Shown: positions 1 to 64,000 of the stretch, piece by piece | Layout: each line of letters begins with the position of its first letter | How positions within the stretch are numbered: the stretch's first letter is position 1 | Source of the DNA: Rubrivivax sp. | GTDB lineage: Bacteria > Pseudomonadota > Gammaproteobacteria > Burkholderiales > Burkholderiaceae_C | Length of the DNA stretch: 64,000 nucleotides | Assembly: GCA_022842305.1 (NCBI GenBank) | Contig: JALHPY010000001.1 | Coordinates: forward strand, 1 to 64,000 | Direction of reading: 5' to 3' | The notes under the pieces: generated by a model | What the model was told of the DNA's origin: nothing | What the model saw: the letters and a program-made list of their open reading frames with translations, nothing else | Database searches by the model: none | Made by a program: the position numbers and the translations under genes

Positions 1-1
1 C

Positions 2-274
2 CGCGCCGGCCGCAAGCTGGTGGACGAACTGCTGGCACAGGGCATCGCCATCGAACACGCCTGCGAGAAGGTCTGCGCCTGCTCCACCTGCCACGTGCAT
101 TTGCGCCAGGGCGGGGCTTTGGTGGCGCCGGCGGATGACGACGAGGAAGACGAGTTGGGCTCGGCCTGGGGGCTGGATGCGCAGTCGCGGCTGGCCTGCT
201 GCGTGAAGGTGGCTGGTTCCGAACTGGTGGTGGAGTTGCCGCGGCATACGCGGAACCACGCGCGGGAAGGCTAG
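2..274 (+). CDS. 2Fe-2S ferredoxin, 5' truncated by window edge
   Basis: C-terminal 90 residues of an Isc/adrenodoxin-type [2Fe-2S] ferredoxin; the start lies outside the window. The cluster-binding loop is visible as C-x5-C-x2-C (HACEKVCACSTCH) and the fourth ligand lies in RLACCVKV near the C terminus, the normal spacing for this family. Such ferredoxins occur in nif clusters, where they donate electrons to nitrogenase or help in cluster assembly. The gene lies just upstream of nifV, in the same direction, but is separated by 700 bp of repeat-rich DNA and a new promoter, so it probably ends the preceding nif operon. The family is certain; which nif ferredoxin (for example FdxB-like) cannot be decided from a fragment. 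Confidence 0.85.
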   Translation, partial: RAGRKLVDELLAQGIAIEHACEKVCACSTCHVHLRQGGALVAPADDDEEDELGSAWGLDAQSRLACCVKVAGSELVVELPRHTRNHAREG

Positions 275-295
275 GCGCGCCGAGGTCTGTGGCGG

Positions 296-780
296 CAAAG
301 GCGGGCTCGGGCGGGCCGCGGCGCTTCGGCAAGGCGGTCGGCCCTTGGGGGGCCGACTGCCCTTGCGGTGCTCGGGCCCGTGGCCCTGCCGCAAAACTCG
401 CTACGCTCACTGCGTTCGCTGCACTCGAACAGTTGCGGCAAGTCAGTTCACGATGCTCGCTGCGCTCGCGGCCACAGGCCCTGCGCTCCTCGGCGCCTTG
501 CAGGCGCGCCACGACCCGCCCGAGCCCGCCTTTGCAGGACAGGGGTGGCACGCGCGCGCCACCCCTGTAGCTGAGCGCCAGGCGGCATTCGGCGGCGGCG
601 ATTTCTGCGGCGACGAGGAACGCAGTCCCGGGGTCGCGCGCGCAGCGCGCATCAAAAACTGACTCGGCGCATCTGTTCGAGCGCAGCGAACGCAGTGAGC
701 GTAGCGAGTTATGCGCCGCGACCCCGGGGCGAGTACCGCAGTGAAGTCGGCCCCCCAGGGGCCGACCGCCGCAGCATGAG
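296..780. repeat. Long imperfect palindromic repeat block
   Basis: The 700-bp gap after the ferredoxin has no convincing gene. A block centred near 554 folds on itself. The inner stem is a near-perfect hairpin at 539-568. Outer arms pair 397-436 with 675-712 (the CGCTACGCTCACTGCGTTCG unit and its reverse complement) and 329-352 with about 745-772 (GGTCGGCC/GGCCGACC). A second nested inverted pair joins 296-319 with 514-537. Low-complexity palindromes of this kind are widespread intergenic repeats in Burkholderiales. It could serve as a transcription terminator for the upstream nif operon or be a mobile miniature element; the sequence does not settle this. Confidence 0.65.
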
Positions 781-845
781 CCGCCGCCGGATGCCGCCTG
801 GCGCGACGCCACCACTGCCGCGAACGCAGACAGCACCTCTGCATC

Positions 846-861
846 TGTCGCACACCCGACA
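846..861 (+). promoter_or_regulatory. NifA upstream activator sequence (UAS)
   Basis: TGT-N10-ACA with exact spacing (TGT 846-848, ACA 859-861), the consensus NifA enhancer site. It lies about 90 bp upstream of the -24/-12 promoter at 936-950, a normal distance for DNA-looping activation. With nifA itself at 6958-8706 this closes a local regulatory circuit. Confidence 0.8.
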
Positions 862-935
862 AACAACACAGCTCGCGATCAGGCCCTTTGAGCGCAAACC
901 CAATCGAATCAACAGCTTGCAGCCGACTGACCGCA

Positions 936-950
936 TGGCACAGCGCTTGC
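936..950 (+). promoter_or_regulatory. Sigma54 -24/-12 promoter of nifV operon
   Basis: TGGCAC-N5-TTGC, with the invariant GG (937-938) and GC (949-950) exactly ten bases apart, matches the sigma54 consensus in full. It ends 28 bp before the nifV start codon and would start transcription near 962. It probably drives nifV-nifW-fixABCX as one unit because no later gap in the set is long enough for another clear promoter before the fixC-fixX spacer. Confidence 0.88.
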
Positions 951-978
951 GAACAAGCAGGCACTAGCCGCCAAACCC

Positions 979-2136
979 ATGCACGCCGCCCCCACCCTGA
1001 TCATCAACGACACCACGCTGCGCGACGGTGAGCAGACCGCGGGCGTGGCCTTCACCGATGTCGAGAAGCTGGCCATCGCGCATGCGCTGGACCATGCCGG
1101 CGTGCCGGAGATGGAAGTCGGCATCCCGGTGATGGGCGCGCGTGAGACTGAGCTGATCCGCGCCATCACCGGCTCGGTGCGCCAGGCCCGCACCATGGTC
1201 TGGGCGCGTATGGCAGCAAACGACCTGGCCGCCGCGCTGCGCTGTGGCGCCGACACCGTGCACCTGGCGATCAGCGTGTCCGACATGCAGATCGAACGCA
1301 AGCTGGGCAAGAGCCGCGCCTGGGTGCTGGAGACCATCGCCCGCTACGTCGATCTGGCGGGCGGGCAGGGCAGTGCGGTGAGCGTGGGCTTCGAGGACGC
1401 CTCGCGCGCCGACGCCGGCTTTCTGGCGCAGGCCGCGCAGGTGGCGCAGCGCCACGGCGCCGTGCGCGTGCGCTACGCCGACACCCTGGGCCTGCTGGAT
1501 CCGTTTGCCACGCATGCGCGCATCAGCGCGCTGCGCCGCGAAACCGACATAGACATCGAGATGCACGCCCACAACGACCTGGGCCTGGCCAATGCCAACA
1601 CCCTGGCCGCCATGCTGGCCGGTGCTACGCACGCCAGCACAACAGTCAACGGCCTGGGCGAACGCGCCGGCAATGCGGCACTGGAAGAAGTGGTGATGGC
1701 CGCGCGCCATTTGTACGGCGTGGAATGCGGCGTGGACACCACCGCGTTGCCGGCGATATCGCAGCTGGTGGCGCGGGCTTCGGGCCGGCCGGTGGCGGCG
1801 GGCAAGAGCATCGTGGGTGATGCGGTGTTCACGCACGAGTCGGGCATCCATGTGGACGGCCTGCTCAAGGACCGCGGCAACTACGAGGCCTTCCAGCCCG
1901 AAGAGCTGGGCCGCGAGCACCGCCTGGTGCTGGGCAAGCATTCGGGCGGCCACGGCGTGCGCCACGCCTACGCCCGCCTGGGCCTGGCGCTGGGCGAACC
2001 CGAGGTGCAGCCGCTGCTGGACTGCATACGCGCCCACGTCAGCGACACCAAGCGCGCGCCCACCGACGCCGAACTGATGCACTTCTATCTGCAGACCCTG
2101 CCGTGCCCGCGTGGCGCGGCGGCGGCCGGCATCTGA
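979..2136 (+). CDS. nifV: Homocitrate synthase NifV
   Basis: Condenses acetyl-CoA and 2-oxoglutarate to homocitrate, the organic ligand of the nitrogenase FeMo-cofactor. The 385-residue length is normal. The N-terminal TIM barrel carries the DRE-TIM signature DTTLRDGEQ (residues 11-19), the metal-binding HAHN (196-199) and [13 protein letters not shown]. The C-terminal part keeps [11 protein letters not shown] and [11 protein letters not shown], typical of the homocitrate/isopropylmalate synthase family. No good Shine-Dalgarno precedes the chosen ATG, but the reading frame, the DTTLRDGEQ position and the sigma54 promoter 28 bp upstream agree with it. The context (nifW, fixABCX, nifA) separates it from the lysine-pathway homocitrate synthase and from LeuA. 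Confidence 0.96.
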
Positions 2137-2162
2137 CACCCAACCCCGCAAGGAGACGCACG

Positions 2163-2510
2163 ATGGAGAGTTTCAGCGAACGCCTCAAGGCCTTGTCCAG
2201 CGCCGAAGATTTCTTGAACTTCTTCGGCCTGCCCTTCGACGAGAGCGTGGTGCAGGTCAACCGCCTGCACATCCTCAAGCGCTTCTTCCAGTACCTGCGC
2301 AAGAGCGAAGGCCTGGAAGCCGCCGACGAGGTGGAACAGTTCCGCCGCTACCGCCACCTGCTGGCCCAGGCCTACCAGGACTTCGTGGTGTCGACGCCGG
2401 CACGCGAGAAGGTCTTCAAGGTCTTCCAGGACGCCGGTGGCACGCAGCACGTGCAGCTGTCCGGGCTGCGCAACAGCCTGGCCGAGCGGCGTCTGACGCA
2501 TCCCGCCTGA
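2163..2510 (+). CDS. nifW: Nitrogenase stabilizing/protective protein NifW
   Basis: 115 residues, the usual size for NifW, which associates with the MoFe protein and is thought to protect or help mature it, especially under oxygen. The core shows ALSSAEDFLNFFGLPFD followed by VVQVNRLHILKRFFQYLR, the typical NifW N-terminal signature, then a helical region (YRHLLAQAYQDFV). The frame is open further upstream, but the ATG at 2163 is chosen because a strong AAGGAGA (2150-2156) lies just before it. It follows nifV by 26 bp and precedes fixA by 22 bp, so all three are probably cotranscribed. Confidence 0.95.
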   Translation: MESFSERLKALSSAEDFLNFFGLPFDESVVQVNRLHILKRFFQYLRKSEGLEAADEVEQFRRYRHLLAQAYQDFVVSTPAREKVFKVFQDAGGTQHVQLSGLRNSLAERRLTHPA

Positions 2511-2532
2511 ACCACCCCGCACAGAGCCCACC

Positions 2533-3381
2533 ATGCACATCGTCGTCTGCATCAAGCAGGTGCCCGACTCGGCGCAGATCCGCGTCCACCCGGTCACCAA
2601 CACCATCATGCGCCAGGGGGTGCCGGCCATCGTCAACCCCTACGACCTGTTTGCGCTGGAAGAGGCTCTGCGCCTGAAAGACCAGTTCGGCGGCCGCGTC
2701 ACCGCGCTGTGCATGGGCCCGCCGCAGGCCGAGGAAAGCCTGCGCAAGTGCATCAGCTTCGGCGCCACCGACGCGGTGCTGGTCACCGACCGCGCCTTTG
2801 CCGGTGCCGACACTTTGGCCACCAGCTACGCGCTGGCCGCGGCCATCCGCAAGATCGGCCAGGAACAAGCCGTGGACCTGGTGTTCACCGGCAAGCAGAC
2901 CATCGACGGCGACACCGCGCAGGTGGGCCCGGGTGTGGCCAAGCGCCTGGGCATGAACCTGCTGACCTACGTGAGCAAGATCGTCGAGGTCGACCTCGAC
3001 GGTCGCACGCTCAAGGTGGAGCGCCGCGCCGAAGGCGGCGTGCAGGTGCTGCAGACCACGCTGCCTTCGCTCATCACCATGCTCGAAGGCACCAACCAGA
3101 TGCGCTTTGCCACGCTCGAGGACATGCTGCGCGCCGGACGCTTCCCGGTGCGCCGCTGGAGCAAGGAAGACGCCGAGATCGAGGACGTCACCAAGATCGG
3201 CCTGAAGGGCTCGCCCACCGTGGTGAGCAAGGTCTTCGGCCCCACGCCGCGCCAGCAGAAGGTCGACCTGCAGGTGCTGGCCGACAGCAACCTGAACGAC
3301 GTCACGCTGAACCTGCTGGGCAAGCTGTTCACCACGCACCCGCAGCTCGAAGAAGAGCTGGTTGAACGCCTGTCGGCCTGA
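2533..3381 (+). CDS. fixA: Electron transfer flavoprotein beta subunit FixA
   Basis: Small subunit of the FixAB electron-bifurcating flavoprotein that, with FixC and FixX, oxidises NADH and delivers low-potential electrons to ferredoxin or flavodoxin for nitrogenase. The 282-residue protein starts [13 protein letters not shown], the EtfB signature, and contains [15 protein letters not shown] and [16 protein letters not shown], family blocks that line the nucleotide-binding site. It is preceded by nifW and followed after 13 bp by fixB. The Fix assignment over a catabolic EtfB rests on the complete fixABCX order inside a nif cluster. Confidence 0.96.
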
Positions 3382-3394
3382 GAAGGAGTCCCCC

Positions 3395-4495
3395 ATGAGC
3401 GAAGCACCGAAGCCCGCCGCGCCCAAGGCCGCCGGCCGCGCCGGACGCAACACCGAACTGCCCGAACACCTGAAGTGCTACAAAGGCATCTGGGTCTTCG
3501 TCGAGCATGACCGCGGCACCGTCAACCCGGTGAGCTGGGAGCTGATGGGCGAGGCGCGCAAGCTCGCCGACAAGCTGCAGGTCAGCGTGTCCGGCATCGT
3601 CCTGGGCGGCCCCGACGAGACCCTGGATGCGTATGCGAAAGAGGCCTACGCCTACGGCGCCGACCGCTGCTACATCATGCGCGACCCGGTGCTCAAGGGC
3701 TACCGCAACGAGCCCTTCACCAAGGGCCTGACCGACCTGGTCAACACCCACCAGCCCGAGATCATGCTGCTGGGCGCCACGGCGATGGGGCGTGACCTGG
3801 CGGGCAGCGTGGCCACCACGCTGGGCACCGGCCTCACGGCCGACTGCACCGAGCTCAACATCGACGGCCGCGCGCTGGCCGCCACCCGGCCCACCTTCGG
3901 CGGCAGCCTGCTGTGCACCATCATGACCCTGGCCTACCGGCCGCAGATGGCCACGGTGCGGCCGCGCGTGATGAGCCTGCCGCGGCGCGACGACGCGCGC
4001 GGCGGTGACGTGGTGGAAATGCCGCTGGGCATGATCGAGACCGACATCGTCACCAAGCTGCTGGACTACATCCCCGACGCCAACCGCAACACCGTCAACC
4101 TGGCCTATGCCGACGTCATCGTCAGCGGCGGCAAGGGCCTGAAGAACGCCGACAACTTCAAGCTGGTGTGGGACCTGGCGCGCGTGCTGGGTGCCGAAGT
4201 GGGTGCCACACGCGCCGTCACCCAGGCCGGCTGGGCCGAGGCCGAACGCCAGGTGGGCCAGACCGGCAAGACCGTGCGCCCCAAGCTGTACATCGCCGCC
4301 GGCATCAGCGGCGCCATCCAGCACCGCGTGGGCATGGAAGCGTCCGATGTGATCGTGGCCATCAACACCGACCCGAATGCGCCCATCTTCGAGTTTGCGC
4401 ACTACGGCATCGTGGGCAACGCCATGCAGGTGCTGCCGGCGCTGACCCAGGCCTTCCGCACCCACCTCGACAAACGCATCCGCAAGGTTGCCTGA
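3395..4495 (+). CDS. fixB: Electron transfer flavoprotein alpha subunit FixB
   Basis: FAD-carrying alpha subunit of the FixAB flavoprotein. The 366-residue protein has an EtfA-type N-terminal domain ([12 protein letters not shown]) and a C-terminal FAD-binding domain with [16 protein letters not shown] and [21 protein letters not shown], the motifs that hold FAD. The N terminus has a short Ala/Pro/Lys-rich lead before the fold. The frame is open upstream, but ATG 3395 is chosen because of the AAGGAG at about 3383-3388. It is followed after 14 bp by fixC, consistent with a tight operon. Confidence 0.96.
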
Positions 4496-4509
4496 ACCAG
4501 GAGCCCCCC

Positions 4510-5814
4510 ATGGCCGAAAAATTTGATGCCATCGTCGTCGGTGCCGGCCCATCGGGCAACACCGCGGCCTACACGCTGGCCAAGGCGGGCCTGAAGGTGC
4601 TGCAGATCGAGCGCGGCGAATACCCGGGCAGCAAGAACGTGCAGGGCGCCATCCTCTACGCCGACGCGCTGGAGCGCGTGATCCCCGACTTCCGCGACGA
4701 CGCACCGCTGGAGCGCCACATCATCGAGCAGCGCGTCTGGGTGCTCGACGACAACAGCTTCGTGGGCACGCATTACCGCAGCGACGACTACAACAAGCCG
4801 CCCTACAACCGCTACACCATCATCCGCGCGCAGTTCGACAAGTGGTTCAGCTCCAAGGTGCGCGAAGCCGGTGCCCTGCTGATCTGCGAGACCACCGCAG
4901 AAGAACTGGTGATGGACGGCAAGCGCTGCATCGGCGTGCGCTGCGACCGCAAGGGCGGCGAGGTCTACGCCGACGTGGTGATCCTGGCCGACGGCGTGAA
5001 CAGCACGCTGGCGCGCAAGGCCGGCTTCCACGCCGAGATCGACGCCGGCAACGTGGCGCTGGCGGTCAAGGAGATCCTCTTCATGCCCGAAGAGGTGATC
5101 CAGCAGCGCTTCAACATCAAGGGCGAAGAGGGCGTGGTCATCGAACTGATGGGCACGGTCACCGAAGGCATGGTAGGCACGGGCTTCCTGTACACCAACA
5201 AGGATTCGCTCACCATCGGCGTGGGCTGCATGCTGGGCGACTTCAAGGCCAACCCGCTGCGCACCACGCCTTACGCGCTGCTCGAGAAGCTCAAGAAGCA
5301 CCCCAGCGTGGCGCCGCTGATCGAAGGCGGCGAGATGAAGGAATACGCCGCGCACCTGATCCCCGAAGGCGGCTTCCACGCCATACCCCAGGTCTTTGGC
5401 GACGGCTGGATGATCGTGGGCGACAGCGGCGGCTTCGTCAACGCCGTGCACCGCGAAGGCAGCAACCTGGCCATGACCACGGGGCGCCTGGCCGCCGAGA
5501 CGGTGATCGAAGCCAAGGCCGCGGGCCAGGAGATGAACGCCAGGACCCTGAGCGCCTACAAGGCGCGCCTGGACGACAGCTTCGTCATGAAAGACCTGCA
5601 CAAGTACCGCGACATGCCGCAGGTGCTGCACACCAGCCCGCAGTTCTTCACCACCTACCCCAAGCTGGTGACCGGTGCCGCCAAGACCATGTTCACCGTG
5701 GACGGCGTGGACAAGAAGACCAAGGAGCGTCAGATCTTTGGCAGTTTCAAGGCCGCGCGCCGCTGGCGCGGGCTGGTGGGTGACGCAGTCAAGCTCTGGA
5801 GGGCTTTCCGGTAA
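4510..5814 (+). CDS. fixC: FixC flavoprotein oxidoreductase
   Basis: FAD-dependent oxidoreductase of the ETF-quinone oxidoreductase family. In FixABCX it takes electrons from FixAB and passes the high-potential branch to quinone at the membrane. The 434-residue protein opens with the Rossmann dinucleotide motif [13 protein letters not shown] and LQIERG, followed by [10 protein letters not shown]; the late block [18 protein letters not shown] is the second FAD contact. The ATG at 4510 has AGGAG at 4499-4503. The open frame extends far upstream into fixB but that part is only overlap of frames. Length fits FixC (about 435) rather than the longer mitochondrial enzyme with a fused ferredoxin domain, which here is the separate fixX. 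Confidence 0.96.
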
Positions 5815-5941
5815 TGACGTCCACCCCCGCAACGGCTTCGCCGCTCCCCCTCAAGGGGGCGACGCCAGCGGTCCGGCAGAGCCGGCCCCGCGGCGTCCGC
5901 TCGATGGCATTTGCGCCCGTGAAGGGTGCCAAGGAGTTTTC
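5815..5941. repeat. Comamonadaceae-type intergenic repeat with hairpin
   Basis: The 127-bp fixC-fixX spacer carries a GC-rich repeat common between genes in Comamonadaceae-like genomes: a CCCCC-TCAA-GGGGG hairpin at 5846-5859 followed by GCGACGCCAGCGG and CGGCGTCCGCTCG. No T-run follows, so it is a weak intrinsic terminator at best and may instead attenuate or protect the mRNA. The family assignment is from memory of similar spacers. Confidence 0.5.
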
Positions 5942-6235
5942 ATGCAGGTTGTAAATGTGGAAGAGAAACTCTTCCAGAACCGCTACAAGGTCGACCATGG
6001 CCGGCCGCACATCCGCATCAAGGATGCCGACGTCTGCACCAACGCATGCAAGGTGCAGAGCTGCACCTACGTCTGCCCGGCGGCCTGCTACAAGGCCGAA
6101 GGCAACGGCACGGTGACGCTGATCACCGACGGTTGCCTGGAATGCGGCAGCTGCCGCGTCATCTGCACCGAGCATTTCAACGTCGCCTGGGAATACCCGC
6201 GCGGCGGGCACGGCATCCTGTTCAAGTTCGGCTGA
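5942..6235 (+). CDS. fixX: Ferredoxin-like protein FixX
   Basis: 97-residue iron-sulfur protein that completes the FixABCX complex and links FixC to the quinone pool. The cysteines are arranged as CTNACKVQSCTYVCPAACY and, later, CLECGSCRVIC, which fits a [4Fe-4S] ferredoxin-like fold as in the C-terminal part of ETF-quinone oxidoreductase. A strong AAGGAG at 5931-5936 fixes the ATG start. It ends ten bases before the ferritin-like gene, which suggests the two are read together. Confidence 0.95.
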   Translation: MQVVNVEEKLFQNRYKVDHGRPHIRIKDADVCTNACKVQSCTYVCPAACYKAEGNGTVTLITDGCLECGSCRVICTEHFNVAWEYPRGGHGILFKFG

Positions 6236-6245
6236 GGGCACGCAG

Positions 6246-6704
6246 ATGGTCACCACAGTCCGCAGCTTTCTCACCCACGCCGTGCAACTCGAACGCGAGG
6301 CGGCGCGGCGTTATGAAGAGCTGTCCGCATCGATGGGCACCGAGGGCAACCGCGAGCTCAAGGAATTCTTCGGCCGCATGGCGCACTACTCGCGCCTGCA
6401 CCTGGCCGACGCCGTGGCGCGCGGCGGCTTCCGCGAACTGCCCACGCTGGCGCCGCATGAATTTGAATGGCCGGACGGCGTCTCGCCCGAGACCGCCGGC
6501 TGGGCCGGCGTGGATGCGCAGATGAGCCCGCTGGACGCGCTGGTCCTGGCGCTGGACGGCGAGCGCAGCGGCCACGCCTACTACGCCGCCGTGGCCGCCA
6601 GCAGCACCGATGCCGAACTGCGCGCCATGGCGGGCGAGTTTGCCGAGGAAGAAGCCGACCACGTGCGGCAGATCGAGAAGCTGATCAGCCAGTGCCAGGT
6701 CTGA
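6246..6704 (+). CDS. Ferritin-like diiron protein (rubrerythrin family)
   Basis: 152-residue four-helix protein of the ferritin-like superfamily. Helix 1 has [13 protein letters not shown], helix 2 [13 protein letters not shown], helix 3 [14 protein letters not shown] and helix 4 [16 protein letters not shown], giving the expected Glu and E-x2-H type metal ligands. There is no rubredoxin-like Cys4 tail, so it is not a full rubrerythrin. It lies between fixX and nifA in the same direction. Similar genes occur in other nif clusters, where a role in iron supply or protection from oxygen and peroxide is plausible but unproven. Fold assignment is solid; function is inference. Confidence 0.8.
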
Positions 6705-6766
6705 CCGGCTGAACCCTGGCCGCAAGGCGCCGCGGCGCGCCTTGGCATCGCCCTGGCCCTGCCGTG

Positions 6767-6798
6767 GCCGGCGAATTGACGTGAGTCAAGTCGCCGGC
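6767..6798. promoter_or_regulatory. FNR/FixK-type box inside a 32-bp palindrome
   Basis: TTGAC-GTGA-GTCAA at 6776-6789 matches the FNR/Anr/FixK consensus TTGAT-N4-ATCAA apart from one symmetrical base change. It sits exactly at the centre of a longer palindrome: GCCGGCGA (6767-6774) pairs with TCGCCGGC (6791-6798). It lies 160-190 bp before the nifA start. An FNR-like protein could couple nifA expression to oxygen. No clear -10 was found at the classical -41.5 offset, so activation or repression cannot be decided. Confidence 0.6.
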
Positions 6799-6957
6799 TT
6801 GCACTTGTCTGCCGCGTGCCCCTGGGCGCGCTTCTTGCGAACTGCCCTGCCTGAGGCGGCCTACCGGCACCCGGTGCCCGCTGATGAGGCAGCTTTTGCA
6901 CCGGAACGAGGCCCCCACAAGGGGTTAGTCCCTACGGCAGTTCATGGAGGCGTTCAA

Positions 6958-8706
<1,749 letters not shown>

Positions 8707-8762
8707 CGCGCCCGCGACCCGAGCCCGAGGCAGCGCTTTCAGGGTATACTGCGAGGCTCAGT

Positions 8763-8839
<77 letters not shown>

Positions 8840-8904
8840 CAAAATATCCAATAAAAACAACAACTTAGAACTGAATATGCGCCGGCCCACAAGGTCGGCG
8901 TTTT

Positions 8905-9135
8905 GCTTTGTGCCCATCTTGTGCCCATTTCGTGCCCTGGCCGTGCCCGCGGTTTTCAGCGCAGCCTCGAAATGACCGTTGGGCGCCGTGCCCAGAGCCT
9001 GACCATTGGGTCGAAATCGCGACCGTTGGGCGAGTGGTCCAACGGTCGTGGGCACAGACGTTGGGCACAAGCGCGGGCCGTGCCCAGTTGGCGCGGCGTT
9101 GTGGGGTTCTGTGCCCAAGTTGTGCCCATCCGTGC
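8905..9135. repeat. Cluster of TGTGCCCA / TGGGCACA repeats after tRNA
   Basis: Within about 230 bp, the octamer TGTGCCCA or close variants occur in both orientations about ten times: for example TTGTGCCCAT at 8908-8917 and 8919-8928, GTGCCC at 8932-8937 and 8943-8948, CCGTGCCCAG near 8987, GTGGGCACA near 9049, TTGGGCACA near 9061, CCGTGCCCAG near 9079, and two more at 9112-9130. The position directly 3' of a tRNA suggests arm-type integrase or excisionase binding sites of an attachment region. Alternatively it is the decayed 3' end of an integrase gene on the minus strand. No intact gene is seen from 8840 to 9660. Confidence 0.55.
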
Positions 9136-9292
9136 GATGACGCGACTTCCGACCGCTGCTCACGCGCCCCGTATCCACCCGCGACTAGGCAACCAGAGGG
9201 CGGCGAGACCGTCGACGGCTGGACACGATGTTTTGGGGGCTCTACGAGAGCCACGCCTTCGCGCGCGCGAGGCTGAGACAGAGCAGGGTTTG

Positions 9293-9488
9293 CCATCGCG
9301 GTGACCGAGGCGGCCTATCTAGCCCGCTTCCGCCGCCGAACCATCGAGGCCTGGGCCAAGCGATGCTGAGGGGCTGGCAACCAAGGCTCCTGCAATCAAA
9401 CGGCCAGACCGCAGCTGTCGCGGTCCTTCGATAGCGAGTGTCGTATGCACGCTTTGGGCTACATCGCGATGACTGAGGCGATCTATCT
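9293..9488 (+). repeat. Degenerate direct repeat, probable gene remnants
   Basis: Two 27-base segments, 9294-9320 and 9462-9488, differ at four positions. In one shared frame they read IAVTEAAYL and IAMTEAIYL, with differences at first and third codon positions, as expected for decayed coding DNA. Between and around them are stops in all frames. They are best read as fragments of an old duplicated gene; the family is not recognised. Confidence 0.4.
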
Positions 9489-9663
9489 TTGCACCGCGTG
9501 GCCGACCCACCGCGAAACGAAGTTGGATCGGTTCGCTGTCGTCACGCAGAATGCGGCATCTGGGCGGGCTGCTGGGAGCGCTACGCTGGCTGGATGGCAC
9601 TAGCTCATGCTATGAGCCACCCCGGTGCTCTACTCCCCTATATCCGAGAGTTCGCCTCACTTC

Positions 9664-10167
9664 ATGAACACCTTCACTCGAACCCTGTTCTTCCTATCCG
9701 CGATCGCACCGGCGGTGGTGTTGTCTGCCGCTGCGCAGGTCTACAAGCATGGTGGATCGACCCAAGCCTATGGCTGGATTGCCGGCGGGGCTCTGGCATG
9801 CATGTTCCCGTTCTTGGTCATTTGGGCCGCAGCCGCACAGACCGAGGTCCTTGCCTTCAGTGCAAAGAAAGTCGAATCACAAGACTGGCTGCTGGTCGTC
9901 TTTGTCGTGTCCTACTTCATTCCCCTGGTCAGCAACCTGCAGGACCTCGAGGTGCTTGCCCTGATCGCAGTCGTCGCCGCAGTCCTTCTGGCAACGCTCG
10001 ACGCCATCCCCTGCCACCCCATGCTCCATGTGTTCCGCTACAGGTTCTACAAGGTCGAGGGTGCCAACGGCATTGTCTACACGCTGATATCACGTCGACA
10101 ACTGCTCTCCGCGGCGGAGATCAAGTCAGTTCGCCAACTGAGCACACAACTGTTGTTGGAGGGATGA
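9664..10167 (+). CDS. kwaA: Kiwa defence system membrane protein KwaA
   Basis: 167-residue integral membrane protein with about four hydrophobic segments (roughly residues 8-25, 38-58, 74-92 and 95-115) and a basic cytoplasmic C-terminal tail of about 50 residues. It is directly coupled to a DUF4868 (KwaB-type) gene through overlapping stop and start codons, the arrangement of the two-gene Kiwa anti-phage system, in which the membrane protein KwaA senses phage attack and KwaB acts as effector. Membrane proteins of this kind are poorly conserved, so the call leans on topology, size and partner. ATG 9664 is chosen as the first Met before the first membrane segment. Local base composition is less GC-rich than the nif genes, in keeping with transfer. 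Confidence 0.7.
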   Translation: MNTFTRTLFFLSAIAPAVVLSAAAQVYKHGGSTQAYGWIAGGALACMFPFLVIWAAAAQTEVLAFSAKKVESQDWLLVVFVVSYFIPLVSNLQDLEVLALIAVVAAVLLATLDAIPCHPMLHVFRYRFYKVEGANGIVYTLISRRQLLSAAEIKSVRQLSTQLLLEG

Positions 10168-11039
10168 TGTACACGCTCTTTGCCTACACCCGCGACCCGA
10201 AGAATCGAATTGTCAGATTCGCTGTGAACGACGACGTCCAGACATCGATGACCGCCTACCTGAGCAAGCAGGTCGAGGCATTCGGCAACGGCTGCGAAGA
10301 AGTGGCGTTCGACGGGAACTACAAGCCCGACGATGGCGAGATGCTCGTCATTGACGGGTTCGAGGACCTGGACAACCTGGCCAAGGTTGTCGCCTCGCCG
10401 CTGGACGTGCCGATTGCCGATCCCGCTAACCTGGACTTCGACCAGATCAGGGCGCTGTTCTTCGGCCACAAGGAAGGGGATGGCGCGTGGACGGTCTACC
10501 TGCAGAGCTTCGACCGGCGCCGCGTGATCTCCTCGGCGGGGTTCTCGATCTTCCACTCTAAGGACACGTACAAGCGCATTGAGGGATCAGGTCTCACCCT
10601 CGACAACAAACTCGCAGCACGGCTCCGCGGCACCAAGCTGTCCTTCTTCAGCTTCTTCCATGTCCGTCAGATCTTCGACATGTCGAGCTACTACCAGGAG
10701 GCCACCGACAACGACATCAAGTCTTTCGCGGCTCTCAAGGAATTGCATGTCGACAACACCGACGAGTTGGTGGCCGCCAGTGACACCTGGGTCCGCCGCA
10801 AGGTCTGGCTGGTCATGCAGAGCAACATTCTGGGCAAGGTACCACCCAGTGACATAAAGGCGATCGCCGCGGAATTCAAGATCCCGGTCGAGTACGTAAA
10901 TCATGGCGGCAACGAGAAGCTCAAGCTACCCGGTGACAAGAAATCGCTAAAGACGCTGTTGCGCTTCCTAGATGAGGACTACTACAAGTCGCCGCTGTCG
11001 AAGACGAACTACCTCACCAACTCTAAGCGGGCAGTCTGA
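10167..11039 (+). CDS. kwaB: Kiwa defence protein KwaB (DUF4868)
   Basis: Soluble 290-residue protein of the DUF4868 family, the effector of Kiwa. Family-like features are the N-terminal FAVNDDVQTSMTAYLSKQV region, a long central mixed alpha/beta region (VISSAGFSIFHSKDTYKRI), and a conserved C terminus with LRFLDEDYYKSPLSKTNYL and a terminal NSKR. Start: ATGATG at 10164-10169 overlaps the kwaA stop TGA; the second ATG gives better spacing from GGAGG at 10158-10162, but 10164 is also possible. Overlap implies translational coupling with kwaA. A hairpin at 11121-11149 ends the unit. The DUF4868 call is from recalled family signatures, not an alignment. Confidence 0.75.
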   Translation: MYTLFAYTRDPKNRIVRFAVNDDVQTSMTAYLSKQVEAFGNGCEEVAFDGNYKPDDGEMLVIDGFEDLDNLAKVVASPLDVPIADPANLDFDQIRALFFGHKEGDGAWTVYLQSFDRRRVISSAGFSIFHSKDTYKRIEGSGLTLDNKLAARLRGTKLSFFSFFHVRQIFDMSSYYQEATDNDIKSFAALKELHVDNTDELVAASDTWVRRKVWLVMQSNILGKVPPSDIKAIAAEFKIPVEYVNHGGNEKLKLPGDKKSLKTLLRFLDEDYYKSPLSKTNYLTNSKRAV

Positions 11040-11120
11040 CAGCGACACACATGCCCCCGCATCTCGAAGCCCTCCCCGTCTGTGCTTTTCCGTCTGGGCC
11101 TACAGGCTTGATTGACTTCG

Positions 11121-11149
11121 CTTCGGTACTCGTCGTTCGAGTCCCGAAG
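11121..11149. terminator. Hairpin between convergent kwaB and DUF488 genes
   Basis: CTTCGG-T-ACTCG-TCGTT-CGAGT-C-CCGAAG forms an 11-pair stem with one symmetrical mismatch and a 5-base loop. It sits in the short gap between convergent genes, so it can end transcription from both sides. No long T-run follows on either strand, so termination strength is uncertain. Confidence 0.55.
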
Positions 11150-11154
11150 CTTGG

Positions 11155-11586
11155 CTACAGATGCACTATCTCAACATCCGACCATTTGTCTTTGAGGTAC
11201 TCGGCCACTAGCCGGCGATGGCAGTGATGCGGCTTGTCTTCGCTGCAAAGAAGGCACCCTCCGTCCAACTGGTTGCGGTCTAGGGTTTCAATGCGCCGCT
11301 TTCCCATGAGGTCCACAAACTTCGCGGCATAGCTGTCCCAGTCGCCACCATCCTTTTTGTATGCATCAAGCATGTCTTGGGTGGGCGCGAGAGCGGGAAC
11401 ATGTTCGTAACCCATTCCGCATAGGGCCCCGGTGAAGTATTTGAGATCGTCGCGCTTCGCAAAGCCCGCCAACTGCGAGATGTTGTTGAGACGAACATCA
11501 ACGAGACGCTTAGCGCCCGAGTCCTTGAGGCGGGTGAAGAAGCGCTGCGCAGTTGTCTTGGTAAATCCGATTGTGAATATCTTCAT
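11155..11586 (-). CDS. DUF488 family protein (short copy)
   Basis: 143 residues, starting MKIFTIGFTKTTAQRF, the usual DUF488 opening. It keeps VDVRLN (second strand, aspartate and arginine) and the C-terminal CSEDKPHHCHRRLVAEYL, with the family's C-x7-CHR signature. DUF488 proteins have a Rossmann-like fold; their biochemical activity is not established. It is the last gene of a minus-strand operon and overlaps the preceding longer DUF488 gene by 4 bp (ATGA). Two different DUF488 proteins together with a dual-OB protein is a recurring set in mobile DNA. Confidence 0.85.
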   Translation of the reverse strand: MKIFTIGFTKTTAQRFFTRLKDSGAKRLVDVRLNNISQLAGFAKRDDLKYFTGALCGMGYEHVPALAPTQDMLDAYKKDGGDWDSYAAKFVDLMGKRRIETLDRNQLDGGCLLCSEDKPHHCHRRLVAEYLKDKWSDVEIVHL

Positions 11587-12215
11587 CTTAAGTAGTCTCT
11601 TTGTTCTGCCCCAGCTTCGACCCGGCGACTTGGAGCAGCGCTCCTGTCATAGGCAATGAGTTGCCCTTGCCTGTCGTAGGCAAGTTCGACAGCGGCTTCT
11701 CGCGGCCTAAACATGTCTTCGGCGCCGATGCCCAGTTGGTCGATAAGACGCGTCATGGCGGCATCGTGAGACTCAAGCGCGCCGGTCTGCAAGATATGCG
11801 TCACTGCGACGCCATCCCTCACGAGCTCTCGCGATACAAGGATCGTGCGATGACAGTCGAGCGGATCTTTCTCTGCGCACATTAGCGCGATGCGGTACTT
11901 CTTAGCCCCGTCGATGACCCGCTTGATTCCAGCTCGGAACAGGTCTGTTTCAGAGAGCTTCTGATAGCTGACTCTTTCGTGAACGTAGCAGCATTCATCA
12001 TCGCTTCTCGCTCCAAGCTCCTTGCCGAGGAACACATAGCTGATGGCTTCCTGCTTGAGCGACTCACGGAGGCTTTCGCGATTGAACTGAGGGTTGTGCC
12101 GGCTGTACGGCGCGGACCGCACATCCGCTATCGCGGATATCTCGTGACGCTTCAGCAGCCCGATGAATTGCTCTAGCGGCTGCGTTGAGTGGCCTACGGT
12201 GAAGACCTCAAGCAT
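11583..12215 (-). CDS. DUF488 family protein (long copy)
   Basis: 210-residue DUF488 protein. The N terminus reads MLEVFTVGHSTQPLEQFIGLLK, then IADVRSAPYSRHNPQFN (the conserved DVR-x-P-x-S block), ISYVFLGKELGAR, and near the middle CAEKDPLDCHRTILV with the C-x7-CHR motif. The C-terminal 50 residues are an extra tail not present in the shorter neighbour. Its start overlaps the end of the dual-OB gene by 8 bp and its stop overlaps the second DUF488 gene by 4 bp, so the three are almost surely translated together. Function unknown; the genomic setting (next to Kiwa and a TcmP pair) suggests a role in conflict with phages or plasmids. Confidence 0.88.
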   Translation of the reverse strand: MLEVFTVGHSTQPLEQFIGLLKRHEISAIADVRSAPYSRHNPQFNRESLRESLKQEAISYVFLGKELGARSDDECCYVHERVSYQKLSETDLFRAGIKRVIDGAKKYRIALMCAEKDPLDCHRTILVSRELVRDGVAVTHILQTGALESHDAAMTRLIDQLGIGAEDMFRPREAAVELAYDRQGQLIAYDRSAAPSRRVEAGAEQRDYLR

Positions 12216-12915
12216 GCGCTGCCTCGCATCGTTGCTGAGTAATCAAAGAGGCAATCACACGGAAGCTGAAGCCGTGGAACACCTCAACAAGGCTGATGCA
12301 GAGAACCGCATCGCCAACTGGATAGGCCCCTTCGCCACGCTGTAGATACGCGTCTTCCAACTCGGCATCGCTCACCGAAAGGATGTAGGTCTGGCGCTGG
12401 TAGGTGAATCGCCCGCGAACCTTCTTCTTGCCGGGCTTTCCCTGCCAGCCGTCTTCGAACTGCACGCGGAGCTCAAGGTCCGACACATGGATCAGCTTCA
12501 GCGAGCTCCGGAACCGCAGAACGTCCGCCTCAGCGATCTTGTCGTTCAAGCCGTTCTGAGTGCTTTGCGAGTGCGCCCAGAATCCTGCTTCATGGCCGTC
12601 AACGCATGCCAGCACGTTGACCCAGGAAGCAACCCCGACCTTTTGCCAATACTCGGCGGCGTGCAGGACATGGTTCTCCTGCTGAAAGTCGAACGGACTG
12701 GGTCTCAGCAACGGCATCTTGATGATGTCGAGCACTTGCGCCAGGCGGCCATTGGGATAGCGTCGATCGGCTTCGGACACTTCATGTGTCGGCCGTTCGC
12801 TGACAGGGCGAAGCCAGGCACCGGCCGCGCCGGCGTTCCACACCTTGCCGGCAATGCACCGGCCCTGCGGCGGTTTGCGCGAGTTGGCCAAGCACAGGAT
12901 CGTTTGTTCGTACAT
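12208..12915 (-). CDS. Putative dual OB-domain protein
   Basis: 235 residues; opens MYEQTILCLANSRKPPQGRC followed by GAWLRPVS, a pattern I associate with proteins annotated as dual OB domain-containing that travel with DUF488 genes. The rest is rich in short beta strands (LELRVQFEDGW, KVRGRFTYQRQTYILSVSD), compatible with two OB folds and hence nucleic-acid or oligonucleotide binding. The frame is open 12 codons further upstream, but ATG 12915 has GGGAGA just before it. It overlaps the long DUF488 gene by 8 bp. The domain name is from memory and has not been checked by profile search. Confidence 0.6.
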   Translation of the reverse strand: MYEQTILCLANSRKPPQGRCIAGKVWNAGAAGAWLRPVSERPTHEVSEADRRYPNGRLAQVLDIIKMPLLRPSPFDFQQENHVLHAAEYWQKVGVASWVNVLACVDGHEAGFWAHSQSTQNGLNDKIAEADVLRFRSSLKLIHVSDLELRVQFEDGWQGKPGKKKVRGRFTYQRQTYILSVSDAELEDAYLQRGEGAYPVGDAVLCISLVEVFHGFSFRVIASLITQQRCEAAHA

Positions 12916-12951
12916 TCTGTCTCCCTCGTCACCAAAATGCCCTGTTCTCAA

Positions 12952-13233
12952 CTACTCCACAAGCTCAATCTGAATGCGGCGGCCTACCAGCGCCGCTGCG
13001 CGCTGCAGCGTGGACAGGGTGACATCACTTGCCGAGTCCAGCAGTCTGTCAACCTGGGAGCGGCTAGTGTTCAGCAGTGCGGCCATCCGCGCCTTGGAGA
13101 GTGACTGCTCCTTCATGGCCGCGACAATCTGCAAAGCAATCGCTTCCTTGACCGCGCGGCTCTGGGCGCTCTCGAGAGCCCCGTCGTGCCTTGAAGGGCC
13201 TGCAGCGGCCGAATCGGGTTGAAGTCTTGCCAT
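12952..13233 (-). CDS. XRE/HigA-like helix-turn-helix protein
   Basis: 93 residues with a Cro/CI-type HTH in the C-terminal half: LSKARMAALLNTSRSQVDRLLDS, then VTLSTLQRAAALVGRRIQIELVE. This arrangement is common in HigA/XRE antitoxins and small repressors. No toxin gene of RelE/HigE type lies next to it on the same strand, so it may instead regulate the six-gene minus operon in which it sits (between tcmP and the dual-OB gene, gaps of 109 and 36 bp). The first Met of the conserved part was chosen; the frame is open upstream and no strong ribosome-binding site decides the start. Confidence 0.7.
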   Translation of the reverse strand: MARLQPDSAAAGPSRHDGALESAQSRAVKEAIALQIVAAMKEQSLSKARMAALLNTSRSQVDRLLDSASDVTLSTLQRAAALVGRRIQIELVE

Positions 13234-13342
13234 CTGCACACTCAGCTTGCCAGCCCAATATGTACCATAGAAAGTGCATGCAGGCCAGCCCGCAGGCGGC
13301 CGGAGGGTCAGGTGCGAGACCACCCCGGAACCATACCCGGGC

Positions 13343-14617
13343 TCACGCCAGGAAGAGCTTTGCCTGCCAGTTGGTCTCGATCTTGTCGCCGTCGACCATG
13401 TAGCGCGCAAGTCGTCGCGGCTTACCGTCATGGCTCGTTATGACGATGTCTCCCTCGCCTACCAAGCGTTCGAGCGCCACCTTGTACATGTGGGCAGTGG
13501 CAGGTGAGCCGTTGCAGGTCTGCGCATATATCTCTCCCAACAGACCCGGACCAGGCTGACTGCGTACCAGCGCCCCCAGCTGCTCGACCAAAGCGCTATC
13601 CGATTGGTGCCGAGCCACGTCGTCGAATCGGAAACCACCGTCGAACTCCTGCATAAACCCCATGGTCTGCGGGGCAAGCATGTCTAGTCCAGCGCCACCA
13701 TAGTGGATGAAGTGGTTCTGATGGCCCCAGTGGACCTGCTTCATCACATCCTGTGCGCGTGGATGCTGAGACAAGTGCACCAGCCAGTACTCGCCGTGGC
13801 CCGATCCCGTGCCCCGTATGAAAAACGGGGTGAAGAAGCGCGCACCGCAACCAGTCACGAGCGCTTGATAGAGAGCGCCCTGGATAAACCTTCTCCAGTC
13901 GGCGTCGTTCTGCTTTACGTCGTCTATGGACCTGCCCCCAAGCGCCTTGCGGATATCTACCTGCAGCGTCTGACTGATGCGCTCGACTAGCTCGTCATTG
14001 GTGTAAGTGGCGAACGAAGATACATGAAACGTCAGCACTACCTCGCTGTTAGGCAACTCACTGAAGATGCGTCGAATAAGGGTCGACGGCACGTCCGTGT
14101 ACCCATATTGATCGAGAAAGAAGATCGCCGTCGAAGCTCGCGGAGTATGCTTCTTCACAAGAGCCAAGGCCCCATCGGCTGCGCTGATGAACTCGGCGCA
14201 GACCAGATGAATCGACTTGCCGATTAGGTGACCGTAGTCACGCGCCGTAAGTTCAGCGGTCAGTTGCCGAATCGCCTTTGCATCCTTGTCGATAAACAAG
14301 AACTGAACGTCTAGCTCAATTGGTTTGGTTCTGTCCTTGTTGACTAGGACGCTCGCTTCTTCGACCGCCTTGAGCATGCGAATCGGCGACCCGACGACTT
14401 CCCTGTCCGTTCCGCGAAGGTAATAAACGCCTCCGCCGCAGAATCCATCAACAAGCGTGATGCGGAATCGTTCTGCACCTCGGCGATTTAGCGTGCGCTG
14501 CGCAAAATAGGCTCGCAAGTATTCAACCAGCACACTGTGCTTGGTTAGGCTGTGCTCATCAATCTGCGCTCTGCCCTGCTCCCAATCGTAGTGTCTCTTG
14601 CTCACGCTGCCTTTCAA
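13343..14617 (-). CDS. tcmP: Three-Cys-motif partner protein TcmP
   Basis: 424 residues. The N-terminal half has a methyltransferase-like Rossmann pattern: FRITLVDGFCGGGVYY (residues about 50-66), VQFLFIDKDAKAI and AIFFLDQYGYTDVP, all typical of TcmP. The C-terminal half looks like a winged-helix region (ALERLVGEGDIVITSHDGKPRRL). TcmP is defined by its pairing with a three-Cys protein of the phage Gp37/Gp68 type, and that partner is exactly the preceding gene, 15 bp upstream. The activity of the pair is not established; co-occurrence on mobile DNA suggests nucleic-acid or nucleoside modification or defence. Family call is confident, function is open. Confidence 0.85.
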   Translation of the reverse strand: MKGSVSKRHYDWEQGRAQIDEHSLTKHSVLVEYLRAYFAQRTLNRRGAERFRITLVDGFCGGGVYYLRGTDREVVGSPIRMLKAVEEASVLVNKDRTKPIELDVQFLFIDKDAKAIRQLTAELTARDYGHLIGKSIHLVCAEFISAADGALALVKKHTPRASTAIFFLDQYGYTDVPSTLIRRIFSELPNSEVVLTFHVSSFATYTNDELVERISQTLQVDIRKALGGRSIDDVKQNDADWRRFIQGALYQALVTGCGARFFTPFFIRGTGSGHGEYWLVHLSQHPRAQDVMKQVHWGHQNHFIHYGGAGLDMLAPQTMGFMQEFDGGFRFDDVARHQSDSALVEQLGALVRSQPGPGLLGEIYAQTCNGSPATAHMYKVALERLVGEGDIVITSHDGKPRRLARYMVDGDKIETNWQAKLFLA

Positions 14618-14632
14618 CGTTAGGAGCGAATG

Positions 14633-15493
14633 TTACGACGTGGAATGCGTGCTTGGGAATTGATCCCAATGGCGGCCGGCAAGCTCCCTACCGGACTTTC
14701 CCTTACCGAGGCCGGCCAGCCTGACTTCAACATCATCTACTTTGATGATGCGAATTGCCGTCTTGCCCGCAACGGACTGCAGCGCATCAATCGGACCCCA
14801 GTGTCCCCACTGCTTGAAATGAAACGGCACGCGTGCCTCTTGACACTGCTGGCGAAGGTCCTCAGGCCAGTGAGGCTCCATTGGCCTCGCACCTGCTCCC
14901 GACTCCCCGCCAGCTATTACCCAGTCAATTCGAGTGCCGCGGTCACCCTTGGTCAGATACGGGCGAAGGTCGATCGCGCCAAGAAGAGGCTCACAAGAGA
15001 CGAATCGAACTGAGGGCGTCTTGAAGGCGAGCAAGTAGTCAAGCCGCTTGCCGGCCGACCGCTCATCTTCAACGGTTGTCCCCAGCCACACATTGCGCGG
15101 AAATTCGTACCCCTTCGGCAGTTGCTTACGTACCAGATGAATCCGCTTGGTCAGCAACAGCCAGTCGAGATGTGGAGTTCGTCCGATCAGGTCAAAAAGG
15201 CGAAGCCTGTGAGGAACCAGATCCTTGCGGTTCTCAAACACGTCCGCCATTGACGCGCAAAACACGCGACGGCGTTCTCCCGAGGCCTCCGCGTCCTTGT
15301 TCCATCGCACCGGTTGGTTCCAATGCGCGTTCCCGAAGAAGCGCCGCCCACTGTGTGGCCCCCAGACATCCGTCCCTAGGCGACGCGCCCACGCCTCAGC
15401 GTAGCAATGGTCGCAAGCGGCCGACACCTTCACACAACCCCACCAAGGGTTGAATGTGTGGTGCGTCCACTCGATCCGCGAGTCCTTTCCCAT
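14633..15493 (-). CDS. Phage Gp37/Gp68 family three-Cys protein (DUF5131)
   Basis: 286 residues. The start has IEWTHHTFNPWWGCVKVSAA followed by the rest of a three-cysteine cluster, C20-x6-C27-x2-C30, which gives the three-Cys family its name and resembles a radical-SAM-type iron-sulfur site. Further family blocks are GRRFFGNAHW, VFCASMADVFE, WLLLTKR, NVWLGTTVE, RFVSCEPLLG and DWVIAGGESG. The ATG at 15493 places the Cys cluster at the N terminus, as in homologues; an upstream open extension of 83 codons is not conserved-looking. It leads the minus-strand operon with tcmP. The chemistry is unknown; a radical-SAM-like mechanism is inference from the cysteine spacing. Confidence 0.85.
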   Translation of the reverse strand: MGKDSRIEWTHHTFNPWWGCVKVSAACDHCYAEAWARRLGTDVWGPHSGRRFFGNAHWNQPVRWNKDAEASGERRRVFCASMADVFENRKDLVPHRLRLFDLIGRTPHLDWLLLTKRIHLVRKQLPKGYEFPRNVWLGTTVEDERSAGKRLDYLLAFKTPSVRFVSCEPLLGAIDLRPYLTKGDRGTRIDWVIAGGESGAGARPMEPHWPEDLRQQCQEARVPFHFKQWGHWGPIDALQSVAGKTAIRIIKVDDVEVRLAGLGKGKSGRELAGRHWDQFPSTHSTS

Positions 15494-15763
15494 CAGTGCC
15501 TTGAATCTGTATTTTTGTCCAGTATTTTGGCACCAAGGTCCAGCATTGGCAATCACCGTATGGCTCGCTCCTTTGTCAACGGGTCGCGCGGATTCGATAG
15601 GTCGCACCTGACGGTTAGTCGTGCGCATGCGGCCTGATACCTCCGAGGCTTCGACGAGGTCAGATGCTAACGACAGCTTTCCGCCGAAAACGAGCGAACC
15701 AGCGCTGTGCGTGAAAGACTGCAAACAGTCTTGAAGCGACATCCTTCGGGTAGCGTCGCCACG
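15494..15763. other. Upstream region of the six-gene operon, no gene seen
   Basis: 270 bp with no recognisable gene. It should contain the promoter of the minus-strand operon that begins with the Gp68-like gene. No clear -35/-10 pair or operator could be picked out with confidence by eye. Confidence 0.4.
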
Positions 15764-15955
15764 TCAATCCAAGGGAAACGGCAATGCCTTCCGCCAACTC
15801 AGCGTCTGGGCTGCAAGTTCTCCCTCGTTGCCAACGTCACGCCACCACGGTGTCACGCCGTCCACCTGCACCGGTTCGACCGCCTCACCGAGTCGTGGCA
15901 TCAGCAGGTGGCACAGGTGATCGTAGTGGTCGTGCGACGGCAGCACCGCGTCCAC
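15764..15955 (-). pseudogene. Fragment of a metallo-beta-lactamase-fold hydrolase
   Basis: A 63-codon fragment begins MDAVLPSHDHYDHLCHLLMP, the H-x-H-x-D-H zinc-binding signature of metallo-beta-lactamase-fold enzymes, then shows GVTPWWRDVG and ELAAQTLSW, which resemble later blocks of the NAPE-PLD-like subfamily brought together by internal loss. No frame continues it on either side to a full-length enzyme (usually over 250 residues). It is read as a gene remnant. It supports the view that this part of the island has accumulated broken cargo. Confidence 0.55.
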
Positions 15956-16262
15956 CCGTGGCAGCGCTCTTCATGCGCGACCCCGGTGGTGGCGGAGCAC
16001 GCAGTTTGCGGGGCCCAGCCTGCAGGCTCGCCGTGCGTGCCTGCGCTGGCGGCGCCGCGCAGAACTGCCAGCAGATCGGCGCCTGTGCAAACGCCGGTAC
16101 AACGCAGGCGTGATGCCGCGCAGTCGGGGCATCAATCTGCAGGCGCATGCTGCGCGCAGAACGGCGCCACACGTTGCTGCCGCCGTTCAACCTCGGGTTT
16201 CCGATCGGCCTGGAGCAGCCTTCGATCAGGGCACCGCCGTGGCGATCGGCACAATCGTGACC
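15956..16262. other. Gene-free stretch before DUF6880 gene
   Basis: About 300 bp between the hydrolase remnant and the DUF6880 start. Open frames exist here only because of high GC; none has a recognisable domain, and none has a convincing start. It probably includes more decayed hydrolase sequence and the promoter of the DUF6880 gene, neither of which can be placed. Confidence 0.35.
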
Positions 16263-17693
16263 ATGGCCGCCCGCAAGGAAGAACTCGACGCTTTCATCCG
16301 CCGACAAGATGCCGGCGCCCTGGCCGACGTGCTGCTGGAACTGGCTGAAGCCCATCCGGCCGTGCAGAAGCGCCTTGCGCGCATGCAACTTGCGGACAAG
16401 CCGGACCGCCTCGCCGCTACTTTCCGCAAGACCCTCGCCGGCTGGCGCAGGCAGAACCGGCTCCTCGACTACCGGGACAGCCAGGAATGGGGCGCAGAGG
16501 CCCAGGCCTGGCTGGCCCAGATCGAGCGCGAGCTTCTGCCGCGTGACCCCATGGCCACAGTCGAGCTGGTGGGTTCCTTCATCGAATGCGATGCGAAGTT
16601 CTTCGACCGCGCAGACGACTCCAGTGGATGCATCGGCAGCGCCATGCGTGCGGCGTGTCGCCTCTGGCTGGAAGCCGCTGCCCGCTGTGAGACGCCGTCC
16701 GAGATGTGGCCCGCTCGTCTGCAGCAGCTGTTCGCTGGAGATCGCTACGGCGCCCGGGAGCCCCTGCTCCTGCAGGCCAACCTGCTCTTGTCCGAGGCCC
16801 AGCTTTGGCAGCTCGTCGCAGGGTACGAGCGCCAGGTCGACAGCGCACCGCCGGTCTCCGGCCCCTGGGAAGCTTCAAGTCCTGATGCCAGGTCGGCCTT
16901 CGTCGCGCTGACCCTGCTGTCGCACGCCCTGCGCGATCCGGACGTGCACGTAAGGGCCACGTTGCGCCGCAGCCCGCGGCCCAACTCGAGGCAGAAGCAG
17001 GAGTTCGTGCTTCAGTACCTCGACGTCGACCGGCCCGCCGACGCCCTGCGCTGGCTGGATGACGAGGCTGACTGGCACCCGCACACCCGGCTGCGCCTGC
17101 TGGCCGAGACCCTCAGGCGCCTGGGGCACACCGACCGCAGCGCGCCGGTGCAGCAGCAGGTGTTCGAACAGACGCTGAGCGTCGAGGACTTTCGGGGCTG
17201 GCTGGGGCATCTGGCGCCACCAGAGCAGACCGGGGCTCTCGCCCGTGCCCGTCAACTCGCCCTCGACCACGACGATCCGGTCACCGCCGCCCGCTTGCTG
17301 GTGGAGATCGAATGCTGGGACGATGCCGAGCAGGTGCTCGTCGCGGAGCAGGCCCGCATCACCGGTCAGGACTATGTCTGGCTCGTGCCGCTGGCGAAGT
17401 CCCTGGAGACGCAGCAACGCTGGCGCGGCGCGACCGCCGTTTATCGGGCGCTGCTCGATGCCATCCTCGCCAAGGCACATGCCCCCGCCTACGGGCACGG
17501 AGCGCGCTACTGGCACGGGCTGAATGCGATCGCCGCCCAGGCGCCGGAACTGATGCCGCTGCAGCCGCACGACGCCTATATCGCCGTCATCCGAAGGAAG
17601 CACGCACGCAAGGTCGCGTTCTGGGCCCAGGTCAACAAAGGGACGACCGCCGCGGCCGACGACGGCGGCAGGGACGACACAGATGATGCGTAG
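16263..17693 (+). CDS. DUF6880 family protein
   Basis: 476 residues, mostly alpha-helical. It starts MAARKEELDAFIRRQDAGALADVLLELAEAHP, matching the N-terminal helix pair of DUF6880 proteins. The rest is a series of helix pairs that look like tetratricopeptide-type repeats (ARQLALDHDDPVTAARLLVE, AEQVLVAEQARIT, AKSLETQQRWRGATAVYRAL), then a tail ending in an acidic Asp-rich stretch. Related proteins often have SWIM zinc-finger partners or domains; none is seen here. The ATG was chosen because conserved sequence begins there. A hairpin overlapping the stop codon may end transcription. Function unknown; a scaffold role is a guess from the repeats. Confidence 0.65.
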   Translation: MAARKEELDAFIRRQDAGALADVLLELAEAHPAVQKRLARMQLADKPDRLAATFRKTLAGWRRQNRLLDYRDSQEWGAEAQAWLAQIERELLPRDPMATVELVGSFIECDAKFFDRADDSSGCIGSAMRAACRLWLEAAARCETPSEMWPARLQQLFAGDRYGAREPLLLQANLLLSEAQLWQLVAGYERQVDSAPPVSGPWEASSPDARSAFVALTLLSHALRDPDVHVRATLRRSPRPNSRQKQEFVLQYLDVDRPADALRWLDDEADWHPHTRLRLLAETLRRLGHTDRSAPVQQQVFEQTLSVEDFRGWLGHLAPPEQTGALARARQLALDHDDPVTAARLLVEIECWDDAEQVLVAEQARITGQDYVWLVPLAKSLETQQRWRGATAVYRALLDAILAKAHAPAYGHGARYWHGLNAIAAQAPELMPLQPHDAYIAVIRRKHARKVAFWAQVNKGTTAAADDGGRDDTDDA

Positions 17694-17705
17694 CGTAGCG
17701 CATCA
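17684..17705 (+). terminator. Hairpin overlapping the DUF6880 stop codon
   Basis: TGATGCG (17684-17690) and CGCATCA (17699-17705) form a seven-pair stem with an eight-base loop that contains the TAG stop. It is followed by GATTT. This is a weak but plausible intrinsic terminator or mRNA end structure. Confidence 0.45.
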
Positions 17706-17762
17706 GATTTCAGGCCCGGTGCAACCCACCCAGACGCTCGGCTTCAGCAAGGCCACCTGACC

Positions 17763-18209
17763 ATGGGCTGGTCATCCCGCTTGTTCCTGTTGTCGGGCGA
17801 CGATGCACTGCACCGCCTGACCGGCACGGCCTACACCCGGATGCTGAAGGCGCAAGCCCCGTGCCGCGTGCCGGACTTCGCCGGGCAGAGGGCACGTCTG
17901 GCCGGCGTCACCGTCGAGACCGCGGACGGCATCGCTCTCGGCGTGCGCCACATGAGCTTCTCTGTCCTCGAGTTCGACGCCGACGGCCTGCTCGACGTGC
18001 AGCGTCTCAACGTCCAGCAGGTGGCCCGTCTCGATACCCTGCTGGCCGGGGTGCTCGGACCTAAAGCGGCGGAAGTGACGGTGGTTGACGCCGCGAACCG
18101 CTTCCGCGCCCGCGGGGGTGCTTGGGAACCGGACCGCCCCCTGCGGCGGCGCCTGGAGGCCGCGGCGCTCGGCCTTGGTCACTACCCCCGCGTGAGGGTC
18201 GTCGACTGA
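17763..18209 (+). CDS. Hypothetical protein, island-associated
   Basis: 148 residues starting MGWSSRLFLLSGDDALHRL. It contains alternating strands and helices (VPDFAGQRARLAGVTVETAD, HMSFSVLEFDADGLLDVQR, VTVVDAANRFRARGG), no membrane segment and no known catalytic motif. It follows the DUF6880 gene by about 70 bp in the same direction, so it may be expressed with it if the stop-codon hairpin is leaky. I do not recognise the family. Coding is supported by even codon use, consistent hydrophobic periodicity and a compact start. The 250 bp after it contain no recognisable gene. Confidence 0.6.
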   Translation: MGWSSRLFLLSGDDALHRLTGTAYTRMLKAQAPCRVPDFAGQRARLAGVTVETADGIALGVRHMSFSVLEFDADGLLDVQRLNVQQVARLDTLLAGVLGPKAAEVTVVDAANRFRARGGAWEPDRPLRRRLEAAALGLGHYPRVRVVD

Positions 18210-18459
18210 CCGCAGGCTGATTGCGACAAACGGCCAAGCCGCAGAGACAGTTCGCCGGGGGCTCCAGACCAGTGGCGGACTTCCCGATAGGTTGAGTTGC
18301 TCTCTCGACTGGCGGATCACTGGCCTGCAAGAACGCTCGACGTGGTCGCAGGTTTCGCCGATCCACCGGCCGACTGACCGTTCGCCGCCTTCTGGTGCCG
18401 CAGGTTGCAGTTCTTCGTCGACGAGTAGGTCGGCTGAAGCCTCTCGTTGCTACACATCT

Positions 18460-18696
18460 CTATCGCTCGACAGCGTTGCCCGGACTGTCCTCTCTGTCAG
18501 GGAGGTGCTCAAAGAGTTCGCCGACGCCCACATTGAACAGCCTGCAGAGCTTGTCGATGGCGTCCAAGTCCACCCTGACAGCCGTCTCGTCGTACAGCAG
18601 GGTCACGGTATTGCGATGGAGTCCGGTTTCACGCGCCACATCGATGACCTTCATCTTCCGTTCGCCCATGTACCGGGACAAGTGGCACTTGATCAC
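18460..18696 (-). CDS. Cro/CI-type repressor of the integration module
   Basis: 78-residue single-domain HTH protein: GERKMKVIDVARETGLHRNTVTLLYDE then VDLDAIDKLCRLFNVGVGELFEHLPD, the pattern of small Cro/CI-family regulators that sit divergently from excisionase-integrase genes. The GTG start at 18696 is preferred because CGGAG lies just upstream on this strand; the open frame runs further but through promoter DNA. It faces away from the excisionase gene, and the gap holds a strong promoter and repeated sequences that look like operators. It probably represses xis-int and itself. Confidence 0.8.
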   Translation of the reverse strand: MIKCHLSRYMGERKMKVIDVARETGLHRNTVTLLYDETAVRVDLDAIDKLCRLFNVGVGELFEHLPDREDSPGNAVER

Positions 18697-18716
18697 AACA
18701 CGCTCCGAGAAAAAAA

Positions 18717-18819
18717 GTCGCTCAGAATGAAGAAAATTCTTGACAAGTGTCTGTGGATCGATATACTTTATCCAAGACGACACAAACACATAGCTAGTGA
18801 GTTTTTGTCGCTCAGATTG
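18717..18819. repeat. Direct repeat pair flanking the xis-int promoter
   Basis: GTCGCTCAGAATG (18717-18729) and GTCGCTCAGATTG (18807-18819) differ at one base and lie 90 bp apart, flanking the strong promoter. A perfect odd palindrome CAAGTG-G-CACTTG lies nearby inside the start of the repressor gene (about 18679-18691) and CTTGACAAG overlaps the -35 element. These are the best candidates for repressor or excisionase binding sites. Confidence 0.5.
18740..18767 (+). promoter_or_regulatory. Strong sigma70 promoter for excisionase-integrase
   Basis: TTGACA (18740-18745), a 16-bp spacer and TATACT (18762-18767): near-consensus -35 and -10, reading toward the excisionase gene 78 bp downstream. 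The surrounding DNA is unusually AT-rich for this window. A palindromic CTTGACAAG overlaps the -35 box, consistent with repression. Confidence 0.8.
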
Positions 18820-18844
18820 TCTCACAAGGCATGGAGAGCTGAAA

Positions 18845-19084
18845 GTGCAAAACGCAACCTACCTGACGACTGACGAGCTTTCGGCTCGCATCAAGTACGA
18901 CCCGCGGACCATTCGAGAGCGGCTGAAGGACAGTGTGCTGCTGGAAGGCATCCACTACATCCGCCCATTCGGTGGCCGCAAGATTCTGTACGTCTGGGAG
19001 GCAATCAACCGCGACATGGCGACCGCCTCGTCGCACGACAGCTCGTCAATTCCTATGGCTAGCGGAGGTGTCCTCCATGGGTAG
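18845..19084 (+). CDS. Excisionase-like winged-helix protein
   Basis: 79 residues; the core NATYLTTDELSARIKYDPRT, then RERLKDSVLLEGIHYIRPFG and KILYVWEAINRDM, is a MerR-like/excisionase winged helix, as in small AlpA/Xis factors beside integrases. The GTG start at 18845 has GGAG at 18833-18836. It overlaps the integrase start by 8 bp. It should bind near the attachment site to direct excision, or activate the integrase gene. Family-level call from fold pattern and position; no exact homologue is recognised. Confidence 0.75.
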   Translation: MQNATYLTTDELSARIKYDPRTIRERLKDSVLLEGIHYIRPFGGRKILYVWEAINRDMATASSHDSSSIPMASGGVLHG

Positions 19085-20393
19085 CGTCCGTGCACGTCGA
19101 GACAACGGCCTGCTCTTTCTCGACTTTCGCTTTCAGGGGCGGCGCAGCCGCGAGCAGACACTGCTCGAAGACACGCCAGCCAACCGCAAGAAGGTGGAGA
19201 AGATGCTGGCAACGCTCGAAGCCCAGATCGCCGCAGGCACTTTCGTCTACGAAAAATTCTTCGGCACTAAGCAGCGGCCGCAGGCAGGCAAGGCGGTACC
19301 ACCGGTTCAAGTCGCCGCGACTGCACAGGGCGTCCAGGTCCTGACGGGTGAGGCGGCCCTCACTTCGAAGGACACGCCCACCTTCGCGGCCTTCGCCCAG
19401 CAATGGATGCGCGACCACGAAGTCGAATGGCGCCGCTCCCACATCAAGGTGCTGCGCTCGACAGTGGATGGCCACCTGGTGCCGCACTTCGGCGCCAAGC
19501 CCGTGGGCAGCATCACCAAGGCCGACATCCTGGCCTTCCGCACCAAGCTGGCCTCGCTGCCCGGCCGCGCCGGCAGTGGCGGCCTGAGCAACAAGCGCCT
19601 GAACGGCATCTTGGCGCCGTTGCGCCAGATGCTCAACGAGGCCGCCGAACTGCACGGCTTCGTATCTCCGGTGACCACGCTCAAGCCGCTGAAGGTGCGC
19701 AAGACCGACGTCGAGCCCTTCACGCTGGATGAGGTGGAACTCATGCTCAAGACCGTGCGCCCGGACTACCACGACTACTTCAGCGTGCGCTTCCTCACCG
19801 GCCTGCGCACCGGCGAGGCCCACGGCCTGAAGTGGAAGTACGTGGACTTCGACAAGCGCCTCATCCTCGTGCGCGAGACCTTCGTGCTGGGCGAGGACGA
19901 GTACACCAAGACCGACGGCTCGCAACGCGAGATCCACATGACCCCGGTCGTCCACGACGCGCTCAAGCGCCAGCACCAGGCCACCGGCCAGTTGTCCGAG
20001 TACGTCTTCTGCAACCGTGAAGGCAAGCCGCTGGACAACAAGAACTTCACCGACCGGGTGTGGATCCCGCTGCTGCGCCACCTGGGCCTCAAGCCCCGGC
20101 GCGCCTACCAAATGCGCCACACCGCGGCCACGCTCTGGCTGGCCTCGGGCGAGGCGCCCGAGTGGATTGCCCGTCAACTCGGCCACAGCAGCACCGAGAT
20201 GCTGTTCCGCGTCTACAGCCGCTACGTCCCCAACCTGACCCGCCAGGACGGCTCGGCCATCGACCGCCTGCTGGCCAGCCGTTTTGCCGGTGAGACGCCG
20301 CCGGCCGCCAAGGCCGAGAGCGCCGCCGCGACCAAGGCCCAGCCCCCGCCGGTCCCGCTGCGGCCGGCGGCTCTGACCCAAGCCCCGCCCTAG
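19077..20393 (+). CDS. int: Tyrosine recombinase integrase
   Basis: 438-residue site-specific integrase of the phage/island type. The N-terminal part (residues 1-60) has an arm-DNA-binding fold typical of the DUF3596 group (VRARRDNGLLFLDFRFQGRR); the core-binding domain spans about 115-210; the catalytic domain spans about 220-390. Catalytic residues: Arg244 in TGLRTGEAHG, Arg347 in YQMRHTAA, His in LGHSS and nucleophile Tyr380 in FRVYSRY. The His of the usual HxxR box is Tyr344 here, a change seen in this group. ATG 19077 follows GGAGG at 19064-19068. The Ala/Pro-rich tail (about 410-438) is likely disordered. It should recombine the island at its attachment site; the tRNA-fMet gene 10 kb away is one candidate. 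Confidence 0.93.
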   Translation: MGSVRARRDNGLLFLDFRFQGRRSREQTLLEDTPANRKKVEKMLATLEAQIAAGTFVYEKFFGTKQRPQAGKAVPPVQVAATAQGVQVLTGEAALTSKDTPTFAAFAQQWMRDHEVEWRRSHIKVLRSTVDGHLVPHFGAKPVGSITKADILAFRTKLASLPGRAGSGGLSNKRLNGILAPLRQMLNEAAELHGFVSPVTTLKPLKVRKTDVEPFTLDEVELMLKTVRPDYHDYFSVRFLTGLRTGEAHGLKWKYVDFDKRLILVRETFVLGEDEYTKTDGSQREIHMTPVVHDALKRQHQATGQLSEYVFCNREGKPLDNKNFTDRVWIPLLRHLGLKPRRAYQMRHTAATLWLASGEAPEWIARQLGHSSTEMLFRVYSRYVPNLTRQDGSAIDRLLASRFAGETPPAAKAESAAATKAQPPPVPLRPAALTQAPP

Positions 20394-20532
20394 CCCCGCC
20401 GCCCCTTCCTGCTCTGCCGTCCAAGGCCGCGGTTCGCTCCGCAGCCCCAGAGGGGATTGCCTTGCCCGACGAATGCTGTGCACGCCACGGCAGGGCGGTC
20501 CTCAGCCCCGATTTCTGTCCAAGGAGAACTCT

Positions 20533-21447
20533 GTGAACGTTGTGTACCTGTCCAATCTCGTCCGAACCACCCCGTCTGCCCCGGCCTCTACCGACGCCGG
20601 CATCTCCGTCCACTTCAGCCGCGGCATCGCTGTGAAGTTGGTCGGCCAGATTCACGACCTGGCGCCGGATGGCGTGACCCACATCCGGGCCCGTCTGGCA
20701 ACCAGCATTGGCGAGTTGCCGCTGCGCGCAGATGTGAGTCTGCTGGACCCCGACCTGCAGGACGGCGACTGGGTCTGCGTCAAGCTCCGGACCCTGCACT
20801 CCGAACCGCGGTCCCACTTCGCCATGCGCGTGTTCAAGGTCCCGCCGGCACCGGGCCAAACCGCGTGGCTGCCGATGCTGGGGTGCAAGCACGAGGCGGG
20901 CATGGCCGAACTGCGGCGCCTGCTGTTCGGCCTGGAGCCGGCCCTGCAGGGCTTCTTCGCTAACGTGATGGCGGACTCCCCCACGACCGAGAAGCAGTTC
21001 TACAGCCGCATCGGGGCCATGGACCACCACGTGTACCCGGGCGGCCTGTTCGAGCAGTGCCTGGCCGCAGCGCGCCTGGCCCAGCAGGACCCGGACATCC
21101 AGGAACGTGACCGCGGCCTGCTGACGATGGCAGCACTGCTCTTTGACTTCGGCAAGTTATGGGAACAAGGCCTGCACTGGGATAGCGACCGCAGCCAGGG
21201 GCAGCTTGTTCCCCATCGCCTGACCGCGTTCCGCCTCCATCGACAGCTCCAGCGCCTGGCCAAGACCCAGCCCAAGCTGGCCACCGAGCTCGCCGAACTG
21301 CTGGCCCCGCCGGCGCCGTATGCACCGCCGAATCCGCGCATGCAAGTGCTGCGGTCCCGGCTCGCGCAGTGCGTCCAGCAGTCCTGGGGTGACACCAGCC
21401 CTCTGGCCATTCCCCGCATCACCCCCCGCAATGGAGCTGCTCAATGA
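20533..21447 (+). CDS. OB-fold plus degenerate HD-domain protein (YhaM/TraI-like)
   Basis: 304 residues, GTG start with AAGGAG at 20521-20526. The first half (about 30-105) looks like an OB fold (VKLVGQIHDLAPDGVTHIRA, DGDWVCVKLRTL). The second half parallels the HD region of YhaM-type 3'-5' exonucleases and TraI_2 relaxase proteins: MDHHVYPGGLFEQCLAAARL and LLTMAALLFDFGKLWEQG. However, the His expected after GGL-x-x is Gln, and the HD pair is FD (Phe204-Asp205), so key metal ligands are missing and catalysis is doubtful. It lies just after the integrase and overlaps the next gene by 4 bp. It may be a binding or structural derivative used in island transfer or maintenance. Confidence 0.65.
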   Translation: MNVVYLSNLVRTTPSAPASTDAGISVHFSRGIAVKLVGQIHDLAPDGVTHIRARLATSIGELPLRADVSLLDPDLQDGDWVCVKLRTLHSEPRSHFAMRVFKVPPAPGQTAWLPMLGCKHEAGMAELRRLLFGLEPALQGFFANVMADSPTTEKQFYSRIGAMDHHVYPGGLFEQCLAAARLAQQDPDIQERDRGLLTMAALLFDFGKLWEQGLHWDSDRSQGQLVPHRLTAFRLHRQLQRLAKTQPKLATELAELLAPPAPYAPPNPRMQVLRSRLAQCVQQSWGDTSPLAIPRITPRNGAAQ

Positions 21448-21986
21448 ACACCCTCACTTCAACCGTCGCCGCCTGGGCTGCCTCCAAGGCGCCCATCCCG
21501 CAGTCCCTGGGCACCATCGGCGCTGCCCCGGTGCGCGCCTTCGGCGCCACGCGTGCAGCGCAGGCCTTCTCACTGGAATGGGCCGCAGGCTTCGCTGACG
21601 GCGAGGCCTGCATCCATATCGCGCGGCAGGCATACCGCAACGGGCGCCGCTCCACGTTCCGGCTGCGCGTCTACGTGACCCAGAACGACCGCGAGGTGCT
21701 CGAACACTTCCGGGACGGCATCGGCATCGCGGCACCCATCTACCGGGTCAAGCGCCGCTCGTTCCATAACAAGCAGGTGTACACGCTGAACTACGAGGGC
21801 GCCAAGGCCCTTGCTCTGGTTTCGCTGCTGCTGCCGATGCTGGTGCGCAAGCGAGAAGAGGCCAAGGCGGCGCTCGCCTTTTGGTTCGAGGGCCGGGTGG
21901 GCTTCAGGCCAGGGCCCAAAGGCCTGCCGCCCGAACTGTGGGCCACGCGCGAGCGCTACTACCTGAAGTTGCGCAGCCTGAAGTGA
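21444..21986 (+). CDS. LAGLIDADG-type homing endonuclease-like protein
   Basis: 180 residues. One LAGLIDADG helix is clear at about residues 44-54 (LEWAAGFADGEACIHI), followed by the usual beta strands with basic residues (STFRLRVYVTQNDREVL, IYRVKRRSFHNKQVYTL) and a helix pair (ALALVSLLLPMLVRKREEAKAAL). A single motif implies a homodimer. There is no intron or intein around it; the gene is free-standing, coupled by a 4-bp overlap to the OB-HD gene. It could be a domesticated DNA-binding protein or a nuclease that spreads the island. The N-terminal 40 residues are low-complexity Ala/Pro. Confidence 0.75.
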   Translation: MNTLTSTVAAWAASKAPIPQSLGTIGAAPVRAFGATRAAQAFSLEWAAGFADGEACIHIARQAYRNGRRSTFRLRVYVTQNDREVLEHFRDGIGIAAPIYRVKRRSFHNKQVYTLNYEGAKALALVSLLLPMLVRKREEAKAALAFWFEGRVGFRPGPKGLPPELWATRERYYLKLRSLK

Positions 21987-22033
21987 ACCCCGTGCCGGGC
22001 CCAGGGCCCGGCAAGACAAGCCAAGGACACACC

Positions 22034-23278
22034 ATGAACCGCATCCTGGATGAACTGCCAACGGGCTATAGGGAAATGCTGCTTGCCCCAGGGCAGATGC
22101 TGCTTCTGCCGGACGCCGTCATCGAAGACTTCCGCGCCGAGTTGCGGGCGCGCGACGATGCCCGGGAGGACGAGCGGCGGGCGGCCCAGCGCCTGCTGCA
22201 GGAGGAACGGATGCAGCAGGCTCAGGAAGCTCGCGAGCAGCTGGCGGCCGATGCGAAGGCCGAGGCTGACGTCCGCACCCCGGCGAATCGGTACCCGGAC
22301 AAGCCCGAGGTGGGCTTGTACCGCGTGCTGCCCGGCCTGCAGGCCATGGCTGACGCCGAGGGCGACCGGGACCTCGGACTGGGCACCTTTGACGGCGACT
22401 ACCGCGAGCGCAAGAGCACCATCCGGCGCAAGCTGATCGAGAAAGGCCCCGACCGCCTCGTCGCCTCGCCTCTGGTCTGGCGCTCGGCCCTGGACGAACT
22501 GGACACCGCACTGCCCAACTTCCGTGGCCCGGTGCAGTTGCTGCGCCACGCCTTCGCCCTGGCCGAGGCCACGATGGTTCCGGTGCGCGTCCCGCCCATG
22601 CTTCTGCTGGGTCCGCCGGGCGTGGGCAAGACCTACTTCACGCACCGGGTGGCCGACATGCTGCAGACCCCCTACGGAGCCATCGCCTTCGACCAGCCCA
22701 GCGCGGGCGCGCAGCTCCGCGGTACCGAGAAGTATTGGTCTAACTCCGAAACTGGGCTGCTTTTCAACCTCATCTGCCTGGGCGACTACGCCAACCCGGT
22801 CGTCCTGCTGGACGAGATTGATAAAGCGCAGATGGGCTCCGGTCGGCGGGAGCTGGACCCCCTGGCTCAGCTTCACGGTGCGCTCGAGCCGGAGACGGCG
22901 CGCCGCACCATCGATGTCTCGGCTGACATCCAGTTTGACGCAAGCCTGGTCACATACGTGGCCACCGCCAACACGCTCAACGGCTTGACGCTGCCCATCC
23001 TGAGCCGGATGGAAGTCTTCGACATCCAGCCCAGTCGGCCCTCTGAAGCCGTAGAGGTCGCACGCACCGTGGTGCGTCAGGTGCTGGAGCGCTACGGTCT
23101 AACTGGCAAGGTGCAGTTCGACCCCAAGGGGTACTACGTGCTGGCCCACATGACCCCGCGCTTCATGAACCGCACGGTGGAGAAGCTCGTTGCCGCTGCC
23201 GTGGCCAGCCGCCAGACCAGGGTCACCGAGGCCGACCTCTGGGCAGTGCTCGAGCCCGATGCGCCGCACCTGCACTAA
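22034..23278 (+). CDS. AAA+ ATPase, Lon-like
   Basis: 414 residues. The N-terminal 80 residues form a charged coiled coil (DAREDERRAAQRLLQEERMQ and on). The AAA+ module has Walker A LLLGPPGVGKTYF (about residue 192), Walker B PVVLLDEIDKA (about 256), sensor 1 in TYVATANTLNGL and an Arg-finger-like LPILSRMEVF, a layout close to the ATPase of Lon-family proteins. No protease domain follows. The ATG at 22034 is preceded by CAAGGAC. It may remodel a DNA or protein complex of the element. The family (AAA) is certain; the target is unknown. Confidence 0.8.
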   Translation: MNRILDELPTGYREMLLAPGQMLLLPDAVIEDFRAELRARDDAREDERRAAQRLLQEERMQQAQEAREQLAADAKAEADVRTPANRYPDKPEVGLYRVLPGLQAMADAEGDRDLGLGTFDGDYRERKSTIRRKLIEKGPDRLVASPLVWRSALDELDTALPNFRGPVQLLRHAFALAEATMVPVRVPPMLLLGPPGVGKTYFTHRVADMLQTPYGAIAFDQPSAGAQLRGTEKYWSNSETGLLFNLICLGDYANPVVLLDEIDKAQMGSGRRELDPLAQLHGALEPETARRTIDVSADIQFDASLVTYVATANTLNGLTLPILSRMEVFDIQPSRPSEAVEVARTVVRQVLERYGLTGKVQFDPKGYYVLAHMTPRFMNRTVEKLVAAAVASRQTRVTEADLWAVLEPDAPHLH

Positions 23279-23302
23279 CCCTCAATTGACCAAGGAGATC
23301 CC

Positions 23303-23713
23303 ATGGAAAAGAAGTTCACGCTCGACCAGTTGCTCTCGCCCGGCGTCATCGACCACTTGATTGAGACCAGCGTCTGGAAGGCCTCCCCGGTCACGGAGAC
23401 ACCGGACATTGAACTGGAGCGCTGGCAGGTGTTGCGCCGGGGCAATGGCGACCAGCATTTCGTGGGCTGGAACAAGACGGAGGGCGAGGGTCGGGTGAGC
23501 AGCAGCATCGTGGATTTCGACGTCACTACGCAGTGCGGTCGCACGTCCAGCGGCCGCGTGTATCGGCTGCGGGGCCGAACAGGCCACGACGCCGATGGCG
23601 CCTACGTCTGGCAGCGCTGGGCGGCTGTGAACGGGGCCGAGGATGCCGTGGACGTGTCTGATGCGGTCCAAATGCACATCGACCTGGCGGCGAAGCAGGG
23701 CAGGACCAAATGA
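23303..23713 (+). CDS. Hypothetical protein, first of overlapping chain
   Basis: 136 residues; AAGGAG lies just before the ATG. It is hydrophilic with strands in the middle (QVLRRGNGDQHFVGWNKTEG, SSIVDFDVTTQC, RVYRLRGRTGHDADGAY) and no membrane or metal motifs. The ATGA overlap with the first metallophosphoesterase gene shows that it belongs to the same transcript. I do not recognise the family. Confidence 0.65.
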   Translation: MEKKFTLDQLLSPGVIDHLIETSVWKASPVTETPDIELERWQVLRRGNGDQHFVGWNKTEGEGRVSSSIVDFDVTTQCGRTSSGRVYRLRGRTGHDADGAYVWQRWAAVNGAEDAVDVSDAVQMHIDLAAKQGRTK

Positions 23714-24468
23714 GCGCCATCTTGTACTGCGGCGACCCGCATGGGAAGTTCAAACACATCCTGGATGCGGCACAACGCATGCCCGAGGCCATGGTCGTTG
23801 TCCTTGGCGACCTGGAACTGAATCGGCCGCTGCACGATGAGTTGGGTGCCATTGCATCCAGGCTGTACTTCATTCACGGCAACCACGATGCCGACACCGA
23901 GATGAACTGGACGCACTTGTGGGACAGCAACATGGCCGGACGCAACGTTCACGGGCGGGTCGAGACGCTCCCGGATGGCACTCGGCTGGCCGGTCTTGGC
24001 GGCGTGTTCCGGGGTGCGGTCTGGTATCCGAGGGGGCCGGGGGAAGCCGTCTTCAGGAGCCGGGATGACCACGCCAAGACGACGCCCCGTCAGGACCGCT
24101 GGCGCGGCGGGCCTCACCGCAAGCATTGGGGAACGATTTACCCGGATGAGCTCGACCACCTGGCAACGCTGCGCGCCGATGTGCTCATCACCCATGAAGC
24201 GCCCGGCTACCACCACCAGGGCTTCGAAATTCTGGACACGCTGGCCCAGTGCCTGGGCGTGCAGTTGCTGGTGCACGGGCACAGCCATGACCGGTTGGAC
24301 AGCTCCGGGCGCTGGGGTGCCCAGGGGTTCAAGTCCTTTGGCGTAGGGCTGCGTGGCATCACTGCCATCGACAGCGACGGCCACGCCGAGGTCATCACGC
24401 CGGGTGAACTGGACGGGCCCCGGATGCACCGGCAGCAGTTTGTAGGTAACGAAGGAGAAAGCGCATGA
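23710..24468 (+). CDS. Calcineurin-like metallophosphoesterase (first copy)
   Basis: 252 residues with the metallophosphoesterase motif series: DPHGKF (D-x-H), VVLGDLE (GD), FIHGNHDADTE (GNHD), VLITHEAPGYHH and LVHGHSHDRLD (G-H-x-H). These ligands bind two metals and hydrolyse phosphomono- or diesters; relatives include small nucleases and nucleotide phosphatases. It overlaps its neighbours on both sides by 4 bp (ATGA). A second, different metallophosphoesterase closes the same operon. The substrate is not evident. Confidence 0.88.
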   Translation: MSAILYCGDPHGKFKHILDAAQRMPEAMVVVLGDLELNRPLHDELGAIASRLYFIHGNHDADTEMNWTHLWDSNMAGRNVHGRVETLPDGTRLAGLGGVFRGAVWYPRGPGEAVFRSRDDHAKTTPRQDRWRGGPHRKHWGTIYPDELDHLATLRADVLITHEAPGYHHQGFEILDTLAQCLGVQLLVHGHSHDRLDSSGRWGAQGFKSFGVGLRGITAIDSDGHAEVITPGELDGPRMHRQQFVGNEGESA

Positions 24469-24929
24469 CCAAGAAAACCAGCCCCCTCTTCCCGGACGGT
24501 CTCCCCGAGGACCCCAATCGCAGCAATGACCCCGAGTTGCTTGCCCTCATCAAGGCGTTCCCGCGTCTGTTCCGCGGCGAGCAGCCGCGGGTGTGGAGCC
24601 ACGTGCCACCCGGCTGGGCCGGCATCATGCGCAAGCTGTGCGGCGACATCGACGCGCTGCTCAGCGATGCCCAGGCCCGAAGCTTCCAGGTCCAGCAGAT
24701 GAAGGAAAAGTTTGCAACTCTGCGCTTTTACTGGTCCGCGGACTTCCGCGCCTCACCCAAGCATGCGGCGACGGTCACGGAGCTGGACCGCCTGGTCGAC
24801 CTGGCCAGGGCGGACTCCGCCGTGACCTGCTACGAATGCGGGGCGCCGGGCAAGCTGCGCAGCATGGGTGGCTGGCTGTCGGTGCGCTGCGAAGCGCACT
24901 CGGGTGGACATGCGGAGGTGCAGCAATGA
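24465..24929 (+). CDS. Hypothetical protein, paralogue A, with Cys pair
   Basis: 154 residues. A segment near residue 32 reads FPRLFRGE, shared with the next gene, followed by CGDIDALLSDAQARSFQVQQ and, toward the end, CYECGAPGKLRSMGGWLSVR with a further Cys and His, suggesting a small zinc-binding knuckle (C-x2-C ... C-x2-H). The order of conserved segments matches the gene downstream, so the two are tandem paralogues. It overlaps both neighbours by 4 bp. The family is not recognised. Confidence 0.65.
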   Translation: MTKKTSPLFPDGLPEDPNRSNDPELLALIKAFPRLFRGEQPRVWSHVPPGWAGIMRKLCGDIDALLSDAQARSFQVQQMKEKFATLRFYWSADFRASPKHAATVTELDRLVDLARADSAVTCYECGAPGKLRSMGGWLSVRCEAHSGGHAEVQQ

Positions 24930-25387
24930 GCAGCATCGAGAACCAGGGCGACTCGACGGGCCCAGAGGCGGTGGACCCGGAACTCCAGGCGCTCGTTGAG
25001 CGTTTTCCGCGGTTGTTCAGGGGCGAGCTACCGCCGCGTGGATGCGAGATGCCGCAGGACCGCATTGAGTACCTGGGCCGGTTGTGCCAGGACATCGACA
25101 CCCGCCTGAGCGACGACCAGGCACAGCAGTTCCGCCTGCTGCAGTTCAGGGAGAGCGAGGGTGCCTTCAGGGTCTACTGGCACATCGCAGACCCGGACTC
25201 GGCAGACTTCGAGCTGAGCCTGGAGACGCTGCAGGTGCTGACCGACAGCGCCGAGGCGGTCGCGGACTCGACCTGCTACTTTCTTGGAGCGGCGGGGCAG
25301 ATACGTTATCTGGGTGGGTGGTTCAAGTTGGAGTCCCCAGGAGAGGCCGAGCCAGATGCGGCAGTGACTGCGGAGGTGGCGCAATGA
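24926..25387 (+). CDS. Hypothetical protein, paralogue B
   Basis: 153 residues, paralogous to the previous gene: RFPRLFRGELPP against AFPRLFRGEQPR, LCQDIDTRLSDDQAQQFRLL against CGDIDALLSDAQARSFQVQ, and GAAGQIRYLGGWFKLES against GAPGKLRSMGGWLSVRC. The Cys-x2-Cys pair of copy A is mostly lost (CYFLG), so this copy probably no longer binds zinc there. It overlaps copy A and the second metallophosphoesterase gene by 4 bp each. The pair likely arose by tandem duplication and may form a heteromer. Confidence 0.65.
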   Translation: MSSIENQGDSTGPEAVDPELQALVERFPRLFRGELPPRGCEMPQDRIEYLGRLCQDIDTRLSDDQAQQFRLLQFRESEGAFRVYWHIADPDSADFELSLETLQVLTDSAEAVADSTCYFLGAAGQIRYLGGWFKLESPGEAEPDAAVTAEVAQ

Positions 25388-26178
25388 AGTTCCAACTGGC
25401 ATCTGATCTCCATCTGGAGTTCCTGGAGCGGCGCTTCCCCCAGGCGCGGCTCATCGAGCCGGCGCCCGACGCCGACCTGCTCGTGCTGGCCGGCGACATT
25501 CACAACGGGGTAAGGGCGGTGCAGGCCTTCAGTGACTGGCCGGTGCCGGTGCTGTACCTGGCGGGCAACCACGAGTTTTACGACCGGGCGTGGGAGCAGA
25601 CGCGGGCCGACCTGCGCCAGGCCTGCGCCGGGATCAACGTCACCCTCCTGGACAACGACGTGCTGGTGTTCGGCGCAGTGCGGGTGCTGGGCTGCACCTT
25701 GTGGACAGACTTCCGCACCGCCTGCGACACGCCGGAGCAGGGCATGCAAGTGGTCGAACGCGGCCTGAACGACTACCACCTCATCCGAACCCAGGCCGGG
25801 ACGTTGCGGGCCGCGCAGACCCTGGCCGACCACGAGTTGTCGCGAAGCTGGCTGGAAAGGGAACTGGCCAAACCCTTCGACGGCAGGACCGTGGTCGTTA
25901 CGCACCACGGGCCGCACCCGCTGAGCATCCACCCGCGCTATGTGGGCAACCCGCTGAACGCGGGCTTCGTGAGCGACCTGACGCCGCTGCTGGACAGCGT
26001 GGACCTGTGGATGCACGGGCACACGCACGACAGCTTCGACTACCGCATCGGGCGCTGCCGGGTCGTGGCGAATCCGGCTGGCTACGTGCTCAACAGGGCG
26101 ATTGTCCGGGAGGGGGAGGGGTTCAAGCTCGAGAACGCGAGCTTCGACCCGAGGCTCGTGGTCGAGCCCGGGCTCTGA
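25384..26178 (+). CDS. Calcineurin-like metallophosphoesterase (second copy)
   Basis: 264 residues with SDLHLEF (D-x-H), LVLAGDIHNG, YLAGNHEFYD, VVVTHHGPHPLSIHP and WMHGHTHDSFDY, the full two-metal site. The block order is that of the YkuE/Icc-like group but no closer call is safe. It ends the chain of five genes with 4-bp overlaps. It is not closely similar to the first metallophosphoesterase of the chain, which argues for two distinct substrates rather than a simple duplication. About 240 bp without a gene follow. Confidence 0.88.
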   Translation: MKFQLASDLHLEFLERRFPQARLIEPAPDADLLVLAGDIHNGVRAVQAFSDWPVPVLYLAGNHEFYDRAWEQTRADLRQACAGINVTLLDNDVLVFGAVRVLGCTLWTDFRTACDTPEQGMQVVERGLNDYHLIRTQAGTLRAAQTLADHELSRSWLERELAKPFDGRTVVVTHHGPHPLSIHPRYVGNPLNAGFVSDLTPLLDSVDLWMHGHTHDSFDYRIGRCRVVANPAGYVLNRAIVREGEGFKLENASFDPRLVVEPGL

Positions 26179-26418
26179 GGTCTCGACCGGCAGCCAGGTG
26201 AGCTTCTACTCGGACATGGACAGTTCAGGCGTGTCCGCCAGCCTCTGATTTGTGCAGCGCACGGTAGTGGACGTTCAAGTGCCCAGGGGCGCTCGCAGGG
26301 CTTGCACAATGACGTCGGCTCGCTTCGCAGGAATTCGTCGCTTGCATCGCCTGGGGTCCGGGCATGACACTACCTGGACCTATTCCGACAAGCCTCGCAA
26401 CTCTGCGAATTCAGACGG

Positions 26419-28044
26419 GTGCCTTCCACTAAGAAGCCCTTCCAGGGGCCTGAGGTTCTGCCGGTGGCTGCCGGCAGACAAGTCACGCCGCCATCGGCGG
26501 CGCGCTCCTTCTCGCTCCGTGGGAGCCTGGTCGCGCTCGTGGGCCTGTGCGTGCTGCCGGTGGCAGCAGCGGCGCTGCTTCTGGTTTACCTGGACTATCA
26601 GCAAGGCTGGGAGCGGCTGCGTCAGGACACGGTGCTCGGGGCGCGCCACCGCGCAGCAGTCCTCGACCGCGAACTGGCTTCGGTGATATCCGGCATGAAG
26701 GCGCTGGCGACAGCCCCCGAGCTGACCGCTGACGACCTTGCTGCGTGGCAACAGCGGGCAAGCGCTGCAGCGTCGACGCAGAATGTAGACAACTACGTGC
26801 TGACGGATCGCGAAGGTCGACAGCGCGTCAATACTTTGCGTCCCTTTGGCACGCCGCTGCCCACCACCGGGACACCGCCGCAGCTTGCGAACGTCTTCGA
26901 CCACGGCTGGACGGTCGTCACCGACCTCTTCATAGGACCGGTGACGCGGCAACCCGTGATGGCCATCGGCGTTCCCGTCGTGCAGGGCGGCACGGTGCGC
27001 TATAGCCTGAACACCGGCATCACGCCGCGCCGCGTCCAGGCCCTGCTGGATGCCGAGCAGCTGCCCGAGGGCTGGGTCGCTGCTGTGCTGGACAGCCAAG
27101 GCACGATCCTGGCGCGCACGCGCGAGCCGGAACGCTACGTCGGCCAACGCGCGGTGCCCGAGGTCCTGGCACATATCGCCAGCGGGCGCGAGGACAGCAT
27201 CGAGACGACGACAGTCGACGGGGTGCCCGTCGTTTCCTCATTCAGCCGCTCCACTGTGTCGGACTGGAGCGTGGCGGTCGGGGCCCCGCGGTCAGTGCTC
27301 GAGCGCCAGCTGGTCTGGTGGGTGACAACGGCTGCAGCGGGCGTGTTCGCGGTGGCCATTGCGGGCTCGTGGCTCGCGCTGGTCATCGCGCGCCGCGTGA
27401 CCGGCGCGGTTCAAGGCCTGAACATCGCTGCGCGGGGGCTCGTGGAAGGAGGGCCGTTCACGCTGCCGTCACTGCAGCTCCAGGAAGCCGAATCCGTGGG
27501 GCAGGCGCTGCTGCAAGCCTCCGAGACCCTGCAGCGCACTCGGCACGCGGCCCAGCACGACCCGCTGACCGGCTTGAGCAACCGGGCGCTCTTCGCTGAG
27601 TTGCTGAGTCGCCAGATGGCCGGTTCGACGCGCCGGGGATCCCGGTTCGCGCTGCTGATGCTCGATCTCGACGACCTCAAGCGCATCAACGACGACAAGG
27701 GGCATGCCGCGGGCGATGCCGCCCTGCGCGCCACCGCCCGCCGCATCCTCCACACTCTGCGGGCTGCTGACGCCGCGGCGCGGCTGGGCGGCGACGAATT
27801 TGCGGTGCTTCTGGAAGGGGCCGACGAAATACAGGCGAAGGCCACAGCGCTTCGGCTGATGGAAGCACTGGCCGAACCTGACGGCGAGTACCCGGAGCCC
27901 CTTGGCGCGAGCGTCGGCATAGCGCTGTGGCCCGAGGCTGGCCGTGATGCGACAGCACTCATGAACGCAGCCGACGCCGCGCTCTATGCCGCCAAGCGCG
28001 GCGGCAAGGGTCGCCTGATTCTTGCTCCCGACTTGTCGCCATGA
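26419..28044 (+). CDS. Membrane diguanylate cyclase with periplasmic sensor
   Basis: 541 residues, GTG start. A first membrane helix (about 34-55), a periplasmic double-Cache-like sensor (about 60-290), a second helix (about 295-318), a short linker and a C-terminal GGDEF domain (about 370-535). The active-site signature is LGGDEFAVLLEG. RAAD lies five residues before GGDEF, the inhibitory I-site that binds c-di-GMP, so product inhibition is likely. It synthesises c-di-GMP from GTP in response to an unknown extracellular signal and would favour biofilm. The ribosome site is weak and the GTG start is not certain. It is a single gene between the overlapping chain and the metal island. Confidence 0.9.
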   Translation: MPSTKKPFQGPEVLPVAAGRQVTPPSAARSFSLRGSLVALVGLCVLPVAAAALLLVYLDYQQGWERLRQDTVLGARHRAAVLDRELASVISGMKALATAPELTADDLAAWQQRASAAASTQNVDNYVLTDREGRQRVNTLRPFGTPLPTTGTPPQLANVFDHGWTVVTDLFIGPVTRQPVMAIGVPVVQGGTVRYSLNTGITPRRVQALLDAEQLPEGWVAAVLDSQGTILARTREPERYVGQRAVPEVLAHIASGREDSIETTTVDGVPVVSSFSRSTVSDWSVAVGAPRSVLERQLVWWVTTAAAGVFAVAIAGSWLALVIARRVTGAVQGLNIAARGLVEGGPFTLPSLQLQEAESVGQALLQASETLQRTRHAAQHDPLTGLSNRALFAELLSRQMAGSTRRGSRFALLMLDLDDLKRINDDKGHAAGDAALRATARRILHTLRAADAAARLGGDEFAVLLEGADEIQAKATALRLMEALAEPDGEYPEPLGASVGIALWPEAGRDATALMNAADAALYAAKRGGKGRLILAPDLSP

Positions 28045-28432
28045 GCCCGTGCGCGCGGCGCGTAGACGCTCGCCGCGCGCGTGACTGACCGCAAGGTGCG
28101 TGGCATTGATGACGACGTCATCTTCACCATCAACCGCGGCCCCTCTCCGCAGGCTTCGAACTCAACGTCGCAGCAGCGACGCGCCCACCGCGATTCGGCA
28201 CGAGCTTTTGCCCGTACGCCAACGCACAGACCCTGCCAAGGCCACAGCGTAACTTGGACGACTTCAGCGCAATGAACCCATAGTTGGCGCCGCAGCGCTC
28301 GCAATCCAGCGAACGCCGCGGGTGGACCAGGGAGGTTCGGGGTCTTGGGCCCGGACGCAGTCTGGATTTCATCCCAATCTGCAGCATCGCTGCCAACGCG
28401 CCCAGCTTCTGGCGGCGCGAACAGGAGTCACC
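28045..28432. other. Gap with no convincing gene before metal island
   Basis: About 390 bp. On the minus strand a frame reads DCERCGANYGFI, which resembles a zinc-binding fragment, but it has no clear start or full domain. No promoter for the next small gene could be fixed. Treated as intergenic with possible gene debris. Confidence 0.35.
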
Positions 28433-28630
28433 ATGAAAGCCTTGCTCGCACCGGCCGCGGCTTCCTTGCTGTCCTGGTTCGTCAGCAGCGCATCGGCGCA
28501 GAACGGCCACATGAACGGCGGCATGGGCTGGGGCAGCTGGATGGGCGGCTACGGTGGCCTCTGGGGCCCGATAGTTCTGGTCGTCGTAGTGGGGTTGGTG
28601 GCATGGATCGTCATGCAGAAGCGCAAGTGA
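28433..28630 (+). CDS. Small secreted/membrane protein, Gly-Met rich
   Basis: 65 residues with AGGAG at 28423-28427. A signal-like N-terminal helix (LLAPAAASLLSWFVSSASA) is followed by a Gly/Met/Trp-rich stretch with His (NGHMNGGMGWGSWMGGYGG), then a membrane helix (PIVLVVVVGLVAWIVM) and a basic end (QKRK). Small proteins of this make-up are often found in copper/silver resistance loci. The sequence itself shows no known catalytic motif. A role in metal handling at the membrane is inference from composition and neighbours. Confidence 0.6.
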   Translation: MKALLAPAAASLLSWFVSSASAQNGHMNGGMGWGSWMGGYGGLWGPIVLVVVVGLVAWIVMQKRK

Positions 28631-28700
28631 TGAAGGCCGGCGCCCGCTTCGAGGCCCGGCACCCGCGCTCGAACCGGCCACGGCGGACGGGCGTCGGCAC

Positions 28701-29165
28701 ATGTTGACCCCACGATTCAATGGCCGAAGCATGCGCCGGGCGGCAGCCATGAGCCTGTTCGCCTGGGTGTTTGCGCTGTTGTCTGGGGTGGTGAACGCTT
28801 GCCTCGTGCCCCAGCACGCGCCAAGCACTGGCAGATCAGTGCAGTCGTTGCCGGACCCGCAGGTTGACGCGCACGTGCAAGCAGGCCCAGTGGGCGACCA
28901 CACCGATCGTCATGCGGACCACGGGCCGGGTGACGCGGTGAACGCGGTCGCCAAGGCGGCCTGCGTCAAGTTCTGCGTTGAAGAGCCCTCGGCACTTGCC
29001 CAAGCCAAACTGGCCCAGCCCGAACTGCCCATGCTTGCCGGCCCGGCCGGCGTCCACTGGCCCGTGGCCATGGCACTCGTCACTGCCGCTCCATGGCTGC
29101 GGGGCGATCAGCCGGCCACCGTAGGGCCGCCGCTGTTCATCCGCCTGCTCCGGCTGACGCTATAG
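28701..29165 (+). CDS. Periplasmic Cys/His protein, metal-island family (copy 1)
   Basis: 154 residues. After a signal-like segment (MSLFAWVFALLSGVVNACL) comes a His/Asp-rich region (VGDHTDRHADHGPGD) and a paired cysteine block (CVKFCVEE); the end is LFIRLLRLTL. The same layout is seen in the minus-strand gene at 49546-50019 (GVFAGVANACL, CLDFCDKA, IPIAFLRLAL), so the two are paralogues. Several starts are possible; Met residues at 28701, 28731 and 28749 are in frame. The family is common beside metal efflux genes of Burkholderiales but I cannot name its function. Confidence 0.6.
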   Translation: MLTPRFNGRSMRRAAAMSLFAWVFALLSGVVNACLVPQHAPSTGRSVQSLPDPQVDAHVQAGPVGDHTDRHADHGPGDAVNAVAKAACVKFCVEEPSALAQAKLAQPELPMLAGPAGVHWPVAMALVTAAPWLRGDQPATVGPPLFIRLLRLTL

Positions 29166-29310
29166 CGCGGCTTGACCGCCGGCTGGCGCTCGCCGATTGC
29201 GTCGCATCGCGACGCTTGGATTGGCGTCCGCTAACGCTGGCCGCCTTCATCCATCCTCCCCCCGATTCTTCCGGGCCGCAGCGCGGCCCAGCACCTGCCA
29301 GGAGTTCACC

Positions 29311-29745
29311 ATGACCACCGCCCGCACCCTTATCGCCCTGACCCTCGCCACCTTTGCCACGGCTTGTGCCAGCCCAGGCGCCATGCACCCCGCGCCCACC
29401 TCGCCGAGCACTGCCGAATCCATGTCACCGGCGCACGCAGCAGCCATGCAGCCACGCATGAAGGCCATGCACGAGGCACACCACAAGATGGCGAATGCCA
29501 AGACCCAAGCTGAGCGTCAGGCTCTGATGGCCGAGCACATGAAGGCCATGAACGATGGCATGGCCATGATGAAGGAGATGCACGGCAAGAAGGACATGGC
29601 CGGCATGGGCGGCATGGGTGAAGGGTCGGCGAAGCAGGCCGAAATGGCCAAGCACCATCAGATGATGACGGACTACTCGGCCATGATGCAGCTGATGATG
29701 GACATGATGGCGCAGCGCATGGCGGCGATGCAGGCCACCATGTGA
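29311..29745 (+). CDS. Met/His-rich lipoprotein, probable copper binder
   Basis: 144 residues, with CAGGAG before the ATG. The signal peptide ends in a lipobox-like FATAC (Cys19). The mature part is packed with Met and His (for example [50 protein letters not shown]), the pattern of periplasmic Cu(I)/Ag(I)-binding proteins. Repeated K-M-x-H spacing suggests an extended helix. Likely a periplasmic metal buffer anchored to a membrane. The exact family is not known to me. Confidence 0.65.
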
Positions 29746-29756
29746 GGGGCGGCGCC

Positions 29757-30207
29757 ATGAGCGATCAGCAACGCGGCGCCGCCGCTGCCGCAGCCACGAG
29801 CTACGGCTTCCACGACTTTCTGCCGCAGCAGGACTTTGCCCAGGCGCTCGCGCGGGTGACCGAGGCCCTTGCGACCGAGGGCTTCGGCATCCTGACCGAG
29901 ATCGACGTGCAGGCCACGATGAAGGCCAAGCTCGGCACCGAGGGCCGCCCGTATCGCATTCTGGGGGCTTGCAACCCACCGCTGGCCCAACGTGCACTCG
30001 CTGCGGAGCCCGACATCGGCCTGCTGCTGCCCGTGCAGCGTGGTCGTGCGCGAGGAGGCCGACGGTCGGCTCGTCGTCGCCTTCATGGACCCGGTTGCCG
30101 TGCTGCAACTGACCAGCCAGCCCGAAGTCGCTGCCGTCGCGAAGGAGGTGCGTGCACGGCTCGAACGGGTGCGCTCAGCGCTGACGGCGGACAGGTCTCC
30201 AGGGTGA
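29757..30207 (+). pseudogene. DUF302 family gene broken by a frameshift
   Basis: The first part reads as DUF302: [40 protein letters not shown] and EPDIGLLLP. At about 30033 one extra base moves the frame; the family sequence resumes in the next frame as [20 protein letters not shown] and [17 protein letters not shown] to a stop at 30207. Removing one G after the CCC codon restores a single frame of about 150 residues. DUF302 proteins are common with metal-resistance genes. Either the gene is dead or the base is a sequencing/assembly error; the fresh state of both halves fits either. Confidence 0.8.
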
Positions 30208-30497
30208 CCTGCCAGTCGTCGGTCATCGCCTCGCCTACGGCTCGTGGGCAAGGTCTTCGTCAAGGACCTTGACACCAGCCCGGGTGATCAGCAATGCCTT
30301 GCGGCGTCGAGGCGCTGCCGTCGAAGCGGCTTGAACCGCCCGATGTCGGCGCGAGTGTGACCAATGTCTGCTCAGCCCCCCGGAAAGGCGCGCCAGACAA
30401 CCGTCGAACCGTAGTGGCGTAGATCGACGTCGATGAGGTGGCGGGCCTGGCGGATGCAGTACGTCGCCTCGGCTTGCATACAGCCGCTGAGTGCTGC

Positions 30498-30528
30498 TTG
30501 ACCTTCACACCAGGGGAAGGTCTAACTT
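30498..30528 (+). promoter_or_regulatory. MerR-family (CueR-like) promoter before DUF2933-ATPase genes
   Basis: TTGACC (30498-30503), 19-bp spacer, TAACTT (30523-30528). The long spacer holds an inverted repeat ACCTTC (30501-30506) / GAAGGT (30516-30521). A 19-bp spacer with a central dyad is the hallmark of promoters twisted into activity by MerR-type regulators. It lies 60 bp before the DUF2933 start. No MerR gene is adjacent; the nearest is at 52882-53442. The 290 bp before it contain no recognisable gene. Confidence 0.7.
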
Positions 30529-30590
30529 CGAACTGCTGAACCCCAGGACATCGCAAGCTTGCAGTCGTGGGAACCTACAAGGAGTCCATC

Positions 30591-30854
30591 ATGTCGACCG
30601 ACCACCTACACCAGACCAGCTCATCCCCTGAACCAGGCAGGCCACCGCGCACCCAGTGGGTCGCAGCAGGTATGACGGTGCTGATCGGCGCCTTCTTCCT
30701 GCTGCGCGAGCACTGGGGCCATGTCGCCGGCTTCTGGCCCTATCTGCTCTTGCTTGTCTGCCCTGTGATGCACCTGTTCCATGGCCATGGGGGCCACGGC
30801 GCGCACGGCGCCCATGGAACGGGCAATGGCCCTGCGCCCAATCGGGAGGCGTAA
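30591..30854 (+). CDS. DUF2933 small membrane protein with His-rich tail
   Basis: 87 residues. One or two membrane helices ([16 protein letters not shown] and [15 protein letters not shown]) flanking [10 protein letters not shown], then a His/Gly tail ([13 protein letters not shown]), which matches DUF2933 proteins found beside copper transporters. The ATG at 30591 has CAAGGAG upstream. It precedes the P1B ATPase by only 4 bp and shares its MerR-type promoter. A role in metal delivery or buffering at the membrane is inferred from the tail and its partner. Confidence 0.8.
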
Positions 30855-30858
30855 GGTC

Positions 30859-33279
30859 ATGGACATCAAGTCACAAGCCAGCCACGCTGGCCACGCCGGC
30901 CAACAACACGGGGGTTCAGGTGCTCATTCGCACGACCACTCTCACGACCCCTCGCACGAGCATTCGCAGACGGCGCCGGTCGCGGGCCCCGGGTCACTGA
31001 AGGACCCGGTCTGCGGCATGGCGGTCACCGAACGGTCGGCCCACCACGCCGAACACGATGGCCGACCGTACTACTTCTGCAGCGCGAAGTGCCTGGCAAA
31101 GTTCAGCGCCGAGCCGTCCCGGTACGTGCAGCCCACCGCACTGGCACCGGCGATCACCGAGGCACCGGCAGGATCGATCTACACCTGCCCCATGCACCCC
31201 GAGATCCGGCAGGACCATCCAGGCAACTGCCCGAAGTGCGGCATGACGCTCGAACCGATCCTGCCTGACCTCGATGAGACCGAGAACCCAGAACTCGTCG
31301 ACTTCGGGCGCCGGTTCTGGTGGACCTTGCCCCTGACCGTGATCGTCACCGTGCTGGCCATGTTCGGCCACCGCTTCGGCTGGTTCGACATGGCCCGGCA
31401 GAGCTGGATCGAGCTGGTGCTGACGCTGCCGATCGTGCTGTGGGCTGGTGCGCCATTCTTCGTCCGCGGCGCGCAGTCCATCGTCAACCGCAGCCCAAAT
31501 ATGTGGACCCTGATCGGCCTGGGCACCGGCGCGGCCTTCGTCTATAGCGTCGTGGCCACCGTCGCGCCACAGGTCTTCCCGGCTTCGTTCGTCTCGATGG
31601 GCCGCGTGGCGGTCTACTTCGAGGCCGCCGCGGTGATCATCTCGCTGACGCTGCTCGGCCAGATGCTGGAACTGAAGGCACGTTCGCAGACCTCGGCGGC
31701 CATCAAGTCGCTGCTAGGGCTGGCGCCCAAGACGGCACGGCGCATTGCGGCGGATGGATCCGAGGAGGACATCCCGCTAGCCAACGTGCACGTCGGCGAC
31801 AAGCTGCGGGTTAGGCCCGGCGAAAAGGTGCCCGTCGACGGCGTGGTGGTCGAGGGCAGCAGCGCGCTCGATGAGTCCATGCTCACCGGCGAGCCGCTGC
31901 CGGTGACCAAGCGCGTGGGCGACAAGCTGATCGGCGCCACGCTCAACACCAGCGGCGCGCTTGTGATGCAGTCCGAACACGTCGGCTCGGCCACGGTGCT
32001 GTCGCAGATCGTGCAGATGGTGACGCTTGCGCAGCGCTCGCGCGCGCCCATGCAGCGCATGGCCGACGCGGTTGCGGGCTATTTCGTCTATGGCGTCGTG
32101 ACCGCCGCGCTGCTGACCTTCTTCGGCTGGGGATTGTTCGGACCCGAGCCGAGTTGGGTCTATGGCCTCATCAACGCCGTGGCGGTGCTGATCATCGCCT
32201 GCCCCTGCGCATTGGGCCTGGCCACACCGATGTCCATCATGGTCGCCACGGGCCGCGGCGCCACGCATGGCGTGCTGTTCCGCGACGCCGCGGCGATCGA
32301 GAACCTGCGCAAGGTCGACACCCTCATCGTCGACAAGACCGGGACGCTGACCGAAGGGCGGCCGAGTTTCGAGAAGGCGATCGGCGCGAACGGTTTCGAA
32401 GCCGACGAGGTGTTGCGCCTGGCCGCCAGCCTCGACCAGGGCAGCGAGCATCCGCTGGCCGCAGCCATCGTGACGGCCGCGCGCGAGAGGAACTTCGTGC
32501 TCGACACGCCCGAGCAGTTCGATTCCGCATCCGGCATCGGCGTGCGCGGCGCCATCGCCGGCAAGGCGCTCGCGCTGGGCAATACCGCGCTGATGGAGCA
32601 ACTCGGCGTCGACGTGGCGCCGATGGCGGCACAGGCCGAGGCACTGCGGGCCCAGGGTGCCAGCGTGATGCACTTGGCCGTCGACGCCAAACTCGCAGGC
32701 ATCCTGGCCGTGTCCGATCCGGTGAAGGCCACCACCGCCGAAGCGCTGGCCACATTGCGCAAGGCGGGCATCCGGGTCGTGATGGCCACCGGCGACGGCC
32801 TGACCACGGCGCGGGCCGTGGGGCAGCGCCTGGGCATCGACGAGGTGCATGGCGAGGTCAAGCCTGCCGACAAGCTCAAGCTGGTCGAGAAGCTGCAGTC
32901 CGAGGGGCGTGTCGTCGCGATGGCCGGCGACGGCATCAATGACGCCCCGGCGCTGGCGCGCGCCGATGTCGGCATTGCCATGGGCACTGGCACCGACGTG
33001 GCGATGAACAGCGCGCAGCTCACGCTCGTCAAGGGCGACCTGCGCGGCATTGCCACCGCGCGTGCCCTGTCGGTGGCCACCGTGGCCAACATGAAGCAGA
33101 ACCTGGCCTTCGCCTTCGTCTACAACGCGCTGGGCATTCCGCTCGCGGCCGGTCTGCTGTTCCCGTTCACCGGCTGGCTGCTGTCGCCGATGATCGCGGC
33201 GCTGGCCATGAGCCTGAGCTCGGCGTCGGTGATCGGCAATGCGCTGCGGCTGCGGGGTGCCGCCTTGAAGCAGGACTGA
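30859..33279 (+). CDS. Cu/Ag-type P1B ATPase with His-rich, YHS and HMBD domains
   Basis: 806-residue metal-transporting ATPase that exports Cu(I)/Ag(I) from the cytoplasm. N terminus: His-rich segment (residues 8-36), YHS domain (DPVCGMAV at 49-56, YYFCSAKC at 71-78), then a heavy-metal-binding domain (YTCPMHPEI...CPKCGM, about 108-132). It has no classic GMTCxxC HMA domain, as in SilP/CopA2-like pumps. Catalytic parts: CPC metal gate in [12 protein letters not shown] (about 446), DKTGTLTEG (Asp about 492), [10 protein letters not shown] and [11 protein letters not shown]. The ATG at 30859 is preferred over an open upstream extension that runs through the DUF2933 tail. A copy of its C-terminal end lies at 35812-36060. 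Confidence 0.93.
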
Positions 33280-33293
33280 CGGCCGGCACGACG

Positions 33294-33836
33294 ATGGATA
33301 TCGTTGCGCACACGCTGTGGGCCGCTGCGGGCGCGGCGCTGCTGCATCGTCGACAACCGCTGTCGCGCAGCACCGTGGTGGTCACGCTGGTGCTTGCGGC
33401 GGTGCCCGATGTGATGCATCTGCTGCCCATCGCAAGCTGGTGGCTCTTCGCCGACGGAAGCTTTGCTGCCCTGCGGGCTTATGCCGTGGCAGTTCCCGGA
33501 CAGGAGCCGGGTCTGCCGCCGCTGGTCGGGTTGTGGTCGCACCACCTGCATTGCGTGATGCACAGCGCACCGATAGCCGCGCTCGTCACGGTGGCCGTGT
33601 GGGCGGCGCGGCGCGCATTCTGGATTCCGCTGCTGGGCTGGTGGTCGCACATCGTGATCGATGTCTTCACGCATTCGGCCGACTACTACGCGGTGCCGGT
33701 GCTCTATCCGTTCACGGAGCGCGGCTTCGATGGCATCGCGTGGAACACACCCTGGTTCATGGCCCTCAACTACGTGGTGTTGGCGCTTGCAGGCCTCTGG
33801 CTGCTGCTCACCCGGCGCGGGTCCGTGGCAGCATGA
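33294..33836 (+). CDS. Membrane-bound metal-dependent hydrolase-like protein
   Basis: 180 residues, starting MDIVAHTLWAAAGAALL with the early His-Thr pair of YdjM/LexA-regulated membrane hydrolases. Polar metal-type residues lie between hydrophobic helices: AAVPDVMHLLP, SHHLHCVMHSAPIAALV and WWSHIVIDVFTHSADYY, giving several conserved His and Asp. About four membrane segments. It follows the ATPase by 14 bp. The family often lies in operons with transporters, but its substrate is unknown. Call rests on the His/Asp pattern. Confidence 0.7.
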   Translation: MDIVAHTLWAAAGAALLHRRQPLSRSTVVVTLVLAAVPDVMHLLPIASWWLFADGSFAALRAYAVAVPGQEPGLPPLVGLWSHHLHCVMHSAPIAALVTVAVWAARRAFWIPLLGWWSHIVIDVFTHSADYYAVPVLYPFTERGFDGIAWNTPWFMALNYVVLALAGLWLLLTRRGSVAA

Positions 33837-34088
33837 ATCATCTGAAGCAGGCACGGTCGAGGTCTGATGTCGTTCGTCAGCGCACAGAACCCTGCCGTCG
33901 GCTCGCGTACTGTGTCTTCAGCCTGGCTCGCCTTCGGACCAGCGATCAAATGGCGCCACGCCCGCCACGGCGTTCACCACCTATGCGGGGCATCGTCGGC
34001 GATGGAGCCTTCACTCAGCGAACTGTCTTCGAGAACCTCGAACCCCGTGGAGGGGGTCGAGGTCGCGCGGCCTCGTCGGCGAGAGGGC

Positions 34089-35774
34089 ATGGCGACCGTG
34101 GCGCCGCTCGCTGAACGCCGCCCGCTCGCCGGTACCGACCGGCGCGCCGCCAAGCCGGGCGGCATGGCGGTTGCCCCCCAGGCCACCGGCCTGCGTGCTG
34201 TTCCGCGGCTCGTGCAGATCCTCGGCGTGGCGGCGCGCCACAAGCTCCTGCCCACGCTGATGGGCAGCGGCCGACGGCCACGGCCCCAGGAACTGCGGGA
34301 GGCCTTCGAAGAACTCGGCCTCGTCTTCCTCAAGTTCGGTCAGGTTCTGGCGATGCGGCGCGACCTGCTGCCCGCCGGGTATGCAGAAGAACTGGAGTCA
34401 CTGCACGACGAGTTGCCGGCGATGGGCATCGACATCGTCCGCACGACGATCGAGCGCGACCTGGGCGCCCCGCTGGCGGAGTCGTTCGCGTCGTTTGACG
34501 AGACCCCGCTGGCCGCGGCCACCATCGCCCAGGTGCACCGGGCGACCCTGCATGACGGACGCCAGGTGGCTGTCAAGGTCCAGCGACCTGATCTCCAGGC
34601 CATCATCGCCAGGGACATTGCGGCGTTGACCACCTTGGTTGCACTGGGAGAGCGGCTGTTCCCGAGCATGCGTGCGCTCGATCTGCCGGTGGTCGTCAAG
34701 GAGTTCTCGCGCAGTCTGAGCCGGGAGATCGACTTCGGACGTGAAGCAAGCTCCATCGCTCTCTTCCGCACCGCACTGGCGGACTTCTCCGACCTCTGGA
34801 TTCCGGACGTCGTTCCGGCACTCTCGAAAGGGGCCGTGCTCACATTGGAGTTCTCACCGGGCGAGCGCATCGATCACTACGCCGGCCCGCACCCGGAGAC
34901 GATGCCGCGTGCCATCAACGCACTGGTCAGGTTGATGCTGCAATCGATCTTCGAGGAAGGCATCTTCCACGCCGACCCGCACCCTGGCAACGTGTTCGTC
35001 CTCCCGGACGGTCGCCTGTCGCTGCTGGACTTCGGCAACACCGGTGAGCTCGACGAACGGATGCGGGAATCGCTGATGCTGCTGCTGGAGGCCGTGGTCA
35101 AGGGCGATGCAAGGGCCGCCATCGAGGCCTATCTCGAAATGGCGGCAGCGGGCGACGAGGTCAATCGCGCCGGCCTGCTGGCGGACATGAAGGCGGCGCT
35201 GTACGAGATTCGCCGCAGCAACCTCGCCGACGTGTCGATCGGTGACGCCTTGGACTCACTGATGAGCGCCGGCAGCCGCAACGGCGTTCACAACCCGGCT
35301 GAGTTTGTCCTGCTCACCCGTGCCTTCGTCATCCTGGAGGCGATGGTCGGCCAGCTCGCGCCCGACCACGACTACATGCAGTCGTTTCGCGACGAGATCG
35401 CGCGCCTCACGGCATTGCACTTCGCGCCGGAGCGCATCAAGACCAAGACCCAGCAATGGGCACGCGACATGGAACGTCTCTTCGCTGACGCACCCGGCGA
35501 CACGCGACGTGTCCTGCACCGGATCGCCGCGGGCGACCTGGGACGCCTGCCCGGTCTGGAAGCGCTGGGCGCCCGCCTCAGCCGCAACGTCACACGCCTG
35601 GCGAGCGCCATCTCCTTCGCGGCGCTGGTGATAGGCGGCTCGATGCTGCTGCTGACGCCCATGGGTGGCTGGCACCACGTCCTGGGTGAGGCCATGATCG
35701 TCGGCGGCGTGGTGGGCATGCTGGTTGCGGGCATTGGCGCGTTACGCCGCCGCCAGGTACACGGCCAGCACTGA
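34089..35774 (+). CDS. AarF/UbiB (ABC1) family atypical kinase
   Basis: 561 residues if ATG 34089 is used (GAGAGGGC just upstream); Met codons further upstream are possible but that part is low in conservation. ABC1 signatures: KFGQVLAMRRDLLP (KxGQ), AAATIAQVHRATLHDGRQVA (Ala-rich loop and lysine strand VAVKVQRP), EIDFGREASS, FHADPHPGNVFV and LLDFGNTGELD. The two C-terminal hydrophobic stretches (AISFAALVIGGSMLLLTPM and AMIVGGVVGMLVAGIGAL) anchor it in the membrane. Housekeeping UbiB supports ubiquinone synthesis; a copy inside a metal island is likely an accessory member whose job is unclear. Confidence 0.88.
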   Translation: MATVAPLAERRPLAGTDRRAAKPGGMAVAPQATGLRAVPRLVQILGVAARHKLLPTLMGSGRRPRPQELREAFEELGLVFLKFGQVLAMRRDLLPAGYAEELESLHDELPAMGIDIVRTTIERDLGAPLAESFASFDETPLAAATIAQVHRATLHDGRQVAVKVQRPDLQAIIARDIAALTTLVALGERLFPSMRALDLPVVVKEFSRSLSREIDFGREASSIALFRTALADFSDLWIPDVVPALSKGAVLTLEFSPGERIDHYAGPHPETMPRAINALVRLMLQSIFEEGIFHADPHPGNVFVLPDGRLSLLDFGNTGELDERMRESLMLLLEAVVKGDARAAIEAYLEMAAAGDEVNRAGLLADMKAALYEIRRSNLADVSIGDALDSLMSAGSRNGVHNPAEFVLLTRAFVILEAMVGQLAPDHDYMQSFRDEIARLTALHFAPERIKTKTQQWARDMERLFADAPGDTRRVLHRIAAGDLGRLPGLEALGARLSRNVTRLASAISFAALVIGGSMLLLTPMGGWHHVLGEAMIVGGVVGMLVAGIGALRRRQVHGQH

Positions 35775-35811
35775 GTTCTGGCCAACTGGCGCCCCTCAAC
35801 GAACCGCCTTC

Positions 35812-36060
35812 GAGGGCGACCTGCGCGGCCTTGCCACCGCCAGCAAACGGTGGCAACGTAGTCCAACATGAAGCAGAACCTGGCCTCCGCTTTCGTGTAC
35901 AACGCGCTGGGCGTGCCCCTGACCGCTGGCGTGCTGCTTCCGTTCACGGGATGGTTGCCATCACCGATGATTGCGGCGCTGGCGATGAGCCTAAGCTCTG
36001 CCTCGGTGATTCAGCAACGCGCTGCGCTTGCGACACGCGAAGCTGTTGAAGGATTGAGGC
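35812..36060 (+). pseudogene. Remnant of a P1B ATPase C terminus
   Basis: Reads GDLRGLATA, then [36 protein letters not shown] and LSSASVI, almost the same as the last 75 residues of the ATPase ending at 33279. The link between GDLRG and MKQN is disrupted, and one extra base after SSASVI shifts the end of the frame. Only this end of the gene is left. It is a fossil of a second ATPase or of a duplication, and it lies directly before the response-regulator gene. Confidence 0.85.
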
Positions 36061-36139
36061 GCCGGGCCGCTGGCAGGGACGGCGGCCGCCCACGTTGCCT
36101 GGCCAACAGCCGTCGACCAATGCCCACAGGAAGTGAACG

Positions 36140-36817
36140 ATGAAGATTCTTATCGTCGAAGACGAACCGAAGACCGGCGACTATCTGAAGCAGGGTCTGG
36201 CAGAGGCAGGCTTCGTCGTCGACCTGGTGCGTGACGGCAGGGACGGACTGCACCATGGCACTACCGGGGACTACGATCTGGCCATCCTTGACGTGATGCT
36301 TCCCGGACTGGACGGCTGGGCCATTCTGCAAGGGTTGCGCAAGGCGGGTCGGGACACGCCGGTGCTGTTCCTCAGCGCCAGGGACGGCGTGGAAGACCGC
36401 GTCAAGGGGCTGGAACTTGGCGCTGACGACTACCTGGTCAAGCCCTTTGCGTTCTCGGAACTGCTGGCGCGCGTGCGCACGCTGCTGCGTCGCGGCAACA
36501 AGGCCAGCGCGCCCGAGCTTCTGCGCGTGGCGGATCTCGAACTGGATCTGCTGCGGCGGCGCGTCACCCGCGCCGGCAGGCGCGTCGACCTGACCGCCAA
36601 GGAGTTCTTGCTGCTCGAGTTGTTGATGCGCCACAAGGGTGAAGTGTTGCCACGGTCGCTCATCGCCTCGCAGCTATGGGACATGAACTTTGACAGCGAC
36701 ACCAACGTGATCGAAGTCGCGATGCGACGGCTGCGCGTCAAGGTGGACGAGGACTTCGAACCCAAGCTCATCCGCACTGTCCGAGGCATGGGCTACGTCC
36801 TGGAGTACCCCGATTGA
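36140..36817 (+). CDS. Heavy-metal response regulator (CopR/CusR-like)
   Basis: 225 residues, OmpR/PhoB type. Receiver: [13 protein letters not shown], phospho-acceptor Asp51 in AILDVMLPG, and [14 protein letters not shown] with the conserved Lys. Winged-helix output: [32 protein letters not shown] and [30 protein letters not shown]. These blocks are the CopR/CusR/IrlR group that respond to copper, silver or other metals. It overlaps or abuts the kinase gene. Its likely targets are the TGACA-N4-TGTAAT boxes at 38294, 39446 and 41790. Confidence 0.93.
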
Positions 36818-36822
36818 TCACC

Positions 36823-38220
36823 ATGGGACGTACGTCGCTCACGCGGCGCCTGACCCTGTTGTTCGTCGTTGCGTCGTCCGCGGTGCTGCTCGCACTGGGA
36901 TTCGTGATTGCCGGCTCGGTGGAGAAGCACTTCGAGCAGCAGGACCTGGACATCCTGAAGCGCCAGATGGAACTGGCCCGACACAGCCTCGAAAAGGTGG
37001 AACTGCCGGGCAAGCCGGAACACATCACGCACGTGCTGGACGACGCGATGGTCGGCCAGCATGGCCCCGAGGTGCTGGTACTTGGCCAGGACCGCAAGCC
37101 GATACTGGCCACACCGAATGCCGGGTTCCCCCTCGACCTGGTGGTCAGCGCTGCCCTGCACAGTCCGGGCGTGCCGGCGCAGTGGACAGTGGGCCAGGAA
37201 CCCTACCGCGGCATCGCGGCCGAAGTGCCGCTAGGCCCGCCTTCCGGCACCGGCAAGCGCGAGTTGGTGATCGTGGCGGTGGCCATCGGCGTCGCGCACC
37301 ACCATGACTTCATGCGTTCATTTCTGCAGACCCTGTGGATCTTCGTCGTCTGTGCCGCAGCGCTGACCGGCCTGCTGGGGTGGGTCGCGGCCAGTCGCGG
37401 CCTGGCGCCGCTGCGCTCCATGCGAGAGCAAGCGCAGGTGGTCACATCCGAACAGCTGAGCCGCCGCCTGCAGGTGGAATTCGTGCCCGTCGAACTGGCC
37501 GAACTCGCTCAATCGCTGAACGCGATGCTGGCGCGACTGGAGGAGGCGTTTCATCGACTGGCCGACTTTTCGTCCGAAATTGCCCACGAGCTGCGAACTC
37601 CGGTGAGCAACCTGCTGACACAGACCCAGGTCGCATTGTCGCGCTCGCGGACGGCCGATGAGTACCGCGGCATTCTCGAATCCAACGCCGAAGAGTTCGA
37701 GTACATGGCCCGGATGATCTCGGACATGCTGCTGCTGGCCAAGGCGGGCAATGGCCTGGTGCCACCGAAGCGTCAGGTCTTCGAACTGGAAGCCGAGATT
37801 CGCGGTCTCTTCGACTATTTCGGCGCCGTAGCCGAGGACAAGCGACTCGGCCTGGTGCTGGAAGGTGCAGGCGAGGTGAGTGCTGACAGGAGCCTGCTGC
37901 GCCGCGCACTGGCCAACCTGCTTTCCAACGCCATCCGGCATTCGGCCGCCAACACCACGGTCCGAGTCACCATCCAGGACCAACGGGATCGGGTCTCGAT
38001 CTGTATCGAGAACACCGGCGACACGATTCCACCCCAGTACCTGGAGCGCGTGTTCGAGCGCTTCTTTCGTGTCGACCCCTCGCGGCATCGCGACAGCGAT
38101 GGCACCGGCCTCGGCCTGGCCATCACCCGGTCGATCGTCGTGGCGCATGGTGGCTCGATAGCCGCAGCGTCGGACGCCGGCGTCACGCGCTTCACGATGA
38201 CGCTCCCCCGGTCTGCGTGA
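36823..38220 (+). CDS. Heavy-metal sensor histidine kinase (CopS/CusS-like)
   Basis: 465 residues. N-terminal helix (LTLLFVVASSAVLLALGF), a periplasmic sensor of about 130 residues, a second helix (FLQTLWIFVVCAAALTGLLG), HAMP linker, HisKA with His255 in FSSEIAHELRTPVSNLL, and HATPase with LLSNAIRHS, RFFRVDPSRHRDSDGTGLGL. ATG 36823 is chosen; a TTG at 36814 that overlaps the regulator stop is also possible. Forms a two-component pair with the preceding regulator. Part of its 3' end is copied at 39240-39372 by the tandem duplication that follows. Confidence 0.93.
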   Translation: MGRTSLTRRLTLLFVVASSAVLLALGFVIAGSVEKHFEQQDLDILKRQMELARHSLEKVELPGKPEHITHVLDDAMVGQHGPEVLVLGQDRKPILATPNAGFPLDLVVSAALHSPGVPAQWTVGQEPYRGIAAEVPLGPPSGTGKRELVIVAVAIGVAHHHDFMRSFLQTLWIFVVCAAALTGLLGWVAASRGLAPLRSMREQAQVVTSEQLSRRLQVEFVPVELAELAQSLNAMLARLEEAFHRLADFSSEIAHELRTPVSNLLTQTQVALSRSRTADEYRGILESNAEEFEYMARMISDMLLLAKAGNGLVPPKRQVFELEAEIRGLFDYFGAVAEDKRLGLVLEGAGEVSADRSLLRRALANLLSNAIRHSAANTTVRVTIQDQRDRVSICIENTGDTIPPQYLERVFERFFRVDPSRHRDSDGTGLGLAITRSIVVAHGGSIAAASDAGVTRFTMTLPRSA

Positions 38221-38293
38221 TCGGCGAGTGCCCCCGCGCCGGCCTGCCGCCGGCGCTCTCTGCGAGCCTGCCATCAGCGCAACCGCAGGTTCC

Positions 38294-38308
38294 TGACAGT
38301 TCTGTAAT
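38294..38308 (+). promoter_or_regulatory. CopR/CusR-type box, first DUF4148 copy
   Basis: TGACA-GTTC-TGTAAT, a direct-half-site arrangement like the boxes bound by CopR/CusR/PcoR-type regulators. It lies about 135 bp before the DUF4148 start and is conserved in the duplicated copy. The same spaced pattern stands before copK. Assignment to the regulator at 36140 is inference. Confidence 0.6.
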
Positions 38309-38441
38309 GTAGGGGCCATGCTCCCGTAGGGCTGCGATTCCTATAGTTAACTCAGATCGCGACAAGGCGATTCGAACCGGGCAGGCAGGAGCATGAAACC
38401 CACCGCCCGGAAAAGATCAAGCAACCCTGAAAGGAATCATC

Positions 38442-38903
38442 ATGAAGACCCCGTTTGCAGCGACCGCCGTGATCATCGCTTCCGCCCTGATGGCCAGCAG
38501 CCCTGCCTTCGCCCAGCTGACGCGCGAGCAGGTGAAGGCCGAGTTCTTGGAGGCCGTGCGCACCGGCGACATCGCGCCCGGAGAGCGCAGCGCGAGGCTC
38601 AACGAGTTGTACCCGAACCGCTATCCGGCCAAGCAGGTGAAGTCCACCATCACCCGCGAGCAGGTCAAGGCCGAACTCGCGGAAGCCGTGCGCACCGGCG
38701 ACATCGCCCCCGGAGAGCGCAGCCTGAAGCTCAACGAGCTGTACCCGAACCGCTATCCGGCCAAGCAGGTGCGGTCTTCCATCACCCGCGAGCAGGTCAT
38801 GGCCGAGCGGGAAGAAGCCCTGCGGACCGGCAACTACATGGCCAACGCCGAGACCGGCGGTCTGTGCAAGGATGAACATCCCAGCATGCACCCGGCCAGT
38901 TGA
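38442..38903 (+). CDS. DUF4148 periplasmic protein with 42-residue repeats (copy 1)
   Basis: 153 residues with a clean signal peptide (TAVIIASALMASSPAFA). The mature protein has two full and one partial repeat of about 42 residues: TREQVKAEFLEAVRTGDIAP, next TREQVKAELAEAVRTGDIAP, last TREQVMAEREEALRTGNYMA, the first two ending in LNELYPNRYPAKQV. DUF4148 is a Burkholderiales family of small periplasmic proteins with unknown function, usually with one such unit. The 126-bp DNA repeats inside the gene are nearly identical, so repeat number could change by recombination. AAAGGAATC precedes the ATG. A CopR-type box upstream suggests metal induction. Confidence 0.85.
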   Translation: MKTPFAATAVIIASALMASSPAFAQLTREQVKAEFLEAVRTGDIAPGERSARLNELYPNRYPAKQVKSTITREQVKAELAEAVRTGDIAPGERSLKLNELYPNRYPAKQVRSSITREQVMAEREEALRTGNYMANAETGGLCKDEHPSMHPAS

Positions 38904-39445
38904 ATCGGCATCCGCGCCCGAAATGGCCGGTCCCGCTCCACGCGGCACCGGCCTCACGGTCGGATGGTCTGTCTCCCTGTACGGGACACCACGGGCATCA
39001 CCGAAGCAGGATTATGGCGACCCTCCACGAGGTCGGCGCGGCGGAGTTGCACGGCGGGGACTGTGGGAGGGCGCCGTCGGAGCGCCTCGCGCCTCGACAC
39101 ACCCGGGCGAGAACGCGGCATTGATCCCCGGGGCGTCCAGCCTCGCGACCTCAGCGGCGCTCTCATGCGGCGGCACTCCCATTTTGGCTCCATTCTGTGC
39201 AATTCCATTCATCCGGAATCGACTTCCGTCGGTGGCCGCGCGACAGCGTTGATCTTGGTCTCGGCCTGGCCATCTCCCGGTCGGTCGTCGTGGGGCGCAT
39301 GGCGGCTCGATAACGGCAGGTTCGGATGCCCGAGCCACGCGCGTCACGATGACGCTCCCGCGCGCTGTGTGATCGGCGAGCTCATCCGCACCGGCCCGCC
39401 GCCGGCGCTCTCTGCGAGCCCGTCACCGCTGAAGCCGCAGGTTCC

Positions 39446-39460
39446 TGACAGTTCCGTAAT
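39446..39460 (+). promoter_or_regulatory. CopR/CusR-type box, second DUF4148 copy
   Basis: TGACA-GTTC-CGTAAT, the duplicate of the box at 38294 with one T-to-C change in the second half-site. It lies about 135 bp before the second DUF4148 gene. The change may weaken binding. Confidence 0.5.
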
Positions 39461-39593
39461 CTTGGGGCCATGTTCCCGTAGGGCAGCGATTTCTATAGTT
39501 AAGTCAGATCGCGACAAGGCGATTCGAGCCGGGCAGGCAGGAGCATGAGACCCACCACCCGGAAGTGATCAAGCAACCCTGAAAGGAATCATC

Positions 39594-40055
39594 GTGAAGA
39601 CCCCGTTTGCAGCGACCGCCGTGATCATCGCTTCCGCCCTGATAGCCAGCAGCCCCGCCTTCGCCCAGCTGACGCGCGAGCAGGTTCAGGCGGAATTTGC
39701 CGCGGCCGTGCTCAGCGGTGATGTCGAGACCGGCCAGCGCAGCCTCAAGCGCAACGAACTGAACCCGGGCCGCTATCCGGCCCGGCAGGTGCAGTCGGCC
39801 ATCACCCGCGAGCAGGTGAAGGCCGAACTCGTGGAAGCCGTGCGCACCGGCGACATCGCGCCCGGAGAGCGCAGCCTGAAGCTCAACGAGCTGTACCCGA
39901 GCCGCTATCCGGCCAAGCAGGTGCGGTCCTCCATCACCCGCGAGCAGGTCATGGCCGAGCGGGAATCAGCCCTGCGGACCGGCAACTACATGGCCAACGC
40001 CGAGACCGGCGGTCTGTGCAAGGATGAACATCCCAGCATGCACCCGGCCAGCTGA
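39594..40055 (+). CDS. DUF4148 periplasmic protein with repeats (copy 2)
   Basis: 153 residues, produced by the tandem duplication. The signal peptide differs by one residue from copy 1 and the last 85 residues are almost identical. The first repeat has diverged strongly (TREQVQAEFAAAVLSGDVET, LNPGRYPARQV), while the second and third are conserved. The start codon is GTG in place of the ATG of copy 1, with the same AAAGGAATC site. The uneven divergence suggests that gene conversion or repeat exchange keeps the 3' parts alike. Confidence 0.82.
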   Translation: MKTPFAATAVIIASALIASSPAFAQLTREQVQAEFAAAVLSGDVETGQRSLKRNELNPGRYPARQVQSAITREQVKAELVEAVRTGDIAPGERSLKLNELYPSRYPAKQVRSSITREQVMAERESALRTGNYMANAETGGLCKDEHPSMHPAS

Positions 40056-40205
40056 ATCGGCAGCCGCGCCCGAAGCGGCCGGGCCCGCTCCACGCGGCAC
40101 CGGCCTCACCGTCGGGTGGTCCGTCTCCCTGTACGGGACGCCATGATCATCATTGAAGCAAGATTTTGGCGACCCTGCACGAGGCCGGCGCGGCGGTGAC
40201 TCACA

Positions 40206-40836
40206 GCGCTGAGTGTGGTGGCAAGTCCGGCCGCAACTTCCTTCAGCACCATGCGGCGCACGCGCTCGGATTGCCTGCAATGCGGCAGGTCATCGCTCGC
40301 GACATGTGCCGCCGCCAGTTGCAGCTTGATCTGCCGGTACGACCCAGGTACGCAGTGCAGTCGCTCGGACCCATCTGGCCCGGGCGGATGAGCCCTGAAA
40401 GCGCGATGCAGGCCTATCCGCTGGTGTGCATCGGCGGGTTTGAGAAACGGCAGACGAAGGTTTGCGATGATCAACCAGTCCAATTGCATGGACCACATTG
40501 AACACGGCGATCAGTGCAGCTGCGTGCTGCTCGCCAAAGCGGTGGGGCTCGACCCCCGCAAACTCACCTTCGCATATTGCCACCGCGTGCTGCACAAGCA
40601 TTGGCGCATGACCTGCCGGCATGGAGAGCGCAGTGGTGAGCCCGTTGAAGCCGAGCTGAGCGAACGCTGGCGCAATGTGGGGCCGGTCGATCCTGTCAAA
40701 GCGGTCTTGATCTGCAACGATCAAAGGCACAAATGACTTGAGCGCAGCACAAGGGGCAAGCCTGGTTGACTCGTCGTGACCAAGCTGTCGCACGGGGCGT
40801 CAGCGTGGTTACGCTGCTGCTCCCGTACCATGCCCG
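40206..40836. other. Region without a recognisable gene; one weak open frame
   Basis: About 630 bp between the second duplication unit and the cupredoxin gene. A plus-strand frame from ATG 40467 to 40736 (89 residues, MINQSNCMDHIEHGDQCSCV) has several Cys and His but no domain and a poor ribosome site. A minus-strand frame also covers it. A short stem CAGCGT-GGTT-ACGCTG at 40801-40816 lies just after the cupredoxin gene (minus strand) and may be its terminator. Nothing here can be called with confidence. Confidence 0.3.
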
Positions 40837-41346
40837 TCAGTGCTTGTGCACCGTGGGGCCGTCAGCTGCAGTGCGGGGGGCCCTTTGCCCGACCCGAATG
40901 GCCCCCTTCATCCCCGCGCCGTAGTGGCCTGGCTGCAGGCAGGCGAAGTCGATGATGCCGTCGTTGGTGAATCGCCAAACGATCTCCCCAATCTTGCCAG
41001 GCGCCACGCTGACTTGGTTTTCGCCTGTGTGCGCCATATCCGGCATCTTCATCATCATCGCGTAGTGCTCATTGATTTCCGCGGGAGTGCCCAGCACCAT
41101 CTCGTGCTTGACCAACCCGACATTGCGGACCACGAAGCGCACCGTCTCGCCAGGTTGCACGGAAATCTCGGCGGGCGTGAAACGCATGCTGTCCGTCATG
41201 TCGACGTTGACGGTCCGCGTCGCAGTTCCGGCCTCTCCCGGTTGGCCGATCGAGTGGTCGCCGTGGGTGCCTCCGGCAACGACCGCGGAAGTAGCAAGCA
41301 CCAGTGCCGGCAGAACGCCTGCCAGGCGGAGTCGGGTAGAAGTCAT
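40837..41346 (-). CDS. Periplasmic cupredoxin-like copper protein
   Basis: 169 residues with a signal peptide (LAGVLPALVLATSAVVAGG). The cupredoxin fold is shown by MRFTPAEISVQPGETVRFVV, NVGLVKHEMVLG and, at the end, FACLQPGHYGAGMKGAI, giving the type 1 copper ligands His (KHEM), Cys, His and Met. A Met-rich insert (YAMMMKMPDMAH) could bind extra Cu(I). Such proteins bind periplasmic copper in resistance loci. It lies after copK in the same minus-strand direction, 40 bp apart, and probably shares its promoter. Confidence 0.9.
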   Translation of the reverse strand: MTSTRLRLAGVLPALVLATSAVVAGGTHGDHSIGQPGEAGTATRTVNVDMTDSMRFTPAEISVQPGETVRFVVRNVGLVKHEMVLGTPAEINEHYAMMMKMPDMAHTGENQVSVAPGKIGEIVWRFTNDGIIDFACLQPGHYGAGMKGAIRVGQRAPRTAADGPTVHKH

Positions 41347-41386
41347 CGGTGGATTCCTTTGCGTCGAATTCGGCGTGCGCGGTCGT

Positions 41387-41677
41387 TCAGCTGCCGTGCC
41401 CGTCGTTCAGGAGACTGTGCAATCTGACAATCTCGTTCCCGACGGCGGTGACTTTGCGCCCGTCGGCCAGCTCGAGCACCTCGCCCTGCATCAGGTAGGC
41501 GGCGCGGCCGTAACGGTCTTCCCTGGCCATCTTGCCGTCCTCGAAGATGTACAGCGTCGAGCCGTCCTTCAGGTTCAGCGATTGGTGGGTGGTCTGCGCC
41601 AGTGCGTCGCTGGCAAACGCGGGGGCCGCCGCAGCGGTGGCCAGCGCGAGACTCAGGACGGCAATCGATGTCTTCAT
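41387..41677 (-). CDS. copK: Periplasmic copper-resistance protein CopK
   Basis: 96 residues: signal peptide MKTSIAVLSLALATAAAAPA then a mature part with LNLKDGSTLYIFEDGKMARE, YLMQGEVLELADGRKVTAVG and NEIVRLHSLLNDGHG, which follows Cupriavidus CopK block by block (DGS, F-x-DGKM, DG-x-K, GNEI-x-RL). CopK binds Cu(I) through Met residues and cooperatively Cu(II). Some of the Met ligands of CopK are less frequent here. AAGGATC precedes the ATG on this strand; the frame is open far upstream but only because of GC content. The promoter region carries a TGACA-N4-TGTAAT box at 41790-41804. Confidence 0.85.
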   Translation of the reverse strand: MKTSIAVLSLALATAAAAPAFASDALAQTTHQSLNLKDGSTLYIFEDGKMAREDRYGRAAYLMQGEVLELADGRKVTAVGNEIVRLHSLLNDGHGS

Positions 41678-41789
41678 GGTCGATCCTTTCGAGGTAAGGT
41701 TGCGCGCCGCCGGTGATTCGATCGGCACGATGCGACTTCGCATGAGCGGCACTATGCGGACCGGTAGCCGACGAATGACTGACGCACGC

Positions 41790-41804
41790 ATTACAACTTT
41801 GTCA
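41790..41804 (-). promoter_or_regulatory. CopR/CusR-type box before copK
   Basis: On the minus strand TGACA-AAGT-TGTAAT, the same pattern as the boxes before the DUF4148 genes. It lies 113 bp upstream of the copK start. This ties copK and the cupredoxin gene to the two-component system at 36140-38220. Confidence 0.62.
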
Positions 41805-41984
41805 TCTCCTGACCTCGTGCGCAAAGCCTCGTCGCCGCAGCACCTTTCCCTCCCGGTGACCGCCGAGGCGGGCAGCGCTGGAGGCCATAGTTCCCCGGTG
41901 TCCGCTTTTCGGTCTTGCCGTACCCAGGTCTCGCCGTCCCGCCGTGGCGTGCAATCCATCTCAGGCCGACGCTGCCCCTACAGG

Positions 41985-42440
41985 CTACTTCGGATACGTG
42001 GCAAAGACGCTCGACTGCCCGTCGCGGTTGACGAGCACGACCTGATACGGGTCCTTGTTGCCCGGCGCGTCCATGCCTGGCGAGGACTGCGGCATGCCGG
42101 GCACCGCCAGCCCGAGTGCCTTGGGCTTCATGGCCAGCAGACGCTTCACTTCCGCTGCTGGCACGTGGCCTTCCAGCACGTAGCCGGCAATGGTCGACGT
42201 ATGGCAGCTGGCGAATCGATCTGGCAATCCCAGGCGCTTTCTCGTCAGCGTGGTGTCCGTCACCGCCGTCACCTTGACCGGGAATCCAGCCGCCTTCATG
42301 TATTCGATCCAGCTGCCACAGCAGCCGCAGAACGGGCTCTTGAACACCTCCAGCTCGGGGAGCTTGGGTGCGGCGAGGACTGGCACGACGGCCAGGGCCG
42401 ACAGGGCAGATGCACTCTTCAGGAAGTGACGTCGATTCAT
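41985..42440 (-). CDS. DUF411 metal-binding protein, Tat-type signal
   Basis: 151 residues. The N terminus has a twin-arginine motif (NRRHFLK) and hydrophobic segment. The mature domain is DUF411: LEVFKSPFCGCCGSWIEYMK with the C-G-C-C metal site, CHTSTIAGYVLEGHVPAAEV, LAVPGMPQSSPGMD and PYQVVLVNRDGQS. These proteins occur in copper-resistance operons (CopG-like). It lies between copK and the CusA block on the same strand, with gaps of a few hundred bases on each side, so its own promoter is possible. Confidence 0.9.
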   Translation of the reverse strand: MNRRHFLKSASALSALAVVPVLAAPKLPELEVFKSPFCGCCGSWIEYMKAAGFPVKVTAVTDTTLTRKRLGLPDRFASCHTSTIAGYVLEGHVPAAEVKRLLAMKPKALGLAVPGMPQSSPGMDAPGNKDPYQVVLVNRDGQSSVFATYPK

Positions 42441-42542
42441 GATGAAGCCTTCAAGTCTTAGGGCGGCGCTGCGCTCATTGGCAGCGCCGGTGGGTTCAAT
42501 CCCGGTGCAGTCACCTACACCTGTCGGTCGATGCTCCAGCCT

Positions 42543-42902
42543 CTACTTGGCCAATTGCCGATGCTCGGCAGCCATGCCGTCGAAGCTTCGGGCGATGTCC
42601 TCGTAACTGGCCGCTGCGGCATTGCAGTGGACGGTCCAGCTGCCGCCGCCACGGCCGCCTGCCGGCCACGCAGCGTAGCCCTTGCCCATCTTGCGGTGCT
42701 CCTCGGCCTTGTTGCGGGCAGCGGCGGCCTCCTTGTCGTAGTAGGTCGCCAGCGCCGCGTGGTCGGCAGGCGTGCGCGCAGCCTCGATCTGCTGCTGAAT
42801 CGCCGCAGGGGGTGACGTGGCCAAGCCTGCGCAGCCCGTAAGCGCGACGATGACCAGCAGTGGGCCGGCAACTCGCCATGATGATTTGAACTTCGTGCTC
42901 AT
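42543..42902 (-). CDS. Small lipoprotein of unknown function
   Basis: 119 residues, starting MSTKFKSSWRV with a signal peptide ending in the lipobox LTGC (Cys24). The mature part is an amphipathic helix run (AAIQQQIEAARTPADHAALA, KEAAAARNKAEEHRKM) and a short C-terminal segment with His and Cys. It lies 44 bp after cusA and is read in the same direction, so it may be the last gene of the cus operon. The frame is open far upstream into cusA but that is frame overlap. The family is widespread next to RND efflux genes, without known function. Confidence 0.65.
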   Translation of the reverse strand: MSTKFKSSWRVAGPLLVIVALTGCAGLATSPPAAIQQQIEAARTPADHAALATYYDKEAAAARNKAEEHRKMGKGYAAWPAGGRGGGSWTVHCNAAAASYEDIARSFDGMAAEHRQLAK

Positions 42903-42946
42903 CGCACTTCTCCAGTTTAAGAAAGACCAAAGGTGACCTGCCGACC

Positions 42947-45900
42947 TCATAGGGTCGCGGCCGTGGATTGCGCAGCCTCCACCGAGGGCGTGGATGCACT
43001 GCGCAGTTCGCGTCGCAGCTGCCACTGTTTGACCAGGGCATACAGCGCGGGGATCACACCGAGCGTGAGCACGGTGGAGGAAATCATGCCGCCGACCATG
43101 GGCGCGGCGATGCGGCTCATGACCTCGCTGCCGGTACCGGTGCCCCACATGATGGGCAGCAGGCCGGCCATGATGGCCACCACCGTCATCATCTTCGGGC
43201 GCACGCGCTCGACGGCACCTTCCATCACGGCCCCGTACAAGTCGGACGGGCCGGGCTCGCGGCCTTCCAGGCGGCAGCGCTCCCGGGCCTCCTTCCAGGC
43301 ATGGTCCAGGTAGATGAGCATCACCACACCGGTCTCGGCGGCCACGCCGGCCAGCGCGATGAAGCCCACCGCGACGGCCACCGACAGGTTGTAGCCCAGC
43401 AACCACATCAGCCACACGCCGCCCACCAGCGCGAAGGGCACCGAGAGCATGACGATGAGCGTCTCGGTCATGCGGCGGAAGTTCAGGTACAGCAGCAGGA
43501 AGATGGTCAGCAGCGTCACCGGGATGACGATCTTCATCTTCTCGACCGCGCGCTCCATGTACTCGAACTGTCCGCTCCAGGTGACGTAGTAGCCCGCCGG
43601 GAAATTGACCTTGTCGGCCACCGCCTTGCGCGCGTCGGCCACATAGGAGCCGATGTCGCGGTCGCGGATGTCGACGAAGATGTAGGCCGAGAGCAGCGCG
43701 TTCTCGGTGCGTATGCCCGGCGTGCCGCGCGCCACCACCACGCGCGCCACCTGCCCCAGCGGCACCATGCCGCCACCCATGATGGGCACCAGCACTTCGC
43801 GTTCGATCTGTTCGGGGCTGGTGCGCAACTCGCGCGGGTAGCGCACCGTCACGCCGAAGCGCTCGCGCCCTTCGACGGTGGTGGTGACCATCTCGCCGCC
43901 CAGCGCCGTGCCGATGACCTCCAGCAGTTCCCCCACCGACAGCCCGTAGCGCGCCAGTTGCTCGCGGTCAGGCTCGATGTTGAGGTAGCTGCCGCCCGTC
44001 AGGCGCTCGGCAAACGCCGAAGTCGTCCCGGGCACCGTCTTGACCACCGCCTCGATTTCCTTGGCGAGCTTCTCCATCTCCCCCAGGTCCTTGCCGAAGA
44101 CCTTGATGCCGATGGGCGTGCGGATGCCGGTGGACAGCATGTCGATGCGCGCCTTGATCGGCATCGTCCAGGCGTTGCTGATGCCGGGGAACTGCAGCGC
44201 CTTGTCCAGCTCGGCGATCAGCTTGTCCGTGGTCATGCCCGGCCGCCAGTCTTCCTGCGGCTTGAGGTTGATGATCGTCTCGAACATCTCCACCGGCGCC
44301 GGGTCGGTGGCGGTGTTGGCGCGGCCGGCCTTGCCGTAGACCGAACTCACTTCCGGGAAGCTCTTGATGATGCGGTCCTGTGTCTGCAGCACCTCGGCGG
44401 CCTTGGTGATGGACATGCCCGGCAGCGAGGCCGGCATGTACAGCAGCGTGCCTTCGTTGAGCGTGGGCATGAACTCGCTGCCCAGGCGCGAGGCCGGGTA
44501 GTAGGACAGGCCCATGGCGATCAGCGCCAGCGCAATGGTCAGCTTCTTCCAGCGCATGACGGCCTCGATGATCGGACGGTAGACCCAGATCAGGAAGCGG
44601 TTCACCGGGTTCTTGGCCTCGGGCATGATCCGGCCGCGGATGAACAGCATCATCAGCACCGGAACCAGCGTCACCGACAGCAGCGCAGAGCCGGCCATCG
44701 CAAAGGTCTTGGTATAGGCCAGCGGCGCGAACAGGCGACCCTCTTGCGATTCGAGCGTGAACACGGGCAGGAACGACACCGTGATGATCAGCAGCGAGAA
44801 GAACAGCGCAGGTCCTACTTCCTGACAGGCCTCGACCATCGCGGCGCTGCGGTCCTTGAGCGTGTGGACAGGCTTCAGGCGGTCCAGCCGTTCCAGATGC
44901 TTGTGCGCGTTCTCGATCATCACGATGGCTGCGTCCACCATGGCGCCGATGGCGATGGCGATGCCGCCCAGGCTCATCAGGTTGGAGTTCATGCCCAGCA
45001 GGCGCATGGCGATGATGGAGATCAGCACGCCCACCGGCAGCATCAGGATCGCCACCAGCGCCGAACGCACGTGCATCAGGAAGACGACGCACACCACCGC
45101 GACGATGATGCTTTCCTCGATCAGGGTGTAGGTGAGGTTCTTGACGGCGCGGTGGATGAGGTCCGAGCGGTCGTAGACGGCCTGGATCGACACGCCTTCG
45201 GGCAGGCCTGCCGAGATCTCGGTGATCTTGGCCTTGAGGTTGTGTATGACTTCCAGCGCGTTCTGCCCGAAGCGCGACATCGCGATACCGGAGACGACTT
45301 CTCCTTCGCCATTGAGTTCGGACAGGCCCCGCCTTTCGTCGGGCGCCAGCTCGACGCGGGCGATGTCGCGGATCAGCACCGAGGTGCCGCCCTCGCTCTT
45401 CACCACCAGCGTCTCGATGTCGCCCTTGCCGCGCAGGTAGCCCATGCCGCGCACCATGTACTCGGTCTCGGCCATCTCGACGACGCGGCCGCCGACGTCG
45501 CGGTTGGAATCGCGAATCACCTGCGAGACCTTCATCAGCGGGATACCGAAGCTGCGCAGCTTGAGCGGGTCGACCGTGACCTGGTAGGTCTGCACGAAGC
45601 CACCGATCGAGGCCACCTCGGCCACGCCCTGGGCCTTGGTGAGCTGGTAGCGGATGTACCAGTCCTGGATGGTGCGCAACTCGGCCAGCGTCTTGTTCTT
45701 GGCCAGCACGGCGTACTGGTAGACCCAGCCCACGCCGGTGGCGTCAGGGCCCAGCGACGGCGACACGCCCTTGGGCAGGCGGCTGGCGGCGAAGTTCAGG
45801 TACTCGAGCACGCGGCTGCGCGCCCAGTAGATGTCGGTGCCGTCCTCGAAGATGACGTAGACGAAGGACGCACCGAAGAACGAGAAGCCGCGCACGACCT

Positions 45901-46138
45901 TGCTTCTGGGCACGGCCAGCATCGCCGTGGTGAGGGGGTAGGACACCTGGTCTTCCACCACCTGCGGCGCCTGGCCCGGGTATTCGGTGTAGACGATCAC
46001 CTGCACGTCCGACAGGTCGGGCAGGGCGTCCAGGGGGGTCTTCATGACGGCTACGACGCCGCCGATGACGATGAAGAGCGTGGCGAGCAGGACCAGGAAG
46101 GGGTTCCGGCCAGACCACTGAATGATTTTTGCCAGCAT
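42947..46138 (-). CDS. cusA: Cu(I)/Ag(I) RND efflux pump CusA
   Basis: 1063 residues, heavy-metal-efflux RND family. It starts MLAKIIQWSGRNPFLVLLAT and has the family block DALPDLSDVQVIVYTEYPGQ, the proton-relay helix with IAIGAMVDAAIVMIENAHKH, and the second half repeat starting near KKLTIALALIAMGLSYYPAS. The overall similarity pattern is CusA/SilA-like rather than CzcA. It forms the inner-membrane pump of a tripartite complex with CusB and CusC, which moves Cu(I)/Ag(I) from periplasm and cytoplasm to the outside. It follows cusB by 12 bp. Confidence 0.93.
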   Translation of the reverse strand: MLAKIIQWSGRNPFLVLLATLFIVIGGVVAVMKTPLDALPDLSDVQVIVYTEYPGQAPQVVEDQVSYPLTTAMLAVPRSKVVRGFSFFGASFVYVIFEDGTDIYWARSRVLEYLNFAASRLPKGVSPSLGPDATGVGWVYQYAVLAKNKTLAELRTIQDWYIRYQLTKAQGVAEVASIGGFVQTYQVTVDPLKLRSFGIPLMKVSQVIRDSNRDVGGRVVEMAETEYMVRGMGYLRGKGDIETLVVKSEGGTSVLIRDIARVELAPDERRGLSELNGEGEVVSGIAMSRFGQNALEVIHNLKAKITEISAGLPEGVSIQAVYDRSDLIHRAVKNLTYTLIEESIIVAVVCVVFLMHVRSALVAILMLPVGVLISIIAMRLLGMNSNLMSLGGIAIAIGAMVDAAIVMIENAHKHLERLDRLKPVHTLKDRSAAMVEACQEVGPALFFSLLIITVSFLPVFTLESQEGRLFAPLAYTKTFAMAGSALLSVTLVPVLMMLFIRGRIMPEAKNPVNRFLIWVYRPIIEAVMRWKKLTIALALIAMGLSYYPASRLGSEFMPTLNEGTLLYMPASLPGMSITKAAEVLQTQDRIIKSFPEVSSVYGKAGRANTATDPAPVEMFETIINLKPQEDWRPGMTTDKLIAELDKALQFPGISNAWTMPIKARIDMLSTGIRTPIGIKVFGKDLGEMEKLAKEIEAVVKTVPGTTSAFAERLTGGSYLNIEPDREQLARYGLSVGELLEVIGTALGGEMVTTTVEGRERFGVTVRYPRELRTSPEQIEREVLVPIMGGGMVPLGQVARVVVARGTPGIRTENALLSAYIFVDIRDRDIGSYVADARKAVADKVNFPAGYYVTWSGQFEYMERAVEKMKIVIPVTLLTIFLLLYLNFRRMTETLIVMLSVPFALVGGVWLMWLLGYNLSVAVAVGFIALAGVAAETGVVMLIYLDHAWKEARERCRLEGREPGPSDLYGAVMEGAVERVRPKMMTVVAIMAGLLPIMWGTGTGSEVMSRIAAPMVGGMISSTVLTLGVIPALYALVKQWQLRRELRSASTPSVEAAQSTAATL

Positions 46139-46150
46139 GTCGTTCCCCGC

Positions 46151-47815
46151 TCAGTGGCCCGCGTGGGCCTTGGGGTCCGGCGCGGGCTTGGGCGGCGCGC
46201 GGTCCTTGTGGTCCTGCGCCCCGGGCGGTGACCCGGGCTGAGCGGCCGGCGCCGCCGTCGGAACGCCGCCGGCGGCGGTGAGGGCGGTGATCACCCACTC
46301 GCCCGGCGCACGCTCGACGAAGTCGAAGGACACGGCCGCACCCGGCTTGAGGTCGCGCACCAGCCCCCCATTGGCCAGCTTGAAGTCCATGGTCATGGCC
46401 GGCCACTGCAGCGACTCGACCGCGCCGTGGTGCAGGCGCGCCGTGCCGGCCTGCAGGTTCACGGCCTCCAGCGTGCCGTGGGCGCGGTGGGCCACCGCGC
46501 CGCCGGTCTTGGTCGCCGCCGCCGCAGCCGGCGCGCCCATGCCGCCGATGGCCGCCTTCAGGTTGCTCTCGGCGTCCAGCAAAAAGTTTGCCGACACCAC
46601 CACGCGTTCGCCCTCGCGCACGCCAGCCAGCACCTCGTCGTAGTGGTCGCTGCGCTCGCCCAGCTGCACCTCGCGCGGCTCGAAGCGGCCCTCGCCCAGT
46701 TCCACCAGCACGATGCGGCGCGTGCCGCTGTCGATGACCGCCGACTCGGGGATGGTCAGCACCGGCTGCTTGGCGCCCACCTGCAGCTCCACCTGGGCAA
46801 ACATGGCCGGCTTGAGCTCGCGCTTCGGGTTCTCCAGCTGGATGCGCACCGGCACCGTGCGCGTCTCGGCACGCAGCGTCGGGTACAGGTAGGTGATGGT
46901 GCCGGCGAAGGTGCGTCCGGGGTAGGCGTTGATCTTGACGCTGGCCTTGGCACCTATCTTCACCAGGCCCAGGTCCTGTTCGAACACGTCGGCCATGACC
47001 CACACCGTGGACAGGTCGGTCACCTGGTACAGCGATTCGCCGGCCATGAAGCGCATGCCCTGCAGCGCCTTCTTCTCGGTGACGATGCCCGACACCGGGC
47101 TGCTGAAGGTGATGCTGCGCCGCACCTCGCCGGTCTTCACCAGCGCTTCGATCTGCTCGGGCGCCATGTCCCAATTGCGCAGCCGCGCCAGGCTGGATTC
47201 GGCCAGCTGGCGCATGCCGGCCTGGGCCTCGGCGCCGGCATTGCGCATCGCGCGCATGCCCTGCGCGGCGATGGCGTATTCGCGCTGCGCCGACACCAGC
47301 TCGGGGCTGTAGACCTCGAACAGCGGCTCGCCCTTGCTCACCGGCTGGCCGGTGGCGTTGACGTGCAGGCGCTCGACATAGCCCTCGAACTTGGGCGTGA
47401 TGGCGTAGACGCGGCGCTCGTCGGGCTCGACCCGGCCCGAGGCGCGCACCGTGCGGCCCAGCGCCCGCAGCGCCGCGGCCTCGGTGCGCACGCCCAGCTT
47501 CTGGACCTTGTCGGTGCTGATGCGCAGCGTGCCGGCTCCGCCCTTGGCGCTGTCGGCTGCGGGCTCGTCCTCGCCCTCGTAGACGGCGATGTAATCCATG
47601 CCCATCTGGTCTTTCTTGGGCGTGGGCGAGGTGTCAGGCAGCCCCATCGGGTTGCGGTAGTACAGCAGCTTGCGCGCCTGGGGTGCCGAGGCGGCGGCCG
47701 CGGCCGAACTTGCCGCGGACTCGGGCTGCGCGCCCGAGCGGCTGCCCAGCCAGTAGCTGCCGGCGCCCACGGCGCCCAGCAGCAGCGCGCCCACGATGAT
47801 GCTTGCGTTCTTCAC
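46151..47815 (-). CDS. cusB: CusB membrane fusion protein with fused CusF domain
   Basis: 554 residues. After an N-terminal anchor, the HMBD segment YYRNPMGLPDTSPTPKKDQM with GMDY carries CusB's Met-type metal site. The adaptor core has GRVEPDERRVYAITPKFEGY, the alpha-hairpin and VTDLSTVWVMADVFEQ. The C-terminal 100 residues are a CusF-type chaperone: H-x7-W-x2-M-x-M (HHGAVESLQWPAMTMDF, Trp471), the exact Cu(I)/Ag(I) site of CusF. In E. coli CusF is a separate protein, so this is a fusion that tethers the chaperone to the adaptor. Its end overlaps cusC by 4 bp at 47812-47815. A His/Pro tail follows. Confidence 0.93.
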   Translation of the reverse strand: MKNASIIVGALLLGAVGAGSYWLGSRSGAQPESAASSAAAAASAPQARKLLYYRNPMGLPDTSPTPKKDQMGMDYIAVYEGEDEPAADSAKGGAGTLRISTDKVQKLGVRTEAAALRALGRTVRASGRVEPDERRVYAITPKFEGYVERLHVNATGQPVSKGEPLFEVYSPELVSAQREYAIAAQGMRAMRNAGAEAQAGMRQLAESSLARLRNWDMAPEQIEALVKTGEVRRSITFSSPVSGIVTEKKALQGMRFMAGESLYQVTDLSTVWVMADVFEQDLGLVKIGAKASVKINAYPGRTFAGTITYLYPTLRAETRTVPVRIQLENPKRELKPAMFAQVELQVGAKQPVLTIPESAVIDSGTRRIVLVELGEGRFEPREVQLGERSDHYDEVLAGVREGERVVVSANFLLDAESNLKAAIGGMGAPAAAAATKTGGAVAHRAHGTLEAVNLQAGTARLHHGAVESLQWPAMTMDFKLANGGLVRDLKPGAAVSFDFVERAPGEWVITALTAAGGVPTAAPAAQPGSPPGAQDHKDRAPPKPAPDPKAHAGH

Positions 47816-49224
47816 AACGTTTCTCCCAGGATGCGTTCGATTTCGGCCAGGCGCAGCTGCGCGTCGACCTGGGCCTTGAGCAGGTCTTGCCGGGCCTTGC
47901 GGATCTGCCGCTGGGCGTCCAGCAGCGTGGCGAAATCGGCCTTGCCGTTCTCATAGGCGGCCAGGGCCGAGCGCAGGCTCAGCTCGGACTGCGGCAGCAG
48001 CTGCGTGCTGATCAGCGCCTGGCTGCGGCGCGCAGCGTCCAGGCCGGCCAGGGTCTCCCCCATCTCGCCGAGCAGCTGACTGGCCAGGGCCTGGGCGCGC
48101 GCGCGCGCCGCCTCGACCATGGCCTCGGACTCGCGCTCCTGCGCACGGCGCGTTTCCCGCTGCAGGGGGATGTTGATCTCGACCATCAGCGCCCAGGCGG
48201 TGATCTTCGAGCCCATCTGCGTGGGCGACACGCCCACCTGCAGGTCGGGCCAGCGGTTACGCAGCGTCAGCTCGCGCTGGCGTTCGGCGCCCAGCAGCCC
48301 GGCCTGTTCGGCCTGCAGCGCCGGGTTGGCGTCGCGCGCGCGCTGGGCCAGCGTCTGGGCGTCGAGAACGCTCAAATCGGGCAGCGGGCGCAGCGCCTGC
48401 GGCTCGGCCAGCGGCGCTGCGGTGTCGCGGTTGAGCAGCGCGTTCAGGCGCGCGCGCTGCATGCGCTTGTCCTGCTCCATTGCGATCACCTCGGCGCGCA
48501 TCGCCGTCTGCTCCAACTGCGCGCGGATGGCGTCCTGCTGCGCCACCAGGCCGCCGGCGTAGCGCGCCTGGGCGATCTGCTCCAGCTGAGCCATCAAATC
48601 GAGGATCTCGCGCGCCAGCCGCTCGTTGCCGGCCGCCAGGTAGTACTGGGCGTAGGCCGTCTTCAGCTTGGCGGCGATCTCGACCCCCGTGGCGGCGCTG
48701 CGCGCCTGTGCCTGCTGCAGCTGGGCGTTGGCCACGTCGCGCTGCAGGCCGCGCTTGCCCCAGGCCGGAAAGCTCTGCAGCAGCGTGTACTTGGTCTCGC
48801 CCACCTTCCAGGGCAGCGGCGAGGGGCGCCCGCCCAGGCCGCGCTCGTCCAGGTTCTCGAGCTCAACGCGGAACATGGGGTCGGGCAGCGCGCCGGCCGG
48901 CTGCACGCGTTCGGCCGCGGCCGCGGCCTCGTGGCGCATGGCCGCCAGTTCGGGGTTGTGGGCGCGGGCATAGTCGAGCAGGCCTTGCACATTGCTGCCC
49001 AGCGCGGGCTCTTGCGCCTGCACCGGGCTTATGGCCCACCCACCGAGGAAGCCGGCGCACAGCAGCCTGCGTGTCCATTGCGCAAGCGCCTTGGCAACAT
49101 CGCCTGTCCTGGTCTTGGGGCCCGGTGACGCGGCGACGGCATGGGGGCATTGCCGGGCTGAGCCCGACCTGCCTGCAGGATCGCTGGATGCCGGGACAAG
49201 GCCCTGAGTTTTGAGAGTCGTCAT
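47812..49224 (-). CDS. cusC: Outer membrane efflux protein CusC-like
   Basis: 470 residues, TolC family. Helical hairpins with DYARAHNPELAAMRHEAAAA, PDPMFRVELENLDERG, LLQSFPAWGKRGLQRDVANA and the second repeat with DANPALQAEQAGLLGAERQR fit a metal-type outer membrane factor. ATG 49224 is chosen with GGAGC upstream; the frame opens earlier without signal. A long N-terminal segment precedes the signal-like GFLGGWAISPVQAQ, so the true start could be further inside. It forms the exit duct for CusBA and leads the operon. Confidence 0.88.
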   Translation of the reverse strand: MTTLKTQGLVPASSDPAGRSGSARQCPHAVAASPGPKTRTGDVAKALAQWTRRLLCAGFLGGWAISPVQAQEPALGSNVQGLLDYARAHNPELAAMRHEAAAAAERVQPAGALPDPMFRVELENLDERGLGGRPSPLPWKVGETKYTLLQSFPAWGKRGLQRDVANAQLQQAQARSAATGVEIAAKLKTAYAQYYLAAGNERLAREILDLMAQLEQIAQARYAGGLVAQQDAIRAQLEQTAMRAEVIAMEQDKRMQRARLNALLNRDTAAPLAEPQALRPLPDLSVLDAQTLAQRARDANPALQAEQAGLLGAERQRELTLRNRWPDLQVGVSPTQMGSKITAWALMVEINIPLQRETRRAQERESEAMVEAARARAQALASQLLGEMGETLAGLDAARRSQALISTQLLPQSELSLRSALAAYENGKADFATLLDAQRQIRKARQDLLKAQVDAQLRLAEIERILGETL

Positions 49225-49545
49225 CTCTTGAGTGCTCCCGGATTGGCAGTTGATGTGCTCATCACATGGTCTTGTGGAATGTGGAGTGGTCGTGCTTGAG
49301 CGGCATCGGTGACTCCGAGGCCGCATCAGCGGAAGCGAAGACGGCGACGCAGAACGGGCGGATCTTGGGCATGGCGAGGACTCGTTTCAGGAACGGTTAA
49401 TGCTGTCGACCGACCCGCACGCCGATGGCGGGTCAAGCTCGAAATCGATGAGGAGCCCTTACGGCCAGCCGTCGCGTGACGGCACTACCAGGGGAGGTAG
49501 GGGTCCGCAGCGCAGAGCGGCCGAGGCCGTCTGCGGCGTCAGGCG
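49225..49545. other. Upstream region of cus operon with a small open frame
   Basis: About 320 bp. On the minus strand 49372-49262 encodes a 36-residue peptide (MPKIRPFCVAVFASADAASE, ending in a His-containing tail), reading toward cusC. It could be a leader peptide or the remains of a metal protein. No clear MerR-type or TGACA-type box was found here, so the control of cusCBA is not evident. Confidence 0.35.
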
Positions 49546-50019
49546 CTATAGCGCCAGACGCAGGAAGGCAATGGGGATCGACAGTGGGCCAACGCCATCC
49601 CGGCGGGGCACCTGCAGCAGAACCGGCTCAAATGCCGGCATGGGAACGACGATCGAGGCTGTCGGCAGTACAGGCGCATGGCCTTGCCCAGCATCGAGTG
49701 CCGACTTCAACGGTGGCAAGGAGATCGATGCCTTGTCACAGAAGTCCAGGCAGTTGGACTTGGCGGCCGAGTCCTGCTGGTTCAGTGTGCCACCCGCATC
49801 CTGTGCCCAAGCCGATTCGCCGTGGTGGCCGACGCCGACGAGCCCGACCTCATGGTGCGTGACCTCCAAACTCGAGGCGCCAGCGGCCACATGGCCGTCA
49901 GGCAACGTCATCACGGCAGGCGCCAGGCAGGCGTTTGCAACTCCGGCGAAAACGCCAAACAGCCAAAGCAGCAGCACGCGGGCTGCCCACTGGCGGAGTT
50001 GTTGGCGATGGCGGAACAT
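49546..50019 (-). CDS. Periplasmic Cys/His protein, metal-island family (copy 2)
   Basis: 157 residues, paralogue of the gene at 28701-29165. Shared features are a signal-like segment with GVFAGVANACL, a His-rich middle (EVTHHEVGLVGVGHHGES), a C-x3-C block (CLDFCDKA against CVKFCVEE) and a hydrophobic end (IPIAFLRLAL). It lies between the cus operon and the CopA gene on the minus strand. The recurrence beside separate metal modules suggests a real function in metal stress, not yet known. Confidence 0.65.
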   Translation of the reverse strand: MFRHRQQLRQWAARVLLLWLFGVFAGVANACLAPAVMTLPDGHVAAGASSLEVTHHEVGLVGVGHHGESAWAQDAGGTLNQQDSAAKSNCLDFCDKASISLPPLKSALDAGQGHAPVLPTASIVVPMPAFEPVLLQVPRRDGVGPLSIPIAFLRLAL

Positions 50020-50168
50020 GAAGGTTTGATCAGAGGTCTCTTGCGAGGGGCAGTCTAGTCATCGGCGTGTATGGACCGATTGACCTGCGTCAACGGCCCA
50101 ACCGCCTTCTCCGTGCGGAAAGGCCGGCTGGCACCAGCGGCGTCGTTGCGCAGGCTGTGAAGCCGCCC

Positions 50169-52403
<2,235 letters not shown>

Positions 52404-52450
52404 GGTCGGAACTCCTGGATGGGCGGGACTGGTGGCCCCGGGTGTTCCGC

Positions 52451-52481
52451 ACTTTCGAGCTTGCCCCTGCGGGAAGGTCAA
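52451..52481 (-). promoter_or_regulatory. MerR-type promoter of copA
   Basis: On the minus strand TTGACC (complement of 52476-52481), a 19-bp spacer with CCTTCCCGCAGGGGCAAG, then GAAAGT (complement of 52451-52456). Spacer length and dyad match the other MerR-type sites in this island. Confidence 0.72.
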
Positions 52482-52514
52482 GCGGGCGCCCGGGCAGTCT
52501 CATCGAAGCTCCTC

Positions 52515-52545
52515 TTGACCTTGCCCCGGGGGCAAGGCTGAAGCT
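52515..52545 (+). promoter_or_regulatory. MerR-type promoter of copZ
   Basis: TTGACC (52515-52520), 19-bp spacer with the near-perfect palindrome CCTTGCCCCGGGGGCAAGG, and GAAGCT (52540-52545). It lies 38 bp before the copZ start and is divergent from the copA promoter 34 bp away. Confidence 0.75.
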
Positions 52546-52582
52546 GACGGTCCCTACCCAACCCCCCTTCATTGGAGAAGCC

Positions 52583-52774
52583 ATGATCGAGTTCCAACTC
52601 CCCGACATGACCTGCGGCCACTGCGCCAGCCGTGTCACGCAGGCCCTCAAGCTGAACGATCCGGCCTGCCAGGTCCACATCGATCTGAAAGCGCAGAAGG
52701 TGCAGGTGCAGGGCAGCGACGATCGCCAGACCCTGGCCGACGCGTTGACCGAAGCCGGCTACCCACCCGCCTGA
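52583..52774 (+). CDS. copZ: HMA-domain copper chaperone CopZ/GolB-like
   Basis: 63 residues, a single ferredoxin-like HMA domain: MIEFQLPDMTCGHCASRVTQ with the M-x-C-x2-C metal site, and VQVQGSDDRQTLADALTEAG at the end. It binds one Cu(I), Ag(I) or Au(I) ion in the cytoplasm and hands it to the ATPase or regulator. It lies between divergent copA and the MerR gene, each with the same operator. In layout it matches Salmonella golB beside golT and golS. Confidence 0.88.
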   Translation: MIEFQLPDMTCGHCASRVTQALKLNDPACQVHIDLKAQKVQVQGSDDRQTLADALTEAGYPPA

Positions 52775-52814
52775 TACGGCGCCCCTGCCTCGCCAGCGAC
52801 GGGGGCAAAGGGAC

Positions 52815-52845
52815 TTGCGCTTGCCACTGTGGCAAGCTCGAAGCT
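52815..52845 (+). promoter_or_regulatory. MerR-type promoter of the regulator gene
   Basis: TTGCGC (52815-52820), 19-bp spacer with the perfect palindrome CTTGCCAC-T-GTGGCAAG, and GAAGCT (52840-52845), identical in the last element to the copZ promoter. It lies 37 bp before the regulator start, so the regulator most likely controls its own gene. Confidence 0.72.
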
Positions 52846-52881
52846 GTGTTCAGCCGACGCAGGCGCAGCACCGGAGGGCCC

Positions 52882-53442
52882 ATGGCAAGACTCATGAACA
52901 TCGGCGAAGCCGCAGACGCCGCCGGCGTCTCCGCCAAGATGATCCGCCACTACGAGCAGATCGGCCTGGTGCCCGCGGCCACAAGAGCCGAATCCGGGTA
53001 CCGCCAGTACACCGAGCGTGACGTGTCGCTGCTGCGCTTCATACGGCAGTCCCGACGGCTGGGCTTTTCGATGGAGCAGATCGCCGACCTGCTGGGTTTG
53101 TGGAGCAATGACCACCGCGCCAGCCGCGAGGTGAAGGCCCTGGCCCAGGCCCACCTCGATGCGCTGGAAGCCAAGATGCGCGAGATGGCCGAGATGCAGC
53201 GGGCACTGAAGAAGCTGGTGACCTCGTGCCACGGCGACGACGACCCGCATTGCGCGATCCTCGATGAGCTGGCGGTCAGCAGCCCCGAGGCACCCGAACC
53301 AGGCGCGGTGGGTTCAAAGCCCATCCGGAAGCTCGCCAGCCCGTCCCAGAAGCATGCCAAGGCACCCCCGTCGGAGCCCTCGACCCATGTCGACCTCATG
53401 GCATGGACCAGGGGCATCCACGCCGGACCTGGGCATCACTGA
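52882..53442 (+). CDS. MerR-family Cu/Ag/Au sensor (CueR/GolS-like)
   Basis: 186 residues. N-terminal winged helix (MNIGEAADAAGVSAKMIRHY, ESGYRQYTERDV), a long dimer helix, and the metal loop CHGDDDPHC (C-x7-C) as in CueR. The serine in HRASREVK aligns with CueR Ser77, which marks sensors of monovalent ions. The loop has Pro at the place I recall as GolS-like (Ala in CueR). A tail of about 50 residues (SKPIRKLASPSQKHAKAPPS) is longer than in normal CueR (about 135). GGAGG at 52873-52877 sets ATG 52882. Likely activates copA, copZ, its own gene and the RND genes at 53621-59458. Confidence 0.88.
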   Translation: MARLMNIGEAADAAGVSAKMIRHYEQIGLVPAATRAESGYRQYTERDVSLLRFIRQSRRLGFSMEQIADLLGLWSNDHRASREVKALAQAHLDALEAKMREMAEMQRALKKLVTSCHGDDDPHCAILDELAVSSPEAPEPGAVGSKPIRKLASPSQKHAKAPPSEPSTHVDLMAWTRGIHAGPGHH

Positions 53443-53620
53443 ACTGCGCCGCGGCATCGGCAGAGCGAACGCTACCCAGGTTAAAGCCCTGTGGGCGGGG
53501 CGTCTTGATGGCGTCCACTGCGCGCTTCTGAGAGCCCGCTGGCCGCTTCTGAGAGCTCATCGCCATTGAAGGTGTCGGGCGATGTGCACCGCAGAGCGGC
53601 TGCATCGCCCGCCACCCCTT

Positions 53621-55084
53621 TCACGACCCGGCCGCCCCCGGCGCGATGGCCATGCCGGGATCTTGGGTCAACCCCGCCGCGGGCAGGAAGCGCGCCCCCA
53701 GTGTCCGCTGCAAGGCCACTACCTGCTGGCGCTGCGTCGTCACCGCCACCGAAAGGCCCAGCTCGGCTCGCTGCGCAACCCGTTGCGCGTCCAGCAGTTC
53801 CAGCAGGTCGGAGCCCCCCGCCTCGAAACGCTTGCGGGCCAGTCCCTCGGCCGTGACCGCGTGGCGCGCGCCGTCCTGCAATGCGGCCAGGCGTAGCTGG
53901 CCTTGGCTCACCTGCACCAGCGCGCTCTCGACTTCCTCGGTCGCCAGCAGCACGCGCTGACGGTAGGCCAGCAAGGCTTCGCGCTGGCCGGCCTGGGCGG
54001 CTTGTAGGCGCGCATCGATGCGGCCGATGTCGAACACAGGCACCGACAGGCTTGGCGCCAGGAACCAAGATGCGCTGCCAGCGGCGCCCAGGCCCGTCAA
54101 GGACCCGGCGACGAAGCCGAGCACACCGCTGAGCGACAGGCGTGGCATGAACTCGGCGCGGATGGCCTCCACGTCCAGCGCCTGCGCGCGCAGCTGCGCT
54201 TCGGCGGCCTTGAGGTCCGGCCGCAGGGCCATCCATTGCGCCGGTTGGGGCACGCGCAGCGCCAGTGCTTGTGGCTCGCCCGCTGGCGGCGGGGGTGCCT
54301 GGAAGCCCGAAGGCCCGACGCCCAGCAGCACCGCCAGCCGATGCGTCGCGACGGCCAGCGCGGCGTGCTGGGCTGGCAGCTCGGATTCGGCCGCCGACAG
54401 CTCCGCCCGGGCACGGGCCTCGTCCAGCGGTGCGCTGTAGCCCGCGCTCACGCGGCGCAGCACCAGTGACAACGTCGCGCGGCGGTTCTCGACCACTGCA
54501 TGGGTCAGGCGCAACTGCTCGCGGGCGCCGTTCAGCGCGAACCAGACCTGCGCGATCTCGGCGCCGACCGCCAGGCGCAGCGCCTCGGCATCGGCCGCGA
54601 CCGCGTCACCGCGTGCAGCTGCCGCGTTGGCCTGCTGACGCAGGCGACCGAAGAGGTCGATCTCCCAGCTGAAATCGAGGCCCGCGGAGGCGACTTCGCT
54701 GCGGCGGGCGTCACCGGCCAGGCCTGGCGCCTCGACCCGGGCCAACTGCCGGGCCAGGCCGGCGACACCCACACCGCCGGATGGCGCCAGCTCGGCTCGC
54801 CGGCCTGCAGCCAGCGCCCGCGAGCGCTGCACGCGCTCGGCGGCTTGTTGCAGGTCGAGGTTGGCCGCCAGCCCTTGTAGCACCAGCGCGTCGAGCGTGG
54901 GGTCGCCGAGCACGGTCCACCAGTCAGGCTGCGCCAGACCACCGGGTTCGAGACCCTGGCCTTGGGCGAAGGCCGGGGGCACGTCCCTCTGCGGTGGCGC
55001 ATCGGCCGGCAAGGTGCCGCAGGCCGCCAGCAGCGCGGCCGCGGCGATGACGCTCAGGCGCGGCAGGATGTGCTTGTAGTTCAT
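53621..55084 (-). CDS. NodT-family outer membrane factor lipoprotein
   Basis: 487 residues. Lipobox LLAAC (Cys22), then AQPDWWTVLGDPTLDALVLQ, the signature of NodT/OprM-type factors, DLQQAAERVQRSRALAAGRR, FSWEIDLFGRLRQQANAAAA and the second repeat with MPRLSLSGVLGFVAG and RFEAGGSDLLELLDAQRVAQ. It provides the exit duct for the RND pump encoded just upstream on this strand, 11 bp away. ATG 55084 is chosen because the signal peptide starts there; the frame is open into the pump gene. It ends the mfp-rnd-omf operon. Confidence 0.9.
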   Translation of the reverse strand: MNYKHILPRLSVIAAAALLAACGTLPADAPPQRDVPPAFAQGQGLEPGGLAQPDWWTVLGDPTLDALVLQGLAANLDLQQAAERVQRSRALAAGRRAELAPSGGVGVAGLARQLARVEAPGLAGDARRSEVASAGLDFSWEIDLFGRLRQQANAAAARGDAVAADAEALRLAVGAEIAQVWFALNGAREQLRLTHAVVENRRATLSLVLRRVSAGYSAPLDEARARAELSAAESELPAQHAALAVATHRLAVLLGVGPSGFQAPPPPAGEPQALALRVPQPAQWMALRPDLKAAEAQLRAQALDVEAIRAEFMPRLSLSGVLGFVAGSLTGLGAAGSASWFLAPSLSVPVFDIGRIDARLQAAQAGQREALLAYRQRVLLATEEVESALVQVSQGQLRLAALQDGARHAVTAEGLARKRFEAGGSDLLELLDAQRVAQRAELGLSVAVTTQRQQVVALQRTLGARFLPAAGLTQDPGMAIAPGAAGS

Positions 55085-55095
55085 GACGATCTCCT

Positions 55096-58000
55096 TCATT
55101 GCGCCGCCAGCCGGGCCGTGGCCTGGCGGGCCCGGCGCCGCTGCAGCAGCACGTAGAACACAGGGGTGAAGACGAGTCCGGCCACGGTGACCGCCAGCAT
55201 CCCGGCGAACACCGCCACGCCCACGGCCTGGCGCATCTCGGCGCCGGCTCCGGTGGCAAAGACCAGCGGCAGCACACCCATCACGAAGGCCAGCGAGGTC
55301 ATCAGGATCGGGCGCAGCCGCAGGCGGGCGGCTTCGACCACCGCGTCCGCCGCGCTCGCGCCCTGCTGCTGCAGCCGGCGCGCGAACTCCACGATCAGGA
55401 TCGCGTTCTTCGTTGCCAGCCCCACCAGCACCACCAGGCCGATCTGCGTGAACAGGTTGTTGTCGCTGCCGGCCAGCCACACACCGCCCAGCGCGCCGAG
55501 CAGCACGGTCGGCACGATGGCCAGCACCGCCAGCGGCAGTGCCCAGCTGCCATAGGTCGCGGCCAGGATCAGGAAGGCCAGCGCCACGGCCAGGGGAAAG
55601 ACCCACACGGCGCCGGCGCCGTCGCGGATCTGCTGGTAGCTCAGGTCGGTCCATTCGTAGCTGAAGCCTGCAGGCAGCTCCCGCGCGAGGATCTCCTCCA
55701 TCGCCGCGACGGCATCGCCCGAGCTCACGCCCGGCGCCGGCGCGCCGGAGAGGTCGGCCGAAGCGAAGCCGTTGTAGCGGCTCACGGGGTCCGGTCCGGT
55801 GGCGGGTCGGCTCGTGACCAGCGCCGCCAGGGGCACCATCTGGCCCTGCTCGTTGCGTGTCCACAGCCGCTTCACGGCCTCGGCATCGGCGCGGAAGGGC
55901 GCGTCGGCCTGCACGTTGACCTGCCAGGCCCGGCCGAGGAAGTTGAAGTCGTTAACGTACATCGAACCCAGGTAGACCTGCAGGGCCTCGAACACGTTGG
56001 CCAGTGGCACGCCCATGGCCAGCGCCTTCTCGCGGTCGACGTCCAGCGCCAGCTGCGGCACGCCGGCCTGGTAGCCCGAGAACAGGCCGGCCACGCGCGG
56101 GTCCTTGCCAGCAGCCGCCATCACCTGGCCCAGCGCGGCGTTCAGCGCCTCGTGCCCCTGCTGGCTGCGGTCCTGGATCTGCAGCTTGAAGCCGCCGGCC
56201 TGGCCCAGGCCGGGCACCGGGGGCGGCGGGAACATCGCGACGAAGCCCTCGTCGATGGCCTGGAAGCGGCCGTTCAGGGCCCCCGCAATGGCGCCCGCCG
56301 CAAGGCTCTTGCCCCTGCGCTGCTCGAAGGGGTCGAGCATGGTGAAGATCACCGCAGAGTTCGGACTGTTGACGAAGCCGTTGATCGAGATGCCGGGGAA
56401 GGCGACCATGCTCTCCACGCCGGGCTGGTCCAGCGCGATCTTGGTGACCGCCTTCGTCACGGCCTCGGTGCGGTCCAGCGACGCGCCCGGCGGCAATTGC
56501 ACGATGCCCACGAGGTAATACTTGTCCTGGGCCGGCACGAAGCCGGTGGGCACGGCCTTGAAGCTCCACACCGCGGCGGCTACCAGCACGGCATAGAGCG
56601 CCAGCAGTCGCAGCCCGCGCTTCGCGCCGGCGCGGGTCAGCACCGCATAACGCTCTGCCGCCCGGTCGAAGCCGCGGTTGAAGCCGCCGAAGAAGCGGCT
56701 CAGCAGGCCCTGGCCCGCGCTTGCGTGCGGCTTGAGCCACATCGCCGCCAGCGCCGGGCTCAGGGTCAGCGAATTGACGGCCGACAACAGCGTCGAGATG
56801 GCGATGGTCAGCGCGAACTGCTGGTAGAACTGGCCCGACAGCCCGCCCATGAAGGCGGTGGGAATGAACACCGCTGCCAGCACGGCGGTGATGGCCAGGA
56901 TCGGGCCGCTGACCTCCTTCATCGCCGCCAACGCCGCGTCGCGCGGCGTGAGGCCCCGCGCCAGGTGCCGCTCGACGTTTTCGACAACGACGATGGCGTC
57001 GTCGACCACGATGCCGATCGACAGCACCAGGCCGAACAGGCTCAGCGTGTTCAGCGTGAAGCCCGCCAGCTGCATCACGGCCAGCGTGCCGATCAGCGAC
57101 ACCGGTACCGCGGCGATGGGGATCAGCGACGCGCGCCAGCTCTGCAGGAACAGCAGCACCACCAGCACCACCAGCACCATGGCCTCGGCCAGGGTCTGGA
57201 TCACGTTGCCAATCGAAGCGCGCACGAACAGCGTCGGGTCGTAGGCAATGCGGTGCTGGATGTCCTGCGGAAAGCCTTGCTGCAGCCTGGCCATCTCGGC
57301 GCGCACGGCGGCCGCCACCTCGATGGCGCTGGCCTGCGGGTCCTGCACGATCTGCATGCCCACCGCAGGCTGGTTGTCCAACAGGCTGCGCAGCGAATAC
57401 GAGCTCGCACCCAGTTCGACGCGGGCCACATCCTTCAGGCGCAGTTGCTCGCCGGTGGGGCCGCTCTTGAGCACGATGTCACCGAAGGCCTCGGGCGAAG
57501 TCAGTCGCCCGGCCACCGTAAGTGGCAGCTGGTGCGCGCTGCGGGCGTCGGGCTGCTGGCCCACCGAGCCGGCCGCGACCTGCAGGTTCTGCGCCCGGAT
57601 CGCCGCGATCACGTCGCCGGCAATCAGGCTGCGCGCGGCCATGCGGTCCGGGTCCAGCCAGACGCGCAGGCTGTAGTCGCCCGCACCCCAGACCACGACC
57701 TTGCTGACGCCGGGCACGCGCAGCAAGGCGTCGCGCACCTCGATCTGCGCGAAGTTCGACAGGTGCAGCAGGTCGTAGCGCTCGCCCGGCGACAGCAGGT
57801 GCACGACCATCAGCATGTCGGGTGCGACCGACTCGCTGACCACGCCCAGGCGCTGCACCTCGGCGGGCAGGCGCGGCACGGCGCGGGCCACGCGGTTCTG
57901 CACCTCGGCCTCGGCGCGCGCGGCGTCGGTGTCGGCGCTGAAGGTCAGCGTCAGCGCATAGCGCCCGTCGCCTGAGGCGTTGGAGCCCATGTACTGCAGG

Positions 58001-58230
58001 CCCGGCAGCCCCGTCAGCTCGGTCTCCAGCGGCGTGGCCACGGTGTCGGCAATGACCTGCGGGTTGGCGCCCGGGTAGGCCGCACGCACCTGCACGGTGG
58101 TCGGCATCACGTTGGGGTATTCGGTCAGCGGTAGCCTGCCGATGCTGAGCAGGCCGGCCATGACGATGAGCAGCGACAGCACGATCGCCACGATCGGGCG
58201 GTCGATGAAGAGTCTGGCGAAGCGGTTCAC
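55096..58230 (-). CDS. HAE1-type RND efflux pump, GesB-like by context
   Basis: 1044 residues, HAE1 (AcrB/MexF-like) RND family: MNRFARLFIDRPIVAIVLSL, LTEYPNVMPTTVQVRAAYPG, the proton-relay helix LSIGIVVDDAIVVVENVERH, and the late block GLATKNAILIVEFARRLQQQ. These pumps normally export organic drugs. Here the operon carries a CueR-type MerR operator (59488-59518) and stands next to a CopA-CopZ-MerR set, the arrangement of the Salmonella gol/ges gold-response genes. A role in gold/copper-linked chemical efflux is inferred from this. It overlaps nothing; 10 bp follow the fusion protein gene. Confidence 0.88.
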   Translation of the reverse strand: MNRFARLFIDRPIVAIVLSLLIVMAGLLSIGRLPLTEYPNVMPTTVQVRAAYPGANPQVIADTVATPLETELTGLPGLQYMGSNASGDGRYALTLTFSADTDAARAEAEVQNRVARAVPRLPAEVQRLGVVSESVAPDMLMVVHLLSPGERYDLLHLSNFAQIEVRDALLRVPGVSKVVVWGAGDYSLRVWLDPDRMAARSLIAGDVIAAIRAQNLQVAAGSVGQQPDARSAHQLPLTVAGRLTSPEAFGDIVLKSGPTGEQLRLKDVARVELGASSYSLRSLLDNQPAVGMQIVQDPQASAIEVAAAVRAEMARLQQGFPQDIQHRIAYDPTLFVRASIGNVIQTLAEAMVLVVLVVLLFLQSWRASLIPIAAVPVSLIGTLAVMQLAGFTLNTLSLFGLVLSIGIVVDDAIVVVENVERHLARGLTPRDAALAAMKEVSGPILAITAVLAAVFIPTAFMGGLSGQFYQQFALTIAISTLLSAVNSLTLSPALAAMWLKPHASAGQGLLSRFFGGFNRGFDRAAERYAVLTRAGAKRGLRLLALYAVLVAAAVWSFKAVPTGFVPAQDKYYLVGIVQLPPGASLDRTEAVTKAVTKIALDQPGVESMVAFPGISINGFVNSPNSAVIFTMLDPFEQRRGKSLAAGAIAGALNGRFQAIDEGFVAMFPPPPVPGLGQAGGFKLQIQDRSQQGHEALNAALGQVMAAAGKDPRVAGLFSGYQAGVPQLALDVDREKALAMGVPLANVFEALQVYLGSMYVNDFNFLGRAWQVNVQADAPFRADAEAVKRLWTRNEQGQMVPLAALVTSRPATGPDPVSRYNGFASADLSGAPAPGVSSGDAVAAMEEILARELPAGFSYEWTDLSYQQIRDGAGAVWVFPLAVALAFLILAATYGSWALPLAVLAIVPTVLLGALGGVWLAGSDNNLFTQIGLVVLVGLATKNAILIVEFARRLQQQGASAADAVVEAARLRLRPILMTSLAFVMGVLPLVFATGAGAEMRQAVGVAVFAGMLAVTVAGLVFTPVFYVLLQRRRARQATARLAAQ

Positions 58231-58240
58231 GGCGGGCTCC

Positions 58241-59458
58241 TCAAGACTTGGCCGCTGCTTCGGCCTGCGCGTGCGCGGGTTCTGCGGCCGCCGCCTGCGC
58301 CCTGACCGTCATGCCGGGGCGCACGCGCATCGGGCCGGAGACGATCACCTGCTCGCCAGCCTTGACGCCGGCGGTGACGATGCGGTGTTCCTCATGGCTG
58401 GCGCCCACGCTGACGGTCCGGTACTCGACCTTGCCGTCGCCGCCCACGACCAGCACGAAGCGCCGGCCCTGGTCGGTGCCGATGGCCTTGTCGGGCACCA
58501 GCAGCGCGGGCTCGCTCTGCCCGGTGGCGAGTTGGATGCGGACGAACTGACCGGGAATCAGCCCCGCATGCGGCGCGTCGACCCGCGCGCGCAGGCGCAG
58601 CGTGCCGGTGGCAGCATCGATCGAGTGGTCGGCAAAGTCGACGGGGGCCTCGGCGAGCGGGTGCCGGCCCTCGGCATCCAGGATGCGTGCCTTCCAGTGC
58701 TTCATGCCGTTCGTGCCACGGTCTGCGGCCAGGCGCTCCAGCACGTCCCGGTCGGAGACGTCGAAGTGCACGTGCAAGGGCGCGACCGAGACGATCGATG
58801 CCAGCGGCGTGGCCTGGTGGCCCGCTGCAACGAAGTTGCCCGCGGTGACCAGCGCGCGGCCGATGCGACCGGCGATGGGAGCACGCACCAGCGTGAAGTC
58901 ACGGTCGAGCGTCGCGGTCTGCAGCGCGGCCTCGGCGGCGGCTCGGTGGGCCTGGGCCTCGGCATGCGCCGAGACGCGCCGTTCAAGCGCTTCTGCGGCA
59001 ATGGCGCGGTCGGCGTGCATCAGCTTGGCGCGCTCGGCCTCGGAGGCCGTGAGCGCCTCGCGCGCCTGGGACAGTTGCAGATCGGCACGGGCGCGTGCCA
59101 CGGCAGCGTCGAACGGGCGCGGGTCGATCTGGAACAGCGGCTGACCCGCTCGCACGAGATCCCCCTCGCGGAACAGAACGGCCTCGACCGGGCCGGCCAC
59201 GCGCGGTTGCAGGTCCACGCGCTGCGAGGGCTCGACGCGGGCCACCTGGGTGTGCGTCGACGCCAGCGGGCTCTGCACGACCCGCGCCACCGGTACGGCA
59301 GGCGCTTCTGCGGCCGCGGGTGCGGCTGCATGCGCATCGGGCAGGGCCGGCTGGCAGGCCACCAGCACGGCGGCGGCCAGCACGGCCAGGCCACCCACTG
59401 CCAGGGTGCGGCGCAGGCTGCGCGGGGACGGGGTCGGATCTGCTGGGGCTCGGAACAT
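58241..59458 (-). CDS. RND membrane fusion lipoprotein, GesA-like by context
   Basis: 405 residues. Lipobox VLVAC (Cys35) anchors it to the inner membrane. Adaptor blocks: QVARVEPSQRVDLQPRVAGP, VRAGQPLFQIDPRPFDAAVA, an alpha-hairpin (ASEAERAKLMHADRAIAAEA), LVRAPIAGRIGRALVTAGNF and LIPGQFVRIQLATGQSEPAL. It bridges the RND pump and the outer membrane factor. ATG 59458 is preceded by GAGGAGC on this strand. First gene of the operon, controlled from the MerR-type site at 59488-59518. Confidence 0.9.
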   Translation of the reverse strand: MFRAPADPTPSPRSLRRTLAVGGLAVLAAAVLVACQPALPDAHAAAPAAAEAPAVPVARVVQSPLASTHTQVARVEPSQRVDLQPRVAGPVEAVLFREGDLVRAGQPLFQIDPRPFDAAVARARADLQLSQAREALTASEAERAKLMHADRAIAAEALERRVSAHAEAQAHRAAAEAALQTATLDRDFTLVRAPIAGRIGRALVTAGNFVAAGHQATPLASIVSVAPLHVHFDVSDRDVLERLAADRGTNGMKHWKARILDAEGRHPLAEAPVDFADHSIDAATGTLRLRARVDAPHAGLIPGQFVRIQLATGQSEPALLVPDKAIGTDQGRRFVLVVGGDGKVEYRTVSVGASHEEHRIVTAGVKAGEQVIVSGPMRVRPGMTVRAQAAAAEPAHAQAEAAAKS

Positions 59459-59487
59459 GGTCGGCTCCTCGGTTGCGAAGTGCCTGC

Positions 59488-59518
59488 ATGGTCGGGATTG
59501 CCGCAGTGGCAAGGTCAA
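59488..59518 (-). promoter_or_regulatory. MerR-type promoter of the HAE1 RND operon
   Basis: On the minus strand TTGACC (complement of 59513-59518), a 19-bp spacer containing CTTGCCACTGCGGCAA, close to the palindrome before the regulator gene (CTTGCCACTGTGGCAA), then GACCAT. The start codon is 30 bp downstream. The shared operator sequence makes this operon a probable target of the regulator at 52882. Confidence 0.72.
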
Positions 59519-59705
59519 GCCAGCGTTTGACACGCCGAAGGAGCCCGCCAGGGGTCGGGGCCTGTCTGAGAACTGCAGGCGCGACATCGCGACCGGACTC
59601 CCAGCACATCCGGCGAATCGCCGCCAGCACACAGGCCCCCAAGGCCAAGGGCCGTAGCCCTGGGCCGGTGCACGAAGCAAGTCGCCTCGCTACACTCAAT
59701 GCACC

Positions 59706-60059
59706 ATGCGCCGTTCCGCCGTCCTCTTCGTCATGCTGTTTGCCATGCTCTGGCAATCGGTGGCGTTGGCGCGCGTTGGCTCGACGGTGAATGCACTGGC
59801 TGACCAGGAGCACACCGCGCTGCACTGGCAGGAAGTGAGCCACCATCACCTTGAGGATGGCTCGCTCCAAATGGACGATTCGAAGGAATCCGTGCAGCAC
59901 GTGCTGAGCGATCACGTGAGCGCAACTACTGCGCTCATGGTCACGACTCCGCACGATTTCGCGAGCCTGGGTTCCGCCGCTCCGGCCGACTTGCACGGGA
60001 CACGCGTGCCCAACCCCACGCTCGACGGCCTGCTCAGGCCACCTCGCGCCCGCTCCTGA
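59706..60059 (+). CDS. Small periplasmic His-rich protein (CzcI-like)
   Basis: 117 residues. A signal peptide (LFVMLFAMLWQSVALA) is followed by HTALHWQEVSHHHLEDGSLQ and DDSKESVQHVLSDH, a His/Asp-rich pattern as in the small CzcI-type proteins that precede czcCBA operons, and a short tail RPPRARS. It is read in the same direction as the TolC-type gene 140 bp downstream. A regulatory or metal-sensing role in the periplasm is inferred from position only. Confidence 0.55.
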   Translation: MRRSAVLFVMLFAMLWQSVALARVGSTVNALADQEHTALHWQEVSHHHLEDGSLQMDDSKESVQHVLSDHVSATTALMVTTPHDFASLGSAAPADLHGTRVPNPTLDGLLRPPRARS

Positions 60060-60198
60060 CCCGCCTTCGCGGCGGGCGTCCCCCTGTGGGCGCCCGGCCT
60101 CCCGCCGCCCCGGCCACCCCCGCAAGCGCTCGTCCGCCCCTGGCGTGACCTGAACTCCGCGTCCGGCCGGCCCCGGCTGTCGAATCGTCAGGATCATC

Positions 60199-61473
60199 GT
60201 GAAACCACTTCCCTGGCTGTCTGCCTGCGCGCTTGCGGGCAGCCTGGCCGGCGGGCCCGTCTGGGCCCATCCTGCCGCATCCCCACCAGGCCCTCAGGAC
60301 GCGCTCGCCGCCGCGTCTGCCCCAGTGGCGGGCACCGTCACCCTTGGCGCGGCCCTGGACGCCGCCTGGCAGCGCGCGGTCGCCGCAAGTGAAAGCGCTG
60401 GCCAGCGCCGCCGCGCCGAAGCCGACCGCGTCGCCGCGGGCAGCCTCTGGGCCGCGCCACCCTCGCTGGAACTGAGCCACCGTGACGACCGGCTGCAAAG
60501 CAGCGCTGGCCGGCGCGAGACCGAGATCGGCGTGGCCGTTCCGCTGTGGCTGCCCGGCCAGAGAGCGGCGCGCGCCGGCACCGGCGAGGCCGCTGCGTCA
60601 CTGGCCCGGGCGGCCGAACAGGTGGCCCGCCTGCGCCTGGCCGGTGAACTGCGCGAGGCGGCGTGGCAGCACGCCGCCTTGCAGGCCGAGGCGGCGCAGG
60701 TCAACGCCCAGACCCAGTCGCTGAAGCAGCTTGCCGAGGACGTCGAGCGTCGCGTGCGTGTTGGCGACCTGGCGCGTGCCGATGCCCTGGCCGCCCAGGC
60801 CGAACACCTGGCAGCGACCGCGCTGCAGGCCGATGTACGCCAGCGCCTGCAGGCGGCGAGTGCGCGCTGGACTCAGCTGACCGGACTCACGGCAGCGCCG
60901 GACCTGACGGCGCCGCCTGGCGACGCAGTGCCCGAGCCAGCGGCACCGCATCCGGAAGTGCAACTCGCCAGCCAGTCCACCGAACTGGCTCGTAAACGCG
61001 TGGACTTGATGCGCCACTCGCGCCGCGACGCGCCCGAACTTAAGGTGGGGCTGCGCCAGGACGTCCCCGGCCGGGGCGAAGCTTCGCAAGGCAGCCTTGT
61101 AGTGGGCCTGCGCCTGCCCTTCGGCACCGACGACCGCAACCGGCCGCTGGAAGCGGCCGCACTCACCGAACTGGAAGTGGCCCAGGTTCAGGAGCAGCGT
61201 TTGCGCGAACGGTTGGGCAGCGACATCGACACCGCCCGCGATGCGCAGCGTTCGGCCGACGCACAACTCGAAGCCGAGACCGCCCGTGCGCGCCTGCTGC
61301 GGGAGCGCGCAACCCTGATCGACAAATCCTTCCGTGCCGGCGAGACGCCGCTGCCCGACCTGCTGCGCGCGCTCGCGGCCGCGGCGCAGGCCGACAGTGC
61401 CGTTGCGCGCCAGATCGCCGCGCGGGGTCTCGCCCGCGCCCGACTCCAACAGACCCTGGGACTCCTGCCATGA
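60199..61473 (+). CDS. CzcC-like outer membrane efflux protein
   Basis: 424 residues, GTG start. Signal peptide (LSACALAGSLAGGPVWA) then TolC-type helices: GAALDAAWQRAVAASESAGQ, PPSLELSHRDDR, EIGVAVPLWLPGQRAARAGT, RVRVGDLARADALAAQAEHL, and in the second repeat LKVGLRQDVPGRGEASQGSL, VVGLRLPFGTDDRN. The layout (small His-rich protein, outer factor, periplasmic protein, fusion protein, HME-RND pump) is that of a czc/cus-like metal efflux operon. It overlaps the next gene by 4 bp. The metal is not evident. Confidence 0.85.
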   Translation: MKPLPWLSACALAGSLAGGPVWAHPAASPPGPQDALAAASAPVAGTVTLGAALDAAWQRAVAASESAGQRRRAEADRVAAGSLWAAPPSLELSHRDDRLQSSAGRRETEIGVAVPLWLPGQRAARAGTGEAAASLARAAEQVARLRLAGELREAAWQHAALQAEAAQVNAQTQSLKQLAEDVERRVRVGDLARADALAAQAEHLAATALQADVRQRLQAASARWTQLTGLTAAPDLTAPPGDAVPEPAAPHPEVQLASQSTELARKRVDLMRHSRRDAPELKVGLRQDVPGRGEASQGSLVVGLRLPFGTDDRNRPLEAAALTELEVAQVQEQRLRERLGSDIDTARDAQRSADAQLEAETARARLLRERATLIDKSFRAGETPLPDLLRALAAAAQADSAVARQIAARGLARARLQQTLGLLP

Positions 61474-62123
61474 ACCGTCTCCCCAAGCGCCGCTCGTCGC
61501 AGCAACTGCTGGCCGCCGTAGCGATGACGCTGCTGCTGCTCGCTAACGCACCCACGCTCGCCGCCCCCGGCGCCCATGGCCCGAACGGCGAACATCTGGA
61601 TGCCCCGACCGCGATGCGCCCTGCATCGGCCCTGCCGCGCGTCGAGGCCAGCACCGAAGCCTTCGAACTGGTGGCCGAGCTGCGCGCCGGCGAGTTGGCC
61701 ATCGTGGTCGACCGCTACGAGACCAACGAACCCGTGCTGGGCGCGAAACTCGAAGTCGAGAGCGGCACACTGAAGGCCGTCGCCGCGTTCCGCGCCGAGC
61801 AAGGTGACTACGTTGTCACCGATGCCGGCATGCTGAAGGCGCTGGCTGTGCCTGGCGAGCACGGGTTGGTCTTCACACTCGTGGCCGGCCCGGACAGCGA
61901 CCTGCTCGACGGCACGCTGGCGAGCACAGCGGGTGGCTCTGGCGCTGCGTCTGCAGGGAGTGACCACGGACACGCCCATGGCAACGATGCCCATGGGCAC
62001 GACCATCTGCTGGAGCGAGCCGCCTGGCTGGGCGCCGGCATCACGGCCGTGGGCTTGATCGGCGGCATCGCCTGGTGGCGCCAGCGCCGTCGGGAAGCCA
62101 GCACGCCGCAGGGAGGCGTGTGA
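61470..62123 (+). CDS. Periplasmic membrane-anchored protein of metal RND operon
   Basis: 217 residues. Signal peptide (AVAMTLLLLANAPTLA), directly followed by APGAHGPNGEHLDAP, a motif repeated at the mature N terminus of the next gene's product. Then a beta-rich domain (FELVAELRAGELAIVVDRYE, KLEVESGTLKAVAAF), a His-rich linker (DHGHAHGNDAHGHDH) and a C-terminal membrane helix (WLGAGITAVGLIGGIAWW). It likely works with the fusion protein; the shared motif suggests a common metal or partner site. It overlaps both neighbours (4 bp with the outer factor, TGATG with the fusion protein). Family not named. Confidence 0.7.
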   Translation: MNRLPKRRSSQQLLAAVAMTLLLLANAPTLAAPGAHGPNGEHLDAPTAMRPASALPRVEASTEAFELVAELRAGELAIVVDRYETNEPVLGAKLEVESGTLKAVAAFRAEQGDYVVTDAGMLKALAVPGEHGLVFTLVAGPDSDLLDGTLASTAGGSGAASAGSDHGHAHGNDAHGHDHLLERAAWLGAGITAVGLIGGIAWWRQRRREASTPQGGV

Positions 62124-63295
62124 TGACGCCACACCGCCTGACACAACGCAACCCGCAAACTGCGGTGGCCATAGTGGCTTTGGCGGCCTGTCTGCACTGG
62201 CTGTCGACGGCGCATGCCGCCCCCGGCGCGCATGGCCCCAATGGTGAGCACCTCGACGCGCCCGGCGTCGCGGTCAACGCGTCCGGCCTGGCTCGCCTGC
62301 CCGACGGCAGCGTCAACGTGCCGAAGCTTGCCCAGCGGCGCATGGCCATCCGCACGGTGCTGGCACCCGAGTCCGATGCCGCGGCCACGGTCGAAATGCC
62401 CGGCAGGGTGATCATGGATCCCAACGCCAGCGGCCGCGTGCAGGCCGTGCACGGTGGACGCGTCGAGCCCGGGCCCAAGGGCCTGCCCGTCGCCGGTCAG
62501 TCTGTGAAGCGAGGTGACCTGCTGGCCTACGTGCGCCACCACGCCGAGCCCTATGCCCTGGGCGCGCAGCAGGCTCAGATGGCCGAACTGCGTGCGCAGC
62601 GTCAACTGGCCGAACAGCGCGTGCAGCGGCTCGAGGGCCTGGAAGGCACGGTGCCGCGCAAGGAGATCGAGGCGGCCCGTTCCGAGGCGATAAGCCTGGC
62701 CGAGCGCGAGCGCAGCATCGGCGGCAGCTTGGTGGCCCGCGAAACCCTGACCGCTCCGGTCAGCGGCGTGATCGCGCGTGCCGACCTCGTCGTGGGCCAG
62801 GTCGTGGAGTCGCGCGACGTGCTGTTCGAGGTGGTGGACCCGGCGCGCATGCTGGTAGAGGCCACGACGGCCGACGTCACCGTGGCCGCCCGCGTGGCCG
62901 GCGCGTCGCTGCAAGGGGTGCCCGAGGTGACGCTGCGCTTGCTGGGCACGTCACGCTCGCTGCGCGAAGGCGTGCTGCCGCTGACCTTCGCCGTGAGTGC
63001 GGTGAAGAAGGGCGCCTCCCTGTCGGCGGCTTTGCCATTGGCCATTGGCCAGCCGGTCACCGTGGTGGCGCAATCAAGAGAACGCATCAAGGGCGTGGTG
63101 CTGCCGGCGCAAGCGGTGGTGCGCAACCCGTCCAACGAGCCCATCGTGTGGATCAAGTCGGGCGCCGAGCGCTTCATACCGCAGCCGGTGCAGGTCCGGC
63201 CGCTGGATGCGAGCACGGTGGTGGTGACGCAGGGCTTGAGCGCCGACAACCGCGTCGTCGTGCAGGGCGCGCCGCTGATCTCGCAGATCCGCTGA
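62123..63295 (+). CDS. Metal RND membrane fusion protein (CzcB-like)
   Basis: 390 residues. After a signal peptide the mature end has APGAHGPNGEHLDAPG as in the preceding protein. Adaptor blocks: EMPGRVIMDPNASGRVQAVH, PVAGQSVKRGDLLAYVRHHA, a coiled hairpin (AELRAQRQLAEQRVQRLEGL), LTAPVSGVIARADLVVGQVV, and VLPAQAVVRNPSNEPIVWIK near the end. It joins the CzcC-like factor and the HME-RND pump. ATG 62123 overlaps the previous stop (TGATG), so translation is coupled. Confidence 0.88.
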   Translation: MTPHRLTQRNPQTAVAIVALAACLHWLSTAHAAPGAHGPNGEHLDAPGVAVNASGLARLPDGSVNVPKLAQRRMAIRTVLAPESDAAATVEMPGRVIMDPNASGRVQAVHGGRVEPGPKGLPVAGQSVKRGDLLAYVRHHAEPYALGAQQAQMAELRAQRQLAEQRVQRLEGLEGTVPRKEIEAARSEAISLAERERSIGGSLVARETLTAPVSGVIARADLVVGQVVESRDVLFEVVDPARMLVEATTADVTVAARVAGASLQGVPEVTLRLLGTSRSLREGVLPLTFAVSAVKKGASLSAALPLAIGQPVTVVAQSRERIKGVVLPAQAVVRNPSNEPIVWIKSGAERFIPQPVQVRPLDASTVVVTQGLSADNRVVVQGAPLISQIR

Positions 63296-63310
63296 ACGGG
63301 AGACCTCTTC

Positions 63311-64000
63311 ATGTTCAACTGGATCGTTCGTCACAGCCTGCACAACCGCCCGCTCGTGCTGGCGGTGGCGGCGCTGTTGATGGTCTACGGTGCAATGACG
63401 GCCTGGCGCACGCCGGTCGATGTCTTCCCCGACCTCAACAAGCCGCTGATCACCGTGCTGACCGAGGCCGGCGGCATGGCGCCGGAAGAGGTGGAGCAAC
63501 TCGTCACGTTTCCGCTGGAGACCGCGCTCAACGGCATGCCGGGCGTGACCCGCGTGCGCTCGACATCGGGCGTGGGTCTGTCGCTGGTCTATGCCGAGTT
63601 CGACTGGGGCACCGACATCTACCGCAACCGCCAACTGGTGGCGGAGCGGCTTGCGCTGGTGCGCGAGCAGATGCCCGGCGACATCACGCCAGTGATGGGC
63701 CCGGTTTCGTCCATCATGGGCGAGGTCATGCTGGTGGCGCTGCCCTTGATTCCAGCTGGCGTGCCGGGTGATGGCAAGTCCGAGATCGCCACACCCATGC
63801 AGGCCCGCGAATACGCCGACTTCGTGCTTCGCCCGCGGCTGCTGTCCATCCCCGGCGTGTCGCAGGTCATTCCCATCGGCGGTGAAGTGCGCACCCTGCG
63901 CGTGGCGCCCGACACCGCGCGCATGGCGCAGTTCGGTGTCTCGCTGACCCAGGTCGAGCAGGCCTTGAAGGGCTACGCCGGCAATGCGGGCGGCGGCTTC
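63311..64000 (+). CDS. Heavy-metal RND efflux pump (CzcA-like), 3' truncated
   Basis: First 230 residues of a pump cut by the window end. It starts [20 protein letters not shown] and has [60 protein letters not shown] and [19 protein letters not shown], the first periplasmic part of HME-type RND proteins. The family is clear, but the metal group cannot be told from this part since the proton-relay helix lies beyond the edge. The gene is 15 bp after the fusion protein. Confidence 0.9.

Follow-up and report, generated by a model that had tools for sequence, protein, structure and literature searches.

Two probably independent candidate defence gene sets beside Kiwa in Rubrivivax sp., with a HigA-like antitoxin gene between them

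Background

Among the phage-defence candidates listed by PADLOC, PDC-M30 and PDC-M41 resemble the locus described here in an adjacent pair of DUF5131 and TcmP genes (matching M30A/B and M41A/B), and PDC-M45 resembles it in a trio that encodes, adjacent and in order, a dual OB-containing (DuOB) protein, a long DUF488 protein and a short DUF488 protein (matching M45A, M45B and M45C). A literature search did not find PDC-M45 by name. Burroughs and Aravind reportedly described, in 2023, DUF488-N3 conflict systems of the rhodanese/phosphatase superfamily with a predicted role in DNA-end processing, and our trio has the same Pfam domains, DuOB and DUF488-N3a. A further relative is the HigBA-type toxin-antitoxin (TA) system, in which a RelE/ParE toxin is paired with an HTH_37 antitoxin.

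Layout of the locus

We analyzed a window of 64,000 nt, by which we mean the whole stretch of DNA under study. It contains a run of six co-directional genes on the minus strand (11155-15493), with intergenic gaps of 15, 109 and 36 bp and overlaps of 8 and 4 bp. The ORF coordinates and family matches thus agree with the genes, order, gaps and overlaps given in a preliminary description of this DNA, which had proposed that the six genes form one composite defence system on a single transcript. However, PADLOC assigns the two gene sets in this run to different listed phage-defence candidates. The features are as follows.

14633..15493, minus strand: DUF5131 (Gp37/Gp68-like) protein, 286 aa, set 1 (PF07505 E 1.5e-79; PDC-M41B 1.7e-54; PDC-M30B 2.9e-53)
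13343..14617, minus strand: TcmP, 424 aa, TTG start, C-terminal GMT-like winged helix, set 1 (TIGR04474 E 3.5e-63; PF22560; PDC-M30A 2e-19)
13259..13277, minus strand: HigBA-type operator/promoter-like site within the 109-bp gap (best score with a matrix derived from 11 homologous TA loci)
12952..13233, minus strand: HTH_37 protein, 93 aa, putative HigA-type antitoxin without toxin gene (HTH_37 E 3.2e-06)
12898..12916, plus strand: runner-up place for the HigBA-type operator motif, at the DuOB start codon (13.1 bits; weak, post hoc)
12208..12915, minus strand: DuOB protein, 235 aa, set 2 (PF22557 E 9e-63; PDC-M45A 1.5e-79)
11583..12215, minus strand: long DUF488 protein, 210 aa, set 2 (PF04343 E 1.5e-25; PDC-M45B 2.2e-85)
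11155..11586, minus strand: short DUF488 protein (DUF488-N3a), 143 aa, set 2 (PF04343 E 1.5e-23; PF22751 2.8e-10; PDC-M45C 1.1e-73)
9625..10167, plus strand: neighbouring KwaA of Kiwa (PADLOC KwaA 2.6e-43)
10173..11039, plus strand: neighbouring KwaB of Kiwa, start approximate (PADLOC KwaB 5.2e-99)

The two sets follow one another head-to-tail, beside Kiwa, in a block of lower GC content close to a tRNA-Met gene. The adjoining Kiwa genes had also been noted before, and the PADLOC models place both on the plus strand, convergent with the short DUF488 gene; the KwaB domain occupies residues 229-515 of the ORF at 9489-11039. A duplicated tRNA end was considered as a boundary of the island and rejected, given that the 46-base tRNA-end stretch matches itself alone (next best 25 of 46). 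When the site was used as a query against the genus, 59 of 60 genomes gave matches, many of them across the tRNA part only.

We consider it likely that these are two independent, already listed candidate defence sets placed side by side beside Kiwa, and that the gene between them encodes a toxin-less HigA-type antitoxin which has kept its own operator/promoter-like site. Such a reading keeps two known candidates from being tallied as one new system, and it illustrates how the look of a shared regulator can arise where an orphan antitoxin and its operator lie at the junction of two sets.

The middle regulator and its operator-like site

The middle gene had been called an XRE-type HTH regulator. 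It is indeed an HTH gene, but its closer class is HTH_37, kin of the HigA-type antitoxins, as indicated by its HTH_37 match (27.3 bits against a cut-off of 27) and by homologues in TA pairs: a RelE/ParE-type toxin gene lies upstream of the HTH homologue in all 10 best homologues of the order, and in 15 of the 19 among all those searched. The window therefore shares with HigBA-type systems the antitoxin kin and the operator-like site, but differs from them in that it has no toxin gene; a tblastn search with the Sphingomonas toxin gave a single match of 33 residues (E 0.23), at 34 kb. From these comparisons, the regulator looks like a HigA-type antitoxin that has lost its toxin.

The operator-like site was located with a matrix whose sites were selected visually in 11 upstream stretches. 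The place at 13259-13277 scored highest of 127,964 positions in the window (16.6 bits, against 13.1 bits for the second-best place) and ranked first in all 11 leave-one-out runs, and one of 587 strand segments of matching size scored as high. Shuffle tests of single upstream stretches against the 109-bp gap were mostly unremarkable, the best value being 0.005 for L245. In the gap between tcmP and the HTH gene, neither a sigma-70-like site (general promoter scan) nor a terminator-like site was found, so that read-through from tcmP is possible. On the other hand, the TA operator motif in this gap makes a second promoter likely, and set 2 would then have its own promoter at the operator-like site, repressed by the orphan HigA. 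A separate promoter between tcmP and the DuOB gene, which the preliminary description had named as an argument against its own proposal, is suggested by the TA motif, although the general scan was blank.

Occurrence of the two sets and alternative explanations

We surveyed 122 loci (80 genome, 36 viral and 6 plasmid), the genome loci being the best 80 of at least 567 relatives and the plasmid loci 6 of the 15 DuOB plasmid records. The window's six-gene order was found at none of the 49 DuOB loci that have 5 kb or more of flanking sequence on each side, which were drawn from these best 80 relatives together with the plasmid and viral loci. With DUF5131 and TcmP models grown from two seeds, which missed some divergent TcmP proteins (e.g. 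those of L254 and L257), a DUF5131-TcmP pair was detected at two of the 49 loci, L003 and L035, in both cases on the strand opposite to the DuOB-DUF488 trio. Two meetings among 49 loci exceed the expectation for random placement. Conversely, with models grown from these two seeds, TcmP scored above the cut-off at 20 places outside the window, with DUF5131 nearby at 19 of them and DuOB at none, and the four close plasmid TcmP loci gave the same picture (DUF5131 4/4, DuOB 0/4).

These distributions bear directly on the composite operon, according to which the two sets are co-transcribed under the HTH protein as their common regulator and cooperate: one would modify nucleic acid, and the other would read or process what results. 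The co-directional genes with their short gaps and two overlaps, the gap without a terminator-like site and the meetings in L003 and L035 are all in its favour, and the statement that the sets never occur together elsewhere, which had been offered as its refutation, is wrong as worded. However, the shared order was seen at no other surveyed locus, the sets are normally apart in the loci surveyed, and the HTH_37 gene, found at no other surveyed locus with either set, is accompanied by its own TA-type operator-like site. We regard the composite operon, with its co-transcription and cooperation of the two sets, as unlikely. Another conceivable role for the same gene would be that of a captured switch: the orphan HigA would repress the DuOB-DUF488 genes from the old TA operator, perhaps also from a further site where DuOB begins, and its removal on stress or infection would make set 2 inducible. 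The HTH gene is intact, the best operator match in the window lies just upstream of it, and the runner-up place coincides with the start of DuOB. Yet this second site is weak and was noticed post hoc, no such gene was found beside the other surveyed DuOB loci, and the gene may be a mere relic, so that the switch, although possible, seems rather doubtful.

We also considered whether the two sets, instead of being defence systems, belong to the repair or accessory genes of mobile elements and occupy islands together with defence genes. The short DUF488 gene also occurs solo beside UvrA/UvrB and formaldehyde genes, SRAP genes adjoin a DUF4326 variant of the DuOB-DUF488 set, and viral contigs carry proteins related to DUF5131 and to the short DUF488 protein, all of which would fit such a role. 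The neighbours nevertheless point the other way: besides Kiwa in the window, they include CBASS genes at L003, CRISPR genes (cas1, csx16, csm6 and a RAMP protein) at L005 and a NotI-family restriction-modification pair at L006, and both sets figure among PADLOC's defence candidates. We therefore judge the repair or accessory role to be somewhat unlikely. Two independent candidate defence sets remain our preferred reading, and the occurrence of relatives of both on plasmids and viral contigs, together with the PADLOC listing, bears out the earlier view that each is a real, largely uncharacterised mobile-DNA set.

Predicted roles of the two sets

The three-Cys cluster previously noted in the Gp37/Gp68-like protein, C-x6-C-x2-C, spans residues 20-30 of DUF5131, and its Cys are all invariant among 37 aligned members, in which this motif stands in place of the canonical radical SAM CxxxCxxC, which is absent. 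The window protein matches the radical SAM mobile pair protein A model TIGR04471 weakly (28.2 bits; curated cut-off 355), all 37 DUF5131 proteins match it at E 0.001 or better, and the match starts at model position 11-19 in four of eight members. TcmP matches TIGR04474 with 214 bits (cut-off 53) and has a visible DGFCGGG loop. At E 1 none of the Pfam methyltransferase families matched it, the second TcmP of L241 matched D12 methyltransferase at E 0.28, and the best hit of the TcmP profile against PDB sequences had an E-value of only 0.18. With a three-Cys DUF5131 adjoining an above-cut-off TcmP, set 1 belongs to the PDC-M30/PDC-M41 kind; its TcmP is nearer to M30A (2e-19) than to M41A (3.2e-07), whereas DUF5131 fits M30B and M41B alike. 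The near relatives L241-L243 have a second TcmP, which was not seen among the genes adjoining the window set. Set 1 probably modifies nucleic acid, with DUF5131 as a putative radical-SAM-like enzyme and TcmP as a putative SAM-methyltransferase-like protein carrying a winged helix. An apparent kinship of DUF5131 to Gabija anti-defence protein 1, which a 2-sequence profile had given at E 0.0075, vanished with the 37-sequence profile and was dismissed as chance.

In set 2, the order DuOB, long DUF488, short DUF488 is kept in 53 of the 54 genome loci that have all three genes; the window trio differs from PDC-M45 by the preceding orphan HTH_37 gene. Motif counts on greedy ORFs gave 114/123 for the short DUF488 pattern, 44/78 for long DUF488 and 66/93 for DuOB; the patterns or the choice of ORFs may be at fault for the latter two, and we claim no catalytic residue. 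DuOB had no match in phage records, and the DuOB and short DUF488 profiles reached E-values of only 0.049 and 0.17 against PDB sequences. The predicted role of set 2 is probably DNA binding, which would be through the OB domains, combined with the processing of DNA ends or lesions, which would be through the DUF488 domains. Nucleic-acid chemistry, as the preliminary description had suggested, is plausible. An HTH gene paired with ImmA/IrrE adjoins the trio in four loci (L003 and L089-L091), two of which share an identical short DUF488; this pair was the sole candidate for a conserved regulator of the trio, and the idea of such a regulator was rejected. A search of E. coli for the DuOB-DUF488-DUF4326 variant gave nothing beyond DUF4326 stretches, which occur in 4 of 5,426 genomes.

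Solo short DUF488 genes

Of the 18 loci where the short DUF488 gene stands solo, 12 have UvrA/UvrB genes, against 1 of 92 DuOB loci, and the solo gene also adjoins formaldehyde genes. In a tree, three solo loci (L010, L014 and L016) and those with DUF488 genes but without DuOB carry the label 'trio', and no use is made here of the label statistics. The UvrA/UvrB neighbours fit a role of set 2 in the processing of DNA ends or lesions. Our literature search found no tested function for DUF488-N3a, and a search for DUF488 together with formaldehyde gave nothing that we judged related. We speculate that the trio processes DNA lesions or ends and is directed against invading DNA, that its short DUF488 was recruited from this lineage into mobile formaldehyde-tolerance islands to act with dedicated UvrA/UvrB on DNA adducts, and that here the trio has also taken over a HigA without its toxin, together with the operator, to serve as an inducible switch; taken as a whole, this scenario is unlikely. 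The UvrA/UvrB context nonetheless gives DUF488-N3a a concrete and testable setting, namely DNA damage of the formaldehyde kind, which could also explain the role of this domain within a defence set.

Composition of the six-gene block

The open reading frames confirmed the six minus-strand genes of the preliminary description (11155-15493), in the same order, with gaps of 15, 109 and 36 bp and overlaps of 8 and 4 bp. They encode a DUF5131 protein, TcmP (TIGR04474, with a GMT-like winged helix at its C-terminus), an HTH_37 protein, DuOB, and a long and a short DUF488 protein, the last of which additionally matches the 'active DUF488-N3 subclade'. The reported neighborhood of Kiwa also held, as kwaA and kwaB were found on the plus strand, convergent with the block. 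In PADLOC, DUF5131 and TcmP match the candidate phage-defence sets PDC-M30/M41, and DuOB, long DUF488 and short DUF488 match PDC-M45 A, B and C, respectively. The block most likely comprises two already listed candidate sets and an antitoxin gene that lacks its toxin. According to one report, 32 Pseudomonas aeruginosa strains carry PDC-M30 and 68.8% of these are resistant (PMC10855318); a table in another places a TcmP gene beside the Hna helicase gene of Sinorhizobium (PMC12445080). PDC-M45 and PDC-M41 were not found mentioned by name in the literature searched.

The GC content is 0.56-0.61 at about 9.5-16 kb, versus 0.64-0.70 on either side (1-kb windows), and dips again to 0.58-0.60 at 18-19.5 kb, near the tyrosine integrase gene. 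We looked for a duplicate of the tRNA-Met end as a possible island border and found none, so that the borders of the putative island were not located.

Features around the six-gene block
8763-8839, tRNA-Met
16110-17693, DUF6880 gene, beyond the block
18460-18825, minus strand, HTH_26 regulator, beyond the block
18933-20393, tyrosine integrase, beyond the block, by the second low-GC stretch

Co-occurrence of the two sets

Scanning genomes with an alignment of short DUF488 yielded at least 567 relatives, of which the best 80 loci were used; adding 36 viral loci and six of 15 DuOB plasmid records made 122 loci. In 49 of these, DuOB was flanked by 5 kb or more in either direction (5 plasmid, 27 genome and 17 viral), and DUF5131 and TcmP were present in two of the 49, the genome loci being those among the best 80 of at least 567. 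On an Agrobacterium plasmid (L003) the pair is convergent with the DuOB-DUF488 trio, 252 bp away, and in Sorangium (L035) it is divergent from the trio at about 2 kb. The two sets thus do meet elsewhere, but the gene order of the window is seen in neither locus. Four more whole-genome DuOB loci (one only 7.7 kb long) had neither DUF5131 nor TcmP. Conversely, DUF5131 lay near 19 of the 20 TcmP places above the cut-off outside the window and DuOB near none, in stretches reaching at most 8 kb to either side, less where contigs were short; four close plasmid relatives of TcmP showed the same pattern. The proposal that the two sets form one composite operon is not supported.

DuOB is rare (2/198 genomes among relatives and 5/398 in the phylum, both counts including the genome of the window), and TcmP above the cut-off occurs in 20/369 genomes of the class, again counting its own. 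Random placement, roughly estimated for an assumed genome size, would give about 0.02 meetings, compared with the two observed in 49 loci. This excess fits shared residence in defence islands. Among DuOB loci, L003 has CBASS genes, L005 CRISPR genes and L006 a NotI-family restriction-modification pair as neighbors; L004 and L007 have no such annotated neighbor in the stretch seen.

The middle regulator

Of 150 genomes of the order, 22 (own counted) hold a homologue of the 93-aa HTH_37 protein. For each of the 10 best homologues (L306-L315), the gene immediately upstream encodes a RelE/ParE-type toxin, and 15 of the 19 homologue loci searched gave a toxin match; the window has no such toxin gene. 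We picked by eye, upstream of the toxin in 11 homologous loci, sites of the type GTACC-N6-GGTAC-AT. The matrix built from them scored highest, among 127,964 window positions, at 13259-13277 on the minus strand, within the gap of 109 bp that separates tcmP from the HTH gene (13234-13342). This site ranked first in all 11 leave-one-out runs, and one of 587 strand segments of gap length scored as high. The next-best place, noticed post hoc, is at the DuOB start (12898-12916; 13.1 versus 16.6 bits). Judged from these sequence comparisons, the HTH_37 gene most plausibly encodes an antitoxin whose toxin partner has disappeared but whose promoter has been retained.

The preliminary description had placed all six genes on one transcript. 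A separate promoter between tcmP and the DuOB gene is suggested by this toxin-antitoxin-type operator/promoter motif, although the gap yielded no sigma-70-like site when scanned for promoters in general. No terminator-like site was found there either, so that read-through from tcmP could still occur.

Predicted roles of DUF5131 and TcmP

The C-x6-C-x2-C cluster is invariant in 37 DUF5131 members, all of which match 'radical SAM mobile pair protein A' (from model position 11-19 in four of the eight members listed). The canonical radical SAM motif is absent from DUF5131, and the curated model cut-off was not reached. TcmP has a visible DGFCGGG loop and no match to a recognised methyltransferase profile. 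The likeliest joint role would be nucleic-acid modification, with DUF5131 acting as a radical enzyme and TcmP as a methyltransferase.

A second, shorter TcmP gene lies beside the pair in the nearest plasmid relatives (L241:5059-5883, L242:5146-5970, L243:8281-9126); the product of the one in L241 resembles D12 methyltransferase very weakly at best (E 0.28).

Possible links of DUF488 to DNA repair

We consider the main value of this analysis to be the putative capture of the regulator and the possible link of DUF488 to repair. Burroughs and Aravind, writing on the rhodanese superfamily in 2023, reportedly predicted that these DUF488 systems are conflict systems that process DNA ends. Among the best 80 of at least 567 relatives, 18 genome loci carry short DUF488 with neither DuOB nor long DUF488. 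UvrA or UvrB genes occur in 12 of these 18 solo loci versus 1 of 92 DuOB loci, and formaldehyde genes (FdhA, FrmA, FrmR or iron alcohol dehydrogenase) in 10 versus none, in loci of differing length, some DuOB loci being short. Some of these 12 solo loci represent one and the same stretch of mobile DNA (L009 and L010; L011, L014 and L016: identical over 3.8 kb), so that there are fewer independent cases. The other six (L028, L031, L058, L068, L073, L080) have neither kind of gene. Aeromonas and Comamonas plasmids carry an annotated DUF488 gene followed by uvrB, and a Klebsiella IncC plasmid carries UvrA-DUF488-frmR; a Shinella plasmid locus (L336) has neither Uvr nor formaldehyde genes. In a tree built on few columns, 12 solo rows form a group (support 100/98) whose sister is the short DUF488 of the window (99/78), in a set that also includes trio copies. 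One paper in the literature searched mentions both DUF488 and formaldehyde; by its listing it is unrelated.

Solo short DUF488 islands
L009-L016, L026, L027, L039, L040, mobile formaldehyde-tolerance islands carrying uvrB or uvrA
L335:5001-7784, further island
L337:2158-6072, further island
L338:5001-7734, further island

In a second trio variant, a DUF4326 protein (carrying a minimal SLOG domain in L007) takes the place of long DUF488. SOS response associated peptidase (SRAP) genes adjoin this variant in L002/L092 (same sequence), L115 and L117, another link of the DuOB-DUF488-DUF4326 family to DNA damage.

SRAP genes beside the DUF4326 variant
L002:266-913
L115:3174-3863
L117:8416-9171

In Gallionella (L018), the trio is flanked by two uvrB-like stretches (7717-8439 and 12750-14078), one partial (query residues 8-248) and the other ending at the contig end. 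On viral contigs L097-L110, the same genes often recur around the DUF4326 variant; one of these resembles, by eye, a phage terminase large subunit.
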